Part shown: positions 1-64,000 of the stretch, piece after piece
How the letters are laid out: each line of letters starts with the position of its first letter
Numbering within the stretch: position 1 is the first letter of the stretch
Assembly (NCBI RefSeq): GCF_014138285.1
Contig: NZ_JACGXN010000001.1
Span: 1 to 64,000, forward strand
Length of the DNA stretch: 64,000 nt
Reading direction: 5' to 3'
From: Phyllobacterium myrsinacearum
GTDB lineage: Bacteria; Pseudomonadota; Alphaproteobacteria; Rhizobiales; Rhizobiaceae
Notes under the pieces: generated by a model
Database searches by the model: none
Seen by the model: only the letters and a program-made list of their open reading frames with translations
What the model was told of the DNA's origin: nothing
Translations under genes and position numbers: made by a program

Positions 1-89
1 ACAACCACAACAGACCACATTCTTCATTGGGAAACCTCACGCCTGACGAATTCGCAATGAACATTACGCTGGAAAAACAGGCCGCATGA
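1..89 (+). CDS. IS3-family transposase OrfB, C-terminal fragment (cut by window edge)
   Basis: Reading from base 3, the translation ends with RPHSSLGNLTPDEFA and a short tail before TGA at 87-89. The RPHSSLG..TP.EFA string is the classic C-terminus of the DDE integrase (OrfB) of IS3-family elements, just after the catalytic domain. Only 28 residues are visible, so nothing can be said about whether the whole element is functional. The IS407/IS2-like subgroup is plausible from this tail but not proven. Confidence 0.75.
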   Translation, partial: NHNRPHSSLGNLTPDEFAMNITLEKQAA

Positions 90-148
90 GGCCAGGTTGA
101 AAACCCAAGACTCTCCTAAAAACTGGAGGGAAATCGGGTCTCAGGTCA
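1..148 (+). mobile_element. Right end of a truncated IS3-family insertion sequence
   Basis: The first 89 bases encode the last residues of an IS3-family OrfB integrase. About 60 bases of non-coding sequence follow and look like the element's terminal region. A terminal CA dinucleotide near 147-148 fits the TG...CA ends of this family. The outer boundary is a guess, because the other end and any target duplication lie outside the window. Confidence 0.6.
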
Positions 149-299
149 GAGAATAAGTCCGCAAAACACGGAACGGGTGGCACTACCATTCCGCCGCAAA
201 GTTAAGATTGTGAATTTATCGCCAATCTCGCATTGGCAATACTAACGATCAAGGCAAAATGCGAGCTAGAATCACGCATCTCAAATAATTATGGACCAA

Positions 300-1895
300 T
301 TATTGCGATAACTGTGCTTGCACATTCGGCGGCATCGCAAGTTCACTCACGTATCGATCTGTTACAGCATAGAGCCTTATAGGGCCCGCAGACCTTGATA
401 ACATCGCCTTGGAAAGAGAGAAAGAAAATCCGGAGCGATCGAGCTGATTCGTATCAAGCGAATTTGCAACGTCTGGTCGAGATAGACCAACGCTTGCGGC
501 AAAGAATATCAGTCCACCCTTTGCCACGATTACATATTCAGCTGGTCTATCCCCGCTCGTGGACCCGGCCCATCCTGATAGCGCAATAGCCCCCCCTACA
601 TCCGTAGCCTGTTCGACTACACCGCCCTGCTCAGAATTGACATCAGCCCATTGCTGCCCGTCAACGGTTACTTGGTTGCCGTGTATTACTGAGTACCCCT
701 GGATGATTGGATAAATATTGTCATGAGCCTTACGAAGCGCAGTTGTGTAGTTCCTAATTGCAGGAGTGTTGATGTTTGCTGCAACAAATTTAGCTTCCGT
801 TGCTGGAGGGATTTGCATATACCGCTCAACCCGCTCCTCGATGACTACATCCGGCTTTTCTTGTTCAACCATTCGAACGAATAGATCATCGTTAGGATTA
901 GTCCAGAGCAGAACTGAACGCCTAAATTCGTTTGTTAGATACGGTGCCAGCGAAACCATGAAAGAATCATGGAAGATAAGCACCGACTTGCTTTTATCGG
1001 GACAGAGCGTCGCCGAAACGTCCCGTACTCCAGAAAAATCTCCGCCCACTGGTGGAAGGACTTGGCCCGGCACACAACCTTTAGGCTCATGCGACGGTAC
1101 CGTAATATTGCTTTCCCACGTGTTGATCCGAGACATAATGGCTAGGTCACGGGGCTTAGGGTTGGCGTCCTTTACGAACCTTAGATCAGCATCGTCAGAT
1201 TTCTTGCCGCCCAAAGAGGCCATGATAGCGTTATTAGCCAAGTATGCTGCCAGATCAGTCCAATGGGTATCCGTGTGATAGTAAAGGTTCCCGCCAAACC
1301 TTTGCTTCGCACTGACGAGGGTTTGAGTGAGGTTCACCACATTGTTCGAACCAGACATCCCTTCCATGATCCCGTCTAATCTAGACCGAACTGCTATCCG
1401 CAAATGATCGGGCAGAAACTCCGGATACACAGTGTGCTTATCCGGAACGATCACAACCCGGTATTCGATACCCTTGCCCGCAAGCCATTCACCCCTTTGT
1501 TGAACACTCTTTGACCATGCCGAAACCAATGCATTACTCGCGGGGACTATCCCTTGAAGATCATCAAGTGAACCGTCATCAGCATAAAAAAGCCAATTGC
1601 CGGTCCCAGCGATTACGCGACTCGAAGACGACGCCTTGAAAAGATTGTAATATAGCCATCCTTGCAGGTCGAGAAACCGTTCTCGAAAACCAAAATGATC
1701 GTTGATGTAGGCATCAATGCCTTTTTGATATGCAAGGGTACCATCCCACGTACCGTTCCATTTCGGAAATGCTGCTAAGACGCGCTGCTCGCTCGTTGTA
1801 CCGTTCGAGACAAACAGGGCGCTGAATGGAATACAGACCGTCGCTAGAAACACAGACACTAATACCATATTGGTGATTTTTTGAAGTCTTGGCAT
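300..1895 (-). CDS. AlgJ/AlgX-like polysaccharide O-acetyltransferase, SGNH-type
   Basis: This 531-residue protein has an N-terminal membrane anchor (about residues 9-30) and a periplasmic SGNH-like acetyltransferase domain of the AlgJ/AlgX type. Visible hallmarks are the NDHFGFRERF segment near 65-74, GNWLFY near 99, the HTDTHW motif at 207-212 (catalytic Asp/His) and HDSF at 309-312 carrying the likely nucleophile Ser311. In alginate-type systems this protein moves acetyl groups, passed across the membrane by an MBOAT protein, onto an exported polysaccharide. The MBOAT partner lies directly upstream: its TAA stop is followed immediately by this ATG, so the two are co-translated. The pair is AT-richer than the rest of the window, which suggests transfer. 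The polymer it modifies is unknown. Confidence 0.85.
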   Translation of the reverse strand: MPRLQKITNMVLVSVFLATVCIPFSALFVSNGTTSEQRVLAAFPKWNGTWDGTLAYQKGIDAYINDHFGFRERFLDLQGWLYYNLFKASSSSRVIAGTGNWLFYADDGSLDDLQGIVPASNALVSAWSKSVQQRGEWLAGKGIEYRVVIVPDKHTVYPEFLPDHLRIAVRSRLDGIMEGMSGSNNVVNLTQTLVSAKQRFGGNLYYHTDTHWTDLAAYLANNAIMASLGGKKSDDADLRFVKDANPKPRDLAIMSRINTWESNITVPSHEPKGCVPGQVLPPVGGDFSGVRDVSATLCPDKSKSVLIFHDSFMVSLAPYLTNEFRRSVLLWTNPNDDLFVRMVEQEKPDVVIEERVERYMQIPPATEAKFVAANINTPAIRNYTTALRKAHDNIYPIIQGYSVIHGNQVTVDGQQWADVNSEQGGVVEQATDVGGAIALSGWAGSTSGDRPAEYVIVAKGGLIFFAASVGLSRPDVANSLDTNQLDRSGFSFSLSKAMLSRSAGPIRLYAVTDRYVSELAMPPNVQAQLSQ

Positions 1896-3377
1896 TTAGA
1901 ACCTGAAATAGATAAATGGGTTGTACGTCGATCCAGAAAGTTGAGCTACACTGAGATAGAAAATAACCAAGGTGCACACGGTACGGATCACCGGCATTAT
2001 TTTACTCATATGGCGATCAACAACTATTCCGACAGGGCTTGGATAGGGCTCCTTAGCATGGGATGGGAACCGCCTGTTTTTCCAATCGCGTGCCAGGAAT
2101 GTCGCGATAGGAGTTGCAAGAATGATTGCGATGACGATGAAGAAATAAAGCTTGAATGAAAGTACTGGAGCAATGGGCCCTACCAAGGCGACCCCATCGC
2201 CGAAGCCACTCATGGCTTTCAGATATTTAATCGAATGGGGGAAATCATTGGCCTTGAAGAACACCCAGCCAATCATCACAAACAATATTGTGTAAATCCG
2301 TGTAAATAATGGCGGTGATTTATCAAGAATTTCTCCAAATTTACCACGTTCGATCATCAGGAGTGCTCCATGGAACATGCCCCACAGAACGAAATTCCAA
2401 CTTGCCCCGTGCCAAAGTCCGCAGAGAAAGAACACTGCAAATAGATTAAATCTTGTCCGAATGTATCCACCGCGATTTCCCCCAAGAGGGATATAGACAT
2501 AATCGCGAAACCAAGTAGACAATGATAGATGCCACCGGCGCCAGAATTCGCGAATGGATTTGGCTATGTAGGGATAGTTAAAATTCTCGGGGAACTCAAA
2601 CCCAAACATCCTGCCGAGACCAATTGCCATGTCAGAGTAACCCGAAAAATCAAAGTAAATCTGAAGCGTATAACATACGATACCGATCCAAGCGGTCGCC
2701 ATGGAGAGGTCGCCATTTGAAGTAGCAAACGACGCATCTGCGGCTACGGCCAATGAATTAGCGATCAGCACCTTTTTGCCAAGACCATACACAAACCGTT
2801 CAATACCAGACGAGAATCTTTCCAGCGTATTCGTACGATGCAGTAACTGATCTGCTACGTCATGAAAGCGAATGATCGGCCCTGCCACCAGCTGGGGAAA
2901 AAGAGAAATATACAACCCCATCGTCAATGGGTTTTTCAGCGGAGCTGCCTGACGCCGATAAATGTCGACCAGATAGGAAATGGCGTGGAAAGTATAGAAG
3001 GAAATACCGAGAGGTAGCGCAACCTCATTAAAGTGAACAGAATGCCCGAGAAAAGGTGCTATCACCGACATGACACTGCCTGCGACAAACGCGAAATATT
3101 TGAAATATCCCAGCATTATCAAATCGGCCATTATACCAACCGACAACCAGATAACTTCCCACTTTTTTCCTTTTGTCAGTCCCATCATTACGCTGATCAC
3201 CCAATTCATCAGAATCGAACCGAGCATTATGATAACGAAATGAGGCTCACCCCAAGCGTAGAACACCAGACTTGCGATTAGCAGTACTGTGTTTCTGATT
3301 TTATTGTTCGCGAGATAGTACAGTGCAAGTACTATTGGCAAGAACGCAAAGAGAAATGTCGTTGAACTAAATACCAA
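1896..3377 (-). CDS. MBOAT-family O-acyltransferase, AlgI-like
   Basis: This 493-residue multi-span membrane protein belongs to the MBOAT family, AlgI branch. It shows the YFDFSGYSDMAIG segment near 241-253, the REFWRRWHLSLSTWFRDY block near 276-293 and GLWHGASWNF near 320-329, with His323 as the expected catalytic histidine. AlgI-type proteins carry acetyl groups across the inner membrane for O-acetylation of a secreted or surface polysaccharide. The SGNH partner gene follows with no spacer. Length is normal for the family. No alginate polymerase or export genes are nearby, so the polymer is unlikely to be alginate. Base composition is AT-rich relative to the conserved genes further right. 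Confidence 0.9.
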   Translation of the reverse strand: MVFSSTTFLFAFLPIVLALYYLANNKIRNTVLLIASLVFYAWGEPHFVIIMLGSILMNWVISVMMGLTKGKKWEVIWLSVGIMADLIMLGYFKYFAFVAGSVMSVIAPFLGHSVHFNEVALPLGISFYTFHAISYLVDIYRRQAAPLKNPLTMGLYISLFPQLVAGPIIRFHDVADQLLHRTNTLERFSSGIERFVYGLGKKVLIANSLAVAADASFATSNGDLSMATAWIGIVCYTLQIYFDFSGYSDMAIGLGRMFGFEFPENFNYPYIAKSIREFWRRWHLSLSTWFRDYVYIPLGGNRGGYIRTRFNLFAVFFLCGLWHGASWNFVLWGMFHGALLMIERGKFGEILDKSPPLFTRIYTILFVMIGWVFFKANDFPHSIKYLKAMSGFGDGVALVGPIAPVLSFKLYFFIVIAIILATPIATFLARDWKNRRFPSHAKEPYPSPVGIVVDRHMSKIMPVIRTVCTLVIFYLSVAQLSGSTYNPFIYFRF

Positions 3378-3485
3378 TTGTCGCCTACACCGATGAATTA
3401 TGAATGCATGCGAGCTACCCTAGTTTCGTGCGCAAAACAACCCTGCGCATGCGATCATTTCTTTGAAACCACAGCTCATTGAGTC

Positions 3486-3832
3486 ACCCTCTACCCCCAC
3501 ATGCCCCTCATCCTAGCGGCGATATTCACACGCACATTTTTCGCTTCAACCTGCTTCAGGGTATCTGCCCGCATCTTGGGCCACGTCGTGCATTCGAAAT
3601 ACTGCAGCAGCGTTGCCGGAATAAACATCGTCCGCGAAGCGTAAACGTGCCGGTTACCCTATGAGTTCTGACCGTGTGTGAAGAATCGTTTGGGCACCAC
3701 AAGATGCAGATCATCCTTTGCGCGGGTCATTGCGACGTAAAGCAGCCGCCTTTCCTCCTCGAGTTCCGGCTTTGATCCGGCGCCAAGGTCGGAGGGCATG
3801 CAGCCATCAACAACATTGAGAACATAGAGGGA
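3486..3832 (-). pseudogene. Relic of a UvrD/Rep-like DNA helicase, 3' end only
   Basis: On the minus strand this stretch translates to the C-terminus of a superfamily-1 ATP-dependent helicase. It contains LYVLNVVDGCMPSDLG, then EEERRLLYVAMTRAKDDLHL (helicase motif VI, with the ATP-sensing arginine in MTRAK), then KRFFTHGQ and a tail ending in RMRGMW. The frame is interrupted by TAG at 3659-3661 between THGQNS and the following GNRHVYASR, and by TAA near 3826. All upstream helicase domains are missing. It is therefore a decayed remnant, most likely what is left after a deletion or insertion event. Confidence 0.75.
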
Positions 3833-3840
3833 TTACCGTC

Positions 3841-4253
3841 TCAATCACCACTACAATGACGATGACGAAGGTTTCGTCATCTAGTGCTTCACCGAGCGGG
3901 AAAGCGCCGAGATATTCCTCAAGACTTTCGATGGCCACTGGATCACACCCGAACAGCGCAGGAAGGGCACCTGGCGCTCGCCGTGCGTGCGCCAACTGGT
4001 GGGCCGGTATAGCTAGAAAGAAGTCATTGAACGGGCCGAAAGACACGGACCTTTTTGTGATCTGGAAAGCTGGGACGATCTCTATGGCTATTGTAATAAC
4101 TGCTGCCGGGACGGATTGGTCGATCGATACGATCTTGAGCGGAAGCATGGGAAGTACGCTAGGATCAATAGTTTGGCCCCGCTGCTCAAATGCAGTCTCT
4201 GCAAGGGCAAACACATGAACGAATTTGGCACGCGAAACCGACCGCGGGATTAA
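3841..4253 (+). pseudogene. Broken zinc-ribbon protein gene, paralogue of the next gene
   Basis: One plus-strand frame (codons beginning at positions divisible by 3) reads through a conserved-looking protein but is cut by stops at 3882 (TAG) and 4014 (TAG). The part before 4014 contains FDGHWITPEQRRKGTW. The part after it contains LYGYCNNCCRDG, VDRYDLERKHGKYARI and LKCSLCKGK, then ends in RPRD before TAA at 4251. Two C-x2-C knuckles suggest one zinc ribbon. The intact neighbour at 4289 shares the CxxC / VDRYDL..K.G / LKC..C / PRD layout, so the two are ancient tandem duplicates. Sequence errors at two separate positions are possible but less likely than decay. Confidence 0.6.
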
Positions 4254-4288
4254 CCATCGTGGCAAAGTTGCGCGTCTATATAGCGTTC

Positions 4289-4507
4289 GTGACCAACTTG
4301 GAGGCATTCATTGATCTGGCCAGCTACGAGATTCTGTTTGCTGTTTGCACGGAATGCAGCCGGGCAAAACAGATCGACCGCTACGAGCTTGCAAAGAAGT
4401 ATGGATTGTACTCTCCAATCAATGCGATCAGACCGAAACTCAAATGCAACGCCTGTGACAGGAAGACAGTCTCGGTCGTCGGCAAGGCAAACGGGCCTCG
4501 GGATTGA
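4289..4507 (+). CDS. Small zinc-ribbon protein (hypothetical)
   Basis: This is a 72-residue protein if the GTG at 4289 is used; an in-frame ATG exists further upstream at 4190. It contains VCTECSRAKQIDRYELAKKYGL, then RPKLKCNACDRKTVSVV, and ends in GPRD. The two C-x2-C pairs about 45 residues apart would bind one zinc ion. Related small rhizobial proteins of unknown role have the same pattern, and a broken paralogue lies immediately upstream. I infer a regulatory or structural zinc-ribbon protein but cannot assign a function. Confidence 0.5.
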   Translation: MTNLEAFIDLASYEILFAVCTECSRAKQIDRYELAKKYGLYSPINAIRPKLKCNACDRKTVSVVGKANGPRD

Positions 4508-4838
4508 GCATCTTGTGATCGCAGCCGGATCAATTATCATTCGTGAAATAAAACTCTTGGTGGGATGAATGCATAAAATACTGGCAATTTTCTCTAGCAT
4601 CATGTTGTCCCTAATGTCCCATAGAATGGTGGCTAGCGCCTCAACACTGTTTGATGAGTTGCTTGCTTTCAAAACTAAAGGGACTGGCACAGAGCGAGCA
4701 ACATCGACCACGATCATAAGCACCAATAACCATGAAATCCTCATGGGCATGATTGATGGAACGTGGATTGATCTCGCAATTAGCGACCTTACGAATGAAG
4801 CCAGTTTCGACAAAGCGGATTTGGGGACGCTGTCCGTA
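4508..4838. other. Gap without a supported gene
   Basis: An open plus-strand frame from 4569 runs without a stop into the SRAP pseudogene, and an opposite minus-strand frame is also open here. Neither shows a recognisable domain or a clear ribosome site. The plus-strand frame could be an upstream extension or a fused small gene. I do not call either. Confidence 0.4.
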
Positions 4839-5530
4839 ATGTGCAACCTTTATAGAATGACCACCGGCTTTCAGGCGATGCGCGATCTCTTCAAGGGGAT
4901 CGGCAATCGAACGAACCGAAACGAGTTCGATGAGGATACCTATCCGGACTATCCAGCCCCAATAGCCCGCAAGGACGCAGACGGCGAAATGGAGCTGGCG
5001 GTGCTGCGTTGGGCATGCCGACACCGGCAAAGCATTTGAAGCCCAACGCCAAGACTGGCGTAACCGTCGACAGTGGTGTTACAAATGTCCGAAAGTCATG
5101 GATACCGCACTGGCAGACTTGGATGGGTAAGGAAAACCGTTGCGTTGTGCCCGTCACCCGATTTTCTGAGTATGGCAGCGTCCGCGATCCCATCACAAAC
5201 AATCTTCCGCTCTACTGGTTTGCGCTGAATGAGGACAAGCCCCTGTTCTGGTTTGCAGGTGTGTGGACGAAATGGAGCGGAGTGCGCAAGGCAAAGGAAG
5301 GCCCGATTGATACGGAGATATTCGCCTTCCTGACAACGCGCCCGAATGCTGTCGTCGAATCCATCCACTCCAAGGCGATGCCCGTCATCCTGCGCACGCC
5401 CGAAGAAATCGACATTTAGCTGAATGCTCCGAGGAAAGAGGCGCTTAGGCTTCAAAAGCCCCTGCCCGACGACGAACTAATCGTATTGCCACCCGAGCCT
5501 CCCAAACTGGAAGAATTAATATGGGAATGA
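4839..5530 (+). pseudogene. SRAP (YedK/HMCES-type) abasic-site protein gene, frameshifted
   Basis: The reading frame starts with MCNLYRMT, where Cys2 is the residue that covalently traps abasic sites in SRAP proteins. It continues to AVLRW near 5010, where one G appears to be missing from the expected TGGGGCATG. The downstream part continues in the next frame with GMPTP, NVRKSW, PVTRFSEYG, FWFAGVW, FAFLTTRPNA and HSKAMPVIL. A TAG at 5417-5419 then replaces what is probably a Trp codon before a further in-frame tail ends at 5528-5530. Frameshift plus nonsense indicates a dead gene. SRAP proteins are often carried by mobile elements in rhizobia. Confidence 0.8.
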
Positions 5531-5607
5531 GCGATAACAGAGTGACAAGTCAACCTCACGCGCTCGCTGACGTCGATCACTCTTTCCTATTTGTCTTCGT
5601 ATCACTC

Positions 5608-6045
5608 TCAGCTGAGCTCCTGGGCGAGTCCGATGAGTATCCCTTCAGGTCCACGGATGTAGCAGAGCCGATACACGTCTTTATACTGGACTACTTCACC
5701 TACAAGTTGCGCGCCACGCTTGCGGAGCCTTTCAAGCGTCTCGTCTATATCGTCCACGGCGAACATGACACGAAGGTAACCCAGGGCGTTGACCGGAGCG
5801 TTGCGGTGATCTTCGACGACAGGCGGCGTGAGGAAGCAGGAGAGCTCGAGGCGGTTATGGCCGTCCGGTGTGCGCATCATAGCAATCTCGACACGCTGAT
5901 CGCCCAGTCCAGTCACACGTCCAGCCCATTCTCCTTCGATCATACCCCGCCCTTCGAGCTCAAGGCCCAGCTCGAGAAAGAAATCGATCGCCACGTCCAG
6001 GTCTGCGACGACGATTCCTACGTTGTCCATTCGTTTGATTGCCAT
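5608..6045 (-). CDS. VOC-family (glyoxalase/bleomycin-resistance-like) protein
   Basis: A 145-residue protein with the paired beta-alpha-beta modules of the vicinal oxygen chelate superfamily. The first module begins MDNVGIVVADLDVAIDFF and the second contains VMFAVDDIDETLERL, ending in GPEGILIGLAQEL. The Glu of GPEG and the His of GHNRLEL are typical metal-ligand positions. The start is set at 6045, where GGAG sits 9 bases upstream; a TTG at 6060 is the alternative. Members range from lyases to dioxygenases to antibiotic-binding proteins, so the substrate is unknown. It lies alone among decayed genes. Confidence 0.85.
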   Translation of the reverse strand: MAIKRMDNVGIVVADLDVAIDFFLELGLELEGRGMIEGEWAGRVTGLGDQRVEIAMMRTPDGHNRLELSCFLTPPVVEDHRNAPVNALGYLRVMFAVDDIDETLERLRKRGAQLVGEVVQYKDVYRLCYIRGPEGILIGLAQELS

Positions 6046-6262
6046 GTACCCAATCTCCAAAGTATCGTCCTAATCTATAAGGTGGCGCCTAATCTGACAA
6101 CGGACGCTCAAGTTGCCCTAACCCTGAAACGGACTGTTACTCCACTTGACTCTTTGGTTATTGAGAACAAAATTGAAACAGGTTTCAGCTAAAGAAACAC
6201 TCGAATTGAAGTAAACGCACCAAGAGCAAGAAACAGATCGTTGACCAGCTGGTAATGAAAAC

Positions 6263-6688
6263 ATGAAAATTGAAATGCGGCTGGCCGCGTTGAATGATCT
6301 GGATGCTCTGACGTCTCTTGATACCATCACTCCCACCTATCCAGAGCGTACCAAAGAAATAAAACAATGGATCGACGCGAACGAATGTTTTGTGGCTTGT
6401 CATAATAACGAAATCGCCGCCTACGGTGTTTTCAACTACCATTTCTTTCGCTCAGGCATGATTGAAATGGTCATGGTTGGGACGGCATTCCGAAAGAAGG
6501 GCGTCGGCGCTGCCCTGCTGCGCTACTTTATAGATATCTGCACAACACCGAAAATTTGGGCAACAACAAACCTCTCAAATCAGGCAATGCAGAGGCTTCT
6601 CTCTCAAGCTAGCTTTAGTCCGAGCGGGTACGTTCATAACCTGGACGATAACGATCCGGAGCTCGTATTTGTCAAGTTTTTGGCATAG
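6263..6688 (+). CDS. GNAT-family N-acetyltransferase
   Basis: A 141-residue protein with a GNAT fold. The N-terminus MRLAALNDLDALTSL is a typical strand-helix opening, and the acetyl-CoA binding loop is visible in MVMVGTAFRKKGVGAALL (the R-x-x-G-x-G/A signature). The C-terminus around TTNLSNQAMQRLLSQASF is the usual segment where an Asn and a following helix support the acyl donor. Substrate cannot be predicted. It is transcribed divergently from the VOC gene. Confidence 0.85.
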   Translation: MKIEMRLAALNDLDALTSLDTITPTYPERTKEIKQWIDANECFVACHNNEIAAYGVFNYHFFRSGMIEMVMVGTAFRKKGVGAALLRYFIDICTTPKIWATTNLSNQAMQRLLSQASFSPSGYVHNLDDNDPELVFVKFLA

Positions 6689-6926
6689 TCTGCAGGCGAG
6701 AGCATATCAATGAAGATAAAGGCTCCAAGGGCCAAGGGGAATTATTCTGACCGCTATGCTGATTGCCAGATGGCGATTGAGAATAGATTGATCTGATCCG
6801 TGCGGCTTCGCACCTGAGCAGAGGAAGGCCGCAATGAGGTTTCCCGTTCTGATTCAGCAAGCGCTATGGAACTGGGGGTATTGCGGGGTACCGTGCACGG
6901 CTGGGCTGGTTTCAAACAGTAAAATC

Positions 6927-7100
6927 TCACTTCCGCTTCAATGCCTCAGCTTCCTCAAGACGCTTTAACAGATTCTCGAACAATTCATTGTTGGGCATGA
7001 GTGCATAGCGGGATCGCAGACTTTCTCGTAATTGGGATTGGCCAATCTGTTTGCGAAACTCCTTGGCTTTCATTGCATTTCTGTCGTCATGAGTAGTCAT
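6927..7100 (-). CDS. Small hypothetical protein, 57 residues
   Basis: A short open frame starting with ATG at 7100 and ending with TGA at 6927. The peptide is charged and helical: it begins MTTHDDRNAMKAKEF, has YALMPNNELFENLLKRL in the middle and ends EALKRK. The composition (amphipathic helices, no low-complexity artefact) looks like a real protein rather than noise. I do not recognise the family. It stands alone between a GNAT gene and a zinc-ribbon gene on the other strand. Confidence 0.5.
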   Translation of the reverse strand: MTTHDDRNAMKAKEFRKQIGQSQLRESLRSRYALMPNNELFENLLKRLEEAEALKRK

Positions 7101-7238
7101 GTTAACCGCCCTGATATCTTCCAGAACAGTTCAAGCGGCAATACGTTCCATGGGCAAAGACCGCTGACTAAAGAGCCCAATTGAAAATCTGATCGTCAGG
7201 TATATATTCATGCCAATTTGGTCATGGAGCTGCACAGC

Positions 7239-7475
7239 ATGGTAAGAAATCTGGACCACAGATTAGAGTGCAAGGACTGCGGAACCATCTATCTCACTAT
7301 TCCAGAGAACGTCGACGACAAGACCCAGATCCATTGCTCGACGTGTGGTTTATTGTTGGGGACATGGGGTGATTTGGAGACTGATTTTGCCGAGCAAGGC
7401 GGGCAGAACGGCGTGTTCAAAATGGACGACGGCCAGATCACGCCGATTGCAGAGGGACGTAAGTTATCGTCCTGA
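7239..7475 (+). CDS. Small zinc-ribbon hypothetical protein
   Basis: A 78-residue protein beginning MVRNLDHRLECKDCGTIYL. A second knuckle lies at HCSTCGLLLGTWGDLE and the C-terminal half contains QGGQNGVFKMDDGQI. Two C-x2-C pairs about 22 residues apart form a compact zinc ribbon, resembling short rhizobial proteins of unknown role. The start at 7239 is preferred because GGAG lies 9 bases upstream; ATG 7224 and TTG 7218 are in-frame alternatives. It could be a phage- or plasmid-derived accessory factor. Confidence 0.6.
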   Translation: MVRNLDHRLECKDCGTIYLTIPENVDDKTQIHCSTCGLLLGTWGDLETDFAEQGGQNGVFKMDDGQITPIAEGRKLSS

Positions 7476-7740
7476 TCAACGGCGCTCCCGAATGAATATG
7501 ATTGCCTCTTTCGCAGAAGGTAAGAATGACGCCCTCGCCTACCTGGCATCAAGAACATTCTCGACTCGAGCCATTAGTTCCAAAGGAACTTTCTCGGTCA
7601 GCCAGCCATAAAGCCAGATTTAGGCACCGGCCCGGATCGGCTGCTTGGTGCGGCAGACCTAACCCCGGACGAGCCGGTGAAAATCGACAACCTGCACCAA
7701 GCACCCGGAACACCAGCGCGAATGTGAAGACGAACGATCT

Positions 7741-8016
7741 TCAGTGATGTTCCCGGCTAGGCGTGCGCTCGTGCACATAAATATCAATGGCCTTTGCCGC
7801 GTCGATAAAGGCCCTGCGGGCTTCGTCACCTGATCGTTTGCTTTCCAAGGCTTCGGCACAAGCCCGTATCGCAATATGGTATTTGCGGCCCTTGTCAGCC
7901 GGCCATTCATTGGACAGGAATACAAGAGCTTCATGAATGGAGCGAATTGAAACTACCCGAGCACCATTACCCAACTGAAGATTCACATGTTCAAATGGAT
8001 GGTTTTCCATCAGCAT
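7741..8016 (-). CDS. DUF982 family protein
   Basis: A 91-residue protein matching the layout of DUF982, a family largely restricted to Rhizobiales. It has a short strand-rich N-terminus with VNLQLGNGARVVSI, then HEALVFLSNEWP, KYHIAIRACAEALES and a final helix EARRAFIDAAKAIDI. Function is unknown; these genes are typically multicopy and plasmid- or island-borne. Its ATG overlaps the TGA of the upstream gene (ATG at 8016, TGA at 8012-8010), so the two are translationally coupled. An in-frame ATG at 8010 is an alternative start. Confidence 0.75.
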   Translation of the reverse strand: MLMENHPFEHVNLQLGNGARVVSIRSIHEALVFLSNEWPADKGRKYHIAIRACAEALESKRSGDEARRAFIDAAKAIDIYVHERTPSREHH

Positions 8017-8249
8017 GGCCCCTCGTCTGCTTGACCGGCTTTCTCCTCAACCAGTGCGTCAATTGCCCGGCGGACCTCGCGGTAATTCCAACCCGCCAGT
8101 TCGGCCTCATCCGCAATTACCCGGATGTCGCTTGTGGAAACCTCATCCAGAAATCGTTCCCGCATAACCTCCATGCAATGGGCATGGCGCTGTTCTGGCG
8201 TCTGATATTCATATTCGGTCAAAGGACCGACAATCTCTGCACGAATCAT
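8010..8249 (-). CDS. Hypothetical protein coupled to the DUF982 gene
   Basis: A 79-residue protein starting MIRAEIVGPLTEYEY at 8249, preceded by an AGGAGG ribosome site 7 bases upstream. It continues with ERFLDEVSTSDIRVIADEA and WNYREVRRAIDALVEE. The second half looks like two or three helices, perhaps a small helix-turn-helix-like bundle, but I cannot assign a family. Its stop overlaps the start of the DUF982 gene, marking a two-gene operon. Confidence 0.6.
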   Translation of the reverse strand: MIRAEIVGPLTEYEYQTPEQRHAHCMEVMRERFLDEVSTSDIRVIADEAELAGWNYREVRRAIDALVEEKAGQADEGPC

Positions 8250-8510
8250 GATTGAAATCCTCCTGCCCCGTAACGTTGTCGAGGCGAGAGGGTTCCAGAA
8301 AAGCAAAAAAGCCCCGCCGTATCAGGCACCCCGATTCAGACACCGCAAAAAATCGAGAAAGTCGGGAACTATCGCACACGAACTACGTTGATTCCTTGCC
8401 GAGCAAGCACTGGACCTGTTTCAGAAACGCTACTCGACAGGGGCTCAGTATCGTCAAACGGGTTAAACTGTGAGGCAATCTGGGCCCCACTACCAAGTGC
8501 TGGAAGTTTG

Positions 8511-8549
8511 AACCCGATCTGCGATTTAGACGCGCTCGCAGATCGGGTT
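8511..8549. repeat. Perfect 14-bp inverted repeat overlapping a gene end
   Basis: AACCCGATCTGCGA at 8511-8524 is exactly complementary to TCGCAGATCGGGTT at 8536-8549, with an 11-base loop. It covers the last codons and the stop of the DUF1515-like gene. It lacks a T-run, so it is at best an imperfect terminator or an RNA-stabilising hairpin. Confidence 0.55.
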
Positions 8550-9027
8550 TAACGTGTCAGACTGCTGCTTCTTGAAATTGTCATACCATGTGCCCACGTT
8601 TGGATTGTTGTCGCTCTCCAGTGTCAACATGAGGCCCGGTGATATTCTTCCCCCGTTGACGATTGCCGGGCCTCGCCTATGAAATGGCCTCGCCAACCAT
8701 TCGACTGAGTTCGCGAGCGTAACACCAAGAGCCGTACCGGCAAGGCCGACGAGACCCCGATCCCCATCCACTTTCTTCATTTCGTCCCTGATCTTCTTAC
8801 TGTCATCGATCTTAGCAGAGATGGATGCCATATGAATTTTGATGCCGCTGACTTTTTCGATCAGTCCATCCATGCGGCGATGAACGACGGCTTGCTTTTC
8901 ATCCACCTCCCGGGTTTCAGCGCCCGCCCTGCGGTCGGATGCGTCCATATCCCGGCGCAAAGCTTTCAAATTGAGCCGATATCGTGCCAATGGCTTTATA
9001 GAGGTCGTTGAGACTGGCCGCCGTCAT
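8526..9027 (-). pseudogene. DUF1515-like gene with a one-base frameshift
   Basis: An ATG at 9027 opens a frame reading MTAASLNDLYKAIGTISAQFES. The next frame continues with LRRDMDASDRRAG, VHRRMDGLIEKV and a long C-terminal part to the stop at 8526. The junction near 8960 reads GAAAGCTTTGCGCC, where one T less would restore AGC-TTG-CGC and join the two parts. The joined protein (about 166 residues) has the charged, coiled N-terminal half and VHRRMDxL string of DUF1515-like rhizobial proteins, plus a short hydrophobic stretch around GLVGLAGTALGV. Either the gene is newly inactivated or the base is a sequencing error; an internal start at 8990 could still make the C-terminal 154 residues. Confidence 0.6.
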
Positions 9028-9112
9028 CTTTGCGGGTCGCTCAATGCCCGCACAGACCCAACTGTGATGAAGGGCAAGTTTGCCGCAGTCGGGAGACTTT
9101 TCGAGGAATTTT

Positions 9113-9271
9113 ATGATTCATTCCCATGGTTCAGACAACAAGAACGGCGATCGGCATCCCCACCGCCCCAGCGGATTCATTCGCCTGAACGACGGCAAGC
9201 TATTTAAATCGTCTGGTCAGATACGGCGCCGATGGACCCGCGACGGATGGGAATTCACACAGAACATATAA
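9113..9271 (+). CDS. Possible small hypothetical protein, 52 residues
   Basis: A short frame with a good ribosome site (GAGGA five bases before ATG 9113). The C-terminal half GFIRLNDGKLFKSSG followed by RRRWTRDGWEF has protein-like texture. I recognise no family, and the N-terminus is His/Asn-rich and weak. It is as likely to be a remnant as an active gene. Confidence 0.3.
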   Translation: MIHSHGSDNKNGDRHPHRPSGFIRLNDGKLFKSSGQIRRRWTRDGWEFTQNI

Positions 9272-9479
9272 ACATTAGCTGAGTACGACGCTTGCCAGCC
9301 GTGAGGATCTGCACATGGTACGAGCTTCCTGTAATGTATCGGCAACATTGACGCGTCAACATAGCGCGTTGGGCGTCGAAACCCCTTCGAGGCTGGCTTT
9401 GTGCTGCCGAGACCGCACGTTGCGGTTTCCTTCCTCGAAGAGTTCCGAACTTCCAGATCACCAGAACCGGGAGACCGAC

Positions 9480-9575
9480 ATGTCTGAAGCTACCAAGAAT
9501 GTTCTGTTCTATGGTGCAATCGGCATGGCAGCACTTTGCGCGCTCGCCATATGTTACATCGGGATCGTGGCTTAG
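9480..9575 (+). CDS. Possible 31-residue membrane peptide
   Basis: ATG at 9480 follows GGGAGA, a plausible ribosome site. The peptide has a short polar head (MSEATKN) and then a single hydrophobic span from about residue 8 to 31 containing GAIGMAALCALAICYIGIV. Single-span small proteins of this shape are common, but no homologue comes to mind. Confidence 0.35.
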   Translation: MSEATKNVLFYGAIGMAALCALAICYIGIVA

Positions 9576-9929
9576 AGTGCCGCAGCGTCGGCAAAGAACG
9601 CGTTTACATGCACTGGCGAGAAGTCCAATTGCAGGTCACTGCTGCATGTTGTCGGATAGCAATAATCAATGGCAATCGGATCAGTCATGCAAAGAAACTG
9701 CAACGCATTGAATTAATAGACCAGATTCCATTGGCAGACGGGGGGGGGTCCCGGCGCTTGGAGCTCAACCCTGCGTCTGGCAAGGCTGATCGGGGATTAT
9801 CTGATCTGTCTGACGGAAAGGTGTCCATGGAGCTTGGCGTCTTCCGCCATGGTCCGGATCGTGGCCCTATCTTGCTTTTCAGCCGGGACTCAGCACTGCT
9901 CACAATCACAACATGATGCAAGGTTCGCA
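9576..9929. other. Gene-free stretch upstream of the DUF1275 gene
   Basis: About 350 bases in which open frames on both strands have no protein-like texture. It contains a run of nine G at about 9741-9749. No tRNA, terminator or repeat was recognised. Confidence 0.4.
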
Positions 9930-10619
9930 ATGCTTATCCAAGAGGGCGACAGTCGTACCACTCGTATCGACCTAATGCTGGCGGCCATACTCGCGTTTGT
10001 TGCCGGCACGGTCAACAGTGCCGGCTATTTCGCATTTGGATATTTCTCCGCCAATATGACAGGCAATGTTTCGCTCATCTCCGACCATATCTCGCTCGAA
10101 CAATTTGCTATCGCTACAGCCTTCGCATCAATCGTGGTGCTGTTCATCATGGGAGCATTCGCAGCCTCCCTGTTTATCCAGCTCGGCAAACATAAGAACT
10201 GGCGGAGGGTTTATGCGCTCACACTTCTTGCGGAAGCGTGCCTCCTCCTTGTTGTGGGAGCCTTGGATATTCACGGTTCCGGCCCTTTGATAGGGACATT
10301 GATCGTCGGCATCCTGAGCTTTACAATGGGAATTCAGAACGCTGCCTCAACGCGCATGTCGACGGGCCGGGTCAGAACAACCCACGTTTCGGGCGTAGCG
10401 ACGGATATCGGCGTCGGACTGGCAACTCTGTGGCACTCGCATAGCAAGGAAGCAAGCAGCGCAACAATCCAGCGATTGAAGCTGCATTCTGCTACGATCG
10501 TTTCTTTCCTGTTCGGTGGAATTGTCGGTGTCTTTTCTTACCGACTGATGCAAGGTGCCATTTTCTGGGCAGCGTCTGTTCCGCTATTTTTGCTGTGCGC
10601 CAGATATCTTAAGCGCTGA
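9930..10619 (+). CDS. DUF1275 (YoaK-like) membrane protein
   Basis: A 229-residue inner-membrane protein with about six hydrophobic spans. It shows the family opening LAFVAGTVNSAGYFAFGYFSANMTGNV and the later GIQNAAS segment followed by TGRVRTTHVSGVATDIG. YoaK/DUF1275 proteins are uncharacterised small permease-like proteins. The start is placed at ATG 9930, which gives the family's usual N-terminus directly before the first span and has AAGG upstream; the frame is open further left but adds a non-conserved extension. It stands alone and no substrate can be inferred. Confidence 0.85.
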   Translation: MLIQEGDSRTTRIDLMLAAILAFVAGTVNSAGYFAFGYFSANMTGNVSLISDHISLEQFAIATAFASIVVLFIMGAFAASLFIQLGKHKNWRRVYALTLLAEACLLLVVGALDIHGSGPLIGTLIVGILSFTMGIQNAASTRMSTGRVRTTHVSGVATDIGVGLATLWHSHSKEASSATIQRLKLHSATIVSFLFGGIVGVFSYRLMQGAIFWAASVPLFLLCARYLKR

Positions 10620-10642
10620 AGGACGAGGACGTTTCTTTTCAT

Positions 10643-10694
10643 TGGTCGCGGAGACAGGGTTTGAACCTGCGAGCCACCGGGCTGCTCTACTCGG
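10643..10694 (-). pseudogene. Initiator tRNA-Met relic lacking the anticodon arm
   Basis: On the minus strand this reads as the D-arm of an alphaproteobacterial initiator tRNA (GTAGAGCAGCCCGGTGGCTC) joined directly to a T-arm (GCAGGTTCAAACCCTGT) and acceptor strand CTCCGCG with A-CCA. The whole anticodon arm and variable loop are missing, and the 5' acceptor half has diverged. It cannot act in translation. Such leftovers are typical of recombination at a tRNA attachment site. Confidence 0.6.
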
Positions 10695-10769
10695 ACATAC
10701 TGAAAGAATCTGTGAGCCCTACGGACCGGAATTAGATGCTAACGTCGAGGTACATGGAGCACTAATTCG

Positions 10770-11102
10770 ATGTCCCGTCATTCAAATAGTTTCCCCATAA
10801 GAATGTGGCTTGCGGTGAGCACATTCTTGGTTGTCACGACACCATCAATTGCCTGGTCATCACCGATGCTCAGGTGGGATTCAAATGACAAGGGCTTTTG
10901 GATTGTTGCAGCCAATCCTGATGACCGACCATACAACTGTTCCACGACATATAAACTGTCATACGGGGGCCAAAGCGATACTCGTACCGAGAGCTTTTTT
11001 GTTCCGCCGAAATCCAATGGGGTTGCGTTTGTTAAAACAGTAAACTTGCCACCAAACACCCCGTGGACTGCCGTACAAATAGATCAGCCCAGTTGCTATT
11101 GA
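10770..11102 (+). CDS. Secreted hypothetical protein
   Basis: A 110-residue protein with a likely signal peptide: a basic start (MSRHSNSFPIRMW), a hydrophobic core (LAVSTFLVVTTPSIAW) and a small-residue cleavage region near residues 29-32. The mature part contains WIVAANPDDRPYNC and a final Cys two residues from the end, so one disulfide between about Cys57 and Cys109 is possible. No family is recognised. The coding frame and export signal make it more than a chance frame. Confidence 0.55.
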   Translation: MSRHSNSFPIRMWLAVSTFLVVTTPSIAWSSPMLRWDSNDKGFWIVAANPDDRPYNCSTTYKLSYGGQSDTRTESFFVPPKSNGVAFVKTVNLPPNTPWTAVQIDQPSCY

Positions 11103-11495
11103 CGTTTTCACCATAGATGTCCATGGCGGGAGGCCGTGAAGCTCTTCCCCCAGCACTCGGCAAATATTCCCTGTCCCTGGGTCCGCCGATCGGCGCAAAT
11201 CACCTGATGGCCTTGAAGTCGACGAGGCCCGAAAGCTCACGGCGGCAGACGGCCAGCTCCTAGGCGTCGCAGTTGTCGGCCAAACTTGCGAATTCCACGG
11301 GAGAATCAAAGAAGCTTGAACAGACTTATGCCCCGGTACACGTGAACGCGGTGTGCAGTGCAGATACAGCGGGCCTAGCTGGCAGAATTAACAACCGGGA
11401 GAACAAATGACGCTCAAAAGTTGGAGCAGTCAGTCTGGCGTTCCGACTTTCCCCGAAGGGACCAATTCAATGTCATTGATTTTAAAGGGCAAAAG
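11103..11495. other. Gene-free stretch before tRNA-Asp
   Basis: About 390 bases. One plus-strand frame around 11210-11320 has some protein-like texture (EARKLTAADGQLLGVAVVG) but no start with a ribosome site, so it may be a gene remnant. Nothing else was recognised. Confidence 0.35.
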
Positions 11496-11572
11496 TGGCG
11501 CGAGTGACGGGGCTCGAACCCGCGACCTCCGGCGTGACAGGCCGGCACTCTAACCAACTGAGCTACACCCGC
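11496..11572 (-). tRNA. tRNA-Asp (anticodon GTC)
   Basis: The 77-nt minus-strand sequence folds as a full cloverleaf. The acceptor strand GCGGGTG pairs with CACTCGC, followed by G and an encoded CCA. The D-arm has TAGCTCAGTTGG, the anticodon stem-loop has CCTGTCACG (anticodon GTC) and the T-arm has GGGTTCGAGCCCC. It is divergent from tRNA-Val about 190 bases away. Confidence 0.97.
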
Positions 11573-11761
11573 GCACTTTGCAAACCAGAAATTCATCTGG
11601 TGTGAGGCGTCGTTTAAGGGGTTCGCGGGGGAGTGTCAAGCGCTTCTCGACACGAAAAATGCGATTGTGAAAAACTCTTCAAACAAATCATAAAAGTGTC
11701 AAATACCCCCTTGCCAATGGCGCGCGAAACGCCTAAACGCTCCCCACACACCCTCTGTGAG

Positions 11762-11837
<76 letters not shown>

Positions 11838-12120
11838 TTCTCCTTCCTGGAAATCAATGACTTACATCAACCTCTGCTCAGGGGCGTGATTCATCGCCAC
11901 TGAAAAAGCCCGCCAACTGATGTTCTTATGCGAGGCAAGCCAATCAGAGTGCTCACATGCGGATCCAAACGCATTCTGTCTAAAATAACAAAGGAAGCCC
12001 AGGTTTCTCCACTTTTACCAAGATTCGGTGGCGCTGTTCACGGGCACCTGTTTCGAAGTGCTGCTCACGGCATACACCTCTGTCACCTCCTGACAGGGTC
12101 TTCGCACCAATTCGTGCGGC

Positions 12121-12513
12121 CTACTCCTCCAGGCGACTCGCTGCGTCACGATCGCGGTCATACCGTCTCTTGAGCGGAAACGGCGGCAACCAGGACTCGC
12201 GGCGGATGGTCCAGAGTTCGTAGGTTGGCGTCAGTTGGTCAGGGGCATCGAGGGATCCCAGGTTCACTTCGATTTCATCCGCGGAGCGTGCAAAAACGGA
12301 CGAGCCGCACCGGGGGCAGAAAAACCGCCCGGCATAGTCGCGGGTTTCACCACTGATCGTCACAGCCTCCTGAGGGAATATAGCGGAAGCGTGGAAAAGC
12401 GCCCCATGGTGCTTGCGGCAGTCGAGACAGTGACAGATGCCGACCCGGTATGGGAGTCCCGAGGCCACAATTCGAACGTTGCCGCATAGGCAGCCGCCCG
12501 TGATTCGGTCCAT
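12121..12513 (-). CDS. GFA/CENP-V-type zinc protein (Gfa-like)
   Basis: A 130-residue protein with the zinc-ligand pattern of the GFA family: GGCLCGNVRI near the N-terminus, GICHCLDCRKHHGA near residues 25-38 and FFCPRCGSSVF near 65-75. That makes two zinc sites built from seven or eight cysteines and histidines. The family is named after glutathione-dependent formaldehyde-activating enzyme, but most members have no proven activity, so the reaction here is unknown. The gene is monocistronic and divergent from the HupE-like gene. Confidence 0.88.
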   Translation of the reverse strand: MDRITGGCLCGNVRIVASGLPYRVGICHCLDCRKHHGALFHASAIFPQEAVTISGETRDYAGRFFCPRCGSSVFARSADEIEVNLGSLDAPDQLTPTYELWTIRRESWLPPFPLKRRYDRDRDAASRLEE

Positions 12514-12865
12514 GCTGCGCCTCCTTTGAAATCAAGTAGCGGAATATTTACAACGGGCAGGACTGTTATTGCAATTGCGCACTGCAGGCGGCGCCACGCT
12601 ACATCAACGGCCGTACCGCAACCGTCTGCTGCGCGCAAAAGGTGAGGCCGTCTACCTGCGTGGTTTTCGCGGCAGAAATTCCAGCGGGAGTTGGCACCCG
12701 ACGACTTCTGCTGGTTCGGACTGCCCAAAGGGAGGAGCAGGCTCATGCCGCGCTTTCCCCGCCAATATCGACCTGGCGCAGCATTTTGCCCGTTGCGCCC
12801 GGCGTTTTCTGCGGCAACAATGATGTTCTCCTTCCAAGAGACAAACCAAATAATGGGAACATCAC
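12514..12865. other. Divergent intergenic region between the GFA and hupE-like genes
   Basis: A GC-rich 350-base stretch. HupE-like cobalt permeases are often under B12-riboswitch control, so I looked for the B12 box and the G-G-T-G-A-A-A core. Only loose fragments are present (a CGTGGTTTTCGCGGC string at 12657-12671 and a CCTGCC-like motif on the other strand). No convincing aptamer is visible. Confidence 0.4.
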
Positions 12866-13465
12866 ATGTCAACGACCCCGTCACGCATCACCGTCTTTTC
12901 ACTCGCCATGCTTTACCCTGCCCTTGCCCACGCGCATGTGGGCGTAGGTGAAACCAGCGGCTTTACCCACGGCTTTGCTCACCCTATCTCCGGCCTTGAT
13001 CATGTTCTCGCGATGATTCTTGTCGGCGTCTTTGCCTTTCAGCTGGGAGGCCGAGCGCTCTGGCTCGTTCCTGCGGCCTTTGTCGGCATGATGGCTGCCG
13101 GTGGTGCGCTCGGCGCCGCCGGCATCAACGTGCCCTTCGTGGAACTCGGAATCGCGCTCTCGGTCATCGTGCTGGGCGCCGCGGTTGCCTTTGAGATCAA
13201 GGCGCCGGCTGCAATAGCAGTTGCCCTTGTTGGCCTGTTTGCCGTCTTCCACGGCCATGCCCATGGTGCGGAAATGCCTGAGAGTGCCGGTGGGCTCGCC
13301 TATGCCGGTGGTTTCATGGCTGCAACCGCCCTGCTCCACGTTGCCGGTATCGGAATTGGCTTTGGCATCGGCAAAATCAGTCAGCGTGTGGGTCCAGGCA
13401 TCGTGCGGATCATCGGCGGGCTGGCAGCTCTGGCCGGTGTCGGCATCCTCACAGGCACCCTCTAA
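12866..13465 (+). CDS. HupE/UreJ-family metal permease
   Basis: A 199-residue membrane protein. It has a signal-like N-terminus ending near AHAHVGVGE, the family signature HPISGLDHVLAM (H-P-x2-G-x-D-H) near residues 39-50, and six hydrophobic spans. A His-rich loop HGHAHGAEMPE follows span four. HupE/UreJ proteins import nickel or cobalt for hydrogenase, urease or B12 synthesis. No such partner genes lie here, so cobalt or nickel cannot be chosen from context. A strong hairpin terminator lies 20 bases downstream. Confidence 0.88.
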   Translation: MSTTPSRITVFSLAMLYPALAHAHVGVGETSGFTHGFAHPISGLDHVLAMILVGVFAFQLGGRALWLVPAAFVGMMAAGGALGAAGINVPFVELGIALSVIVLGAAVAFEIKAPAAIAVALVGLFAVFHGHAHGAEMPESAGGLAYAGGFMAATALLHVAGIGIGFGIGKISQRVGPGIVRIIGGLAALAGVGILTGTL

Positions 13466-13483
13466 AGGGCTACAGGCTCGAAT

Positions 13484-13518
13484 CAAAAAGCCGGGCAATT
13501 TCTTGCCCGGCTTTTTTC
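13484..13518. terminator. Bidirectional hairpin terminator between the hupE-like gene and lon
   Basis: AAGCCGGGCAA and TTGCCCGGCTT (about 13489-13499 and 13506-13516) form an 11-bp stem. A T-run follows on the plus side and A5 precedes it, so it can end transcription of both convergent genes. Confidence 0.88.
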
Positions 13519-13532
13519 ATTGAGTGTGGTGC

Positions 13533-15962
13533 TTAGTGCGCGATCTGGTTCGCGGCATCGTCCTCGTTCGTGGCTGCTGCCGGTACATGGACCGGTTCGG
13601 TCCACTGGATCGGCACAGGTGCACGAACAAGCGCATGCTTGAGCACGTCATTCGCGTGGCTGACAGGAATGATCTCAAGGCCATTCTTCACATTGTCCGG
13701 AATCTCCGCCAGATCCTTGGCGTTCTCTTCCGGGATCAGAACCGTCTTGATGCCGCCGCGCAGCGCGGCAAGCAGCTTCTCTTTCAGGCCACCGATTGGC
13801 AGTACCCTGCCGCGCAGCGTAATCTCGCCGGTCATGGCAATGTCTTTACGAACCGGAATACCGGTCAGGATCGAGACAATCGCCGTCACCATGGCAACAC
13901 CAGCCGATGGACCATCCTTCGGCGTTGCGCCTTCCGGCACGTGCACGTGGATATCCCTGCGGTCGAACAGTGGTGGCTCGACACCGAAATCGATGGCTCT
14001 GGAGCGGACATAGGATGCCGCCGCAGAAATCGATTCCTTCATCACGTCGCGCAGATTGCCCGTAACCGTCATGCGGCCCTTGCCGGGCATCATGACGCCT
14101 TCAATGGTCAGCAATTCGCCGCCCACTTCGGTCCAGGCAAGCCCTGTGACAACGCCAACCTGATCTTCACCGTCGATCTGGCCGAAGCGGAACTTCTGCA
14201 CGCCGAGATAGTCGTTGATGTTGGCCTCAGTGACCTTCACCGACTTCACCTTGGATTTCGACTTCAGAATTTCCGTCACTGCCTTGCGGGCAAGCTTCAT
14301 CAATTCACGTTCGAGACTGCGCACACCAGCTTCCCGCGTGTAATCACGGACGATGGCACGGATCGCGCCTTCCGATACGGAAAACTCCTTCGGCTGCAAC
14401 GCATGGTCGCGGATGGCCTTGGGCAGCAGGTGCCGTTTGGCAATCTCAACCTTCTCGTCTTCCGTGTAACCGGCAATACGGATGATCTCCATACGATCCA
14501 TCAGCGGACCAGGAATGTTCAGCGTATTGGCTGTCGTCACGAACATCACGTTCGAAAGGTCATATTCGACCTCCAGATAGTGATCCATGAACGTTGAGTT
14601 CTGCTCCGGATCGAGCACCTCAAGCAGAGCCGATGATGGATCGCCGCGGAAATCCTGGCCCATCTTGTCGATTTCATCGAGCAGGAAGAGCGGATTGGAC
14701 TTCTTTGCCTTCTTCATCGACTGGATGACCTTGCCGGGCATCGAACCGATATAGGTACGGCGGTGACCACGGATTTCAGCCTCGTCACGCACGCCGCCAA
14801 GCGACATGCGGATGTATTCACGGCCGGTTGCCTTGGCGATCGAACGCGCCAGCGAGGTCTTGCCGACACCGGGAGGACCAACGAGGCACAGGATCGGACC
14901 CTTGATCTTGGTCGACCGCGCCTGTACGGCGAGATATTCCACGATCCGGTCTTTCACCTTGTCGAGGCCGTAATGCTCGGCATCCAGAATCTCGTCAGCA
15001 AGGTTCAGGTCGTTCTTGACCTTCGACTTCTTGTTCCACGGAATGGTCAGCAGCCAGTCGAGATAGTTGCGAACAACTGTCGCCTCGGCGGACATCGGGC
15101 TCATCTGGCGAAGCTTCTTCAGCTCCTGATTGGCCTTCTCACGTGCTTCCTTGGAGAACTTCGTCTTCTTGATGCGCTCTTCCAGTTCGGCTGCCTCGTC
15201 GCGGCCATCTTCGCCGTCGCCAAGTTCCTTCTGGATCGCCTTCATCTGTTCATTGAGGTAGTACTCGCGCTGGGTTTTCTCCATCTGGCGCTTGACGCGC
15301 GAGCGGATACGCTTTTCCACCTGAAGAACGGAAATCTCCGACTCCATGAATGACATGGCCTTTTCCAGCCGTGCGCGCACGGACAGAATGGACAGCATGT
15401 CCTGCTTCTCAGGAATCTTGATCGCAAGATGCGAAGCAACCGTATCGGCCAGCTTCGAGTAATCCTCGATCTGTCCGGCAGCGCCAACAACTTCTGGCGA
15501 AATCTTCTTGTTCAGCTTCACGTAGTTTTCAAAATCCGACACGACAGAGCGGGCCAGGGCTTCGATTTCAACAGGGTCTTCGGCGGGTTCCGCCAGCGTC
15601 GTGGCATTGGCCTCGTGATAATCCTCACGATCACTGAAACTGGTGATTTCAGCGCGGGCAATACCTTCGACCAAAACCTTGACCGTACCATCCGGCAGTT
15701 TCAGCAACTGCAGGACATTGGCAATGGTACCGATGTTGTAGATGGCATCCGCCTGCGGATCATCATCCGCAGCGTTCTTCTGTGTGGCAAGCAGGATTTG
15801 CTTGTCGACGCCCATCACTTCCTCGAGTGCGCGAATGGATTTTTCGCGACCGACAAAGAGCGGAACGATCATGTGTGGGAAGACAACGATATCGCGCAGC
15901 GGCAAAACGGCATAAAGCCCGTTTTCCCCACCCGCCGGTGTCTTCTTGCTTGCAACCGTCAT
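13533..15962 (-). CDS. lon: ATP-dependent protease La (Lon)
   Basis: This 809-residue protein is a full-length Lon. The N-terminal substrate-binding domain starts near YAVLPLRDIVVFPHM, and a coiled-coil region contains EQMKAIQKELGD. The AAA+ domain has Walker A GPPGVGKTSL and Walker B FLLDEIDKM. The C-terminal protease domain carries the catalytic serine in PKDGPSAGVAM and, about 43 residues on, the partner lysine in GGLKEKLLAA. Lon degrades misfolded and regulatory proteins in the cytosol. It follows clpX on the same strand with about 470 bases between them and its own spacer, so it is probably transcribed separately. Confidence 0.98.
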   Translation of the reverse strand: MTVASKKTPAGGENGLYAVLPLRDIVVFPHMIVPLFVGREKSIRALEEVMGVDKQILLATQKNAADDDPQADAIYNIGTIANVLQLLKLPDGTVKVLVEGIARAEITSFSDREDYHEANATTLAEPAEDPVEIEALARSVVSDFENYVKLNKKISPEVVGAAGQIEDYSKLADTVASHLAIKIPEKQDMLSILSVRARLEKAMSFMESEISVLQVEKRIRSRVKRQMEKTQREYYLNEQMKAIQKELGDGEDGRDEAAELEERIKKTKFSKEAREKANQELKKLRQMSPMSAEATVVRNYLDWLLTIPWNKKSKVKNDLNLADEILDAEHYGLDKVKDRIVEYLAVQARSTKIKGPILCLVGPPGVGKTSLARSIAKATGREYIRMSLGGVRDEAEIRGHRRTYIGSMPGKVIQSMKKAKKSNPLFLLDEIDKMGQDFRGDPSSALLEVLDPEQNSTFMDHYLEVEYDLSNVMFVTTANTLNIPGPLMDRMEIIRIAGYTEDEKVEIAKRHLLPKAIRDHALQPKEFSVSEGAIRAIVRDYTREAGVRSLERELMKLARKAVTEILKSKSKVKSVKVTEANINDYLGVQKFRFGQIDGEDQVGVVTGLAWTEVGGELLTIEGVMMPGKGRMTVTGNLRDVMKESISAAASYVRSRAIDFGVEPPLFDRRDIHVHVPEGATPKDGPSAGVAMVTAIVSILTGIPVRKDIAMTGEITLRGRVLPIGGLKEKLLAALRGGIKTVLIPEENAKDLAEIPDNVKNGLEIIPVSHANDVLKHALVRAPVPIQWTEPVHVPAAATNEDDAANQIAH

Positions 15963-16431
15963 TTCATGTCCTTTCTCAGGCCAGTCGGCCTAGATCGCCA
16001 CATCCGGGTACCCTTTGGTTGCCTGATCTTTCCAAAAAGTCGGGATCACTTTCGGGGATCATGCGAAGAGCGGCATACAACCGGTTGTGCAGCTTAACCT
16101 TTACTTGGAGTGGCGGGGCTCTTGTTTCAAGCGCCCCGGTTTCAAGCTTGGTCACAGAATCGTAATCTATCCTGCTCCTACCAAACTCCAAGCGCAATCT
16201 TTTGCGATGCAGCACACCTCTGAAGAGGATGATTTTCGTGGAAATCATCGGTCGACAGGGGCGATACTGCCCAGTCTACGCCGTTTTACCTACGCTGCTC
16301 TGCAAAAAATTGTGCGCCCCTTGTGGTTAACCAATCGTAAATATTGTTTCGTGGCGCAATTAAGACGCGACACAAATGCAAAAGGCTCCGCTGATGCGGA
16401 GCCCTTGTTTCTCAGACATTGATTCGGCGAT
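15963..16431. other. Intergenic region upstream of lon, downstream of clpX
   Basis: About 470 bases carrying the clpX terminator near 16380-16404 and, nearer lon, the expected lon promoter region. A minus-strand CTTGAAAC repeat appears twice around 16125-16150 and recalls heat-shock (RpoH) -35 elements. The spacing to a CCCC-type -10 is not good, so I do not call a promoter. Confidence 0.4.
16380..16404 (-). terminator. Rho-independent terminator after clpX
   Basis: On the minus strand GGCTCCGC, a four-base loop and GCGGAGCC are followed by TTTT. It lies about 28 bases after the clpX stop. Confidence 0.85.
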
Positions 16432-17706
16432 TTAAGCCGAAACATTGCCCTTTTCTTCCTTGCGCTCGGCATAGATGTAGAGCGGGCGCGAATTGCCCTC
16501 AACCACATCGCCGGAGATCACAACTTCCTGAACACCGTCCAGCGTTGGCAGTTCGTACATCGTATCGAGCAGGATCTTTTCCATGATCGAACGAAGACCG
16601 CGCGCGCCTGTTTTGCGGGCAATGGCCCTCAGAGCGATTGCCTTCAGAGCGTCCTCATGGAACGTCAGCTCGACATTTTCCATGTCGAACAGACGCTGAT
16701 ACTGCTTGACCAGGGCGTTCTTCGGTTCCGACAAAATCTGCACGAGGGCAGCTTCATCGAGATCCTCGAGCGTCGCGATCACAGGCAGACGGCCGACAAA
16801 TTCGGGGATAAGACCAAATTTCAGCAGATCTTCCGGCTCAAGTTCGCGGAAGATCGCGCCGACACGACGCTCGTCCGGGCTCTTGACCGCGGCGCTGAAG
16901 CCGATGGACGTCTTCTCGCCGCGTGCCGAGATGATCTTGTCGAGACCGGCAAAGGCACCACCGCAGATGAACAGGATGTTGGTCGTATCCACCTGCAGGA
17001 ATTCCTGCTGGGGATGCTTGCGTCCGCCCTGCGGCGGAACGGAAGCAACCGTACCTTCCATGATCTTCAGAAGTGCCTGCTGCACACCCTCGCCCGACAC
17101 GTCGCGCGTAATCGACGGGTTATCGGACTTGCGGCTGATCTTGTCGACTTCGTCGATATAGACGATGCCGCGCTGTGCCCGCTCGACATTGTAGTCGGCA
17201 GACTGAAGCAGCTTGAGAATGATGTTCTCGACATCCTCACCGACATAACCGGCTTCCGTCAGTGTCGTCGCGTCTGCCATCGTGAACGGCACGTCGATGA
17301 TACGGGCGAGCGATTGCGCCAGATAGGTTTTGCCGCAACCGGTTGGACCAACGAGAAGGATGTTGGACTTCGCCAGTTCGACTTCATTGTTTTTCGATGC
17401 GTGGGCCAACCGCTTGTAGTGGTTGTGCACCGCGACAGAGAGAACACGCTTGGCATGGTTCTGACCGATGACATAATCATCGAGCACAGCCATGATTTCC
17501 TGCGGCGTCGGAACGCCTTCGCGGGATTTCACCATCGAGGATTTGTTTTCCTCGCGGATGATGTCCATGCACAGCTCGACGCATTCATCGCAGATGAAAA
17601 CAGTCGGGCCCGCAATCAACTTGCGAACTTCGTGCTGGCTCTTCCCGCAAAACGAGCAATAAAGCGTATTCTTGGAATCACCGCCGCCGTTGCTGACTTT
17701 GCTCAT
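16432..17706 (-). CDS. clpX: ClpX, ATP-binding unfoldase of ClpXP
   Basis: A 424-residue protein with the N-terminal zinc-binding domain ([12 protein letters not shown]...FICDEC, C4 type), then an AAA+ domain with Walker A GPTGCGKT, the GYVG pore loop, Walker [10 protein letters not shown] and the sensor-2 region GARGLRS. ClpX recognises tagged or regulatory substrates, unfolds them and threads them into ClpP. Length and all motifs are normal. The clpP gene lies about 230 bases upstream on the same strand with a terminator between, so the two are probably separate transcripts. Confidence 0.98.
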
Positions 17707-17875
17707 TGCAGTTTCCTTTCAGTATCGGCGCCCTGTTTGGCCGGGAACCGTTCACCCCCTTTGGACTATGCCCTTCGGGGAATGATTCGAATAGTAATTC
17801 GAAGAATAGGCTTCCTCTACTCACCAATCACTTAACGTAGCGTCTGTTGGCCTGCATGCAAGCCGGATGTGTGGC

Positions 17876-17926
17876 AAAAAGTCCGCATCCGGGTCAAAAA
17901 AAGTTCATTCTTGACCCGGTGCGGCC
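17876..17926 (-). terminator. Rho-independent terminator after clpP
   Basis: CCGCACCGGGTCAA and TTGACCCGGATGCGG pair around an A/T-rich loop, followed by CTTTTT on the minus strand, just after the clpP stop. One G-T or mismatch position lies in the stem. Confidence 0.82.
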
Positions 17927-17936
17927 ATTTAGCCGG

Positions 17937-18566
17937 TTACTTTGCATCCCCTTCGATGATCGCACGGGATTCCAGCACCTTGTCGATAAGACCGAACTCA
18001 AGTGATTCCTGTGCCGTCATGAAGTGATCGCGGTCGAGAGTCTTCTCGATCGTCTCGTAGTCGCGGCCCGTATGCTTGACGTAAATCTCGTTGAGGCGGC
18101 GCTTCATTTTGATGATGTCCTGGGCATGGCGTTCGATATCCGAAGCCTGACCCTGGAAACCGCCGGAAGGCTGGTGCAGCATGATGCGGGCGTTCGGCAG
18201 AACGAAACGCATGTCCTTTTCACCGGCCGTCAGCAGCAGCGAACCCATCGATGCCGCCTGACCGAAGCAAAGAGTCGAGACGGCAGGACGGATGAACTGC
18301 ATGGTGTCGTAGATCGCCATGCCTGACGTGACGACGCCGCCAGGCGAATTGATGTAGAGGTTGATTTCTTTCTTCGGATTTTCCGATTCAAGGAACAGAA
18401 GCTGGGCGCAGATCAGCGTCGCCATGCCGTCCTCGATGGGTCCGGTAATGAAAATGATGCGTTCTTTCAGCAGGCGCGAGAAAATATCATAGGCCCGCTC
18501 GCCCCGGTTGGTCTGCTCGACGACCATGGGTACGAGGTTCATTGCTGTTTCGATTGGATCTCTCAT
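17937..18566 (-). CDS. clpP: ClpP, ATP-dependent protease proteolytic subunit
   Basis: A 209-residue serine peptidase with the ClpP triad. Ser106 lies in [12 protein letters not shown], His131 in IMLHQPSGG and Asp180 in LDRDHFMTA. It assembles into a 14-mer chamber that works with ClpX and ClpA. The N-terminal propeptide region ([18 protein letters not shown]) is typical of rhizobial ClpP1. Many Rhizobiales carry several ClpP copies, and this is the one paired with clpX. Confidence 0.98.
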
Positions 18567-18712
18567 CGGTGGGCCTCAGCGTTTTGGAGAACAAGGGGTT
18601 TGAACGCCCCCAAGATTCGTGGATTACACTTTCGATACATAGGGTGTTGCCACCCTGTTCCGCAAGATGTTCTGCCGTCATCCGGTAACGAGCGCAAGCG
18701 CAGAACAGCTTT

Positions 18713-19816
18713 TTAGGCGGCTTCTGCCCGCAACCAGCGTTTCAGCAAGGGTACATCGCCCGTTCCCAGCGTCTGGGCGACACGCCGGCCGACCGCCGCA
18801 CCGAACTTGTATCCATGTCCGGAGCAGGCTGAAACAACCAGACATTTGCCCTCTTCCGTAGCGAAAAAACGTTCATCCGCGGTGAATGTATAGGCGCATG
18901 TCACGACGCTGGTGACCTTGTATTCATCAAGCCGCTTCATCGGCGGAGCGAACAGATCACGGATTGCCTCGCCCTCGCCCGCCTCGGCAACACGACCGGC
19001 ATCGGCGTCAGCTGATTTGCGCTTGTGCAGACCGGAGCCAAATTTCAGGCCGCCCCCACCGCTTGCCGGAATAATATAGCCATCCGTGCGCCCGCCCACA
19101 TCGAGCACGACGGGAGAGTTGTTCCACGCTGCCTGCAAATCCGCGGGCGGTTCGAGATAGACCACCGCCGTCCGGTAGGTGGTGAGCGAAGTGACCAGAT
19201 CGGGAAACAGTTTTGTCACCCACGCGCCTGATGTAACGACCACCCTGTCAGCGGTAATGACGCTGCCATCTGCCAGCGTCACAGCGCCTGCAGCACTGTC
19301 GACAGCAGTAACCTTCGTGTTTTCGAGAAGGGTGGCGCCATGAGCACGCAGCCAGCGGGCAATATCCACAGCAATCTTCCTGCAATGCAGCGCTCCGCCC
19401 TCGGGCGAAAAGAACGCATAGCGGAATGTGCCTTCTTCCAGATAACCAAAGCGCTTTATCGCCTCTGCGGGTTCATAGAGCTCCAGCGGATAATCGCCGT
19501 GCTCGAGCCCTTGGCGGTATTCTTCTGCTTCATCGCCCGCTTCGCGTGATATGCAGATGAAGCCGCGCGGATCGAGATGGCTCGTTCCCATATCCTGCCA
19601 CAGCTCATCCCATGCCGCGTAGGCCTCCGAAATCGCATCGGCATAACCACCGGCTGCACCATAGGCACGCCGGATGATACGATGGTGATCGCCGGAGGCA
19701 GCCAGCGGGTTGGGGATTGGTCCCTGCTCGATCAGCGTCACGGCATGACCGGCCTTGGTCAGCGACCAGGCACTGGACAGCCCGGCGATTCCTGCCCCGA
19801 CAATGGTGATTTTCAT
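18713..19816 (-). CDS. FAD-dependent oxidoreductase, monomeric sarcosine-oxidase-like
   Basis: A 367-residue DAO-family flavoenzyme. The N-terminal dinucleotide fold shows VGAGIAGLSSAW (GxGxxG) and a Glu at the end of strand two (LIEQG). DHHRIIRRAYG near residues 43-53 and SACSGHGYKFG near the C-terminus match the FAD-contact and covalent-cysteine regions of monomeric sarcosine oxidase and N-methyltryptophan oxidase. It should oxidise an N-methyl or primary amino acid with release of hydrogen peroxide. The substrate is not predictable. The barstar gene starts 41 bases away on the other strand. Confidence 0.85.
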   Translation of the reverse strand: MKITIVGAGIAGLSSAWSLTKAGHAVTLIEQGPIPNPLAASGDHHRIIRRAYGAAGGYADAISEAYAAWDELWQDMGTSHLDPRGFICISREAGDEAEEYRQGLEHGDYPLELYEPAEAIKRFGYLEEGTFRYAFFSPEGGALHCRKIAVDIARWLRAHGATLLENTKVTAVDSAAGAVTLADGSVITADRVVVTSGAWVTKLFPDLVTSLTTYRTAVVYLEPPADLQAAWNNSPVVLDVGGRTDGYIIPASGGGGLKFGSGLHKRKSADADAGRVAEAGEGEAIRDLFAPPMKRLDEYKVTSVVTCAYTFTADERFFATEEGKCLVVSACSGHGYKFGAAVGRRVAQTLGTGDVPLLKRWLRAEAA

Positions 19817-19856
19817 GATTGGGTCCTGCTATGACTTCTGTAGGAGGGAGATTCGC

Positions 19857-20192
19857 ATGCAATATGAGACCATTCGCATCGATTGCTCAAACATTTTCGA
19901 TGAAGACAGTTTTCACCGTGTGTTTGCCGCCATGTTTGGCTTCCCCCCCTTTTACGGCGCCAACATGGACGCCTGGATCGATTGCATGACATCGCTGGAT
20001 GAACTTGATCACGGGATGACGACCATCAATGTCGAAAAAGGCGGTATGGTAGTGTTGCAGCTGGATGCAGTTGAACAGATGCGCGACCGTTGCCGCCGTG
20101 CCTATGAAGATCTTCTGGAGTGCTCCGCTTTTGTGAACTGGCGGCGCATGGAAACTGGTCGCCAGCCTATTCTCTGTCTTTCTTTCGCCTGA
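19857..20192 (+). CDS. Barstar-family ribonuclease-inhibitor-like protein
   Basis: A 111-residue acidic protein with the barstar fold signature: DSFHRVFAAMFGFPPFYGANMDAW followed by DCMTSLDEL and a C-terminal helix. Barstar of Bacillus inhibits the ribonuclease barnase, and many bacteria carry orphan homologues of unknown use. AGGAGGG lies about 10 bases before ATG 19857. No barnase-type or contact-dependent toxin gene is near, so it is either an orphan immunity gene or has been recruited elsewhere. Confidence 0.85.
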   Translation: MQYETIRIDCSNIFDEDSFHRVFAAMFGFPPFYGANMDAWIDCMTSLDELDHGMTTINVEKGGMVVLQLDAVEQMRDRCRRAYEDLLECSAFVNWRRMETGRQPILCLSFA

Positions 20193-20218
20193 CCCACGGT
20201 CCAACGGTATATTTCATC

Positions 20219-21469
20219 ATGAATCCAGCTAAGCCCTCCTCATTCAAGTTCGATCCCGCCAATCGCCATCTGCGGCTTGATCCGCACGACCAGCTTTTCG
20301 TGCAGAACCCTTACGGTACCTATGCCGCGCTGCATGCGCAGACATCGGCGTTCTTCTGGGAGGAATACGGCTTCTGGTGTTTCATCGGCTATGACAGCGT
20401 CAACAAACTGCTGCGTGACCGCCGCTTCGGCCGGGAAAACCGCCATGGCATCGCCGATTCCCAAGGCAATACGGGTGATCGCGCACATCTGAAAGACTTC
20501 GACCATGTCGAAAAGTTTTCCATGCTGGAGCTTGAACCACCCACCCACACACGGCTGCGCACCCTGGTCAACCGGGCTTTCGTTTCCCGGCAGGTGGAGC
20601 GCCTGCGCCCACGCATCGAGACTCTGGCGCACGATCTGATCGATCGGTTCGAGGCAAAGGGTGAAGCCGATCTCATCGCCGATTTCGCTACACCCATTCC
20701 TGTGACAGTAATTGCGGAAATGCTTGGCGTGCCAACGGAAGCGGCACCGCGGCTTCTCGACTGGTCGCACCGCATGGTTGCGATGTACATGCATGGCCGC
20801 AACCGCCAGTCGGAGGACAGCGCCAATGCCGCCGCTGTCGAATTCTCCGGTTTTCTTAGGGACTACGCCGGACGTCGGCGCAGCGAACCGGCCGACGATC
20901 TTCTCAGCCTGCTGCTGGCTGCCGAAGCTGACGGTTCGAAACTATCCGAAGACGAACTGATCACCACGGCGATCCTGCTGCTCAATGCCGGACACGAAGC
21001 CACGGTGCACCAAACCGGCAATGCGGTTAAAACCATTCTGGAAAGTGATCGCAATGCCAACGACCTGTTTCGCGATGCGGATTCAACGGCGCAGACCGTC
21101 GAGGAATGCCTGCGTTTCGACGCTCCGCTGCATATGTTCACGCGCTATGCCTATGAGGAGATCGACCTCGGCGACGGCATTGCGGTGAAGCCCGGCGACC
21201 AGATCGGTCTCATGCTCGGCGCAGGCAACCGCGATCCCAAGGCTTTTGTTGACGCCGGCAACTTTGTGCCGGGCCGGACGGACCAGAAAAACCTCTCCTT
21301 TGGCGCGGGCATCCATTTCTGCATCGGCGCACCATTGGCGCGGCTGGAGTTGCAGGTCTCGTTGAAGGTGCTGTTCGACCGGCTGCCGGGGTTGCATTTC
21401 AAGGAAGCTCCGCGCTTCAAGGATACCTATCATTTCCATGGACTGGAGCGGTTGGCGGTGGAGTGGTGA
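20219..21469 (+). CDS. Cytochrome P450
   Basis: A 416-residue bacterial P450. The I-helix oxygen-binding region is LLNAGHEATVHQTG, where His replaces the usual acidic residue before or at the conserved position of AGxE/DT, though E-A-T is kept. The K-helix E-x-x-R is EECLR. The haem-binding loop is FGAGIHFCIGAPLAR, with Cys as the axial ligand. A P450 of this soluble class needs a ferredoxin and reductase, and none is encoded nearby. The start is set at ATG 20219, which gives a typical N-terminus; the substrate is unknown. Confidence 0.93.
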   Translation: MNPAKPSSFKFDPANRHLRLDPHDQLFVQNPYGTYAALHAQTSAFFWEEYGFWCFIGYDSVNKLLRDRRFGRENRHGIADSQGNTGDRAHLKDFDHVEKFSMLELEPPTHTRLRTLVNRAFVSRQVERLRPRIETLAHDLIDRFEAKGEADLIADFATPIPVTVIAEMLGVPTEAAPRLLDWSHRMVAMYMHGRNRQSEDSANAAAVEFSGFLRDYAGRRRSEPADDLLSLLLAAEADGSKLSEDELITTAILLLNAGHEATVHQTGNAVKTILESDRNANDLFRDADSTAQTVEECLRFDAPLHMFTRYAYEEIDLGDGIAVKPGDQIGLMLGAGNRDPKAFVDAGNFVPGRTDQKNLSFGAGIHFCIGAPLARLELQVSLKVLFDRLPGLHFKEAPRFKDTYHFHGLERLAVEW

Positions 21470-21487
21470 GGTGTTTTGCAAAAGCAC

Positions 21488-21646
21488 TGTACGTGGTTCG
21501 CCCTTCGACAAGCTCAGGAAGCTCAGCATGAGGGAGAGCGAGGATTGCAGGGTGTTTTATTCTGCAAAATTGCTGGTTGGCTTTGCAATCAAACCAATTC
21601 CCTCATGGTGAGCTTCCTGAGCTTGTCGAAGGGCGAACCACGTACA
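21488..21646. repeat. 159-bp element with 47-bp inverted-repeat ends
   Basis: The arm at 21488-21534 (starting TGTACGTGGTTCGCCC) is complementary to 21600-21646 with one mismatch. The 65 bases between contain TGTTTTATTCTGCAAAATTG. The arms contain CTTCGACAAGCTCAGGAAGC, a string widespread as an intergenic repeat in Rhizobiales. It sits between the P450 stop and the convergent cupin gene, could fold into a very strong hairpin, and probably acts as a terminator or as a non-autonomous mobile repeat. Confidence 0.8.
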
Positions 21647-21667
21647 AGGGTTATGCAAGCAGTCACC

Positions 21668-22018
21668 TCACAACCGGATCACATATTCCTTGCGCGTGGT
21701 CTCAATGACTTCCCATGTGCCGCGAAAGCCCGGACGCAGTACAAAGCTGTCACCTGCTTCCAGACGTTGCTCCTTGCCACCCTCTTCGGTGACAATCGAG
21801 CGGCCCGAGAGGATGTGGCAGAACTCCCATTCGTCATAGACGATGCGCCATTTGCCCGGCGTTGCCTCCCATATTCCTGCGTAAAGGCCACCCTCAGCCT
21901 CATCGCAGTTCCATGTTCGGAATTGCGGATCGCCCGAGATAACCCGGTCTGCCGCCGGTGCGCCGTGTTCGGGATCAATGCTGCCGAAATCGATGGTGAC
22001 AAAATGCGATGATGTCAT
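21668..22018 (-). CDS. Cupin-domain protein (DUF861/EutQ-like)
   Basis: A 116-residue single-domain cupin. Visible are a Trp-rich strand region (GIWEATPGKWRIVYDEWEFCHIL), the SGRSIVTEEGG loop and GDSFVLRPGFRGTWEV, the layout of the Cupin_3/DUF861 family. The histidine of FCHIL is the only strong metal-ligand candidate. Function of these small cupins is mostly unknown. It lies four bases after the metY stop on the same strand, so it is probably co-transcribed with metY. Confidence 0.8.
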   Translation of the reverse strand: MTSSHFVTIDFGSIDPEHGAPAADRVISGDPQFRTWNCDEAEGGLYAGIWEATPGKWRIVYDEWEFCHILSGRSIVTEEGGKEQRLEAGDSFVLRPGFRGTWEVIETTRKEYVIRL

Positions 22019-22022
22019 GGGT

Positions 22023-23309
22023 TTACCCTGCCTTCGTCAATGCCTGATCAAGATCGGAGATCAGATCTTCGACAGTCTCGATCCCAATGGACAGCCGCAC
22101 GACGTCCGGCCCCGCGCCAGCGGCAACCTTTTGCGCGTCGCTCAACTGCCGGTGCGTGGTCGACGCGGGATGGATGATCAGGGATTTGGTGTCACCGATA
22201 TTGGCCAGATGCGAAAACAGTTGCAGGTGCTCGACCAGCTTGACACCAGCCTCATAGCCACCCTTCAACCCGAAGGTGAAAACGGCTCCGGCGCCGCGCG
22301 GCGCGTATTTCTGCTGCAGGGCATGATAGGGATCATTCGGCAGTCCGGCATAGCTGACCCAGGCAACCTTTTCATGACCTGAAAGCCATGTTGCCACCGC
22401 AAGCGCATTATCAGCGTGGCGCTGCATGCGCAGCGGCAAGGTCTCGATACCCGTAAGTATCTGAAAGGCATTGAATGGCGACAGTGCGGGGCCAAGATCC
22501 CTCAACCCAAGCACACGGCAGGCGATGGCAAAGGCGAAATTGCCAAAGGTTTCATGCAGCACAATGCCGTTATATTCGCTGCGCGGTTCGGACAGCAGCG
22601 GATAGTTGCCTGATTTCGACCAGTCGAACGTGCCGCAATCGACAATCACCCCGCCCATGGAATTGCCGTGGCCACCGAGAAACTTGGTCATCGAATGAAC
22701 AATGATATCGGCGCCATGCTCGATCGGCCGGATCAGGTAAGGCGATGCCAGCGTATTATCGACGATCAGCGGCAGCCCATGCTTGTGAGCGATGGTGGCA
22801 ATCGCCTCGATATCCGTGACGATGCCGCCGGGATTGGCGAAGCTCTCGATGAAGATCGCGCGGGTCCGGTCGTCGATCTGCGATTCGAACGAGGCGAGAT
22901 CATCGGGCTCAGCCCAGCGTACATGCCAGTCGAAGGATTTGAACGATTGGCCGAACTGATTGATCGAACCGCCATAGAGTTTTTTGGAGGCGACGAAATT
23001 GTCACCCGGCTGCATGAGCGTGTGAAACACCAAAAACTGGGCCGCATGGCCGGATGCGACGGCCAGCGCAGCGGTTCCGCCTTCGAGCGCGGCCACACGC
23101 TCTTCAAGCACAGCATTGGTCGGGTTGGTGATGCGGGTGTAGATATTCCCGAAGGCCTTCAGGCCAAACAGCGAAGCGGCATGGTCGGCATCGTCGAAAA
23201 CAAAAGCTGTCGTCTGGTAAATCGGTGTGGCGCGCGCGCCTGTTGCCGGATCAGGCTGGGCGCCCGCATGCACGGCAAGAGTTTCAATTCCGGGTGCGCG
23301 ATGCGCCAT
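22023..23309 (-). CDS. metY: O-acetylhomoserine sulfhydrylase (MetY-type)
   Basis: A 428-residue PLP enzyme of the Cys/Met metabolism family. Features are ETLAVHAGAQPDPATGARATPIYQTTAF at the start (GAQ/P-DPxTGA..PIYQTT), YTRITNPTN near 57-65 and the PLP lysine in HSMTKFLGGHG. It condenses O-acetyl- or O-succinylhomoserine with sulfide to give homocysteine in methionine synthesis. Length around 430 and the LYGGSINQF segment fit MetY rather than cystathionine enzymes. I saw no SAM-II aptamer upstream. Confidence 0.9.
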   Translation of the reverse strand: MAHRAPGIETLAVHAGAQPDPATGARATPIYQTTAFVFDDADHAASLFGLKAFGNIYTRITNPTNAVLEERVAALEGGTAALAVASGHAAQFLVFHTLMQPGDNFVASKKLYGGSINQFGQSFKSFDWHVRWAEPDDLASFESQIDDRTRAIFIESFANPGGIVTDIEAIATIAHKHGLPLIVDNTLASPYLIRPIEHGADIIVHSMTKFLGGHGNSMGGVIVDCGTFDWSKSGNYPLLSEPRSEYNGIVLHETFGNFAFAIACRVLGLRDLGPALSPFNAFQILTGIETLPLRMQRHADNALAVATWLSGHEKVAWVSYAGLPNDPYHALQQKYAPRGAGAVFTFGLKGGYEAGVKLVEHLQLFSHLANIGDTKSLIIHPASTTHRQLSDAQKVAAGAGPDVVRLSIGIETVEDLISDLDQALTKAG

Positions 23310-23371
23310 GGTTCAACTCCCTGTCATTCCTGATTTGGCACAGGCTATGGGATCACGGCTTTGCCGCCAAC

Positions 23372-23896
23372 CTATTTTGGTGATCTCAGACCAAAACTTT
23401 GAAAGCCCTGACGCATCTGCGGTTTCTTCGCTGACAGGATACGCGAATTGACGCCGCTCCAGCCTATTTCTCCACAGAGCCGCGCATACTCGATCTTCGG
23501 GCAGCGATTCATCACCACCTGAATGCCTGCCGCTTCCGCCTTGCGCGCCGCTTCATCGTGGCGGACAGTCAACTGGGTCCAGATGACTTTGGGCAGCGGT
23601 TTCAATGCCAATACTTCATCGACAATCGCGGGCACTGCATCGGACGCGCGGAACACATCGACCATATCGATGGTTTCAGGGATATCGGCAAGGCGCGCAT
23701 AAACCGTCTGGCCAAGGATCGCCTTGCCCGCCTGCCCCGGATTTACTGGTATAACCCGATATCCTTTGTCGATCAGATATTTCATCACGAAGAAGCTCGG
23801 CCGCACCTCATTGGCCGAGGCGCCGACCATGGCGATGGTTTTGACGGATGAAAGAATGCCCCTGATGTAATCATCCGGATAATGATCGTGATCCAT
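23372..23896 (-). CDS. CoA-binding-domain protein
   Basis: A 174-residue protein of the CoA_binding family. A Rossmann-type fold is visible in VKTIAMVGASANEVRPSFFVMKYL, then GYRVIPVNPG, DMVDVFRASDA and VVMNRCPKIEY. These resemble the CoA-binding half of succinyl-CoA synthetase-like proteins, but stand-alone members have no proven reaction. ATG 23896 lies four bases after the enoyl-CoA hydratase stop codon, so the two are an operon. Confidence 0.85.
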   Translation of the reverse strand: MDHDHYPDDYIRGILSSVKTIAMVGASANEVRPSFFVMKYLIDKGYRVIPVNPGQAGKAILGQTVYARLADIPETIDMVDVFRASDAVPAIVDEVLALKPLPKVIWTQLTVRHDEAARKAEAAGIQVVMNRCPKIEYARLCGEIGWSGVNSRILSAKKPQMRQGFQSFGLRSPK

Positions 23897-23900
23897 GGGA

Positions 23901-24716
23901 TTATTCACCCTTCCATTCCGGCTTGCGCTTTTCGATGAAGGCGTTGATGCCTTCTTCCGCATCGCGTGCCAGCATGTTTTCCACCATTACCTGGGCCGTA
24001 TAGGCATAGGCCTCGGAAAGCCCCATTTCCGCTTGCCGGTAAAAGGCTTCCTTGCCTATCTTAACGGTCAAAGTTGATTTCTCGGCAATGGCTTGGGCGT
24101 ATTTCCTGACAATCGGATTCAGGTACTCCTCCGGAACAACGCGGTTGACCAGACCGAACTCCCGTGCGGTCGATGCATCGATAACCTCGCCGGTCAGAAG
24201 CATCTCCATGGCCTGCTTGCGCGAGACATTGCGCGACAGGGCAACCATCGGTGTCGAGCAGAAAAGGCCGATATGGACGCCGGGTGTGCAGAATGTCGCC
24301 TTGTCCGAGCAGATCGCCAGATCGCAGGAGGCCACAAGCTGGCAGCCCGCAGCAGTCGCAAGCCCGCCGACGGCGGCAATCACCGGCCTTGGATGGTGCA
24401 CGATCGCCTGCATCAGTTCGGCACAGAGTTGCATCGTCTCTTCGAAGAATGCCCGGCCGCGATCGGCATCCTGCCGATGTGCGGTCAGTTCTTTCAGATC
24501 GTGACCCGCCGAAAACAGTTTCTGTGCGGAATCGATGATGATCACGCGCACGGCCTTGTCGTCCCGTGCCGCAAGCAGATGATCCAGCAGCAATTGCATC
24601 AGCGCGATCGACAGCGCGTTGGCAGGCGGATTCTGCAAAGTCAGGCGCAAAACACCCGAGATGAGTTCATACCCGACGATTGGTTCTTCCTTGCGGATAA
24701 TGTGAACTTCTCCCAT
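23901..24716 (-). CDS. Enoyl-CoA hydratase/isomerase family protein
   Basis: A 271-residue crotonase-fold protein. The oxyanion-hole residues lie in LFSAGHDLKEL and IAAVGGLATAAGCQLVASCDL. The catalytic Glu pair of true hydratases is not obvious: the position after the second loop reads ATFCTPGVHIGLF. It may act on an acyl-CoA other than crotonyl-CoA. It is translationally linked to the downstream CoA-binding protein, supporting a CoA-thioester role. The hydratase reaction itself is inference from the family. Confidence 0.85.
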   Translation of the reverse strand: MGEVHIIRKEEPIVGYELISGVLRLTLQNPPANALSIALMQLLLDHLLAARDDKAVRVIIIDSAQKLFSAGHDLKELTAHRQDADRGRAFFEETMQLCAELMQAIVHHPRPVIAAVGGLATAAGCQLVASCDLAICSDKATFCTPGVHIGLFCSTPMVALSRNVSRKQAMEMLLTGEVIDASTAREFGLVNRVVPEEYLNPIVRKYAQAIAEKSTLTVKIGKEAFYRQAEMGLSEAYAYTAQVMVENMLARDAEEGINAFIEKRKPEWKGE

Positions 24717-24749
24717 GTCACTCCTTATTTGTATGCGCTGACACCTCGG

Positions 24750-25286
24750 TCAGAGGTTTGTCCATTGCTTATAAAGTGGTTTGATAGAGCTTAAATGCTT
24801 TTTGACAATGGCCATGTTTTCTGCGGATGGCCGTGCCTTTTCAACCGTTTCCAATCCGGTTTTCAGACCATCAATCATGTCGGCCTTCTGCTTGTCGGAC
24901 AGGTTAGGCGTGGACGGAATGGCGGCAATCGCCTTTTCCACCTCCTCGCGCGGATCGGGATTGGTGAGCCAATGATAGGTCACCATGATTGTTCGAGTGG
25001 TTTCGCCCCAATCGTTGAAGTCCTTGAAGCCATATTCGGCCGCCTTCTTGTCCAGCCGCGCCGTTGCTTCGGGTGTGGCGGTATTGCCTGCAGCCTCTTC
25101 TTTCATCTGCGCGCCTACCGGCGCAAAACTGTAGAGAAAGCGCTTGATGATATCCTGGCTCAGCACCACTGGCCGGACCGGCAGGCTGAAGGGTTCGATC
25201 TGCGGCGCGGTCTGTGCAAAGGACGGCGTTACAGGCGCGGCCGCAAGAATAGCGATGAAAAAGAGCGTGGATCGGAGCAGCGTCAT
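24750..25286 (-). CDS. Secreted hypothetical protein
   Basis: A 178-residue protein whose start at 25286 is preceded by AAGGAAG. It has a clear signal peptide (MTLLRSTLFFIAILAAAPVTPSFAQ) with cleavage after SFA. The mature part is mostly helical and charged, with YGFKDFNDWGETTR and IPSTPNLSDKQKADMI. No domain is recognised; it resembles short periplasmic proteins found in Rhizobiales. It is on the same strand as, and upstream of, the enoyl-CoA hydratase gene. Confidence 0.75.
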   Translation of the reverse strand: MTLLRSTLFFIAILAAAPVTPSFAQTAPQIEPFSLPVRPVVLSQDIIKRFLYSFAPVGAQMKEEAAGNTATPEATARLDKKAAEYGFKDFNDWGETTRTIMVTYHWLTNPDPREEVEKAIAAIPSTPNLSDKQKADMIDGLKTGLETVEKARPSAENMAIVKKHLSSIKPLYKQWTNL

Positions 25287-25375
25287 AACTGGCTTCCTTG
25301 CAAAGAAGACACGGATAGCTAGGAATATCAGCGAATGCCATGAGAGAACAGATGGAGTGTACCGTGGGGACTGCA

Positions 25376-25792
25376 ATGGACGTAAAAGCGTTAACGGCTT
25401 TTCTCGAGAGTGAGTTTCCACAGGTCAATGCCGACGGTGTTGCCTACACGGTGACGGGAGCCGGCCCCGGCTATGCCACGATGCGGCTTGATCCGGGCGA
25501 CCGGCATTTGCGCCCCGGCGGTACCGTATCGGGTCCGACACTGTTCGCCCTTGCCGATATTGCCGCCTATGTAGCCATCCTGGCGCAAATCGGCCCGGTG
25601 GCGCTGGCAGTGACGACCAATCTCAATATCAACTTCCTGCGCAAGCCGGAACTCGGTCCCATCGACGCCACGGCAAAGGTACTCAAGCTGGGAAAGCGGC
25701 TCGCGGTGATGGATATCTCGCTCACCAATGGCCAAGACGATGAACTGGTGGCCCACGCCACGGCGACTTATTCGATTCCACCGCGCAGCTAG
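25376..25792 (+). CDS. PaaI-type hotdog thioesterase
   Basis: A 138-residue hotdog-fold protein. It has RLDPGDRHLRPGGTVSGPTLFALADIAAYVA, the helix-capping segment where PaaI-type enzymes place their catalytic Asp, and strand segments LNINFLRKPELGPI and HATATYSIPP. It should hydrolyse an acyl-CoA thioester, substrate unknown. An ATG 36 bases upstream (25340) is also in frame; 25376 is chosen because the conserved part begins MDVKALTAFLES. It is divergent from the secreted-protein gene. Confidence 0.83.
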   Translation: MDVKALTAFLESEFPQVNADGVAYTVTGAGPGYATMRLDPGDRHLRPGGTVSGPTLFALADIAAYVAILAQIGPVALAVTTNLNINFLRKPELGPIDATAKVLKLGKRLAVMDISLTNGQDDELVAHATATYSIPPRS

Positions 25793-25920
25793 AGCTGTAA
25801 GCGGACTAAAAATCCCGCGAAACGCCGCAAATCCGGGCGAGAAATATGTGGTAATATAATACCTTTTTCTTAAGCTATTGTTTTACAAAGAGTATTTGTC
25901 AAAAATGCGAAAAACATCCA

Positions 25921-25949
25921 CTTGACGCGATCCCGTTGGGCCGGTATTG
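25921..25949 (+). promoter_or_regulatory. Possible housekeeping promoter of rplM-rpsI
   Basis: CTTGAC at 25921-25926, a 17-base spacer and GTATTG at 25944-25949 resemble the alphaproteobacterial -35 CTTGAC and a weak -10. It is the only such pair seen in the 281-base gap before rplM. Confidence 0.35.
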
Positions 25950-26073
25950 AACCCCTCGACTGCGGTAGGTTCTTCCTGCCGCATTTAACTGTTGCGTGAA
26001 TGGCTACCATTGACGCAACGCAAGCAACAAGAAAAGCCTTCCTATGTGAAGGATGATCTCAAGGACGAACACA

Positions 26074-26538
26074 ATGGCTACCTTCTCTCAGAAGCCAGCA
26101 GATGTGACGAAAAAGTGGATCCTGATTGACGCCGAAGGTCTCGTCGTCGGCCGTCTCGCTTCCATCGTCGCCAACATCCTGCGCGGCAAGCACAAAGCAA
26201 CCTTCACCCCTCACGTTGACGATGGCGACAATGTCATCATCATCAATGCGGAAAAGGTTGCACTCACCGGTAAGAAGTTTACCGACAAGGTTTACTACTG
26301 GCACACCGGCCACCCAGGTGGCATCAAGGAACGTACTGCCCGTCAGCTGCTCGAAGGCCGTTTCCCGGAACGCGTCGTTGAAAAGGCTATCGAGCGCATG
26401 GTTCCCCGTGGTCCGCTCGGCCGTCGCCAGATGAAGAACCTCCGCGTATACGCAGGTTCCAATCACCCACATGAAGCTCAGGCCCCAGAAGTCCTCGACG
26501 TTGGCGCGCTGAATTCCAAGAACAAAAGGAGCGCATAA
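26074..26538 (+). CDS. rplM: 50S ribosomal protein L13
   Basis: A 154-residue L13. It opens [15 protein letters not shown] and continues with [33 protein letters not shown] and the [13 protein letters not shown]-type segment (here [21 protein letters not shown]). ATG 26074 has AAGGAC upstream and gives the family's normal N-terminus; the open frame begins 21 bases earlier. L13 binds 23S rRNA early in large-subunit assembly. The next gene, rpsI, starts two bases after its stop, the usual bacterial pairing. Confidence 0.98.
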
Positions 26539-26540
26539 GA

Positions 26541-27017
26541 ATGGCTGAGCTCAATTCGCTCGCAGATCTCGGTACTGCCGCCGCATCGACGCAGGCAGCT
26601 GCACCGGTTCATGTCCAGAAGCTCGACGCCAATGGCCGTGCCTATGCAACAGGCAAGCGTAAGGATGCGGTTGCCCGCGTCTGGATCAAGCCAGGTTCCG
26701 GCAAGATCATCGTCAACGAAAAGGAATACGGCAAGTATTTCGCCCGTCCGGTTCTGCAGATGATCCTGCAGCAGCCAATCGTTGCCGCTAACCGCGCTGG
26801 CCAGTACGACATCATCGCTACCGTTGCCGGTGGTGGTCTGTCCGGTCAGGCCGGTGCCGTTCGTCACGGCATTTCCAAGGCCCTCACCTACTTCGAACCT
26901 GCCCTGCGCGGTGTTCTGAAGAAGGGTGGTTTCCTCACACGCGACAGCCGTGTTGTTGAACGTAAGAAGTACGGCAAGGCGAAGGCCCGTCGTTCCTTCC
27001 AGTTCTCGAAGCGCTAA
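26541..27017 (+). CDS. rpsI: 30S ribosomal protein S9
   Basis: A 158-residue S9 with a typical alphaproteobacterial N-terminal extension (about 28 residues, Ala-rich) before the core [14 protein letters not shown]. The conserved C-terminal tail is [16 protein letters not shown], whose final Arg contacts P-site tRNA. AAGGAG lies before the ATG. It is co-transcribed with rplM. Confidence 0.98.
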
Positions 27018-27041
27018 TACAGCGTTTCAATTGGACAGAAC

Positions 27042-27072
27042 AAAAAGCGGGCCCTCGGGTCCGCTTTTTTGT
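27042..27072 (+). terminator. Rho-independent terminator after rplM-rpsI
   Basis: AAAGCGGGCC and GGTCCGCTTT form a stem around CTCG, followed by six or more T, 27 bases after the rpsI stop. Confidence 0.88.
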
Positions 27073-27143
27073 TGCCAATAAATGCGTTTGCGGTAGCTTC
27101 GCCGCCAAGCTGAAGATGCAAGATCCCCGGAGTTAGAAATCCA

Positions 27144-28094
27144 ATGCCATCGAAGACAATCGATCACGCCTTCACCGCACGGACACTGACGAGCGCTGCG
27201 ACCGATCCCACGCACGCGGGAGCGCTGTCCTTCATGCGCCGGCGCTACACCAAAAATCTGAACGGTGCGGAAGTGGTTGTCTGGGGCATTCCCTTCGATG
27301 CCGCGGTTTCCAACCGGCCGGGTGCACGGTTCGGTCCGCAAGCCATCCGGCGCGCATCGGCCATTTTCGACAATGACCCGCAATATCCTTTCCAGCGCGA
27401 TCTGTTTGAAGATCTCGCGGTGATTGATTACGGCGATTGCCTGCTCGACTACGGCAATCACCAGAAAACACCTGCCACCATTGAGCGCGAAGCCGCCAAG
27501 ATCATCAAATCTGGCGCTTTCCTGCTTTCGATGGGCGGCGACCATTTCGTCACGTGGCCCATTCTGAAGGCGCATGCAGCGAAGCACGGCCCGGTGGCGC
27601 TGGTGCAGTTCGATGCACATCAGGACACATGGTATGATGACGGCAAGCGCATCGATCACGGCTCCTTCGTCGGCCGGGCCGCACGCGATGGCGTCATCGA
27701 TCCCTCGCATTCCATTCAGGTGGGTATTCGTACCCACGCGCCGGATGACTGCGGCTTGCAGATCGTCTACGGCTATGAGGTGGAGGAAATGTCGGCTGCG
27801 GAGATTGCCAAGGCGATCATCAAGCGTACCGCGGGCAAGCCCGTCTATCTCACCTTCGACATTGATTGCCTCGACCCGGCCTTTGCCCCGGGAACCGGTA
27901 CGCCCGTTGCGGGCGGCCCTTCCTCGGCCAAAATCCTTTCAGTCCTGCGGCATTTGACCGAACTCAACATCGTCGGTGCCGATGTGGTGGAAGTTGCGCC
28001 CGCTTATGACCACGCGGATGTCACGGCCATCGCGGGTGCCACAATAGCGATGTACTACCTTGGTATTCTGGCTGAGAAAAAAGCCAAGCGATGA
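27144..28094 (+). CDS. speB: Agmatinase-like ureohydrolase
   Basis: A 316-residue manganese ureohydrolase of the arginase/agmatinase superfamily. The metal-ligand motifs are SMGGDHFVTW, QFDAHQDTW and TFDIDCLDPAFAPGTGTPVAGG. Family members release urea from agmatine or related guanidino compounds. The agmatinase assignment is by overall similarity; guanidinobutyrase or proclavaminate amidinohydrolase activity cannot be excluded. It stands as a single gene upstream of argC on the same strand. Confidence 0.82.
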   Translation: MPSKTIDHAFTARTLTSAATDPTHAGALSFMRRRYTKNLNGAEVVVWGIPFDAAVSNRPGARFGPQAIRRASAIFDNDPQYPFQRDLFEDLAVIDYGDCLLDYGNHQKTPATIEREAAKIIKSGAFLLSMGGDHFVTWPILKAHAAKHGPVALVQFDAHQDTWYDDGKRIDHGSFVGRAARDGVIDPSHSIQVGIRTHAPDDCGLQIVYGYEVEEMSAAEIAKAIIKRTAGKPVYLTFDIDCLDPAFAPGTGTPVAGGPSSAKILSVLRHLTELNIVGADVVEVAPAYDHADVTAIAGATIAMYYLGILAEKKAKR

Positions 28095-28180
28095 AGCTTA
28101 CATTTTGATTCAGGGTTCTTACATATCGAATCCGGTTTTCTCGCTAACTCACTGAATACCAAGCTTCAAAGGCATCTCCC

Positions 28181-29116
28181 ATGAAACCGAAAATCTTTAT
28201 CGACGGCGAACACGGCACCACAGGACTGCAGATCCGGACACGGCTTGCCGGCCGTCATGATCTGGACGTCCTCTCCATTCCCGAAGCCGAGCGGCGCAAC
28301 AAGGACATGCGCGCCGATTTCCTGAAAGGTGCCGACGTGGCAATTCTGTGCCTGCCGGACGATGCGTCAAAGGAAGCTGTTGCCATCCTTGAAGGCCATA
28401 ATTCCACGCGGATCATCGACACGTCCACAGCACACCGGATTCATCCGGATTGGGCCTATGGTTTTGCTGAACTTGACAGTGCCCAGCGGCAGAAAATTGC
28501 CGATGCACGGCTGGTGGCCAATCCCGGCTGCTATCCGACTGGCGCGATTTCGCTGGTCCGGCCGCTGCGCGATGCAGGCATTCTTCCCGGCGATTACCCG
28601 ATCACCGTCAACGCGGTTTCCGGTTATACCGGCGGCGGCAAGCAGATGATCGCCCAGATGGAAGATCCGGCCAATCCGGACCATATCAGCGCCAACAACT
28701 TCCTTTATGGCTTGCCGCTCAAGCACAAGCACGTGCCGGAACTGCAGACGCACGGTCATCTCGACCGGCGTCCCATTTTCAGCCCAAGCGTCGGCCGCTT
28801 TGCCCAAGGCATGATCGTACAGGTGCCTGTGTTCACCGGCGATCTCAACGGCAATGCCTCGATGGAATCCATCCATGCGGCCCTGCAGGCGCATTATCAC
28901 GGCCAGAACATCGTGCAGGTGGTGCCGCTGGCGGAAAGCGCATCACTGGCGAGGATTGATGCGGAAGAGCTGCGCGACACTGATATCATGAAGCTGTTCG
29001 TGCTCGGCAGCGACGGTCAGGGGCAGGTCAATCTGGTGGCGCTTCTCGACAATCTCGGCAAAGGCGCTTCGGGCGCGGCCGTACAAAATCTGGACCTCAT
29101 GCTGAAAAATGGCTGA
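28181..29116 (+). CDS. argC: N-acetyl-gamma-glutamyl-phosphate reductase, type 2
   Basis: A 311-residue ArgC of the shorter type-2 class. It begins [21 protein letters not shown] (NADP-binding loop GxxGTTGLQI) and has the catalytic cysteine in [24 protein letters not shown] and [12 protein letters not shown] complete the active site. It makes N-acetylglutamate semialdehyde in arginine synthesis. Its last 8 bases overlap the next gene, which implies co-translation. Confidence 0.94.
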
Positions 29117-29963
29117 TAGCATACACGAGACCTTTCCTGCCGAATGGCAGATATCCTCTCCTGAATTGTTTGTTGAAACCCATACCAGCCGCATCATCAT
29201 GGTGCGGCTGGCCGACGGCACACCTGCCGTCATCAAGGCACTCAACGAAACCGGCATGCGGGAAGAGTTGCGCGGCGTGCATTATCTCGACTGGCACGAC
29301 GGCAATGGCTCAATCCGGGTGCTGGCCGAAAAAGGCAATCTGCTGCTGCTTGAACATGCCGGCAACCGCACTCTGCTTGACCATCTTAACGAGCATGGCG
29401 ACGATGCGGCTACAGCGATTGCTGTCGATGTCCTGTTGAAATTGCTGGCCAACAATGGCCAGAGCAAATCCTTCGCACCTGATCTGCGGCCATTGCGCGA
29501 ACAGTATGCCAGCCTGTTCAAGAAAGCGGAAATTGACCGGAACAACGGCGATGCCAGCATCTTTGTCGAAGCAGCGGGGATAGCCGACACGCTGCTCAGC
29601 AACCCCGTCGACGTTCAGCCCCTGCATGGCGATGTCCATCACGAAAACATTCTTCTGGGTGATCGGGGCTGGCTTGTCATCGATCCGCAGGGGCTTTTGG
29701 GCGATCCGATGTACGATGCCGCCAACATGTTCTACAACCCACTGGAACGGCAGGATCTGCGCGCCAGCGACCAGCGCGTTGCCACTATGGCCCTCACCTT
29801 CTCCCGCGCCTTCAATCGCGATATCAGAACCATCCTCGGCTATGCCATGTCCCACGCGGCTTTATCGGCCTCATGGCATACGGAGGACGAGAATTTTGAG
29901 GAAGCCGAACTCAGTCTCGGCGTGGCGCGCGCAGTGCAACGCGTAATGGCCTCACTGGGTTGA
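29109..29963 (+). CDS. Aminoglycoside/hydroxyurea-type phosphotransferase (APH(6)-like)
   Basis: A 284-residue kinase-fold protein of the APH(6)/StrB-like class. The catalytic loop is [11 protein letters not shown] (Brenner-type H-G-D-x-H-x-x-N) and the metal-binding aspartate is in [15 protein letters not shown]. Family members phosphorylate streptomycin or hydroxyurea, but most chromosomal homologues have unknown substrates. It overlaps the argC end by 8 bases and ends 12 bases into the convergent MFS gene. Resistance should not be assumed from sequence. Confidence 0.82.
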
Positions 29964-31169
29964 ACGTCTGACAAGACTGGCGACCGTCAGGAACGTCAGG
30001 ACACCGAGAACGCCGACCATGGCGGCAACGGACAGCGCCAGCTTGGGTCCAAGCTTTTCCATGATGAAGGCGAAAATGAACGGCGCGGACGATGACACGA
30101 TCAGTCGCGCCGAGGTGATCTTGCCCAGAATCTCGCCATAGCCGTGATGGCCGAACAGCGCCAGCGGCAGGGTTCCCTGCACAATGCTATTGAGGCCGGA
30201 TCCCATGCCGAAGAGCATAGCGAACATCACGGCACCCACCACAAGCGGCACAGGCAGTGGCACGATCAGCATCAGGAACGACAGGGGGATCAAGGCTGTC
30301 GACAGCACCGCAATGGCCATGGCCGATAGTTTGTTGCCGAAAACCATGTTCACCAGGCGCGCCGCGAACTGCGATGGCCCGAAAATAGCACCGACCAGCA
30401 CGGCCGACGTGCCCACGCCCACAGCGGCCAGAACAGGCACCAGATGCACGAGCATGGCCGACAGCGAAAAGCTCGCCAGCGAAAATCCGGCCATGATGAG
30501 CAGCAAGGCAGAACGCCTGCTTTCGAGCGGCAATTGCCCGCTGACACCCCTGACGGCCTCGTCGGCATTCTCGTCTTCACGCAGTTTTGGTGAGCGGCGC
30601 GTCATTTGTGACAACCAGAAATGGATCGGAAAACAGATGAAAACCTGCAATCCTGCATAGAACAGATAAATCTCCCGCCAGGTGAAAACCGTCAACAAAT
30701 GCGTCGCCAGCGGCCAGAACAATGTCGAGGAAAAACCTGCTATGAGCGTTAGATAGGTAATCCGGCGCGATGCGGTTTGCGGGTCGATCTGGACAAGCAC
30801 CGCAAAGGCGGTGTTGTAGAGAATGAACGGTGTCGCCATACCTGTGGTCACGAGTGCCGGAGCGAACCAGATCCACTTTTGCGACAGAACACAGAGAATG
30901 AGCGACAGGGCTGCGGCCAGCGAGCCAAATGTCATCACCCGTCCGGCTCCGAACCGGTCAGCCCAGCGGCCGGACCATGGCGAGATGATACCGCCGACCA
31001 GCAGCGTCCCGGAGAATGCGGCAAACAGCCATTGGCGTGACTGACCGAACTCCTGCGCCATGGCGGGTTCAAGTATGCTGAAGCTGTAATAAAGCGTGCC
31101 GTAGCTGACGATCTGCGTAACACCCAGACCCGTAACGGCGGCCAGTGAGCGTCTTGCGCTAAGAATCAT
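29952..31169 (-). CDS. MFS transporter
   Basis: A 405-residue permease with about 12 membrane spans. The N-terminal half shows TQIVSYGTLYYSFSIL and the loop-2/3 motif SPWSGRWADRFGAGRVM (G-x-x-x-D-R-x-G-x-x). The start is set at 31169; the open frame to the right adds a non-hydrophobic stretch that does not look native. It resembles YnfM/oxalate-formate antiporter-like MFS carriers of Rhizobiales. The substrate is unknown. Confidence 0.85.
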   Translation of the reverse strand: MILSARRSLAAVTGLGVTQIVSYGTLYYSFSILEPAMAQEFGQSRQWLFAAFSGTLLVGGIISPWSGRWADRFGAGRVMTFGSLAAALSLILCVLSQKWIWFAPALVTTGMATPFILYNTAFAVLVQIDPQTASRRITYLTLIAGFSSTLFWPLATHLLTVFTWREIYLFYAGLQVFICFPIHFWLSQMTRRSPKLREDENADEAVRGVSGQLPLESRRSALLLIMAGFSLASFSLSAMLVHLVPVLAAVGVGTSAVLVGAIFGPSQFAARLVNMVFGNKLSAMAIAVLSTALIPLSFLMLIVPLPVPLVVGAVMFAMLFGMGSGLNSIVQGTLPLALFGHHGYGEILGKITSARLIVSSSAPFIFAFIMEKLGPKLALSVAAMVGVLGVLTFLTVASLVRRSTQ

Positions 31170-31265
31170 GATGTTTGCTTTCGATACGGCGGGAGAGCTT
31201 CGTGAACGACAGCCAACGAAACTCTCCAATCACTACACCGAGTCTTGAAGCAAATATAGTTGCTC

Positions 31266-32363
31266 CTATCGGGCCGCAGCTATTTCCGTTTCGAGGGGAT
31301 AGGCTCCCTTGGTTGCACGCCAATGGGCAACGGCAAAACCGAGAATGACAATGGCGAAACCCTGATGCAGCAGGCCAAGGCTCATCGGTACCTGCATCAG
31401 CAGAGTCGTGATGCCAATCGCCGCCTGCAAGAGGATAAGTACAACGAGGAATATGGCGCGTCGGGCATGAGTCGAGCCAGGCACGCGGCGAACAGTCGAG
31501 ATCGCCTGCCAAAGCGCTGCAAGCAGCACAAAATAGGCAAAACAGCGATGCATGAACTGAACGGTCTTCGGATTCTCGAACAAATTGTGCCAGATCGGCT
31601 GGATCGGGAACATGTCACCGGGAATGATCGAACCATCCATCAACGGCCACGTATTGTACGAAAGACCGGCATCGAGCCCCGCCACCAATGCGCCGAGATA
31701 AATCTGGATGAAGACGAACACGACAAACCACCCGGCAAGACGCTGGGTACTTCGATCCGCAGACCGCTCCGAATAGACCGCAAGACCCCGTGCTACGTAC
31801 ATCACAGCAGCAAAAATAATGCAGGCGAGCGTCAGATGGGTCGCCAGCCTGTACTGGCTGACATCGACACGGCCACTGAGGCCCGACGCCACCATCCACC
31901 AGCCGACAGCACCCTGCAGACCGCCAAGTGCCAGAATGCCGATCATTCGAGGCTTCAAAACGCGCTCAAGACGGCCGGTGAACCAGAAAAAGGCAAGCGG
32001 GATGGCGACGAGGAAACCGACACCACGTGCCAGAAAACGATGCGACCATTCCCACCAGAAGATGCGCTGGAATTCGCCAAGGCTCATGCCTTTATTGAGC
32101 TGCTCATACTGTGGAATTTGCTTATATTTCTCGAACTCTTCGATCCATTGATCATGGTTCAATGGCGGGATGATTCCATGGATCGGCTTCCATTCGGTGA
32201 TTGAAAGTCCTGAGCCGGTCATGCGTGTTGCGCCGCCGACCAACACAATCGTGGCAAGCACAAGCAGTACGAGGTAGAGCCACACGCGGATCAGTCTGCG
32301 GTTACGCGCTTCGCGATCTCCAGCGGAGGACACAGCGCCTTCGGACATTGTGTGGGCGGCCAT
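31266..32363 (-). CDS. ctaA: Haem A synthase (CtaA/Cox15)
   Basis: A 365-residue multispan protein of the Cox15/CtaA family. Conserved parts are [36 protein letters not shown] near the first periplasmic loop, the paired His regions [14 protein letters not shown] and [12 protein letters not shown], and a second half with [14 protein letters not shown] and [11 protein letters not shown]. It oxidises haem O to haem A for cytochrome c oxidase assembly in the inner membrane. Its gene is monocistronic in this window. Confidence 0.95.
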
Positions 32364-32549
32364 TCAAAACACTCCTGTAACTGGCCGGATAGGTGCAGCA
32401 TCTGCGCGGGGATGACAAGCCGGGTTTACGCGACAAGCCGTCGCGTTTTTAACGGCGAAAGGGCTTTTTTACTTTTCGCGTGCGGCTTAACCAGTTAGAA
32501 CCCTCACGCGCATGGCGCAGACGAATAAATACCAGGATTGGAATGCTTC

Positions 32550-32765
32550 ATGCCCGTAAGGCTCAAGAAACTCATCGGAACCGTCCTGCTGGTCGCTCTG
32601 GTTTGTGTCTACGCCATTGTCGCCACGATTTTCGCCGTGGCGCTGCTTGCCAATGCGAGCCCATGGATACACCTGATTTATTTTCTTGGAACGGGCCTGC
32701 TTTGGGTCATCCCTGCGATGTTCATCATCAGCTGGATGGAAAAAGTACCCAAGAAAAAAGCCTGA
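32550..32765 (+). CDS. DUF2842 small membrane protein
   Basis: A 71-residue protein with two hydrophobic spans (about residues 8-32 and 38-60) and a basic C-terminal tail EKVPKKKA. This is the shape of DUF2842, a family conserved next to ctaA in many alphaproteobacteria. The start MPVRLKKLIG at 32550 is preferred over an in-frame ATG 12 bases upstream. The role is unknown; association with haem-copper oxidase genes is only contextual. Confidence 0.8.
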   Translation: MPVRLKKLIGTVLLVALVCVYAIVATIFAVALLANASPWIHLIYFLGTGLLWVIPAMFIISWMEKVPKKKA

Positions 32766-32766
32766 T

Positions 32767-33819
32767 TCAGGCCTGTATGACACGCCGTCCCGCATTGGCA
32801 ATTGGCGTCGTGACACCGCTCATCATTGTCTGGGCATAGACAAGCTTCTGAAAGCGGCCGTTGATGGAAATACGCGGCAAAGCATGGAGGTTATTGCGAT
32901 GTTCGGCGTGAATGGTGCCATGCCGGGTCGTGACGGCCGAAAGAAATCCCTCTGTTGCCGCGATTTCCGCTTCGCGTTTGCCTGCCGCCTTGGCCGACCC
33001 GTAGGGATAGGCAAAATGCTGCGGCCGCCGCCCGAGTTTTTCCTCGATCATATCCGCTGACAGGCGCATTTCCTGCTCAACCATTCCCGCCGTCAACTTT
33101 TTCAGATTGTAGTGATGCACCGTGTGACCGCCAATGGTACACAGGGGATCGCTGCCCATCTGGCGCAATTCACCCCAGCTCATGACGTCTCGATCCTGTG
33201 CGACGCCGCAGACAATACCTTCGGCTTCGCAGAGCGCGCGCAGAACCGGCATCTGCTCGATTTCTGTCAGCGTGTATGAGAAATACCGCATAAGCGCATG
33301 GAATGCTGATCTTTTCTGAAAAAGCGTACCACATCGCCATTCCGGCCCGCCGGGAATTCTGATGTAATCCGCCTTGGTAACAAGGTTTTCGACGATTTCC
33401 CACCAGAGGACGCTGGCGCCCTCGATAAACCCCGGTGCGACATACACGGTGAAAGGCACCGAATGTTTCTGGAAAACGGGATAGGCATGATGAAGATTGT
33501 CATTGTAGCCATCATCGAGCGTCACCGCGACAAAGCGTCGATCTGGCCGTTTCCCGCCTTTCACGCGTTCCACGACTTCATCCATGGAGATGAATTCGGT
33601 GCCCTCGCCTTTCAACGAGAGGATGATCTGTTCAAGAAAGGCCGGAGTTATGGACAAAGATCGGGTCACGCCAAGCGGGCTTATGCAATCGGGACGCACC
33701 CGGTGCAGCATAATGACAGACCCCAGTCCGCCAAAATGGTCGCGCGCAGTTGACGCAAAACCGGTGTGCCACGCCAGTCGCATCACGGCCTTTCGTATCA
33801 AGTCGGCCGCGTGGACCAT
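32767..33819 (-). CDS. Polysaccharide deacetylase family protein (NodB domain)
   Basis: A 350-residue protein with a NodB-type carbohydrate esterase 4 domain. It contains LHRVRPD near the start, FVAVTLDDGYNDNL (metal/catalytic Asp pair), VPFTVYVAPGFI, SWGELRQM, IGGHTVHHYNLKKL (His metal ligands H-x-x-x-H) and HFAYPYGS. It should remove acetyl groups from an N-acetylated glycan. Its place at the start of the exopolysaccharide locus suggests that the glycan is modified here. No signal peptide is obvious. Confidence 0.88.
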   Translation of the reverse strand: MVHAADLIRKAVMRLAWHTGFASTARDHFGGLGSVIMLHRVRPDCISPLGVTRSLSITPAFLEQIILSLKGEGTEFISMDEVVERVKGGKRPDRRFVAVTLDDGYNDNLHHAYPVFQKHSVPFTVYVAPGFIEGASVLWWEIVENLVTKADYIRIPGGPEWRCGTLFQKRSAFHALMRYFSYTLTEIEQMPVLRALCEAEGIVCGVAQDRDVMSWGELRQMGSDPLCTIGGHTVHHYNLKKLTAGMVEQEMRLSADMIEEKLGRRPQHFAYPYGSAKAAGKREAEIAATEGFLSAVTTRHGTIHAEHRNNLHALPRISINGRFQKLVYAQTMMSGVTTPIANAGRRVIQA

Positions 33820-33929
33820 TCCTTCACCAATTCGCGCTAATCAAGGCATCATGAAACGTGGATCTGACCACCATTTCATGCAGACTAAATGTTTATATAT
33901 GGTTGATCAACGGCGCGGCATTTGACGCA

Positions 33930-35084
33930 ATGCCGCTTTCACTGGAACCTGGGATGACTCTTCCACACCTTGACGCAAGAATCATTACGGAGCCGGGTGA
34001 AATCGCGCGTTTGTGGCGCTCCCTGCCTGAAACACACGTCTGCAGCCCGGCACAGACCGTTGACTGGTTTTCCCTATGGCAATCCAATGTCAATCAGGAC
34101 TGCCTCGTTGCCTGCCTCTACGCCGGCGAGCTGCCGATCTTTGTGCTTCCGCTGGAAATCAACAGATCAGGCCCATGTAGAATTGCCGCCTACCCCGGCG
34201 GCCCGCATGCCAATTGCAACTTTCCGGTCCTTTCACCCGCTCACCCCATTCGTCACGACGATCTGACCCGCTTGCTCGATGCTTTGCATCGGGCACGCCC
34301 TGATGTCGATGTCGTGACGCTGGAGCGGCAACTTCCCGTGCTCGACGGATACACGAACCCGCTTCTGCAATTGGCAAGCCGGGAAAACGCCAATGTTAGC
34401 CTTGGCATCACCTTGGACCGGAATTTTCAAACGGTGCTTGAGCGCCACAACCCCAAGCGCAAGAAGAAAAAGCACCGCAACAGCATCAGCAAGCTCGAGG
34501 AAGCAGGCGGATACCGCGTCGTTACCGCCGCTACATCTAAAGAAACCGATGCGATGCTCGATAGCTATCTGGCAAACAAAGCGGAGAAGTTCGCCAAGGC
34601 CGGAATCAGAAATACCTTCGCACCCAGGGAAATCCAGCTGTTCTTCCGTCAATTGTTTGCACGTCATGCGGAGACGGCGAATCCGCTGTTTCAGCTCAAG
34701 GCGCTTGAGGTGGGCGGCCAATACCGCGCCGTACTTGGAAAATCGCGGGCAAAAAGCCTGACGTTCATCGACTTCATCGGCATTGCGGAAGACGAACTGA
34801 GCAATGCCAGTCCCGGAGAATTCCTGTTCTTCGAAGATATCAAAGACAGCTGCGAAACAAACCTGTCCATATACAGCTTTGGCGTTGGCGATGAGCCATA
34901 CAAGCGCAGCTGGTGCGATCTCGAAACAATGACGTACGATACGCAGATCAGCCTGACAGCCAAAGGCAAGGTTTATTCCGGCTATCTCGACATGCGCGGC
35001 CATCTTGTGCGCCATATCAAAAAGAACGATCGCCTGTGGACCGCAGTCAAAAAACTGCGCACCCGACTGTTGGGGCGTACCTGA
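33930..35084 (+). CDS. CelD/FemAB-like GNAT-fold acyltransferase
   Basis: A roughly 384-residue protein of the CelD/BcsL group (double GNAT fold). It contains SPAQTVDWFSLWQ near the start, RHNPKRKKKKHRNSISKLEE (the basic hinge typical of this group), a second domain with FYRQLFARHAE-like sequence (FFRQLFARHAE) and LTFIDFIGIAEDEL, and ends in SGYLDMRGHLVRHIKKN. CelD-type proteins are associated with cellulose or other exopolysaccharide production. GTG 33858 and ATG 33954 are alternative starts. It is divergent from the deacetylase, sharing a 110-base regulatory gap. Confidence 0.8.
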   Translation: MPLSLEPGMTLPHLDARIITEPGEIARLWRSLPETHVCSPAQTVDWFSLWQSNVNQDCLVACLYAGELPIFVLPLEINRSGPCRIAAYPGGPHANCNFPVLSPAHPIRHDDLTRLLDALHRARPDVDVVTLERQLPVLDGYTNPLLQLASRENANVSLGITLDRNFQTVLERHNPKRKKKKHRNSISKLEEAGGYRVVTAATSKETDAMLDSYLANKAEKFAKAGIRNTFAPREIQLFFRQLFARHAETANPLFQLKALEVGGQYRAVLGKSRAKSLTFIDFIGIAEDELSNASPGEFLFFEDIKDSCETNLSIYSFGVGDEPYKRSWCDLETMTYDTQISLTAKGKVYSGYLDMRGHLVRHIKKNDRLWTAVKKLRTRLLGRT

Positions 35085-35090
35085 TTGATA

Positions 35091-37283
35091 TCAATCGAGA
35101 TGCTTTGCAGTGCGGATGATCACACCGTCATCCAGCTCCAGTGAGCCGTCCCTGAACGGCGTCAGAAGCTCTGGTTTGATGAAACCGCCATCGAAAATCG
35201 CCATGGAAATCGCTTTGACGTCCTCATCTTCCGGATTGACAAGGCTCATGACCAGCTCGGATCCGTCGTCCACGATATGTTTCAATTCATCGGCCGTAGC
35301 CGGTCCGCTGTCTACGACCACCAGATCGTAGGCAGACTGCAGGGCATTGAGGATCATCGGCAAGCGTCCGATCGACTGCATTGCTTTGACCGGATCGTGG
35401 GTGCCGAGCGGAATGATTTCCGCCTGCGAGTAATGATCGGCATGAATGACTTCGCTGAATGGCCGCTCACTGGCCAGGAGATCAGTCATTCCAGCAAGTT
35501 CCTGACCGTCGAGCATGGAGCGGCCCATCTCACCTGAACCCGTCATATCAAGCAGAACCACCCGGACACCGCGATCCGCAAGCTCCCGTACCAGCAGAAT
35601 GGTCAGGGCCGATGCCTCGTCCCCTTCCGGCGAGACGACCACGGCGCGTGCAGCGCCGCTCGCCATCAATCGATCCGCAACGACCGCAATACCCGAATGA
35701 TCCGCAGGATGCTCGACATTCGGCACAGGCGGCGTGAAGACAGGTGCTGCCGCCACGGGCATAGACGGTTGTTCCTTATGGGACGTCGGGACGGTTTCTG
35801 TCGCTGGAACCAGCACGACCGGTTTGGAGGGCTGTCTCACCGCTTCCGCTTCGACAGGAGCGACCTTCGCAACGACTGTATGGGCCGGGCGCAGGGCGCG
35901 ACCGCTGAACAGCGCGCTCAACAGCGTTCCAATACTCAGGATCAGCAGCGAGGCAACAAAAGCAGCGCCGGTCATCGGCAGGACTTTGGGGAAATAAGGT
36001 TCAATCGGCTTGTCAGCCCGCGAGAAGATCCGCACATCGGCAGGCAGATAACCGCGATCCGTGCGGGATGAGGCTTCGCGATAGCGGGTGAGATAAGATT
36101 CCAGCAGTTGCCGTTGTGCCGCAGCCTCGCGCTCCAATGCGCGCAATTCAACTTCTTCTTCGCCAGCCTTGGAGGATTGCGCCTTCAGGCCATTCAGTGA
36201 ACGAGTGAGTTCCGTCTCGCGCAGGCGCGCCGTATCTGCTTCGCTCTCAAGGCCAGCAAGCACCTTGCGGGCTTCCAGCCTGATTTGCTGGTTGAGGTCA
36301 GCCAGCTGCGAGCGCAAAGCCTTGATGCGCGGATGACCGCTGAGCAGCGAGGCCGACAGATCGGCAATATCGTTGTTGAGTTGGACCTGCCGCTCCCGCA
36401 GGCGTTGGATAAGCGGCGATGCCATGACATCCGGCAGTGCTTCAACCGGACCGCCCTTGGCAAGAGCTGTGCGAACGCTCGCCGCCTTGGCTTCACTTGC
36501 CGCCTTGTTGGCGCGTACACGCGACAATTCCGACGACAACTCCGAAAGCTGCTGCGTCGCCAGAACAGCATTGTTCTGGCCAATCAACAGGTCGGATGAG
36601 CTGCGATAGGCTGCAACCTTGGCTTCGGCATCCTTCACGCGCTTGCTCAGGTCGGCAATTTCAGGTTCCAGCCAGCCGGTGGCATCGGCGTTGGATTGCG
36701 ACTTTGAAGCCTGTTGTGTTGTTACATATTCATCAGCAATGGCATTGGGGACGGCGGCGGAAATCGTCGGGTCCTTGGACGAGAACTGGATGACGATCAC
36801 GCGGGAGTTCTGCACGCTATAGACAACCAGACGATCCCGCACGGCCTGCAGAATATAGTCATCGCGTGCCGTCGCGTCGGGATCAGCGGCCAGACCAATG
36901 CCCGCCAGCAGACGTTTAATCACCGACGGCTCTGCACCGGCAGCCAGTTCAGCATTATTGCCAAGATCAAGCTTGGCAATGACCCGCTTCAACAGATCGG
37001 AAGAGCCGATGAGTTCCACCTGGCTCTTGATTCCCTCCTGGTCGAGAACCGGCCGGTCGTCACCCTGCTCGCCGGTCGGGCGCGTAAAAACGGATTCACG
37101 GGTCTCAATAAGGATGCGTGTCTCGGCGCGATATTTCGGCGAAATCAATGAAAGCGCAAGGAATGCCAGCAGCGTCAGAAGGACAGCGCCAAGCAGAACG
37201 CGCACCCTGTTCTGCCACAAACTGGCAAAAAGAGCGCCGATATCAATATCTACGTCACTATCGACAGAGCCAGCCCGAGGCAT
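35091..37283 (-). CDS. ExoP-like Wzz/BY-kinase-fold exopolysaccharide chain-length protein
   Basis: A 730-residue inner-membrane protein. Residues about 15-60 hold the first Wzz transmembrane span, followed by a long coiled coil (ARKVLAGLESEADTARLRETEL and neighbours), the second Wzz span near FFPKVLPMTGAAFVASLL, and a C-terminal ATPase-like domain. In that domain the P-loop region reads VVSPEGDEASALTIL, without the GK[S/T] of Walker A. LLDMTGSG and LVVVDSG remain, and no tyrosine cluster ends the protein. It should control polymer length or export but is unlikely to be an active tyrosine kinase. ATG 37283 has GGAG upstream; GTG 37295 is the alternative. Confidence 0.85.
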   Translation of the reverse strand: MPRAGSVDSDVDIDIGALFASLWQNRVRVLLGAVLLTLLAFLALSLISPKYRAETRILIETRESVFTRPTGEQGDDRPVLDQEGIKSQVELIGSSDLLKRVIAKLDLGNNAELAAGAEPSVIKRLLAGIGLAADPDATARDDYILQAVRDRLVVYSVQNSRVIVIQFSSKDPTISAAVPNAIADEYVTTQQASKSQSNADATGWLEPEIADLSKRVKDAEAKVAAYRSSSDLLIGQNNAVLATQQLSELSSELSRVRANKAASEAKAASVRTALAKGGPVEALPDVMASPLIQRLRERQVQLNNDIADLSASLLSGHPRIKALRSQLADLNQQIRLEARKVLAGLESEADTARLRETELTRSLNGLKAQSSKAGEEEVELRALEREAAAQRQLLESYLTRYREASSRTDRGYLPADVRIFSRADKPIEPYFPKVLPMTGAAFVASLLILSIGTLLSALFSGRALRPAHTVVAKVAPVEAEAVRQPSKPVVLVPATETVPTSHKEQPSMPVAAAPVFTPPVPNVEHPADHSGIAVVADRLMASGAARAVVVSPEGDEASALTILLVRELADRGVRVVLLDMTGSGEMGRSMLDGQELAGMTDLLASERPFSEVIHADHYSQAEIIPLGTHDPVKAMQSIGRLPMILNALQSAYDLVVVDSGPATADELKHIVDDGSELVMSLVNPEDEDVKAISMAIFDGGFIKPELLTPFRDGSLELDDGVIIRTAKHLD

Positions 37284-37471
37284 TCCCCACTCCACTTTGA
37301 ATGCCGCAATGGTAAAGACCTATGGTAACCAGCGGGTTAAGATATCCGGCTCGGTGATGATAACGATGCGACTAAAGTGCATGAATAATTTACCAGCCAT
37401 TAACCCTAATGAATTGATAATCCAGCACAGAGTCGAGCGAATTCGTCGCCAATGTTGCAAGGGTTTTTACG

Positions 37472-38038
37472 GTGTTCAGCAAGCAAATCTTTCTGGTAGC
37501 GATCAGCGTTGTGTCCGTGACGCTTGGCGGCTGTGCAAGTTACCGCCCTGCCCCAGCGGCATTTCACGAAGCTATCAACAAGCCGTATCTGCTTGATGCG
37601 GGTGACCGGATACGCCTGACTGTCTTTGAACAGGAAGGCATCACCAACACTTACAGCGTCGACCAGGCCGGCTATATTTCGGTGCCATTGATCGGCAGTG
37701 TCCCTGCTCGCGGCAAGACGATCCAGCAGATCGAAGCAGCCGTTGCAGCCAAACTGCGCAAGGGTTATCTGCGTGATCCCGATGTCGCGGTCGAAATCGA
37801 TCGTTATCGTCCGATCTTCGTCATGGGCGAAGTGGGTGCTGCCGGACAGTATTCCTACGTTCCCGGAATGACCGCCCAGAAGGCGATTGCTGCAGCCGGT
37901 GGTTTCAGCGCCCGGGCCAATCAGGCGGACATTGATATTACGCGCCAGCTTAACGGGGAAATTCTGACCGGCCGCGTTACCATTTCCGATCCGGTCCTGC
38001 CGGGTGATACAGTCTATGTACGTGAGCGCTTCTTCTGA
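37472..38038 (+). CDS. Wza-like polysaccharide export outer-membrane lipoprotein
   Basis: A 188-residue exported protein with a lipoprotein signal (MFSKQIFLVAISVVSVTLGGCASY, lipobox LGGC). It has a polysaccharide-export domain containing LLDAGDRIRLTVFEQEG and VGAAGQYSYVPGMTAQ (SLBB region). The GTG at 37472 is the start; the frame is closed just upstream. Short Wza/GumB-type proteins form the outer-membrane channel for capsule or exopolysaccharide together with the Wzz protein on the opposite strand. Confidence 0.88.
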   Translation: MFSKQIFLVAISVVSVTLGGCASYRPAPAAFHEAINKPYLLDAGDRIRLTVFEQEGITNTYSVDQAGYISVPLIGSVPARGKTIQQIEAAVAAKLRKGYLRDPDVAVEIDRYRPIFVMGEVGAAGQYSYVPGMTAQKAIAAAGGFSARANQADIDITRQLNGEILTGRVTISDPVLPGDTVYVRERFF

Positions 38039-38047
38039 TCACCTGAT

Positions 38048-39184
38048 ATGACTGGCAAACGATCCCTTCGAATCGTTCACTGCTTTCGCGCACCGGTTGG
38101 CGGAATATTCCGTCACGTGCGCGATTTGATTGATGCACAGATAGATGCCGGGCATCAGGTCGGTGTCGTTTGCGATGCGACCACCGGCGGGGACTTCGAG
38201 GAAGCGCTGCTCTCCGGCATGCAGGATAAACTGGCACTGGGACTCAACCGGATTGCCATGCAACGGCAAATTGGCCCCGGCGATGCCATCGCCGCCATAC
38301 GCAGTTACAAGGCAATCAAGACCATGCAGCCGGACGTGCTGCACGGTCACGGCGCCAAGGGCGGCACCTATGCCAGAATATTCGGCTCGGCACTGCGGTT
38401 ATCGGGAAAACGTGTCGCGCGGTTCTATTCGCCGCACGGCGGCAGCCTGCATTACGATCCTGCCACCATGGCCGGGCGTGTGATCTTTCTTATCGAGAAG
38501 ATCATGGAGAGGATGACCGACCGGATCATCTTTGTTTCAGCCTTTGAACGCAGCATATACACCAGCAAGATCGGGACGCCCCACTGCACGTCCGCACTCA
38601 TCTACAATGGCCTGACAGACGGGGATTTCGAACCGGTTGGACCGGATAGGGATGCGGCTGACTTCCTTTTCATCGGCGAACTGCGAACATTGAAAGGGCC
38701 GGATATCTTTATCGACGCTCTCGCACAGGCGAGCACACAAAGCGGAAACGTCATGACCGCTGTGATCGTCGGTGACGGTGCAGAGCGTGCCAATCTTGAA
38801 AAGCAGACAGTCGTGGCAGGCATCAATGCACACGTCCGATTTCTCAAGCCCATGAAGGCCCGGGAAGCTTTCCGTCTTGCAACCGTCGTGGTGATTCCAT
38901 CCCGTGCCGAGGCTCTGCCCTATATCGTTCTGGAGGCCTTGGCGGCCGGCCGGCCTGTTATCACAAGTCGCATTGGCGGCATTCCCGAAATACTGGGTGA
39001 TGATTCCTCGGCGCTTGTCCGCCCGGATGCGGAAGACCTTGCCCGGAAGATGGTGGCTGTTCTCTCCGATATGGCAGCCTACCGCGCGGCGCTTCCCGAT
39101 CGTAATACACTGCGGCAAAGGTTCAGCGTGCAGATGATGGCGGCGCAACTGGAAAGCGAATACTTCGCAGCGCTCGATCCATAG
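38048..39184 (+). CDS. Glycosyltransferase family 4 protein
   Basis: A 378-residue GT-B enzyme. The N-terminal half starts RIVHCFRAPVGGIFRHVRDL, the linker HGHGAKGGTYARIF follows, and the C-terminal donor domain has VIPSRAEALPYIVLEALAAGRPVI (the E-x7-E nucleotide-sugar site). GT4 enzymes add a sugar to a lipid-linked repeat. The gene starts 10 bases after the export gene stop and is followed by the initiating transferase, so all are in one operon. Confidence 0.92.
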   Translation: MTGKRSLRIVHCFRAPVGGIFRHVRDLIDAQIDAGHQVGVVCDATTGGDFEEALLSGMQDKLALGLNRIAMQRQIGPGDAIAAIRSYKAIKTMQPDVLHGHGAKGGTYARIFGSALRLSGKRVARFYSPHGGSLHYDPATMAGRVIFLIEKIMERMTDRIIFVSAFERSIYTSKIGTPHCTSALIYNGLTDGDFEPVGPDRDAADFLFIGELRTLKGPDIFIDALAQASTQSGNVMTAVIVGDGAERANLEKQTVVAGINAHVRFLKPMKAREAFRLATVVVIPSRAEALPYIVLEALAAGRPVITSRIGGIPEILGDDSSALVRPDAEDLARKMVAVLSDMAAYRAALPDRNTLRQRFSVQMMAAQLESEYFAALDP

Positions 39185-39271
39185 ATTAACCGCTGCAACC
39201 CGCATTTTCATGCAAGTATTTCTTATCTCATCCGTGCTAATACGGACTACCGGAACTCTTCAAGGTGCAGC

Positions 39272-40813
39272 ATGAAAGACAGAAAAGGGGATATCAAATT
39301 CTCGCGGGATACCGTGCGCAATCTCGTATCTGATGCTGCCTCGGCACCAAAGGAGAAAGTTACACTCAGCCCGGTAGCCTATCAGATCGCGTCGCAATAT
39401 GCGCGCAACAGCAATTCACCTGTCATGATCAGCGGCATCATGCGGATTGTTGAATTCCTGATCATCCTTCTCAGCGGGATCACAGTCTTTCTCATGTATG
39501 TCGGCCCCGCACCCGGGGTCGTCTTCAGCTACACCTTCGCCATTCTTGCGACTGCCATCGTTGGTGTGCTGGTTCTGGAACTGACGGACAGTTACCAACT
39601 GTCGGTGATGCGCAATCCATTCACCAGATTCGGCCGGTTGCTGATGGCATGGTCCGGCACATTTGCACTGATGGCGCTGGCAGCATTCTTTCTCAAGATT
39701 TCCGAAGCCTATTCACGCGTCTGGCTCGGTGCCTGGTACGTCTCCGGATTGATACTGTTCGTGCTCTTTCGCGTCATCATGTCCCGGCTTATTCGCCGCT
39801 GGGCGCGCAATGGCAAAATGGAACGCCGCGCCGTGATCGTCGGCGGTGGCAAACCGGCGGAAGACCTGATCCGCTCCATCGAGCAGCAACCCTACAATGA
39901 TATCCGTATTTGCGGCGTTTTTGATGACCGCGACGCCAAACGCTCGCCGCCCGTCGTTGCTGGCTATCCCAAGCTTGGAAATATTTCCGAACTCATCGAA
40001 TTTGCGCGTATTGCCCACATCGATATGCTCATCGTCTCGCTGCCGATCACGGCGGAAGAGCGCGTTCTTGCCCTGCTGAAGAAGCTTTGGGTCCTGCCGG
40101 TCGATATCCGGTTGTCGGCGCACAACAATCATCTTCAGTTCCGCCCGCGCGCCTATTCCTATATTGGCTCGATCGCCATGATCGACCTGTTCGACAAGCC
40201 GATCAACGACTGGGACTCGGTGGCCAAGCGGGCTTTCGACATTGTCTTCAGCCTGTTCGGCATTGTGGTTTTCAGTCCGTTCATGCTGGCGACCGCAATC
40301 GCCATCCGGCTGGAAAGCAAAGGCTCGGTCATTTTCAAGCAGCAGCGGCACGGCTTCAACAATGAAATTATCGAAGTCTGGAAATTCCGCTCGATGTATA
40401 CGGAAATGTGCGATCCGACGGCGCGCAACGCCGTGGTGAAAAATGACCCCCGCGTAACCAGGGTCGGGCGCATCATCCGCAAGACATCCATCGACGAATT
40501 GCCGCAATTCTTCAATTCCCTGATGGGAACCCTTTCGCTTGTCGGTCCCCGACCCCACGCCATCTCGGCCCATACGCACAACCTGCTCTACAACGAGGTT
40601 GTGGACGGCTATTTCGCCCGCCATCGGGTCAAGCCAGGGGTAACGGGTTGGGCACAGATCAATGGCTGGCGCGGTGAAATCGACACGGAGGACAAGATCA
40701 AGATGCGGACGGAGTTCGATCTCTACTACATTGAAAACTGGTCACTGTGGTTCGATCTGAAGATCCTGTTTCTGACACCGGTTCGTCTGCTCAACACGGA
40801 CAACGCCTATTGA
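39272..40813 (+). CDS. Undecaprenyl-phosphate sugar phosphotransferase (WcaJ-type)
   Basis: A 513-residue polyisoprenyl-phosphate hexose-1-phosphate transferase. The first 170 residues contain four hydrophobic spans. A cytosolic nucleotide-binding region follows (RRAVIVGGGKPAEDLIRSI). The catalytic C-terminal domain begins FRSMYTEM and carries SIDELPQFFNSLMG, VGPRPHAI and PGVTGWAQING. It starts repeat-unit assembly by placing the first sugar phosphate on undecaprenyl phosphate. It is preceded by an 88-base gap and followed with overlap by the Wzy-like gene. Confidence 0.93.
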   Translation: MKDRKGDIKFSRDTVRNLVSDAASAPKEKVTLSPVAYQIASQYARNSNSPVMISGIMRIVEFLIILLSGITVFLMYVGPAPGVVFSYTFAILATAIVGVLVLELTDSYQLSVMRNPFTRFGRLLMAWSGTFALMALAAFFLKISEAYSRVWLGAWYVSGLILFVLFRVIMSRLIRRWARNGKMERRAVIVGGGKPAEDLIRSIEQQPYNDIRICGVFDDRDAKRSPPVVAGYPKLGNISELIEFARIAHIDMLIVSLPITAEERVLALLKKLWVLPVDIRLSAHNNHLQFRPRAYSYIGSIAMIDLFDKPINDWDSVAKRAFDIVFSLFGIVVFSPFMLATAIAIRLESKGSVIFKQQRHGFNNEIIEVWKFRSMYTEMCDPTARNAVVKNDPRVTRVGRIIRKTSIDELPQFFNSLMGTLSLVGPRPHAISAHTHNLLYNEVVDGYFARHRVKPGVTGWAQINGWRGEIDTEDKIKMRTEFDLYYIENWSLWFDLKILFLTPVRLLNTDNAY

Positions 40814-42057
40814 GCACCACGGTCGAATCCTCTGATCTCGCCAGCATGGACCGGGCAGCGAAGAACCGCTTTCTGATCACACTTGCTTCGACACTGGCGG
40901 TTGGCTTCGGCGTTTTTCTCAGCGGTTTCGTCATCAACGAACCAGCGCCCTATGAACTCTACATGGCTGTGCTGATCGTCGTATGGGCGCTTTTTGGTCT
41001 GCGCTTTTCCCGTGGCGTCGTGGTTCTGCTCGGTCTTTTGGTGATGTTCAATCTCGGCGGGTGGTTATCGGTCGGGCAAATGCCAGATCTCAAGACCGCT
41101 CCCATGTACATGGCCGTCTCGCTGTTTCTTGCTTTTACATCGGTCTTCTTTGCCGCGATCATCGAAGGCAACCACCGTATTCTGTCAGCCATATTCAACG
41201 GCTATCTCATTGCGGCCGTCTGTACTACCATGCTCGGAATTCTGGGTTACTTCGACGCCTTTCCCGGCGCGGATGTATTTACGCGATACGGGCGCGCCAT
41301 GGGCGCCTTCAAAGATCCGAACGTGTTCGGCCCATTCCTCATTCTGCCGATCGCCTGGCTGGTGCACGGCATACTGGTTGGCAATCTTCGGTCCCTGCCG
41401 CTGCGCCTCATTCCGACGCTCATCCTCACTTTCGGCGTTTTCCTGTCGTTCTCCCGTGCGGCGTGGGGCATGGCTGTTATCGTGATCGCCGGTCTTGCCC
41501 TCGCACTTTTCATTCGGAGCCCGAGCCGCCTCTTCCGGCTCAGAATCGTATTCCTCGCCGGTCTGGCGGTCGTGATCCTTCTCATTGCCCTCATCATTGC
41601 CCTGCAAATACCCAGTGTGTCGGAACTGTTCTTTGCACGGGCACAACTCGTACAAGACTATGACAACGCCCAGTTCGGACGCTTTGCCCGCCATTGGTAC
41701 GGCCTGTTGATGTCCATTGACCATCCGCTGGGCATCGGACCGCTGGAATTTGGCCCCATCTATGGCGAGGATACCCACAATATCTGGCTGAAGGCAGCTC
41801 TCGATTATGGCTGGATCGGCTTCATCAGCTACCTGACACTGACCATGCTCACATTGGGTCTCGGCCTGCGCATTTTGTTCCGCGACCGGCCGTGGCAACC
41901 TTTCCTGCTCTGTGCGTACCTTACTTATGTCGCGCATGTGGTTGTCGGCAACGTGATCGATACCGACCACTGGCGCCATTTCTACATACTGGTTGGAATC
42001 ATCTGGGGTTGTGCTGCGCTTGAAGCGCGCCATCCCCCGCAACCATCCATCCGATAA
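40810..42057 (+). CDS. O-antigen ligase/polymerase-like membrane protein (Wzy-type)
   Basis: A membrane protein of about 415 residues with ten or more hydrophobic spans. The large periplasmic loop contains FGRFARHWYGLL, then GIGPLEFGPIYGEDTHNIWL, a D-T-H-N motif characteristic of Wzy/WaaL proteins. It should polymerise or ligate the lipid-linked repeats made by this locus. The start could be TTG 40810, which overlaps the preceding stop in the order TTGA, or ATG 40846. A long upstream extension of the open frame is not native. Confidence 0.85.
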   Translation: MSTTVESSDLASMDRAAKNRFLITLASTLAVGFGVFLSGFVINEPAPYELYMAVLIVVWALFGLRFSRGVVVLLGLLVMFNLGGWLSVGQMPDLKTAPMYMAVSLFLAFTSVFFAAIIEGNHRILSAIFNGYLIAAVCTTMLGILGYFDAFPGADVFTRYGRAMGAFKDPNVFGPFLILPIAWLVHGILVGNLRSLPLRLIPTLILTFGVFLSFSRAAWGMAVIVIAGLALALFIRSPSRLFRLRIVFLAGLAVVILLIALIIALQIPSVSELFFARAQLVQDYDNAQFGRFARHWYGLLMSIDHPLGIGPLEFGPIYGEDTHNIWLKAALDYGWIGFISYLTLTMLTLGLGLRILFRDRPWQPFLLCAYLTYVAHVVVGNVIDTDHWRHFYILVGIIWGCAALEARHPPQPSIR

Positions 42058-42337
42058 GTAATCCCGATAACAATTGTATAGATATTGTCGCAATATGTTC
42101 TAACAGAGCGTATTTTGTTATTAGTATTACATTTTATATATTTATCCCCGAAAACCACAATTCATATAACGAATATAGAAATATTATATAATATACACTC
42201 AATATGAATTCTGTGGTCACGTTGAAAAATTGCTGACTTGCATGTACGATTGCTCGATTAGTTTTATTTTCTTAAACGAAAGGGATTTCTATTCTTTAAG
42301 TTGATTCAAAGCGACGAAAAATGGGTGGAAATGATCG
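42058..42337. other. Strongly AT-rich intergenic region
   Basis: About 280 bases with many A/T runs (for example TATATATTTATC and ATATTATATAATATAC), far more AT-rich than the flanking coding DNA. No gene, tRNA or clear promoter was recognised. It separates the exopolysaccharide operon from the next small gene. Confidence 0.5.
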
Positions 42338-42595
42338 TTGACGTTTTTTGATGATGATAATCCAAACTACTCGAAAGCCGACGGCGAACTGATGCAGCAG
42401 GCACTGGAGGAAGCTGCACGGAAGTTGAGGATCGAGGACGACAATGACCCGGAATGTAAAGTTCTGGCACGTTTCGTCCGTGCCGCATTCATTATCGGCA
42501 ACAGAGATACAAAAGCGATGGCCTCATTTGCGGTAGACGCAGTGCTCGTCCGGCGTAAAGCCGCCCAACATGTTAGCCTCGGAAATTACCGATAA
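42338..42595 (+). CDS. Hypothetical protein, 85 residues
   Basis: An acidic small protein starting at a TTG codon ([19 protein letters not shown]), with GGTGGAAATG upstream as a possible ribosome site. The frame is closed just before it. The middle [20 protein letters not shown] and the C-terminal [13 protein letters not shown] are helical and protein-like. No family is recognised; internal starts such as ATG 42392 are possible. Its last bases overlap the end of the convergent ABC ATPase gene. Confidence 0.55.
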
Positions 42596-43379
42596 ACTGA
42601 CGAAATGCGGGCGAACTCTCGCCGCTGAACATTTCAGCGGGCGCGCCGGTGCAATCAATCTGCCCTTCCCGCATGAAAACAACCCGGTTTGACACGTCCC
42701 GGGCGAAATTCATTTCATGGGTTACCACGAGCATCGTCATGCCCTCCTCGGCAAGCGATCGCATGACCCGCAGCACCTCGCCAACGAGCTCAGGATCAAG
42801 TGCGGAGGTCGGTTCGTCAAACAGCATGACCTTTGGCTTCATGGCGAGCGAACGCGCGATAGCCGCCCGTTGCTGCTGACCGCCGGACAGATGGGCTGGA
42901 TATGCGTGCCGTTTTTCCGCAATACCCACCTTTTCCAGAAGCGCTTCCGCTTCGGCGATACACTCGGCCCGCGGGCGTTTCAGAACATGTACAGGGCCTT
43001 CGATCACATTCTGCAGAATGGTCATATGGGACCAAAGATTGAAGGATTGAAAGACCATCCCGAGTTCCGCACGAATATGGTCCACCTGCTTCGAACTCGC
43101 CGGGACGTTCCGGCCATGCTTCTTGATCATGTTGATGTGTTCGCCATCCACCCAGATCTCGCCATCGTCGGCAATTTCAAGAAGATTGATACACCGCAGG
43201 AAGGTGGATTTACCCGAACCGCTTGAGCCGAGAATGGAGATAACGTCCCCATCATGGGCTTCAAGAGAAATGCCGCGCAGAACCTCCAGCGAACCGAATT
43301 TCTTGCGGATGTTACGCACCGAGAGCCGGTTGACGGTTGCTGTGGCCGGTTCAATGGAATGTTCGTGCACCATAACCAA
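42573..43379 (-). CDS. Amino-acid ABC transporter ATP-binding protein (HisP-type)
   Basis: A 268-residue ABC ATPase. It has Walker [13 protein letters not shown], the Q-loop in [16 protein letters not shown] signature [18 protein letters not shown], Walker [14 protein letters not shown] and a switch His in [12 protein letters not shown]. The PAAT-type sequence [23 protein letters not shown] is typical of polar-amino-acid importers. It energises the two permeases encoded directly upstream on the same strand. Confidence 0.93.
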
Positions 43380-43385
43380 TAATCC

Positions 43386-44084
43386 TTACGACAAACGCGG
43401 AGCGGCGCGCCGATGCTGGGAAAGCCGATGTTCCAGCAGTGCCATGGCCTGCAGGATCACGAAATTAAGGATGAGATAGATTGCCGCCGCACACAGAAAG
43501 ACTTCCATGGTGCGATAGGTCTGCGAGATCAGCCGCTGTGCCACGCCCGTTACTTCCCAGACAGTCACAAGACTGGCCAGTGCCGTTGATTTCACCATCA
43601 TGACAATTTCGGTCGAATAAGCCGGAAGCGCATGACGGAAGGCGATTGGTCCGATGATCCGCCGGACAAGAAGAAAACCGGACATGCCGATGGACCGCGC
43701 CGCTTCGATTTCCTTGACCGGAACAGCACGCAAACCACTGCGGAATATCTCGGCAGTGTAACCGGCCGTGCACAGCGCCAGCGAAAGAACCGCGCAAACG
43801 AAGGGCTCACGCAGGAACGGCCAGAGAAAACTGTAGCGAATGAAACCGAACTGTCCGAGGCCGTAAAACACAAGAAACATCTGGATCAGCAGTGGCGAGC
43901 CACGAAACACGAAGATGTAGCCCTTGGCAAAATTGCTGAGGATCGGGTTCTTGGCGACACGCATCCATACGATCAACAACGCAAGCAAACCGCCGAAGAA
44001 TATCGACAGGAAAAACAGGGCAAGCGTCATGGGGACCGCTGCCAGCAGGGTTTTCATGGTCTGGAGAATGAAAACAAAATCCAT
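43386..44084 (-). CDS. Amino-acid ABC permease (HisM-type)
   Basis: A 232-residue permease with about five membrane spans. The EAA-loop region reads EIEAARSIGMSGFLLVRRIIGP, where the coupling helix contacts the ATPase. It starts after the second permease stop with a 9-base gap and ends 6 bases before the ATPase start. It forms the heterodimeric channel with the next protein. Confidence 0.9.
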   Translation of the reverse strand: MDFVFILQTMKTLLAAVPMTLALFFLSIFFGGLLALLIVWMRVAKNPILSNFAKGYIFVFRGSPLLIQMFLVFYGLGQFGFIRYSFLWPFLREPFVCAVLSLALCTAGYTAEIFRSGLRAVPVKEIEAARSIGMSGFLLVRRIIGPIAFRHALPAYSTEIVMMVKSTALASLVTVWEVTGVAQRLISQTYRTMEVFLCAAAIYLILNFVILQAMALLEHRLSQHRRAAPRLS

Positions 44085-44093
44085 GGCCGTACC

Positions 44094-44816
44094 TCAGGCC
44101 TGACCGAAGGAAGACGGCATGGAGCGATTTGCGCGCCGTTCAGCTCGATTGAACAGGCGGTCCGAAAGGCTGGTCAAAATGAGATAGAGACAGCCGCCGG
44201 CAATGAAGAAGAGGAGATATTGCCGCGTCGATCCGGCAGCGACCTGACTGGTGCGCATCAGATCCGCCAGACCGGTAACAGATACGAGCGCCGAATCTTT
44301 CAGGCTCAGCTGCCAGACATTGCCAATACCTGGAATAGCAAACCGGATCACCTGCGGGGCAATGATGCGCCGGAACAGCAGACTGCGGTGCATGCCGATG
44401 GCTTCGGCCGCCTCCAGTTCCCCTTTGGGAATGGCGAGATAGGCGCCGCGATAAACTTCTGCCTGATAGGCGCCGGAGATGATGCCAACCGCCAGGGCGC
44501 CTGCGGCAAAGGATGGCAGACCGAGAAACCCTTCATAGCCAAGCGAGCGCCCGATAGCGCTGACTGCACCCGACCCGCCGAAATAGACGAGATAGATGAT
44601 GAGAAGTTCCGGAACGCCGCGAAAGACTGTCGTATAGGCATTGCCGAGAGTGCGCGCGACTCCACCACCGGAGAGTTTTGCCCATGCAACCAGCGTGCCG
44701 AGAATGGCACCGATCAAAAGAGCGACAATGGTGACGCAGAGAGTCATGAGGGCGCCAGCGACGAGCAATCCGCCCCAGCCCTTCTGTCCAAACCCGAGCA
44801 CTTCGACTATCCACAT
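44094..44816 (-). CDS. Amino-acid ABC permease (HisQ-type)
   Basis: A 240-residue permease similar in layout to the previous one. Its coupling loop is GELEAAEAIGMHRSLLFRRIIAPQ. The first span lies near GGLLVAGALMTLCVTIVALL. It precedes the paired HisM-type gene in the same operon. The two permeases plus one ATPase and one binding protein make a complete polar-amino-acid importer. Confidence 0.9.
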   Translation of the reverse strand: MWIVEVLGFGQKGWGGLLVAGALMTLCVTIVALLIGAILGTLVAWAKLSGGGVARTLGNAYTTVFRGVPELLIIYLVYFGGSGAVSAIGRSLGYEGFLGLPSFAAGALAVGIISGAYQAEVYRGAYLAIPKGELEAAEAIGMHRSLLFRRIIAPQVIRFAIPGIGNVWQLSLKDSALVSVTGLADLMRTSQVAAGSTRQYLLFFIAGGCLYLILTSLSDRLFNRAERRANRSMPSSFGQA

Positions 44817-44950
44817 CCGCCGTGTTCCCGCTCCGCCCGGTTGATCCGGTTTTCGAGAGTATAGGCGGGCATTGTCAGATGCTGCAAATGCGTCACATTG
44901 CCTGACAATGCCCCGATCGATCCAAAGACGTTACCGCCTCGCCGTTGGAA

Positions 44951-45790
44951 TCACGGGCTGACGTCGGTCTTGAACCATTTCATGGAAAGGGTTTTTACAG
45001 TTCCGTCTGCCAGGGCGGCAGTGATGGCCTTGTCGAACATGGCCTTGAGGTCCGTATCGGCCTTGCGCAGGCCCAGTCCCTCACCAATACCGAAGATCGT
45101 ACCGCCGAACTCAGGGCCGGTGAAGACCAGCGCGCCATTTGCTTTTTCGAATGTTGTGCCGAAATACACCGCATCATCGAAGGCGAGATCAATGCGGCCA
45201 GACTCGAGATCGAGATCGCGCTCGGCACCGGTCTTGTATTCGCGCACGGTGGCGATGCTGCCGAAGTTGTCATAGATGAACTTGGCATAGACGGTCGCCG
45301 CCTGAATGCCGATGGTCTTGCCCTTGAAGGCCGTCTTCATGGCTTCGACTTCGGCAATGCCGGTCTGCCCCGGCGTAAGCTTCAGGACCGCGCCGGTTCC
45401 GGCTGCATTGGCCAGTGGGCTGTCCTTCTGGGTGGCGAAGCCTGCGTGGGTGTTGGCGTAAGGAATGGAGAAATCGATGACCTGCTTGCGCTCCTCGGTG
45501 ATCGACAATGCGTCCATGATGACGTCGAACTTGCCGGCATTGAGGGCCGGAATCATGCCATCCCAATCGGACGCGACGAGTTTGCACTCGACCTTCATCT
45601 GGTCGCAGAGATACTTTGCCAGTTCGGGCTCAAAACCGCCCAGTGTCCCGTCAGGATTGGTCACATTCCAGGGGGCATAGGCGCCCTCCAGCGTGATCGT
45701 GACTGTTTTCCAGTCTTTCGCATGAGCTGCGGACATGGACAGCGCGGAAAGCGCTATCGCTCCTGACAGCAAGAGCTTGTGTAGTTTCAT
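44951..45790 (-). CDS. Amino-acid ABC transporter periplasmic binding protein
   Basis: A 279-residue family-3 solute-binding protein. The signal peptide is MKLHKLLLSGAIALSALSMSAAHA. The lobes carry the usual motifs GGFEPELAKYLCDQM, VASDWDGMIPAL, KFDVIMDALSITEERKQVIDFS and LESGRIDLAFDD. It resembles lysine/arginine/ornithine or histidine binding proteins. It is separated from the permease gene by about 130 bases and probably shares the operon. Confidence 0.92.
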   Translation of the reverse strand: MKLHKLLLSGAIALSALSMSAAHAKDWKTVTITLEGAYAPWNVTNPDGTLGGFEPELAKYLCDQMKVECKLVASDWDGMIPALNAGKFDVIMDALSITEERKQVIDFSIPYANTHAGFATQKDSPLANAAGTGAVLKLTPGQTGIAEVEAMKTAFKGKTIGIQAATVYAKFIYDNFGSIATVREYKTGAERDLDLESGRIDLAFDDAVYFGTTFEKANGALVFTGPEFGGTIFGIGEGLGLRKADTDLKAMFDKAITAALADGTVKTLSMKWFKTDVSP

Positions 45791-45970
45791 CGGCCTTCTC
45801 CTCTTGAGGTTGGCGAGTGTTGAACCTGTGTTCCCGATACCACGCTGCGGTGGCTTTTGAGCTTTTGTCTTTTCGCAAGTTGTATATGGTACCTTATGAC
45901 ATCCCCGGTGCCGCGCAAGAGGGAAAGTCGCACTGCGAGGCAGAATCTGATCCTGCACAAGGAATGAGCA

Positions 45971-46738
45971 ATGAAAGGCCTGATAACCAACGCCATGCTC
46001 AAGAAGCAACCTGCCACACGTTATGGTGCGCCTCTTTATGCGAATGTGAAGCAAATGATCCTTGACCGCATCCACAGCGGCGAATGGCCGCCTGAGCACC
46101 GCGTTCCCTCGGAGAACGAACTGGTGGCTGGATGGGGTGTCAGCAAGATGACCGCCAACCGGGCATTGCGTGAGCTCGCCAACGAGGGCGAACTTGTGCG
46201 CATCCGTGGCGTCGGTTCGTTTGTCGCGGCGCGCAAAGGTCATTCAACGCTTTTTGAAGTGCGCAATATCGCCGATGAAATCGTCGAGCGCGGTCATATC
46301 CATAGCGCATCCATTGTGCGCCTGGCACGGGAGAAAACCTCCTGCGCCGTCGCGGACGCTCTTGACCTGCAAGCGGGAGCCACTGTCTTTCACTCGGTGA
46401 TTGTGCACCGCGAAAACGGTATCCCGGTCCAGCTCGAGGATCGTTTCGTCAATCCGGCAGCCGCTCCAGATTATCTCGCTCAGGACTTCACGGCCCTCAC
46501 GCCCAATGCCTACCTCAGCGCGATTGCGCCGCTCAGCGGGTCGGAACATGTGGTTGAAGCCGCGATGCCCTCTGCACAGGAGCGCAAGCTGCTTGATATC
46601 CTGCGCACCGAGCCATGCCTTGCCATCCGCCGCCGCACATGGTCGGGCAGATCTGTGGTTTCACTCGTCCATCTGGTCTATCCGGGCAATCGCTACCGGC
46701 TGGAATCGCGGACCGGCGCAACGCCGGATAAAGTTTGA
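45971..46738 (+). CDS. HutC-like GntR-family transcriptional regulator
   Basis: A 255-residue regulator with an N-terminal winged helix (YANVKQMILDRI, then WGVSKMTANRALRELANEGELVRIRGVGSFVA) and a C-terminal UTRA effector domain (QLEDRFVNPAAAPDYLAQDF). HutC represses histidine utilisation by sensing urocanate. The gene is divergent from the ABC importer with 180 bases between the starts, and a TTGTATATGGTACC stretch near 45880 recalls HutC-type AT palindromes. Local hut enzymes are absent, so histidine regulation is inference. Confidence 0.88.
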   Translation: MKGLITNAMLKKQPATRYGAPLYANVKQMILDRIHSGEWPPEHRVPSENELVAGWGVSKMTANRALRELANEGELVRIRGVGSFVAARKGHSTLFEVRNIADEIVERGHIHSASIVRLAREKTSCAVADALDLQAGATVFHSVIVHRENGIPVQLEDRFVNPAAAPDYLAQDFTALTPNAYLSAIAPLSGSEHVVEAAMPSAQERKLLDILRTEPCLAIRRRTWSGRSVVSLVHLVYPGNRYRLESRTGATPDKV

Positions 46739-46739
46739 A

Positions 46740-47561
46740 TTATTTTGCGGCCGACTGCCCCAACCGGTGGAAACTGCGGGTCTTCTTCGTCATGAAATTC
46801 AGATAAGCGTTTACCGGCATCAGCCGTTTGAACCAGTAGGCTTTCCTGTCCCCGGAATGCGGCAGGACAAGATACTGGTTTGTCTCGACAGCCCGATAAA
46901 TGCGCTCGGCAATCTCGGCGGCGGTGATCGGCGCCTTCTCAAACAGCCGTTCGATCTTCTGGGCGGCAGCGGGGCTGTTGCTGCGCATGGATTCCGTCAG
47001 GTTGGTGCGGAAGAAGGATGGGCACACCACCGTCACACCGATATTGTTCGGCGCCAGTTCCACCCGCAAGGTCTCGGAAAACGCCACCACCGCAGCCTTC
47101 ACCGCGTTATAGCTTCCCATCATTGGCGGATGCACCAGACCTGCCATCGACGCCGTATTGACGAAATGGCCCTTGCCCTGCGCCTTGAACACCGGGGCAA
47201 ATGCCTGACAGCCGCGCACGACACCCAGCAGATTGATGTCGAGCACCCATTGCCATTGTTCAATGGTTTCGCCGGTAAGCGCCCCTGCCGTCGCCACACC
47301 GGCATTGTTGAACACCACGTCAACGCCGCCCCATGTCTGTTGCAGTTCCGCGGCAACGGCTTGCAGATCCGCAAGCTTCGTCACATCGCAATGCCGATAG
47401 ATGCCCTCGCCTCCAGCCGCCCTGATAAGATCAAGCGTCTCCTGCCCGCGTACGTCATTGAGATCGCCAATGCAGATGAGCGCGCCCTCGCGGGCCCAGC
47501 GCACGGCAATTTCCCGGCCAAGGCCCGAGGCGCCGCCAGTGACAAAGATACGCTTTTTCAT
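46740..47561 (-). CDS. Short-chain dehydrogenase/reductase
   Basis: A 273-residue SDR. The cofactor loop is VTGGASGLGREI, the NNAG motif is FNNAGVATAG, and the catalytic Tyr-Lys pair is YNAVKAA. The start at 47561 (MKKRIFVTGG) is the natural N-terminus; the frame is open further right but adds an unsupported tail. The next gene upstream is a second SDR, in an operon with a kinase-like protein and an acyl-CoA dehydrogenase. Confidence 0.9.
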   Translation of the reverse strand: MKKRIFVTGGASGLGREIAVRWAREGALICIGDLNDVRGQETLDLIRAAGGEGIYRHCDVTKLADLQAVAAELQQTWGGVDVVFNNAGVATAGALTGETIEQWQWVLDINLLGVVRGCQAFAPVFKAQGKGHFVNTASMAGLVHPPMMGSYNAVKAAVVAFSETLRVELAPNNIGVTVVCPSFFRTNLTESMRSNSPAAAQKIERLFEKAPITAAEIAERIYRAVETNQYLVLPHSGDRKAYWFKRLMPVNAYLNFMTKKTRSFHRLGQSAAK

Positions 47562-47578
47562 TGAGAATCCTTTTTGCT

Positions 47579-48334
47579 TCACGCGAGGCGAATAACGGCT
47601 TTGAGCGGAAGAATGCGCATCAGAAGCCCCATCGGTGCCCAGGGCCACCAGGGAACGGAGGCTTTTGCCGGTTCGCGCTCGATGGCCCGCGCCAGAAGCC
47701 GCGAGCCGGTCGGTCCATCTACTTCAAACGGCAGTTTCGGTGCGCCCTCGTTGATTTCGGTACGGATATAGCCTGGAAAAATCGTGCTGACCTTGATGGG
47801 CGTTGCCATGAGTTCCGCCCGGATGCCTTCCGACAGCGAGGCCAGCCCGGCCTTGGTTGCGGCGTAGGTTGTCAAGTGTTTTGGTAGACCGCGCACCGCG
47901 CTCATGGACGAAATCGTCACGAGATGTCCAGCATTCTGCTGGCGGAAAATCTCGACCGCCGCTTCGCATTGGGCGAGTGCGGCAACAAAATTCGTCTGCG
48001 CCGTCTGAACGTTCTGGGCGAAGTGCCCCGTGCCGATGCGCTTGCCCTGCCCGACACCCGCATTGACAATGATGCGGTCGACCGTGCCGAATTCCTGCTG
48101 TACTTCGCGGAACACCCGGAACACGGCAGCGTAATCGTTCACATCCAGTGCCTTGACGATGATCCGGATACCGGGATGTTTGGCTTCCAGCTCTGACTTC
48201 AGGGTTTCGAGCCGCTCGGTTCGCCGCGCGCACAGAGCCAGATCACGACCCATGGCAGCAAATTCGCGCGCCATGCCTTCGCCAAGGCCGGAGCTCGCGC
48301 CCGTTATCAATATCGTCTTGCGTATGGTCGCCAT
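47579..48334 (-). CDS. Short-chain dehydrogenase/reductase
   Basis: A 251-residue SDR. The cofactor loop is ITGASSGLGEGMA, the NAG segment is IVNAGVGQGKRI and the catalytic pair is YAATKAG. It lies 17 bases before the other SDR start and 10 bases after the kinase-like gene. Two different SDRs in one operon suggest stepwise oxidation of a substrate handled by the acyl-CoA dehydrogenase. Confidence 0.9.
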   Translation of the reverse strand: MATIRKTILITGASSGLGEGMAREFAAMGRDLALCARRTERLETLKSELEAKHPGIRIIVKALDVNDYAAVFRVFREVQQEFGTVDRIIVNAGVGQGKRIGTGHFAQNVQTAQTNFVAALAQCEAAVEIFRQQNAGHLVTISSMSAVRGLPKHLTTYAATKAGLASLSEGIRAELMATPIKVSTIFPGYIRTEINEGAPKLPFEVDGPTGSRLLARAIEREPAKASVPWWPWAPMGLLMRILPLKAVIRLA

Positions 48335-48343
48335 GCAGTACCC

Positions 48344-49417
48344 CTATTGTCCACTTTGACGGATAATGCGCCAGCATCGCCAATCGAAATAGTTGACCAT
48401 GACCCAGATATTCTTGAACGCCGGATTGCGGGTCTGCCTGTGATAATAGCGGTAGTAGATCTGCTGGGCGATGACGGCGAGCCGGAACAGACCGAACACC
48501 TCGTAGAAAGCGAAATTGTTGACTTTTAAACCACTCTTTTGCAGATAATAATCAATGACTTCGCGGCGTTTCATCATACCCGGCAAGGTTGTCGGCTGAC
48601 GCTGCGTCATTTTCATGAAATAGCCGTCACCGGATTCCACCCAATAGGCCAGCATGCTGCCCAGATCCATCAGCGGATCACCCGATGTCGCCATTTCCCA
48701 GTCGAGCACACCAATGATGCTGGTCAGATCCTCGGGATCAAGGACGAGGTTGTCGAAACGCCAATCGTTGTGGATCAGGCACGTGCGCGCGTCATCCGGG
48801 ATGTTCGCGGCAAGCCAGTCACGCACCAGCTTGAAGGTCGGTGTATTCCATGTGCGCGCCTTGCCATAACGGTCGGACCAACCGGTGACCTGCCGCTGCA
48901 CATAACCTGCGCCCTTGCCGAGCGTCTCAAGCCCCGCTTCCGCTATATCGATCCCGTGCAACTCGACCAGCTTGTCCAGCATGTTCTCGCACAGGCGCCG
49001 TGTGTCGGCAGCACCAAGAGATATACCCTGCGGCAAGCGGCGGCGCGGAATGATGCCGGCAATGCGCTGCATGACGTAAAACTGCGCACCGATCAGCGTG
49101 TCGTCCTCGCATAGCCCCACCATGGCGGGAACAGCGGGATAAAAGGGTTTCAGTGCCTTCTGCACCCTGTATTCCCGTCCCATATCGTGAGCGGATTTTG
49201 CCTTGGTGCCCGATGGCGGACGGCGCAGGATCAGATCGTGCTGCGGATAGTGCAACCGGTAGGTCCAGTTGGAGGCCCCGCCGGAAAACTGTGTGACTTC
49301 GGGCGCACCCTCAACCGGCACGCCAAGCAACGTCAGCCAGCGGCTGACCGCCTCTGCATCAAGCTCCTCGCCCGCCCGCACCTTGCCGGCGCGATCAATA
49401 CCCATGGATTCAGTCAT
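48344..49417 (-). CDS. APH-family phosphotransferase associated with acyl-CoA dehydrogenase
   Basis: A 357-residue kinase-fold protein like the phosphotransferase half of ACAD10/11. The catalytic loop is LIHNDWRFDNLVLD, where Asn-Asp-Trp replaces the HGD of typical APH proteins but the functional Asp is kept. IGVLDWEMATSGDPLMDLG provides the metal-binding Asp. Its ATG directly abuts the acyl-CoA dehydrogenase stop (49417/49418). It may phosphorylate a hydroxyacyl group before elimination, as proposed for ACAD10/11, but the substrate is unknown. Confidence 0.87.
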   Translation of the reverse strand: MTESMGIDRAGKVRAGEELDAEAVSRWLTLLGVPVEGAPEVTQFSGGASNWTYRLHYPQHDLILRRPPSGTKAKSAHDMGREYRVQKALKPFYPAVPAMVGLCEDDTLIGAQFYVMQRIAGIIPRRRLPQGISLGAADTRRLCENMLDKLVELHGIDIAEAGLETLGKGAGYVQRQVTGWSDRYGKARTWNTPTFKLVRDWLAANIPDDARTCLIHNDWRFDNLVLDPEDLTSIIGVLDWEMATSGDPLMDLGSMLAYWVESGDGYFMKMTQRQPTTLPGMMKRREVIDYYLQKSGLKVNNFAFYEVFGLFRLAVIAQQIYYRYYHRQTRNPAFKNIWVMVNYFDWRCWRIIRQSGQ

Positions 49418-50650
49418 TCACTTCGCGTGTCCGTGCTTGGCCAGTTCAATGCGTGCAATAACGCCTTTGTGGACCTCGTCGGGACCATCGGCAAGGCGGA
49501 GCGAACGGGCCTGAATGAAAAACTGTGCCAGCGGCGTATCCCGTGAGAGACCGGTTCCACCGTGGATTTGAATCGCGTCATCGACAACCTTCTGCAGCAT
49601 CTGCGGCGCGACAACCTTGATCGCCGATACGTCAGCCATGGCGCCCATGGGTCCCAGCGTGTCAAGTTTCCATGCGGCATGCAGGGTCAGGAGACGCGCC
49701 TGATCGATGGCAATGCGGGCCTCGGCCAGACGCTCGCGGTTACCGCCAAGGTTGAGAAGGGGCTTGCCGAATGCCGTGCGGGACATTCCACGCGCGATTG
49801 TCAGCTCAAGTGCTTCTTCCGCCGCGCCGATGCAGCGCATGCAATGGTGAATGCGGCCCGGTCCCAGACGGCCCTGCGCAATCTCGAATCCCGCCCCCGG
49901 AGCTTTGACCACATTCGTCAGCGGCACCCGAACATTGTTGTAATGCACCTCACCATGACCGTGCGGCTCATCAAATTCGCCGAAGACCGATTGCATGCGA
50001 ATGATTTCGACGCCCGGACTGTCGAGCGGAACAAGAACCATCGAATGCTGATGATGACGCCCTCTTTCCGCATCCGGCGTGCGCGCCATGACGATGGCGA
50101 TCTTGGCCCGCGGATCGCCAAGCCCGCTCGACCAGTGCTTCTTGCCATTCACGACGATGGAATTTCCGTCGACAATCGCCGTCGCCTCCATATTCGTTGC
50201 ATCGCTGCTTGCCACATCCGGCTCGGTCATGCTGAACACCGAGCGGATTTCGCCCGCCAGCAATGGTTTCAGCCAAAGGTGCTGCTGATGCTCGGAGCCA
50301 TATTTCCACAACACTTCCATGTTGCCCGTATCGGGTGCATTGCAGTTGAAAATTTCCGGCGCCATGAAACTGCGGCCGGTTTCTTCCGCGACCAGCGCGT
50401 ATTCGAGCGTCGACAAACCAGCGCCCAGTGCTTCATCAGGCAGGAACATGTTCCAAAGCCCCTCGGCCCTCGCCTTGGCCTTCAACTCTTCAACGACAGG
50501 AGAGATGCGCCATTCTTTCCAGTCGCTGCCATGGTCTGCAGCGGCAATATCCGCCCAATGGCGCTTCTCCACCGGTCGAATGTGCGTGCGCATGAAAACC
50601 TTCACACGCTTGATGAAATCCTGGGTTTTGGGGCTTGGCGTAAAGTCCAT
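49418..50650 (-). CDS. Acyl-CoA dehydrogenase
   Basis: A 410-residue flavoprotein of the ACAD fold. Visible are VAEETGRSFMAPEIFNCNAPDTGNM, FSMTEPDVASSDATNM (FAD/substrate loop), KHWSSGLGDPRAK, and a C-terminal segment with LNLGGNRERLAEAR and GTGLSRDTPLAQ. It is very like the ACAD half of ACAD10-type enzymes, which matches the directly coupled kinase-like gene. Long, branched or 4-hydroxy acyl-CoAs are plausible substrates. It is the first gene of the operon downstream of a LysR gene. Confidence 0.92.
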   Translation of the reverse strand: MDFTPSPKTQDFIKRVKVFMRTHIRPVEKRHWADIAAADHGSDWKEWRISPVVEELKAKARAEGLWNMFLPDEALGAGLSTLEYALVAEETGRSFMAPEIFNCNAPDTGNMEVLWKYGSEHQQHLWLKPLLAGEIRSVFSMTEPDVASSDATNMEATAIVDGNSIVVNGKKHWSSGLGDPRAKIAIVMARTPDAERGRHHQHSMVLVPLDSPGVEIIRMQSVFGEFDEPHGHGEVHYNNVRVPLTNVVKAPGAGFEIAQGRLGPGRIHHCMRCIGAAEEALELTIARGMSRTAFGKPLLNLGGNRERLAEARIAIDQARLLTLHAAWKLDTLGPMGAMADVSAIKVVAPQMLQKVVDDAIQIHGGTGLSRDTPLAQFFIQARSLRLADGPDEVHKGVIARIELAKHGHAK

Positions 50651-50730
50651 GAAGTGGCTGTCCTGTCCTCTGGTGGCAGAAGACTAGCGGCTTCAGGCAT
50701 ATCAAACAAATTACATGTCTTTATGATCAG

Positions 50731-51684
50731 TTATGAGTTGTATTTATGACCTGAAATCGATGGCGGTCCGCCGCCACCATATTGGGTCATCACCTCTGCA
50801 AACAGGTCACGCATCCAGCGATGTCCCTGATCATCGTCCCGCACCGCATGCCAATACATGACGACATCGATCGGCGGAATGGCAAGCGGCGCGACCAATA
50901 CATCGAGAGGAAGCACGTCGGATAGTTCCAGCGCATAGGTCCGGGGCATCGTCAAAATCCAGTCGGTCTCGGCAATCACCTTGCACGCGGCGAAGAAATG
51001 CTGGCAACGCAGGCCGACGTTACGGCCAAGGCCCTGCTCCGCCAGGATATAATCAATAGGCTCCATGCCCTCGATATGGGTGACGAGCACGTGCTTGGCG
51101 GCCACATAGTCGGCCTGGGTCAACTTTCGGCCGGAGAGGGAATGACCTTTGCGCACGACCACCGCATTGGGTTCGCGCAACAATGTCTTCTGGCGGATGT
51201 GAGGGCCGACCTTGATCTTGCGGTCGATGGCCAGATCGAGCCCACCAGATGCCAGCTCCTTTTCAAACGCTTCACGCGCCACCCGGCGGCTGACAACGCA
51301 GACGCCCGGCGCCTGCGTGGCAAGACGGCGCATCAGCGGCGAAAAGGTTGCCGATTCCAGCACATCGCGCAGGGCCACCTTGAAATCCACAACGAGACGG
51401 GCAGGAGAAAATGCTGACGATGTTTCCACCGCCGCATAGAGCCCCTGCAGATTGTGCCTGATATCGGCAATGATGACACGCACCCGCTCCGTCGCCACCA
51501 TGCGGTTGCCTTGGCGCACGAACAGCGGATCATTGAAGATGTCACGCAAGCGTGCGAGCGAATGACTGATCGCGGGCTGCGTCAGGTGCAAGGCTCGCGC
51601 TGCGCCGGAAATGCTGCCATTGGCATGGATCGCATCGAGAACGCGAAACAGGTTGAGATCGAGGCGGTTATCAAAATTGTTCAT
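50731..51684 (-). CDS. LysR-family transcriptional regulator
   Basis: A 317-residue LysR. The N-terminal helix-turn-helix has GSISGAARALHLTQPAISHSLARLRD, followed by a periplasmic-binding-protein-like effector domain. It is encoded just upstream of the acyl-CoA dehydrogenase operon on the same strand and divergent from an oxidoreductase gene about 100 bases away. It may control either or both. Confidence 0.92.
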   Translation of the reverse strand: MNNFDNRLDLNLFRVLDAIHANGSISGAARALHLTQPAISHSLARLRDIFNDPLFVRQGNRMVATERVRVIIADIRHNLQGLYAAVETSSAFSPARLVVDFKVALRDVLESATFSPLMRRLATQAPGVCVVSRRVAREAFEKELASGGLDLAIDRKIKVGPHIRQKTLLREPNAVVVRKGHSLSGRKLTQADYVAAKHVLVTHIEGMEPIDYILAEQGLGRNVGLRCQHFFAACKVIAETDWILTMPRTYALELSDVLPLDVLVAPLAIPPIDVVMYWHAVRDDDQGHRWMRDLFAEVMTQYGGGGPPSISGHKYNS

Positions 51685-51784
51685 GGGCAGACATTAGAAC
51701 TGATCATATGATTTATACCATAGCCAACATTAATCTCGCGACAAACCCCGTGCCGCCAAGCCCGGCAGCCGGGGAAAATCATCT

Positions 51785-52798
51785 ATGGAGGCAAAGTCCG
51801 TGAGCCCATACACCAACCGCCAGATCATCCTCTTGGAAAAGCCGGTCGGCAAACTTCAGCACAACCATTTCGGTCTGATCGAGAACTCCATCGCCGAACC
51901 CGGGGATGGTGAGGTTCTTGTCCGCGTGCATTATATCTCGCTTGACGCCGCAAACCGGGCATGGATGCAGGGTGCTACCTACCGCGCTGCCGTCGAACCG
52001 AATTCCGTCATGGCCGGCGGCGGTATCGCCGAAGTCGTAACCTCAAAAGCTCCCGGCTTTACACCCGGCGATCTGGTCTTTGCCGACACGGGCTGGCAGG
52101 ATTTTGCCGTGCTGCCCGCGAAGCATCTTATCAAGATGCCGCGCATCGAGCCCCTCACCCATCTGCTCAGCATCTATGGCGTCGCCGGTCTTACTGCTTA
52201 TTTCGGTCTGCTTGATGTGGGCAAGGCAAAGGCGGGCGAAACTGTCGTCGTTTCGGCGGCGGCCGGTTCCGTGGGTACCCTCGTCGGCCAGATCGCCAAG
52301 ATCAAGGGTTGCCGCGTCATCGGCATTGCGGGCGGGGCTGACAAATGCGCGTGGCTCACATCGCATCTCGGCTTTGACGAAGCCGTTGATTACAAGGCGG
52401 GCAATCTCTTCAAGGCATTGCGGGCTGCCGCTCCTGACGGGATCGATGTCTATTTTGACAATGTCGGCGGTGACATTCTCGAAGCGTGTCTGCCGCTGAT
52501 GAACAATCACGGGCGCATTGCCTGCTGCGGCGCCGTTTCACAATATGACGGCACACCGACGCCAGGACCGCGCGGCATTCCCGGATTGCTTACGATCAAG
52601 CGCATCGTGATGCAGGGTTTTATCGTCATGGATTATTTCAAGGAACGCGATCGCGCCCTTGCCGATCTGCAAACCTGGGTTGCATCGGGCAAACTGAAAG
52701 TCGAAGAAGATATTATCGAAGGACTGGAAAACACACCTTCGGCCTTGATTGGCCTTCTCGCCGGTGAAAATCGCGGCAAGCGGATCGTAAAGATTTAA
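51785..52798 (+). CDS. NADP-dependent medium-chain oxidoreductase (zinc-free)
   Basis: A 337-residue MDR of the leukotriene-B4 dehydrogenase / enoyl reductase type. It lacks the zinc ligands of alcohol dehydrogenases and shows AAAGSVGTLVGQIAKIKGCRVIG (nucleotide-binding G-x-V-G) and VDVYFDNVGGDI-like sequence (DVYFDNVGGDILEA). It should reduce an activated double bond of an enone or enoate. The start at 51785 gives a plausible N-terminus; a GTG 18 bases downstream is possible. It is transcribed away from the LysR gene. Confidence 0.9.
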   Translation: MEAKSVSPYTNRQIILLEKPVGKLQHNHFGLIENSIAEPGDGEVLVRVHYISLDAANRAWMQGATYRAAVEPNSVMAGGGIAEVVTSKAPGFTPGDLVFADTGWQDFAVLPAKHLIKMPRIEPLTHLLSIYGVAGLTAYFGLLDVGKAKAGETVVVSAAAGSVGTLVGQIAKIKGCRVIGIAGGADKCAWLTSHLGFDEAVDYKAGNLFKALRAAAPDGIDVYFDNVGGDILEACLPLMNNHGRIACCGAVSQYDGTPTPGPRGIPGLLTIKRIVMQGFIVMDYFKERDRALADLQTWVASGKLKVEEDIIEGLENTPSALIGLLAGENRGKRIVKI

Positions 52799-52816
52799 TT
52801 GCCGGACCAGGTTTCT

Positions 52817-52851
52817 GACAGAAAACCAGACGTCATATCCGGTTTTCTGTC
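52817..52851 (+). terminator. Hairpin after the oxidoreductase gene
   Basis: GACAGAAAACC at 52817-52827 pairs perfectly with GGTTTTCTGTC at 52841-52851 around a 13-base loop, 20 bases after the stop. No long T-run follows, so it may act as a weak terminator. Confidence 0.55.
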
Positions 52852-53034
52852 TTCGATATATCCAATCAACGATTGATCTGGCGGAATGAATGGTCGAAGC
52901 GGCCAGATGGAAACCTTTATCTATTATAAGATTTTTACTGTTCAGATTTCCTGCTGACGCAGTATTTCAAGCAGTTGCGACAGTCTTCCTTGCTGTGCTG
53001 CGATTTGATATACTATCAGCAGGGAGGATCTGTT

Positions 53035-53472
53035 ATGGCAATTGACACCGGTGGTACTTGGTGGGTGGGGACAAGCGCGTCCGATATCGAAGCATATCTT
53101 AAGGCTTACGCAGACGAAGAAACACCAGTCTCAACATTTCGTCTGGCTCGATGTCACTGTTCTTCAATTCGCTTCAAGCTCGACACCGACAGTTGCGAGG
53201 GCAGTGCGAAGCGTATTTGCGTGGAATGCTCTGCCGAACATTTTATATGTGACAGCGGGGAACATTGGAACGAAGCTGAGCGGGAGCATTGGGGATGCAG
53301 CGTTTGTGAAAGTGAAAATGCCAATATCGGCGTCGCATTTTCCTTGTATCCGGACGGAAATATCCAGTGGGTCTACGTTGGAACAAGATGCGTTTCCTGC
53401 GGCGTACTTGATTGCTTTGCCGGCTGGAAAGTCGTCAACAAGCGTTCAGGCCATCTCGTGGAACATGCGTGA
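53035..53472 (+). CDS. Cys-rich hypothetical protein
   Basis: A 145-residue protein with several cysteine pairs: CHCSS near residue 43, RICVECSAEHFIC around 60-72, WGCSVCESEN around 85-94 and TRCVSCGVLDC near 121-131. They could bind one or two zinc ions. AGGGAGGA precedes ATG 53035; the open frame extends leftward without a better start. No family is recognised. It sits alone between the oxidoreductase terminator and a protease-like gene on the other strand. Confidence 0.65.
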   Translation: MAIDTGGTWWVGTSASDIEAYLKAYADEETPVSTFRLARCHCSSIRFKLDTDSCEGSAKRICVECSAEHFICDSGEHWNEAEREHWGCSVCESENANIGVAFSLYPDGNIQWVYVGTRCVSCGVLDCFAGWKVVNKRSGHLVEHA

Positions 53473-53515
53473 TCCCGTTTGCGTTGCCGCATGAAAACCC
53501 GGGAAGGCCGTTGCC

Positions 53516-54421
53516 TCACTGCAATTGGGGCTTTTTGAGAAAGTTGTTGCGATCCGCTGATTTTATACGCAGCCAAGCTTCACGTCCGTTGCGCAGGACT
53601 CTCAGTGGGATTTCTGCTCCCGCGGGGCCGCTCGTCCATACCTTCCGGTAGAAATCAGCCAATCCATCCACCTGATAACCCCGGATTTCCGAGATGATGT
53701 CACCCTGACGCAAGCCAGCCTGTGCTGCCGGACCATCCTGGGTAACGCTCATAACCACAACTTTGCCGTTGCTCTCTCCGGAGAAAGCTCCAAGCCAGGG
53801 TCGCGGAGGTTTGTTGACCTGTCCACGCGTCAGGAGATCATCAAGGATCGGCGGCAACAGATTGATGGGCACCACCATATTGACATCCGCGATTTGGCCC
53901 TCCCTTGCCATTTGCAGGCGAAGGGAACCGACGCCCAAGAGCTTGCCGTCCGCATCGAGCAAGGCGGCCCCTCCCCAGGAAGGATGCGCAGGCGCAATAA
54001 AGATTGCTTCGTTCAGGACATACTCCCAGTAGCCAGCAAATTCCTGTTTCGCGACTATATGCGCATGCACCGTCTGGCCGATCCCGTCGGCAAACAAAAC
54101 GGGATCTCCTACTTTGGCTTCCGCAGCATCACCAAAGTCCACAGCGGCAACGTCAAGTGGTCCGAGCGCTTGCACCAGACCAAATCCAGACTCTTGATCG
54201 TAGGCAAGAGCGTGACCCGGAATGACTTTCCCGTCATGGCGAGTCAACCACACCTCTTCAGCTTCAGTGATCAGATAGCCGATTGTAAGCACCAGCCCGT
54301 CTTCCCTGATGACCACGCCGCTGCCCTCTCTCAGGGTGCCCAAGGTCGTGGCTGTGAAAGCGTCATCAGGAATTGCGGTGCGCACGGCGACAATGGATGG
54401 CAGAATCGGGTCGGTATTCAT
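53516..54421 (-). CDS. HtrA-fold protein with a destroyed catalytic triad and PDZ domain
   Basis: A 301-residue protein with the trypsin-like fold of HtrA (GSGVVIREDGLVLTIGYLI) and a C-terminal PDZ domain (PWLGAFSGES, then DGPAAQAGLRQGDIISEIRGYQVDG). The expected triad is lost: the His position reads TIGYL (Tyr49), the Asp region reads ESGFGLV and the Ser region reads HPSWGGAAL (Trp149 instead of Ser). No signal peptide is visible, so it is probably cytosolic. It is best regarded as a pseudoprotease that may bind peptides through PDZ. The LysR gene of the phosphonate cluster begins on the same strand upstream. Confidence 0.85.
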   Translation of the reverse strand: MNTDPILPSIVAVRTAIPDDAFTATTLGTLREGSGVVIREDGLVLTIGYLITEAEEVWLTRHDGKVIPGHALAYDQESGFGLVQALGPLDVAAVDFGDAAEAKVGDPVLFADGIGQTVHAHIVAKQEFAGYWEYVLNEAIFIAPAHPSWGGAALLDADGKLLGVGSLRLQMAREGQIADVNMVVPINLLPPILDDLLTRGQVNKPPRPWLGAFSGESNGKVVVMSVTQDGPAAQAGLRQGDIISEIRGYQVDGLADFYRKVWTSGPAGAEIPLRVLRNGREAWLRIKSADRNNFLKKPQLQ

Positions 54422-54425
54422 GGCT

Positions 54426-55307
54426 TCAATCCTTGTCTTTCACCGAGGCAAGAAATGCATCGATTTTACGGGAGTATTGCCTGTCGGCAAGGCAGGCGAC
54501 GCGATATTCCGTGGCAATCTTGGCATCACTGATGCGGATCGTGGAAAGCCGCGGATGTGCCACGAACTCAAAGTCCGCAACGACGCCGATGCCGAGTCCA
54601 CGTTCTACCGCCTTCCAGACCCCTTCCCGGCTGCCAATCTCGAGAAACGGTGCGATTATAACATTGGCTTTAGCTGCAACTTCTTCAAGAGCTCGGCGGG
54701 TCGTCGACCCTGTTTCACGCAATATGAGGCGCTGATCCTCCAGTTCCCTGATCCTTATTGTTTCGCGGCCATGCCAGGGGTGATCTTCGTTTACAAACAC
54801 GACCACTTCATGCGTGCTGAACGGCACCGAATAAATACGGTTGTCATCCACCATGTGCGCGACGATGGCCACATCCGCTTCGAGGTCCAGCAACCGCGTG
54901 AGACTTTGATGCGAATTCCCCAGCAGCATCGTTATCTTGATGGCGGGATAGCGCGCTAGAAAGCGGGACACCATCTCGGTCGCATGAAACGGTCCCACAG
55001 CAGCAATCCGAAGGTGACCTGTCGTGAGCTGTCCGCTGCTTGATAGGAGCTCCTCTGCATCCTCGTGCAGTTTGATGATCCTTGAACTTATCTCGAAAAG
55101 AGCCTTGCCTGAATCCGTCAGTTCGACGCGGCGGCCCTGCCGCAGGAACAGCTCAACGCCGTAGCGTTCTTCCAGCTCTCTAACCTGTGATGTCACGGTC
55201 GGCTGGCTGACATTCATAGCTTTGGCGGCCGCGGTAAAACCATGATGCTGGGCAACCGCATGAAAAGACCGAAGGTGGGTGAAAACAACAGCCATTCGCG
55301 TAAGCAC
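54426..55307 (-). CDS. LysR-family regulator of the phosphonate operon
   Basis: A 293-residue LysR with helix-turn-helix HHGFTAAAKAMNVSQPTVTSQVRELEE, followed by an effector domain (AAVGPFHATEMVSRF). It resembles LysR proteins found beside phosphonate genes. It is divergent from the Fe-alcohol dehydrogenase, with 140 bases between the starts containing a CCTAT-CC-ATAGG palindrome. Phosphonate or intermediate sensing is inferred from context. ATG 55295 is an alternative start. Confidence 0.88.
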   Translation of the reverse strand: MLTRMAVVFTHLRSFHAVAQHHGFTAAAKAMNVSQPTVTSQVRELEERYGVELFLRQGRRVELTDSGKALFEISSRIIKLHEDAEELLSSSGQLTTGHLRIAAVGPFHATEMVSRFLARYPAIKITMLLGNSHQSLTRLLDLEADVAIVAHMVDDNRIYSVPFSTHEVVVFVNEDHPWHGRETIRIRELEDQRLILRETGSTTRRALEEVAAKANVIIAPFLEIGSREGVWKAVERGLGIGVVADFEFVAHPRLSTIRISDAKIATEYRVACLADRQYSRKIDAFLASVKDKD

Positions 55308-55338
55308 TCCATTGGAACAGGTCCAGGAATATCCTACC

Positions 55339-55350
55339 CCTATCCATAGG
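55339..55350. promoter_or_regulatory. Possible LysR operator (CCTATCCATAGG)
   Basis: A perfect inverted repeat with a two-base centre in the divergent gap between the LysR gene and the Fe-alcohol dehydrogenase. LysR sites are typically T-N11-A imperfect palindromes, so this is a plausible but unproven site. Confidence 0.35.
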
Positions 55351-55446
55351 ATTTTTCAATGAGTTCCGTTGAAACTATCAATTGGACATATGGACCGATG
55401 CATCTTTCTATTGAACCTTCGAAAACCACTATCAAGGAATGGTTCA

Positions 55447-56550
55447 ATGTCGTGGAAATATGCGAACCCGGTCGATATCAGTTTTGGCGAGGGAATGTTC
55501 TCCTCCATCGGGCAGAAACTGCAGGGCCGCAGCTACTGCCTGCTGACGTACAACGATCATCCGATGTTCGACGAACTGGTCGTCCGCGCAACCCGTGAAG
55601 CCGGACCACCCGTGGTCATTGTCAGGGATGTTGAGCCCAATCCCAGCTTCAATGGTCTGCGCCTCGCTTGCAAATCATTCGGCACCAGCACCGTTGCTCC
55701 CGAAGTTATCGTGGCCATAGGCGGCGGTTCCGTCATCGATACGGCAAAAGTGCTTGCAGCGTCCGGTGGTGATTTCGAACGCGTTCAAGCCTTCCTTGAA
55801 GGTCGCGCTGGCGTCGAGACCCTGCTCAATCTTCCCATCATCGCAGTGCCGACAACATCCGGCACCGGAAGCGAAGTTACCTGCTGGGCCACCGTATGGG
55901 ATACTGAAAACAAGAAGAAATACTCCCTTGCTCATCCCAACCTCTATCCCCAACACGCCATCCTTGATCCGCAACTCAGCGTCGGCGTACCCCGCGCCCT
56001 CACGCTGAGCACGGGTCTCGACGCGCTCTCGCATGCGCTCGAAAGCATCTGGAATGTCAATGCCAATCCGGTTTCCAGTAACCATGCGGTTTTTGCCGCG
56101 CAGGAGATATTGACGGTTCTGCCGCATCTGTTGGATAGGCTCGATGACATTACGCTGCGCGAACGGTTGGCGCGCGCCAGCCTGTTTGCCGGATTGGCGT
56201 TTTCAAACACCAAAACAGCTCTGGCTCATTCGCTCTCCTATTACCTGACACTGCATCACGGGACGGTACATGGCATTGCCTGTTCGTTCAGCCTGCCGGC
56301 GATCTTCCGCAGTGTGATCGGCAATGATCCGGCATGCGACGCCGCATTGCAGCGGATATTCGGACAGGATCTCGGCAAGGGCGCACTGGCGCTCGAACAA
56401 TTCCTGACGGGTCTTGGCGTATCCACGACCGCGACCGACTACGGCGTTACCCAGGAAAACTGGATCGGAGCAATCAATGACGCACTCCTCGGCGAGCGGG
56501 GACGCAATTTCATCGGCAGCCGCGAAGCCATTCTGGCCGCCGCTGCGTAA
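55447..56550 (+). CDS. Iron-containing alcohol dehydrogenase, phosphonoacetaldehyde-related
   Basis: A 367-residue group III (iron-type) alcohol dehydrogenase. It has NAD-binding IVAIGGGSVIDTAKVLA, the PTTSGTGSEVT loop and metal ligands in TGLDALSHALES and TALAHSLSYYLTLHHGTVHG. It resembles phosphonoacetaldehyde reductases (PhpC/FomC-type). ATG 55447 with AAGGA upstream is the start; the open frame to the left is not conserved. It opens the operon followed by phnA, phnY and an MFS gene. In this catabolic context it could oxidise 2-hydroxyethylphosphonate to phosphonoacetaldehyde, the substrate of PhnY. Confidence 0.88.
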   Translation: MSWKYANPVDISFGEGMFSSIGQKLQGRSYCLLTYNDHPMFDELVVRATREAGPPVVIVRDVEPNPSFNGLRLACKSFGTSTVAPEVIVAIGGGSVIDTAKVLAASGGDFERVQAFLEGRAGVETLLNLPIIAVPTTSGTGSEVTCWATVWDTENKKKYSLAHPNLYPQHAILDPQLSVGVPRALTLSTGLDALSHALESIWNVNANPVSSNHAVFAAQEILTVLPHLLDRLDDITLRERLARASLFAGLAFSNTKTALAHSLSYYLTLHHGTVHGIACSFSLPAIFRSVIGNDPACDAALQRIFGQDLGKGALALEQFLTGLGVSTTATDYGVTQENWIGAINDALLGERGRNFIGSREAILAAAA

Positions 56551-56561
56551 GGAGCATCATC

Positions 56562-57812
56562 ATGAACACGTATTCCAAGATCAATTCCGAAGTGATCGTC
56601 AATGGGCGCACATACGGCAAGCCGGACAAGCCCGTTGTCGTCATTTGCCTCGACGGATCGGAGCCGGGTTATATCGAGGCGGCAATTGCGAAAGGACTGG
56701 CTCCTCACCTCGACCGCCTCATGAAGACGGGCACCAGCACCACAGCACTCTCCGTCATTCCAAGCTTCACCAACCCTAACAATTTGTCGATTATCACAGG
56801 CCGCCCACCAGCCGTTCATGGGATAGCCGGAAACTATTTCTACGACCGCGAGCAGGATCAGGAAGTCATGATGAATGATGCGCGGTTCCTGCGCGCGCCA
56901 ACCATTCTGGCGGAGTTCCAAAAGGCAGGCTTCCGGGTTGCGATGGTCACTGCGAAAGACAAGCTGCGCACGCTTCTCGGCAAGGGTCTCGACTTTTCCT
57001 CGGGCACAGCAATTGCGTTTTCTTCGGAGAAGGCTGACAAGGCCAATCTTCAGGACAACGGAATAGAGCACGTCCTCGCCTTTGTCGGTAAGCCGCTGCC
57101 AGAGGTTTACTCGGCCGATTTGTCCGAGTTCGTATTCGCTGCCGGGGTCGATCTCCTTGAGATCTTCAAACCTGATCTCATGTATCTTTCCACCACTGAC
57201 TACATCCAGCACAAGGCCGCTCCGGGTTCGAAAGTCGCGAACGACTTTTACGAAATGTTCGACCGCTATGTCGGCGCGTTGGATCGTGCAGGCTGCACGC
57301 TCTTGATCACAGCCGACCATGGCATGAACGACAAACACCTCGCCAACGGCGAACCGGACGTCATTTATCTTCAGGATATTCTCGATCAACGTTTTGGCTC
57401 TGGAACAACGCGCGTCATCCTCCCAATCACTGACCCTTATGTGGCGCATCATGGTGCGCTCGGTTCCTTTGCCACTGTTTATGCAGACGAAGACAAGTGT
57501 CCCGGCATCCTTGAATTGCTGAAGAATACACCCGGAATCGACGTCGCCATTTCCGCCGAAGAAGCCTGTGCACGGTTTGAACTTCCGGCTGACCGCATCG
57601 GCGACGTCGTTGTGCTGTCAACGCGCGAGAAAGTGCTCGGCACGACGGCCTCGCGTCACGATCTTTCCGGCCTGACCGAACCGTTGCGCTCCCATGGCGG
57701 TCTGACCGAACAGACGGTCCCGGTCATTTCGAACCGGAAAATCGCAGTTCCCGCGGGACGGCAACTTCGTAACTTTGATGCGTTCGATATAGCGCTCAAC
57801 CTCGTGAGATAA
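56562..57812 (+). CDS. phnA: Phosphonoacetate hydrolase
   Basis: A 416-residue metal hydrolase of the alkaline-phosphatase superfamily. The two-zinc site is visible: ICLDGSEPGY (Asp), PSFTNPNN (nucleophile Thr), STTDYIQHK (Asp and His), ITADHGMND (Asp-His) and SHGGLTEQ (His). This fits phosphonoacetate hydrolase PhnA, which splits phosphonoacetate to acetate and phosphate, rather than phosphodiesterases. It starts 12 bases after the Fe-alcohol dehydrogenase stop and precedes phnY by three bases. Confidence 0.93.
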   Translation: MNTYSKINSEVIVNGRTYGKPDKPVVVICLDGSEPGYIEAAIAKGLAPHLDRLMKTGTSTTALSVIPSFTNPNNLSIITGRPPAVHGIAGNYFYDREQDQEVMMNDARFLRAPTILAEFQKAGFRVAMVTAKDKLRTLLGKGLDFSSGTAIAFSSEKADKANLQDNGIEHVLAFVGKPLPEVYSADLSEFVFAAGVDLLEIFKPDLMYLSTTDYIQHKAAPGSKVANDFYEMFDRYVGALDRAGCTLLITADHGMNDKHLANGEPDVIYLQDILDQRFGSGTTRVILPITDPYVAHHGALGSFATVYADEDKCPGILELLKNTPGIDVAISAEEACARFELPADRIGDVVVLSTREKVLGTTASRHDLSGLTEPLRSHGGLTEQTVPVISNRKIAVPAGRQLRNFDAFDIALNLVR

Positions 57813-57815
57813 ATC

Positions 57816-59267
57816 ATGAACGCAATCATCAAACCTGTATTTCGCCGCGAATCCATGCGCATCGCTGGCAAGCTCGTACAAACAGAAGACCAGATCGAGG
57901 TTTTGAACCCTTACGACAATTCCGTCGTCGGCACTGTGCCGGCCGCGCGGGCAGAACATGTCCGCGAAGCCTTTGTAAAAGCGAACGCCTTCAAACCGAA
58001 ACTCACGCGTTACGAGCGGCAGACGATTTTGCAACGTACGGCAGAACTTCTGCGGGACCGGCAACAGGATTTTGCCCGGCTCATTACGGCGGAATCCGGC
58101 CTGTGCTGGAAGGACTCCCTTTATGAAGCAACGCGAGCCTTCGATGTCTGGTCCTTTGCGGCTCAGCTGACAATCAAGGATGATGGCGAGATTTATTCCT
58201 GTGACATCTCGCCGAACGGCAAGTCGCGCAAGATCTATACGACACGGCTGCCGCTTCTGGGTGTTATTTCCGCCATCACGCCGTTCAATCATCCCCTCAA
58301 CATGGTGAGCCACAAGATTGCCCCGGCAATCGCCACCAACAACCGGGTCGTCCTGAAGCCCACGGAACTCACGCCGCTGACGGCGCTGGCTCTGGCGGAC
58401 GTGCTTTATGAGGCTGGCCTGCCCCCCGAGATGCTGTCGGTGGTCACAGGCAATCCATCCACGATGGGTGACGCCATGATCACCGATCCGAATGCCGATC
58501 TTGTGACATTCACCGGGTCCGTGCGCGTCGGCAAACATATTGCGGCGACAGCAGGCTACAAGCGCATCGTTCTCGAGCTTGGCGGCAATGATCCCCTTAT
58601 CGTCATGGAGGATGCCGATCTCGAGAAGGCTGCGGAACTGGCTGTAACGGGCGCCACAAAGAATTCGGGACAGCGGTGCACTGCAGTCAAACGCATTCTT
58701 GTCGTCGACAGTGTTGCTGATGCGTTTTCGAAACTTGTCGTTGAAAAGGCTCAGAAACTGAAATGTGGCAATCCCGCTGATCCGGATACGGATGTCGGGA
58801 CCGTTATCAATGAACGCTCGGCCGAACTGTTCGAACGCCGCGTCGAAGATGCACAGCGCTTCGGTGCCGAGGTACTGCATACGGCTCCGCGCCGCGGGGC
58901 GCTCTATGCCCCGACAGTTGTCGATCACGTCCCCTATGATTGCGAACTGGTTCGCGAGGAAACATTCGGGCCAGTCATCCCGATCGTCCGCTGCCCTGAC
59001 AATATCGCAGAGGTCATAAGAATTTCCAACTCGACGGCATACGGACTTTCATCGGGCGTCTGCACCAACCGGGTCGATTATGTCTCACGCTTTGTCAGTG
59101 AACTTGAAGTCGGCACGGTGAACATCTGGGAGGTCCCGGGCTACCGGATCGAGATGTCGCCGTTCGGCGGAATAAAGGACTCCGGCCTTGGCTACAAGGA
59201 AGGCGTTCACGAGGCAATGAAGAGCTTCACCAATGTGAGGACGTGGTCACTCCCCTGGGCATCATAG
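57816..59267 (+). CDS. phnY: Phosphonoacetaldehyde dehydrogenase
   Basis: A 483-residue aldehyde dehydrogenase. It has VNPYDN-like [30 protein letters not shown] (catalytic Asn), [29 protein letters not shown] (Glu) and the catalytic cysteine in [11 protein letters not shown]. PhnY oxidises phosphonoacetaldehyde to phosphonoacetate with NAD+. The phnA-phnY pair in S. meliloti does the same with PhnW upstream. Here PhnW is absent and an iron alcohol dehydrogenase takes its place. Confidence 0.92.
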
Positions 59268-59351
59268 CATCGGGGATCAACCAAACACCGACGTTGCCGC
59301 GAAGTGGGAACAGGAGGCTCCGCGCCAACGCATTCAAACTGGGAGGTAACA

Positions 59352-60659
59352 ATGAGCAAGGTGTTAGTAGATGCGCCGCATTTTGCGGTGGAGCAGGCAA
59401 CCGACAGCGGATTTCGAAGGGCACAGTGGCGAATGCTGCTGGCAGCAATGTTCTGCTATCTGTTCTTCTATACGGGCAGGCAGACGTTCGGCTTCGCAAT
59501 TCCCGGGATTCAGGCCGAATTCGGTGTTTCAAAGGAGACATTGGGCTGGGTCAGCGCGGCCATGCTCTGGAGCTATGCCGTCGGTCAGGCCATCAATGGC
59601 AATCTCGGCGACAAGTTCGGTGGCCGCCGCGTGATGAGCGCTGGGGCGATCCTCTCCTGCATCATGAACTGGGGAACGAGTTTCGCCGGCGGCGTGTTCA
59701 GTCTCGGCCTTCTTTGGGGTGCAAACGGCTATTTTCAGGCCATGGGTTGGGCCCCCGGAAGCCGTCTGCTATCCAATTGGTGGGGCCGACATGAACGCGG
59801 CAAGGTCTTTGGCTGTTATGTCTTCGCAGCGGGACTGGCCTCGGTGCTCTCTTACGTGACATCGCTGATCGTGGTGCATTATCTGCAGCTCGACTGGAGA
59901 TGGATTTTCCGTCTTCCCGTGCTGTTGCTTCTCGTTGGCGGCATTACGTTCTACCTCGTTGCCCGCGAACGCCCGGAAGATCTGGGTTACGCATCACCGC
60001 ACGACGATTCCATCGAGGGGGACGAAACCGGGGAAGTTGCCGACGATGAGACATCGCTTGAGCGCTACAAGGGTGTACTGAAGAACTGGCGATTACTGGT
60101 CGGCGGTTTGGCTATCGGTTTTCAGAACGCTGCTCGCTACGGCCTTCTCGTCTGGGTGCCGGTGCATTTTCTGGGCGAAGACTGGACCAAGGCAACGGCA
60201 CAAGCGTCAGCAATTGATCCCAAGTGGATCAGCGTTGCATTGCCCGTCGGAATGGCAATTGGTGCAGCGACCAATGGCTGGATATCGGATCGTGTCTTTA
60301 ACTCGAAGCGTTATCTTGCCATCGTTCTGTATATGGCATTGGCAGCCATTACCTCGCTTTACATGTATACCATACCGGTCTCGGAAGTTTACAAAGGCCT
60401 GGTTGTGCTCTTTCTGTGTGGCTTCTTTGTTTATGGACCGCAGTCTTCGTTCTGGGCGCTCTGCCCTGATCTGGTTGGTCATAAACGAGCAGGCACGGCA
60501 ATCGGTGTTATGAACTTTTTCGCCTACCTTTTCGCCGGTCTCGGCGAGCCGCTCATCGGCGGGTTCATGGACACGCACCACAATACGTCGTTGGTCTTCC
60601 TGATCGTGGCCGCCTCAAGTGCCGCCAGCGCTGTCGTGGCGGCATTTATAAGACGTTAG
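59352..60659 (+). CDS. MFS organophosphate-type permease (GlpT/UhpC-like)
   Basis: A 435-residue permease of the organophosphate antiporter branch. The start MSKVLVDAP at 59352 is preceded by GGGAGG; first span AAMFCYLFFYTGRQTFGFAIPG with the RQ/GRQ region typical of GlpT/UhpT. The half-repeat loop contains GDKFGGRRVM and a later GWISDRVFNSKR. These carriers exchange phosphate for small phosphate esters. Last in the phosphonate operon, it is the only transporter, so it probably imports the phosphonate in place of PhnCDE. Confidence 0.87.
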   Translation: MSKVLVDAPHFAVEQATDSGFRRAQWRMLLAAMFCYLFFYTGRQTFGFAIPGIQAEFGVSKETLGWVSAAMLWSYAVGQAINGNLGDKFGGRRVMSAGAILSCIMNWGTSFAGGVFSLGLLWGANGYFQAMGWAPGSRLLSNWWGRHERGKVFGCYVFAAGLASVLSYVTSLIVVHYLQLDWRWIFRLPVLLLLVGGITFYLVARERPEDLGYASPHDDSIEGDETGEVADDETSLERYKGVLKNWRLLVGGLAIGFQNAARYGLLVWVPVHFLGEDWTKATAQASAIDPKWISVALPVGMAIGAATNGWISDRVFNSKRYLAIVLYMALAAITSLYMYTIPVSEVYKGLVVLFLCGFFVYGPQSSFWALCPDLVGHKRAGTAIGVMNFFAYLFAGLGEPLIGGFMDTHHNTSLVFLIVAASSAASAVVAAFIRR

Positions 60660-60697
60660 CAAAACGTCAGAGCGTCGTAGACGGTATCTGATTTGCA

Positions 60698-60731
60698 GAA
60701 GCCGCGGTCAACAGATGTTGATCGCGGCTTC
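60698..60731 (+). terminator. Strong hairpin after the phosphonate operon
   Basis: GAAGCCGCGGTCAAC pairs with GTTGATCGCGGCTTC with one mismatch around AGAT, 38 bases after the MFS stop. It is followed by CCCC rather than a T-run. Confidence 0.55.
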
Positions 60732-60840
60732 CCCTTGTCCGTCGCAGCGGCACGACATGCTGGCTAGCCGAGCGAGGCGCGCAAAACATCACGCGATACT
60801 GCGGAATTCATCTGGAAGTTTCTGTGCCGAATTTTGATAC

Positions 60841-60880
60841 AAAAAGGCCGGTCTCAGACATTCCGAGACCGGCCCTTTTT
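60841..60880. terminator. Bidirectional Rho-independent terminator
   Basis: GGCCGGTCTC and GAGACCGGCC form a 10-bp perfect stem around nine bases, flanked by A5 on the left and T5 on the right. It separates the phosphonate operon from the tRNA-Pro gene. Confidence 0.88.
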
Positions 60881-60931
60881 GGAAATAGACGAATTAACTA
60901 CTCTAACATCTTGTTTTAGCTAGGTAGTTAT

Positions 60932-61008
<77 letters not shown>

Positions 61009-61368
61009 TCAATATTAGTCTATTCCCGACAAACTCATTGTATCAGCATATACATACAGCAGACCGATGAACCCTTGACCCAGTCAAGTGCGCGACGCTC
61101 CGCCGGTGCCGAACCCCTAGAATACTGAGGTTTTTTTGGCAATAGCCGATCGGCAAGAAAATAACAAACTGCACAAAAATGCACGAAGACAAAAAGACCG
61201 CATTCCCGCCAGATAATTCTTTCAAAATGTCGGGAACAAAAGGAACCGTCAGTCGTTTGCATACCGTTAGACGTAGAACTCTGACCGGGGATCGGCTGTG
61301 CGTTATGCACACTTCAATCGGCCTCGCTCCATTCACTGGCGAACATCTCAAAGGCTTGGAGTTATACA
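61009..61368. other. Gene-free stretch holding a tRNA-Pro relic
   Basis: About 360 bases. It contains the partial tRNA-Pro copy at 61064-61102 and otherwise weak open frames with no protein texture. Confidence 0.4.
61064..61102 (-). pseudogene. Partial tRNA-Pro relic
   Basis: Plus-strand CCGATGAACCCTTGACCCAGTC followed by AAGTGCGC and GACGCTCCG matches the 5' acceptor, anticodon and part of the T region of the intact tRNA-Pro 60 bases away. It has small changes and the D-arm middle deleted. It cannot be functional. It looks like a duplicated tRNA segment left by recombination, as at an integration site. Confidence 0.6.
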
Positions 61369-61764
61369 ATGACAGATAAGATCGGGATTACGGATGGTGA
61401 AGCATATGAGCTTGCCGCAAACATCGCCGACACGCAAAAAGCGAAACTGCCGGAACAACTGAGCAGCCAAATCAGCGAAGGGGAGATGCAAATCGGCGAG
61501 ACGTGGTTCGTTTGGGGTATTTTCGCCGCACTCACCGATGACCGGAAAAGACGTCAAAAACTTCTGTCAGACTATCTGGCAAACAAAATTCGTCCAGACA
61601 CGGACATTCAAAAGATCGTAACGGATATCACTGCCCTGGAAAGCGAAGGGAACCAACTTTTCAATGCCATTTCATCCGCCGGTCGGCAGGCATATCACGA
61701 AGATGACGATGTCCATCTGAGCAAAATTGCCGGGATTTTCCTCAATGTCATCAAGAACCATTAA
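61369..61764 (+). CDS. Hypothetical protein
   Basis: A 131-residue acidic, mostly helical protein: TDGEAYELAANIADTQK, ISEGEMQIGETWFVWG, LLSDYLANKIRPDTD and SKIAGIFLNVIKN. No domain is recognised. A ribosome site GGAGTTATACA lies before ATG 61369. It follows the tRNA-Pro relic, a typical position for island cargo. Confidence 0.6.
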   Translation: MTDKIGITDGEAYELAANIADTQKAKLPEQLSSQISEGEMQIGETWFVWGIFAALTDDRKRRQKLLSDYLANKIRPDTDIQKIVTDITALESEGNQLFNAISSAGRQAYHEDDDVHLSKIAGIFLNVIKNH

Positions 61765-62047
61765 CGTGAGAGCCGATCACACGAGGGCAGATTGATGCTC
61801 AGCCGGGATATTTGGCCGTAACCGTTCCAGCAATTCGCCCAGCACCCCCTGGGCGAATTGCATATCAAGCGGACAGTTCGACCCGCAAAGTGGATGCCCT
61901 CTCCAAGCAGCCGTCGATGCAATTTCGTGTTGAATATTGCATGACTAATTATTAGTTGTGCTCCAAACTTCGTTACGGGTGGGCCTTGGCGAGGATGGAA
62001 AATGCCGTTCGCAGTATATTCCCCGATGCGGCCAACCGGGAATCCCA

Positions 62048-63085
62048 ATGCCAATCCAGTATCCCATATCCAACCCGGCAGATTGGCTCCGTCTTGAGAA
62101 ACCGTCATTCCTAAGGCGGGCCAAGTCGCATCTTTATCACTACACTTATCCAGGTGCATCCAAGGCGTTGCCAAACGCCATCATCACCAAAGTTTCGGGG
62201 CCACCGGTTCATCCCGCCAAGGACGACATTTTGGCCATTTGCATCGTGAAAAACGCAATTGGCTATATCCATTCCTTCCTGCGGTACTACCGGAAGCTCG
62301 GCGTCACACGTTTCGCTTTTTTGGATGACCAATCCAACGATGGAACATCCGATATATTGCGCAACGCCCCGGATGTGGACCTTTTCACGTCCCCCATCAG
62401 TTACGCGGAAGCAGCGCGCGGAAAAGCATGGCGTGACGCGCTTTTCAAGGTTTATGGGCCAAACCGGTGGTATCTGTCACTTGACGCTGACGAGTTTCTC
62501 GTTTTTCCCGGCAGCGAGGAAATCCAGCTGCCGGAATTCATCCGCCAACTGGAGAAAGCCGGCATAGAGCGGTGTCATGCTCCCATGCTTGACCTATACC
62601 CAGCCGGCCCGCTGAACGGCGACCCGTTTATCGATGATGGCAGCAGATGGCCGTTCGACGTATCCTCACACTTCGATGGCGACAGCTATACGATCAAGCT
62701 CGAGCGCTATGGCACGTCCGTACGCGGCGGCCCGCGAAAGCGGTTCTTTGGCCGTGATATGCGGCTTTCGAAGTTCCCGCTGATCTGGGTAGACGGTGCC
62801 ACCAGCTATCAACGGGGCAGCATTCATGGCCCGGGGCCATGCAGCCGGAATTTCGTGCCGATCACAGCGGTTCTGCTGCATTACCGGTTTTCAAACCAGT
62901 CGATCAACGAGTTCAGGAATATCGTTGCCCACGGCGGTCATGCGGACGGCGGCGCTCACTACGGCGCAATGCTCGACCATCCGGATTTCGGGGAAGATTT
63001 TTCACTCACCTATGACGGTTCGGTGAAGTTTTCCGGCTCGGCAGATCTTGTCAAACGCGGCTTTATGATGAAATTGCCGGTCTGA
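62048..63085 (+). CDS. Glycosyltransferase family 2-like protein
   Basis: A 345-residue protein with a GT-A type fold. ILAICIVKNAIGYIHSFLRYYRKLG is the usual start, LDDQSNDGTSDIL the D-x-S-x-D-G-T loop, and WYLSLDADEFLVF the DxD metal site. It resembles glycosyltransferase 92 / family-2-like proteins that add a sugar to a surface glycan. ATG 62048 is the start; the left extension is not native. It is a single gene here. Confidence 0.87.
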   Translation: MPIQYPISNPADWLRLEKPSFLRRAKSHLYHYTYPGASKALPNAIITKVSGPPVHPAKDDILAICIVKNAIGYIHSFLRYYRKLGVTRFAFLDDQSNDGTSDILRNAPDVDLFTSPISYAEAARGKAWRDALFKVYGPNRWYLSLDADEFLVFPGSEEIQLPEFIRQLEKAGIERCHAPMLDLYPAGPLNGDPFIDDGSRWPFDVSSHFDGDSYTIKLERYGTSVRGGPRKRFFGRDMRLSKFPLIWVDGATSYQRGSIHGPGPCSRNFVPITAVLLHYRFSNQSINEFRNIVAHGGHADGGAHYGAMLDHPDFGEDFSLTYDGSVKFSGSADLVKRGFMMKLPV

Positions 63086-63371
63086 TTGCGGGCACCGTAC
63101 CTTGAGGCAGGCCAAGGTTTCCCCGGCAAAAATTGTGATCACCGCCTCAGTTTCGCATCAGGTTCACATAATCCTCTGCTCAGCTTCCAATGATATCAAC
63201 CAGCCGTTGTCGCCTTCGGACAACGCGAGGCCCGGCCTATCATCACCCCCCCGATGCCCCCGCCGGGCCTCACCTCCCGCCGGTGATTGGCCGACAATAC
63301 CCGTCTCAATTGTCGTGCCGAAACGAGGGAGCCTTGTAATTCCCGAGTATGGGATTGGAACCAAGCGCTGA

Positions 63372-63719
63372 ATGCGTTATCTGGAATCGATGAAACCCGC
63401 TCAAATCATCGCATGGCTTCTGTTCGCCGCCATACTCTTCATAACCGTCGACCCCATCAATCTGCGGCCGGAAAGCGGTTTGCCGGTGAACATCGAGCGC
63501 TTTCTTGCCTTTGCGGTGCTGGGCTTCGTCTTTGCGGCAGCTTACCCGAAGCGCTGGATGTTGATCCTGTTTTTGGTGGTTGGTGCAGCCTTCGGATTTG
63601 AACTCGCGCAAATGCTGGCCCCGACGCGGCACGCGAGATTGCTTGATGCGGTGGTGAAAGCAGCGGGCGGTATCTCGGGGGTCCTGGCAAGCAGCATCTT
63701 TCTCCGCCTTTTCCGCTAG
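63372..63719 (+). CDS. VanZ-family membrane protein
   Basis: A 115-residue protein with four hydrophobic spans. It contains FITVDPINLRPESGLP near residues 23-38, IERFLAFAVLGF, the E-L-A-Q segment of FGFELAQMLAPTRHARLLDAV, and a final span with GVLASSIFL. This layout is the VanZ-like domain: an E-x-x-Q pair between spans and a short R-H..R..D motif. The role outside glycopeptide-resistance clusters is unknown. ATG 63390 is an alternative start. Confidence 0.85.
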   Translation: MRYLESMKPAQIIAWLLFAAILFITVDPINLRPESGLPVNIERFLAFAVLGFVFAAAYPKRWMLILFLVVGAAFGFELAQMLAPTRHARLLDAVVKAAGGISGVLASSIFLRLFR

Positions 63720-63743
63720 GAAGCGCATGAAGCAGCGTTATCC

Positions 63744-64000
63744 CTAAGCAGCACTGGCGGTTTGAAAACAAACATCCGCCGCTGTACCCACCACAATGAT
63801 TTCGTCTCCCAGTGACCATTCGGCAGCGCGCGCGGCCATTCTGGCCGGAACCGGCTCGGAACCTCCCGGTCCTGCCGGCACATCATAGGTCGCGTGAGCG
63901 TCATGCGGCAGGATGACGGAAAAACCCTTCTGCATTGCTGTGCGTGCCGTTGCCGCCAGGCACATTTCCGACTGCATGCCACAGATCGCCAGCGAGCGGA
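63744..64000 (-). CDS. Isochorismatase-family cysteine hydrolase (cut by window edge)
   Basis: The visible C-terminal 85 residues show GMQSEMCLAATARTAMQKGF, the conserved region containing the catalytic cysteine, then LPHDAHATYDV and DEIIVVGTAADVCFQT. It is a cysteine hydrolase acting on isochorismate, nicotinamide or similar amides or vinyl ethers. The N-terminus, with the catalytic Asp and Lys, lies beyond 64000. Substrate is unknown. Confidence 0.82.
   Translation of the reverse strand, partial: RSLAICGMQSEMCLAATARTAMQKGFSVILPHDAHATYDVPAGPGGSEPVPARMAARAAEWSLGDEIIVVGTAADVCFQTASAA

Follow-up and report, generated by a model that had tools for sequence, protein, structure and literature searches.

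The closest described system is the PhnWAY pathway for 2-aminoethylphosphonate of Sinorhizobium meliloti, in which phosphonoacetaldehyde is processed by PhnY and PhnA and a LysR gene lies nearby. An operon that includes phnA together with a carrier gene and a LysR gene is presumably also present in Pseudomonas fluorescens 23F. A parallel outside phosphonate metabolism is isethionate catabolism, where a C2 alcohol, there a sulfonate and not a phosphonate, is converted to the aldehyde that taurine also gives. The corresponding phosphonate alcohol, 2-hydroxyethylphosphonate (HEP), forms a pair with phosphonoacetaldehyde in the reaction of the PhpC-type biosynthetic reductases, which belong to the same superfamily as the iron-type alcohol dehydrogenase (Fe-ADH) described below. 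Accessory enzymes that channel other phosphonates into phosphonoacetaldehyde breakdown include PbfA, PbfC, PbfD and PbfF, the last of which was negative when assayed on HEP (PMC12366243). Passages of two papers (PMC5649143, PMC9381506) count HEP and its esters among the phosphonates of marine dissolved organic matter, and they describe HEP breakdown via C-P lyase with release of ethylene. No HEP dehydrogenase was found in the open-access literature searched.

The DNA analysed here is a stretch of 64,000 nucleotides from Phyllobacterium myrsinacearum (the window). All five genes of the predicted operon were recovered by profile matches at the positions originally given, namely a divergent LysR gene followed by the genes for Fe-ADH, PhnA, PhnY and a carrier of the major facilitator superfamily (MFS) resembling the organophosphate type, the operon extending over 55447-60659 (Table 1). 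The most likely start codons are ATG 55447 for Fe-ADH and ATG 59352 for the carrier, and the starts of the longer open reading frames were not retained. Compared with PhnWAY, entry would be by alcohol oxidation and not by transamination, and phnW is not in the operon, whereas members of the curated PhnY and PhnA families are present.

Table 1 Features of the phosphonate operon region in the window.
Feature	Position	Strand	Basis
LysR-type regulator, phn_lysR-like, divergent from the operon	54426..55307	-	TIGR03339 314.9 bits, cut-off 341.1
Conserved upstream element CTATCAATTGGACATATG, candidate LysR activation site	55375..55392	+	function inferred
Fe-ADH (TIGR03405-like, NCBI 'PsrA'), proposed HEP dehydrogenase	55447..56550	+	TIGR03405, metal ligands, clade
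phnA, phosphonoacetate hydrolase	56562..57812	+	TIGR02335 542.3 bits, cut-off 408
phnY, phosphonoacetaldehyde dehydrogenase	57816..59267	+	TIGR03250 792.5 bits, cut-off 636
MFS carrier, organophosphate type, proposed C2-phosphonate importer	59352..60659	+	TIGR00881 and GlpT matches below cut-off; PF07690

The gene order of the operon is not due to chance, as it is identical in Ensifer sp. PDNC004 and in G889, where the four operon proteins are 79-90% identical to those of the window and LysR is 74% identical. The operon is also as in the window in G644, and Variovorax PDNC026 carries the same gene set reordered. Genes in the compared loci were called hits-first, and the records of S. meliloti pSymB, Burkholderia arboris and Variovorax PDNC026 came without usable annotation. 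Base composition gave no island signature, GC ranging from 0.54 to 0.58 in 1-kb steps over 55000-60999.

The identities first assigned to PhnA and PhnY were borne out, both proteins exceeding their curated cut-offs. Both could be aligned over their full lengths with known structures, PhnA with 3szy, a phosphonoacetate hydrolase, and PhnY with 4i3t, which bears the deposited name of an aldehyde dehydrogenase; the catalytic motifs of PhnA are presumably in place, those of both proteins having been judged against residue lists. On the PhnA tree the operon protein falls in a clade of six Fe-ADH-linked copies (99/99), and the Fe-ADH-linked copies overall are not clearly clustered (59 of 500 shuffles were as low).

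The absence of PhnW, as originally stated, is true of the operon and not of the genome. A single PhnW over the cut-off (477 bits, cut-off 401) is encoded there, at 22838-23911 of contig C5, in a cluster that consists of phnW, phnA, phnY and an ABC importer with a LysR gene of its own, apart from the window operon. With phnW placed beside a set of its own, the window operon is a second, phnW-free set, in which the MFS carrier replaces the ABC importer. A regulator on C5 was labelled 'DeoR-type' by eye. Recent copying of the C5 cluster was considered as the origin of the operon and rejected, since the PhnA proteins are 61% and the PhnY proteins 66% identical and the operon PhnA belongs to a lineage separate from that of the PhnW-linked PhnA on C5. 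The sequence also speaks, tentatively, against co-regulation of this phnW with the operon: phnW is accompanied by LysR, phnA and phnY genes of its own, no shared operator was seen, and the element conserved 5' of the Fe-ADH gene was not found near phnW. The same genome encodes a C-P lyase (PhnJ) on contig C2.

Fe-ADH fell 1.7 bits short of the cut-off of TIGR03405 (Phn_Fe-ADH) over the whole model (422.0 against 423.7 bits), and for this reason the equivalog name is not claimed. The name of the model already ties the family to phosphonates, but its title names no reaction, and the NCBI name 'PsrA' was not found in the open-access phosphonate papers searched. Residues D192, H196, H261 and H275 (Met 55447 = 1), which we take to be the metal ligands, did not vary among the 12 rows of alignment A1 and were also among the universal columns of a wider Fe-ADH comparison. 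An assignment as PbfF, the HAEP racemase, was rejected because PbfF is a pfam02826 protein, and the Fe-ADH differs from the Pbf feeder enzymes in protein family and in its proposed substrate.

For the comparison, a scan of genome contigs with general Fe-ADH patterns gave at least 80 loci, of which ten (L039-L048) were taken as likely family members; L056, L103, L116 and L117 were compared with the window proteins only. As outgroup nine rows were tried, six from scan loci and three from Fe-ADHs of the same genome, and eight were kept, L004 giving no match. In the resulting tree of 63 Fe-ADHs, built without a characterised PhpC, the window protein sits in one 41-row clade (98/99) together with members above the TIGR03405 cut-off and with none of the seven pepM-adjacent, biosynthetic copies, a division that the family model does not make. 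PhnA (E ≤ 1e-40) or PhnX (E ≤ 1e-20) was found in each of the 33 clade genomes searched and in none of 13 outside the clade; in the sampled class, PhnA occurred in all 10 genomes of the clade, compared with 44 of the 385 genomes overall.

Ten residues are shared by all 41 catabolic and all seven pepM-linked Fe-ADHs and occur in 0-14% of 14 other Fe-ADHs. The common signature would suit a PhpC-like phosphonoacetaldehyde reductase, with 2-aminoethylphosphonate being converted by PhnW and Fe-ADH to HEP for cell products; PhnW was indeed detected in 23 of the 33 clade genomes, a Vibrio member of the family is named phosphonoacetaldehyde reductase by NCBI, and passages of Lockwood et al. 2022 (PMC9381506) propose this function for phpC in catabolic operons. 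This is nevertheless quite improbable for the window protein, as all seven pepM-linked copies fall outside the clade, PhnY and PhnA of the operon consume phosphonoacetaldehyde, PhnW was undetected (1e-60) in 10 of the 33 genomes, and PepM exceeded its cut-off in 4 of the 33 and had no match at 1e-20 in the P. myrsinacearum genome. Oxidation of HEP, opposite to the direction of the PhpC-type enzymes, is therefore the reading preferred for the window Fe-ADH.

Many gene neighbourhoods agree with oxidation. In nine of the ten PhnW-less genomes PhnA or PhnX is encoded within about 4 kb of Fe-ADH, and in the tenth PhnY is; Fe-ADH, MFS, LysR and PhnX are consecutive in Acinetobacter ANC 3813. Within the one clade, some Fe-ADHs are accompanied by PhnX and others by PhnY-PhnA, with three changes on the tree for the label X. 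As both routes begin from phosphonoacetaldehyde, this compound should be the Fe-ADH product and HEP its substrate. Other observations count against this reading. PhnW is encoded within the stretch at a single locus of the 41 (L165), and in G378, G602 and G794 it lies some 12 kb away from Fe-ADH; from its presence in 23 genomes, some Fe-ADH copies may work with PhnW. A PhnDCE-type importer with no PhnA, PhnY or PhnX in the stretch was seen at 11 of the 41 loci; among nine others, PhnY is the sole enzyme of the three at one locus, and all three are missing at eight.

At two loci Fe-ADH stands near esterases, in G804 within a ugp-type operon with phosphodiesterases (GDPD and a metallophosphoesterase) and in G001 adjoining an Exo_endo_phos protein. 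These contexts could point to another hydroxylated phosphonate, or a product of a phosphonate ester, as the Fe-ADH substrate in place of free HEP. Such a substrate seems very improbable, given that esterases could equally liberate HEP and that HEP is the simple alcohol yielding, in one oxidation, the phosphonoacetaldehyde taken by PhnX and PhnY.

The MFS carrier resembles the organophosphate type and is no named member of it, its best match, TIGR00881 (PgtP/OPA type), scoring 197.6 bits, far below the cut-off of 407.75. Carriers 64-88% identical share the stretch with Fe-ADH in seven further loci (8 of 41 including the window). The context of this carrier family is not specific to HEP, as it also occurs with an M20 hydrolase in Phyllobacterium and, in Caballeronia (SBC2), a 55% identical carrier accompanies LysR and phnA in a stretch with no Fe-ADH or PhnY annotated. 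The latter arrangement, and the description in a review of PhnR of P. fluorescens 23F as responsive to phosphonoacetate, would accord with an operon mainly for import and cleavage of phosphonoacetate, with Fe-ADH and PhnY secondary. Little probability is given to a role of this kind, since Fe-ADH is the first gene of the operon and is retained where PhnX replaces PhnA and PhnY. Use of phosphonoacetate by PhnX is not known.

The operon is thus probably a self-contained, LysR-controlled module for HEP use, in which oxidation by Fe-ADH precedes cleavage of the C-P bond. The carrier would bring in HEP, and possibly other C2 phosphonates such as phosphonoacetate; Fe-ADH would convert HEP and NAD(P)+ to phosphonoacetaldehyde; PhnY would oxidise this to phosphonoacetate, pulling the unfavourable first step; and PhnA would release acetate and phosphate. 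The substrate, direction and cofactor of the oxidation, the compound transported and the inducer of the operon are predicted. This route, as originally proposed, best fits the independent evidence from genome comparison, namely the coupling to PhnA or PhnX in all 33 genomes, the interchange of PhnX and PhnY-PhnA, the ten genomes without detected PhnW and the shared residue signature. The module would work beside, and not instead of, the PhnWAY pathway of the same genome for 2-aminoethylphosphonate, a pathway served by a separate regulator and importer.

It seems fairly probable, from the same comparisons, that hydrolytic HEP use is widespread and scattered across the Alpha-, Beta- and Gammaproteobacteria, among them bacteria with genomes of 1.2-1.4 Mb, with the dedicated Fe-ADH clade combined with an interchangeable importer (MFS, PhnCDE or ugp-type ABC) and cleavage enzymes (PhnX or PhnY-PhnA). 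Phosphorus and carbon would be recovered without C-P lyase, so that no ethylene would form, and phosphodiesterases of the same operon may in some genomes first free HEP from its esters. If so, a HEP-specific route next to a LysR gene would be an entry into phosphonate hydrolysis undescribed in the open-access literature searched; it would yield carbon in addition to phosphorus and could be independent of phosphate starvation, and counts in 'phpC' surveys would have to be reread, copies outside pepM clusters denoting consumption of HEP and not its production.

Upstream of Fe-ADH, an inverted repeat ATCCTA-N10-TAGGAT was present in the window, and a search for it in Ensifer and G889 gave no match. 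The 18-bp element was clear in only 6 of the 41 Fe-ADH loci, matching at 18 of 18 positions in the window, Ensifer and G889, 16 of 18 in Leisingera and 14 of 18 in G280 and G358, a match that none of 100 shuffles equalled at any of the six. A further 14 of 18 match in L042 was equalled by 2 of 100 shuffles, and the other 34 loci had no convincing copy. In the window the element, the only exact copy of CTATCAATTGGACATATG in the genome, appears by eye to overlap a -35 region.

The operon was originally predicted to convert 2-hydroxyethylphosphonate (HEP) to phosphonoacetaldehyde by an iron-containing alcohol dehydrogenase (Fe-ADH), then to phosphonoacetate by PhnY and to acetate and phosphate by PhnA. 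PhnA and PhnY, named in that prediction from their motifs, were both confirmed by scores above the NCBI curated cut-offs. Each aligned over its full length with a solved protein: PhnA with the phosphonoacetate hydrolase 3szy, and PhnY with 4i3t, deposited as an aldehyde dehydrogenase, which we take to be PhnY of S. meliloti. The Fe-ADH at the head of the operon resembles the phosphonate type, its match falling 1.7 bits under the cut-off, and a LysR gene lies divergently beside it as expected. For the MFS carrier the resemblance to organophosphate carriers stood, while the cut-offs of those families were not reached. Judged by eye, the starts of the Fe-ADH, PhnA and the MFS each have a ribosome site ahead of them, and spacing is 11 bases between the Fe-ADH gene and phnA and 3 bases between phnA and phnY. 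An HtrA-like protease gene (window 53516-54421) adjoins the LysR gene, with no evident link to the operon.

Genes of the operon in the window
Gene	Position	Strand	Profile match
LysR gene	54426-55307	minus	TIGR03339, phn_lysR-like; 315 bits, cut-off 341
Fe-ADH	55447-56550	plus	TIGR03405, Phn_Fe-ADH; whole length, 422.0 bits
phnA	56562-57812	plus	NCBI curated model; 542 bits, cut-off 408
phnY	57816-59267	plus	NCBI curated model; 793 bits, cut-off 636
MFS carrier	59352-60659	plus	like TIGR00881 and GlpT; far under cut-offs

PhnW, named as missing, is absent from the operon, but the genome, which spans 5.97 Mb on 40 contigs with an estimated completeness of 99.86%, does encode one. A profile search located it on contig C5 (C5:22838-23911; 477 bits, cut-off 401), with six further matches far under the cut-off. 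It belongs to a cluster comprising a DeoR-type regulator (assigned by eye), an 825-residue FAD/GcvT protein, LysR, PhnW, PhnA, PhnY and an ABC importer. The C5 and window copies are 61% identical for PhnA, 66% for PhnY and 33% for LysR. The C-P lyase protein PhnJ is encoded on contig C2, and neither PhnX (E <= 1e-20) nor PepM was found in this genome. With PhnW in the separate C5 cluster and PhnJ on C2, this genome encodes PhnWAY and C-P lyase as well, and the window operon is a second set that has no phnW. The 825-residue oxidoreductase (FAO_M and GcvT domains; L014:5267-7744) has a 66% identical relative adjoining the Fe-ADH of genome G378 (listed at L029:11049-13499); as a guess from the domains, it may demethylate N-methylated aminoethylphosphonates.

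A phnW elsewhere that is co-regulated with the operon had been named as contrary to the HEP route, and the sequences argue weakly against such co-regulation. The element CTATCAATTGGACAWATG lies upstream of the Fe-ADH gene. All 18 positions agree in the window, Ensifer and G889, 16/18 in Leisingera and 14/18 in G280 and G358; in each of these six, 0/100 shuffles were equally good. Locus L042 also reached 14/18, with 2/100 shuffles equally good, and the remaining 34/41 loci gave no convincing copy. The exact element occurs once in the own genome; four sites carry it with at most three mismatches, against one for the reversed control pattern. None of the four is near the C5 phnW, and nothing resembling the element was seen by eye in the LysR-PhnW gap.

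TIGR03405 (E <= 1e-60) matched 12/385 class, 17/398 phylum and 9/199 family genomes, the own genome being counted in each sample, and 0/2 other sampled genomes of the genus. Ten loci (L039-L048) among the 80 matches listed by contig scan were added, with 8/9 plasmid records, the second Vibrio pelagius record being left out. In the resulting 63-row tree (IQ-TREE, LG+G4) the window Fe-ADH falls inside one 41-row clade (support 98/99). Neighbours are PhnA and PhnY in 14 rows (in one, L036, another aldehyde dehydrogenase fills the PhnY place), PhnX in seven, and a PhnD/C/E-type importer without PhnA, PhnY or PhnX in 11; of the remaining nine, L042 has PhnY alone. All seven pepM-adjacent rows, taken as biosynthetic, lie outside this clade, and join it with L038 and two Lachnospiraceae outgroup rows in a 51-row branch (100/97). 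The pepM label requires one change on the tree against the three catabolic labels, other rows uncounted, and three against all other rows; the PhnX label requires three. The deep order is unsure, since no single branch sets the outgroup apart, some branches were flagged as long, and two of the pepM rows, L138 and L139, are fragments of 295 residues placed on a long branch.

Ten residues (T149, W151, S160, L191, W202, N203, T257, Y265, T268 and C279, Met at 55447 being 1) are present in 100% of the 41 clade and seven pepM-linked enzymes versus 0-14% of 14 other Fe-ADHs, L038 being excluded for its unclear context. Seven of the ten lie at most 7 residues from a metal ligand, and part of the signature could be due to common descent alone.

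The window order, LysR divergent from Fe-ADH-PhnA-PhnY-MFS, recurs in Ensifer sp. PDNC004, G889 and G644, and Variovorax PDNC026 has Fe-ADH-MFS-PhnA-PhnY. In Leisingera, G576 and Boseaceae BT-24-1, PhnDCE stands between Fe-ADH and PhnA, without the window-type MFS. The order is Fe-ADH-MFS-LysR-PhnX in Acinetobacter ANC 3813 and G436, and PhnDCE-Fe-ADH-PhnX in Comamonas, Pantoea, G453 and G556. Within stretches of 5.8 to 19 kb, the MFS (at least 64% identical) occurs in 8/41 loci, a PhnDCE-type importer in 22/41 and PhnW in 1/41 (L165); in G378, G602 and G794 about 12 kb separates PhnW from the Fe-ADH. Since phosphonoacetaldehyde is the substrate of PhnX as well as of PhnY, the best reading is that an Fe-ADH paired with either, even where PhnW was not found, supplies it.

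Four families were searched in 46 genomes (36 sampled, ten behind L039-L048; hosts of the eight plasmid records left out), 33 of which carry a clade Fe-ADH. PhnA (E <= 1e-40) occurred in 26/46, one partial at 405 against the cut-off of 408, and PhnX (E <= 1e-20) in 8/46; one or both were present in 33/33 clade genomes versus 0/13 others (Fisher p about 1e-11, genomes taken as independent despite kinship). In the class sample PhnA occurred in 44/385 genomes, including 10/10 with a clade Fe-ADH (p about 1e-10, kinship ignored) and 0/2 whose match is outside the clade. PhnW at 1e-60 was present in 23/33 clade genomes and not found in G576, G644, G337, G375, G453, G556, G932, G935, G937 and G939; six of these ten have stated completeness of 94-100%, the other four, reached through loci, carrying no stated figure. 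PepM exceeded its cut-off in 4/33 (G938, G087, G885 and G936). The constant company of PhnA or PhnX, the pairing with PhnX or with PhnY-PhnA, and the clade genomes in which PhnW was not found make the HEP route likely, its direction, substrate and transport being predicted from sequence. The original observation of the operon is borne out, with corrections such as the phnW on C5.

Of the papers in the open-access library searched, PMC12366243 was the sole one to yield 'HEP dehydrogenase'; there HEP oxidation was considered for PbfF, tested and excluded, and the Results do not treat the Fe-ADH described here. The accessible text of a 2023 review has no word starting 'HEP' or 'hydroxyethylphosphonate' (PMC10574752). 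Elsewhere, 53% of phpC genomes are reported to be without pepM and conversion of 2-aminoethylphosphonate to HEP is suggested (PMC9381506), C-P lyase use of HEP releases ethylene (PMC5649143), and in phosphonatase operons PhnW is replaced otherwise, by a putative flavin oxidase, HpnW (PMC11203657). Within this literature the HEP dehydrogenase route appears undescribed, and the NCBI name 'PsrA' for TIGR03405 may rest on other work.

The window PhnA and five other Fe-ADH-linked copies form one group (99/99) in a PhnA tree of 32 rows. A second group (99/99) unites the C5 PhnA, six more PhnW-linked copies and the Fe-ADH-linked copy of Leisingera; G889 has the same two lineages. Fe-ADH-linked copies are scattered overall (8 label changes, of which starred branches force 3 or more; 59/500 shuffles equally low), the label 'far' including short stretches where PhnW is simply out of reach. 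From these groups and this scatter, the operon PhnA is placed by sequence in a separate lineage, and its partnership with the Fe-ADH probably had more than one origin.

Several neighbourhoods differ further. In G804 (L162:2764-9931) the Fe-ADH stands last in a ugp-type run, which includes UgpB (over cut-off), an ABC ATPase and two unscanned ORFs. A glycerophosphodiester phosphodiesterase and an SpdA-like phosphoesterase accompany this run and suggest that phosphonate esters are used. In G001 (L034:8562-10724) an ABC ATPase precedes the Fe-ADH, and an endonuclease/exonuclease/phosphatase-family protein comes directly after it. The aldehyde dehydrogenase between PhnA and Fe-ADH in G375 (L036:8895-12692; 1.2 Mb genome, PhnW not found) is nearest to betaine-aldehyde models and 28% identical to PhnY. 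On a plasmid of Phyllobacterium sp. 628 (L191:4524-8254), LysR is joined by a metallohydrolase of the M20 type and an MFS carrier with 66% identity; this operon may serve the use of an amide-linked phosphonate. On a plasmid of Caballeronia sp. SBC2 typed as mobilizable, LysR, phnA and a 55% identical MFS (L192:4679-8233), with Fe-ADH and PhnY not annotated there, are likely a phosphonoacetate operon.
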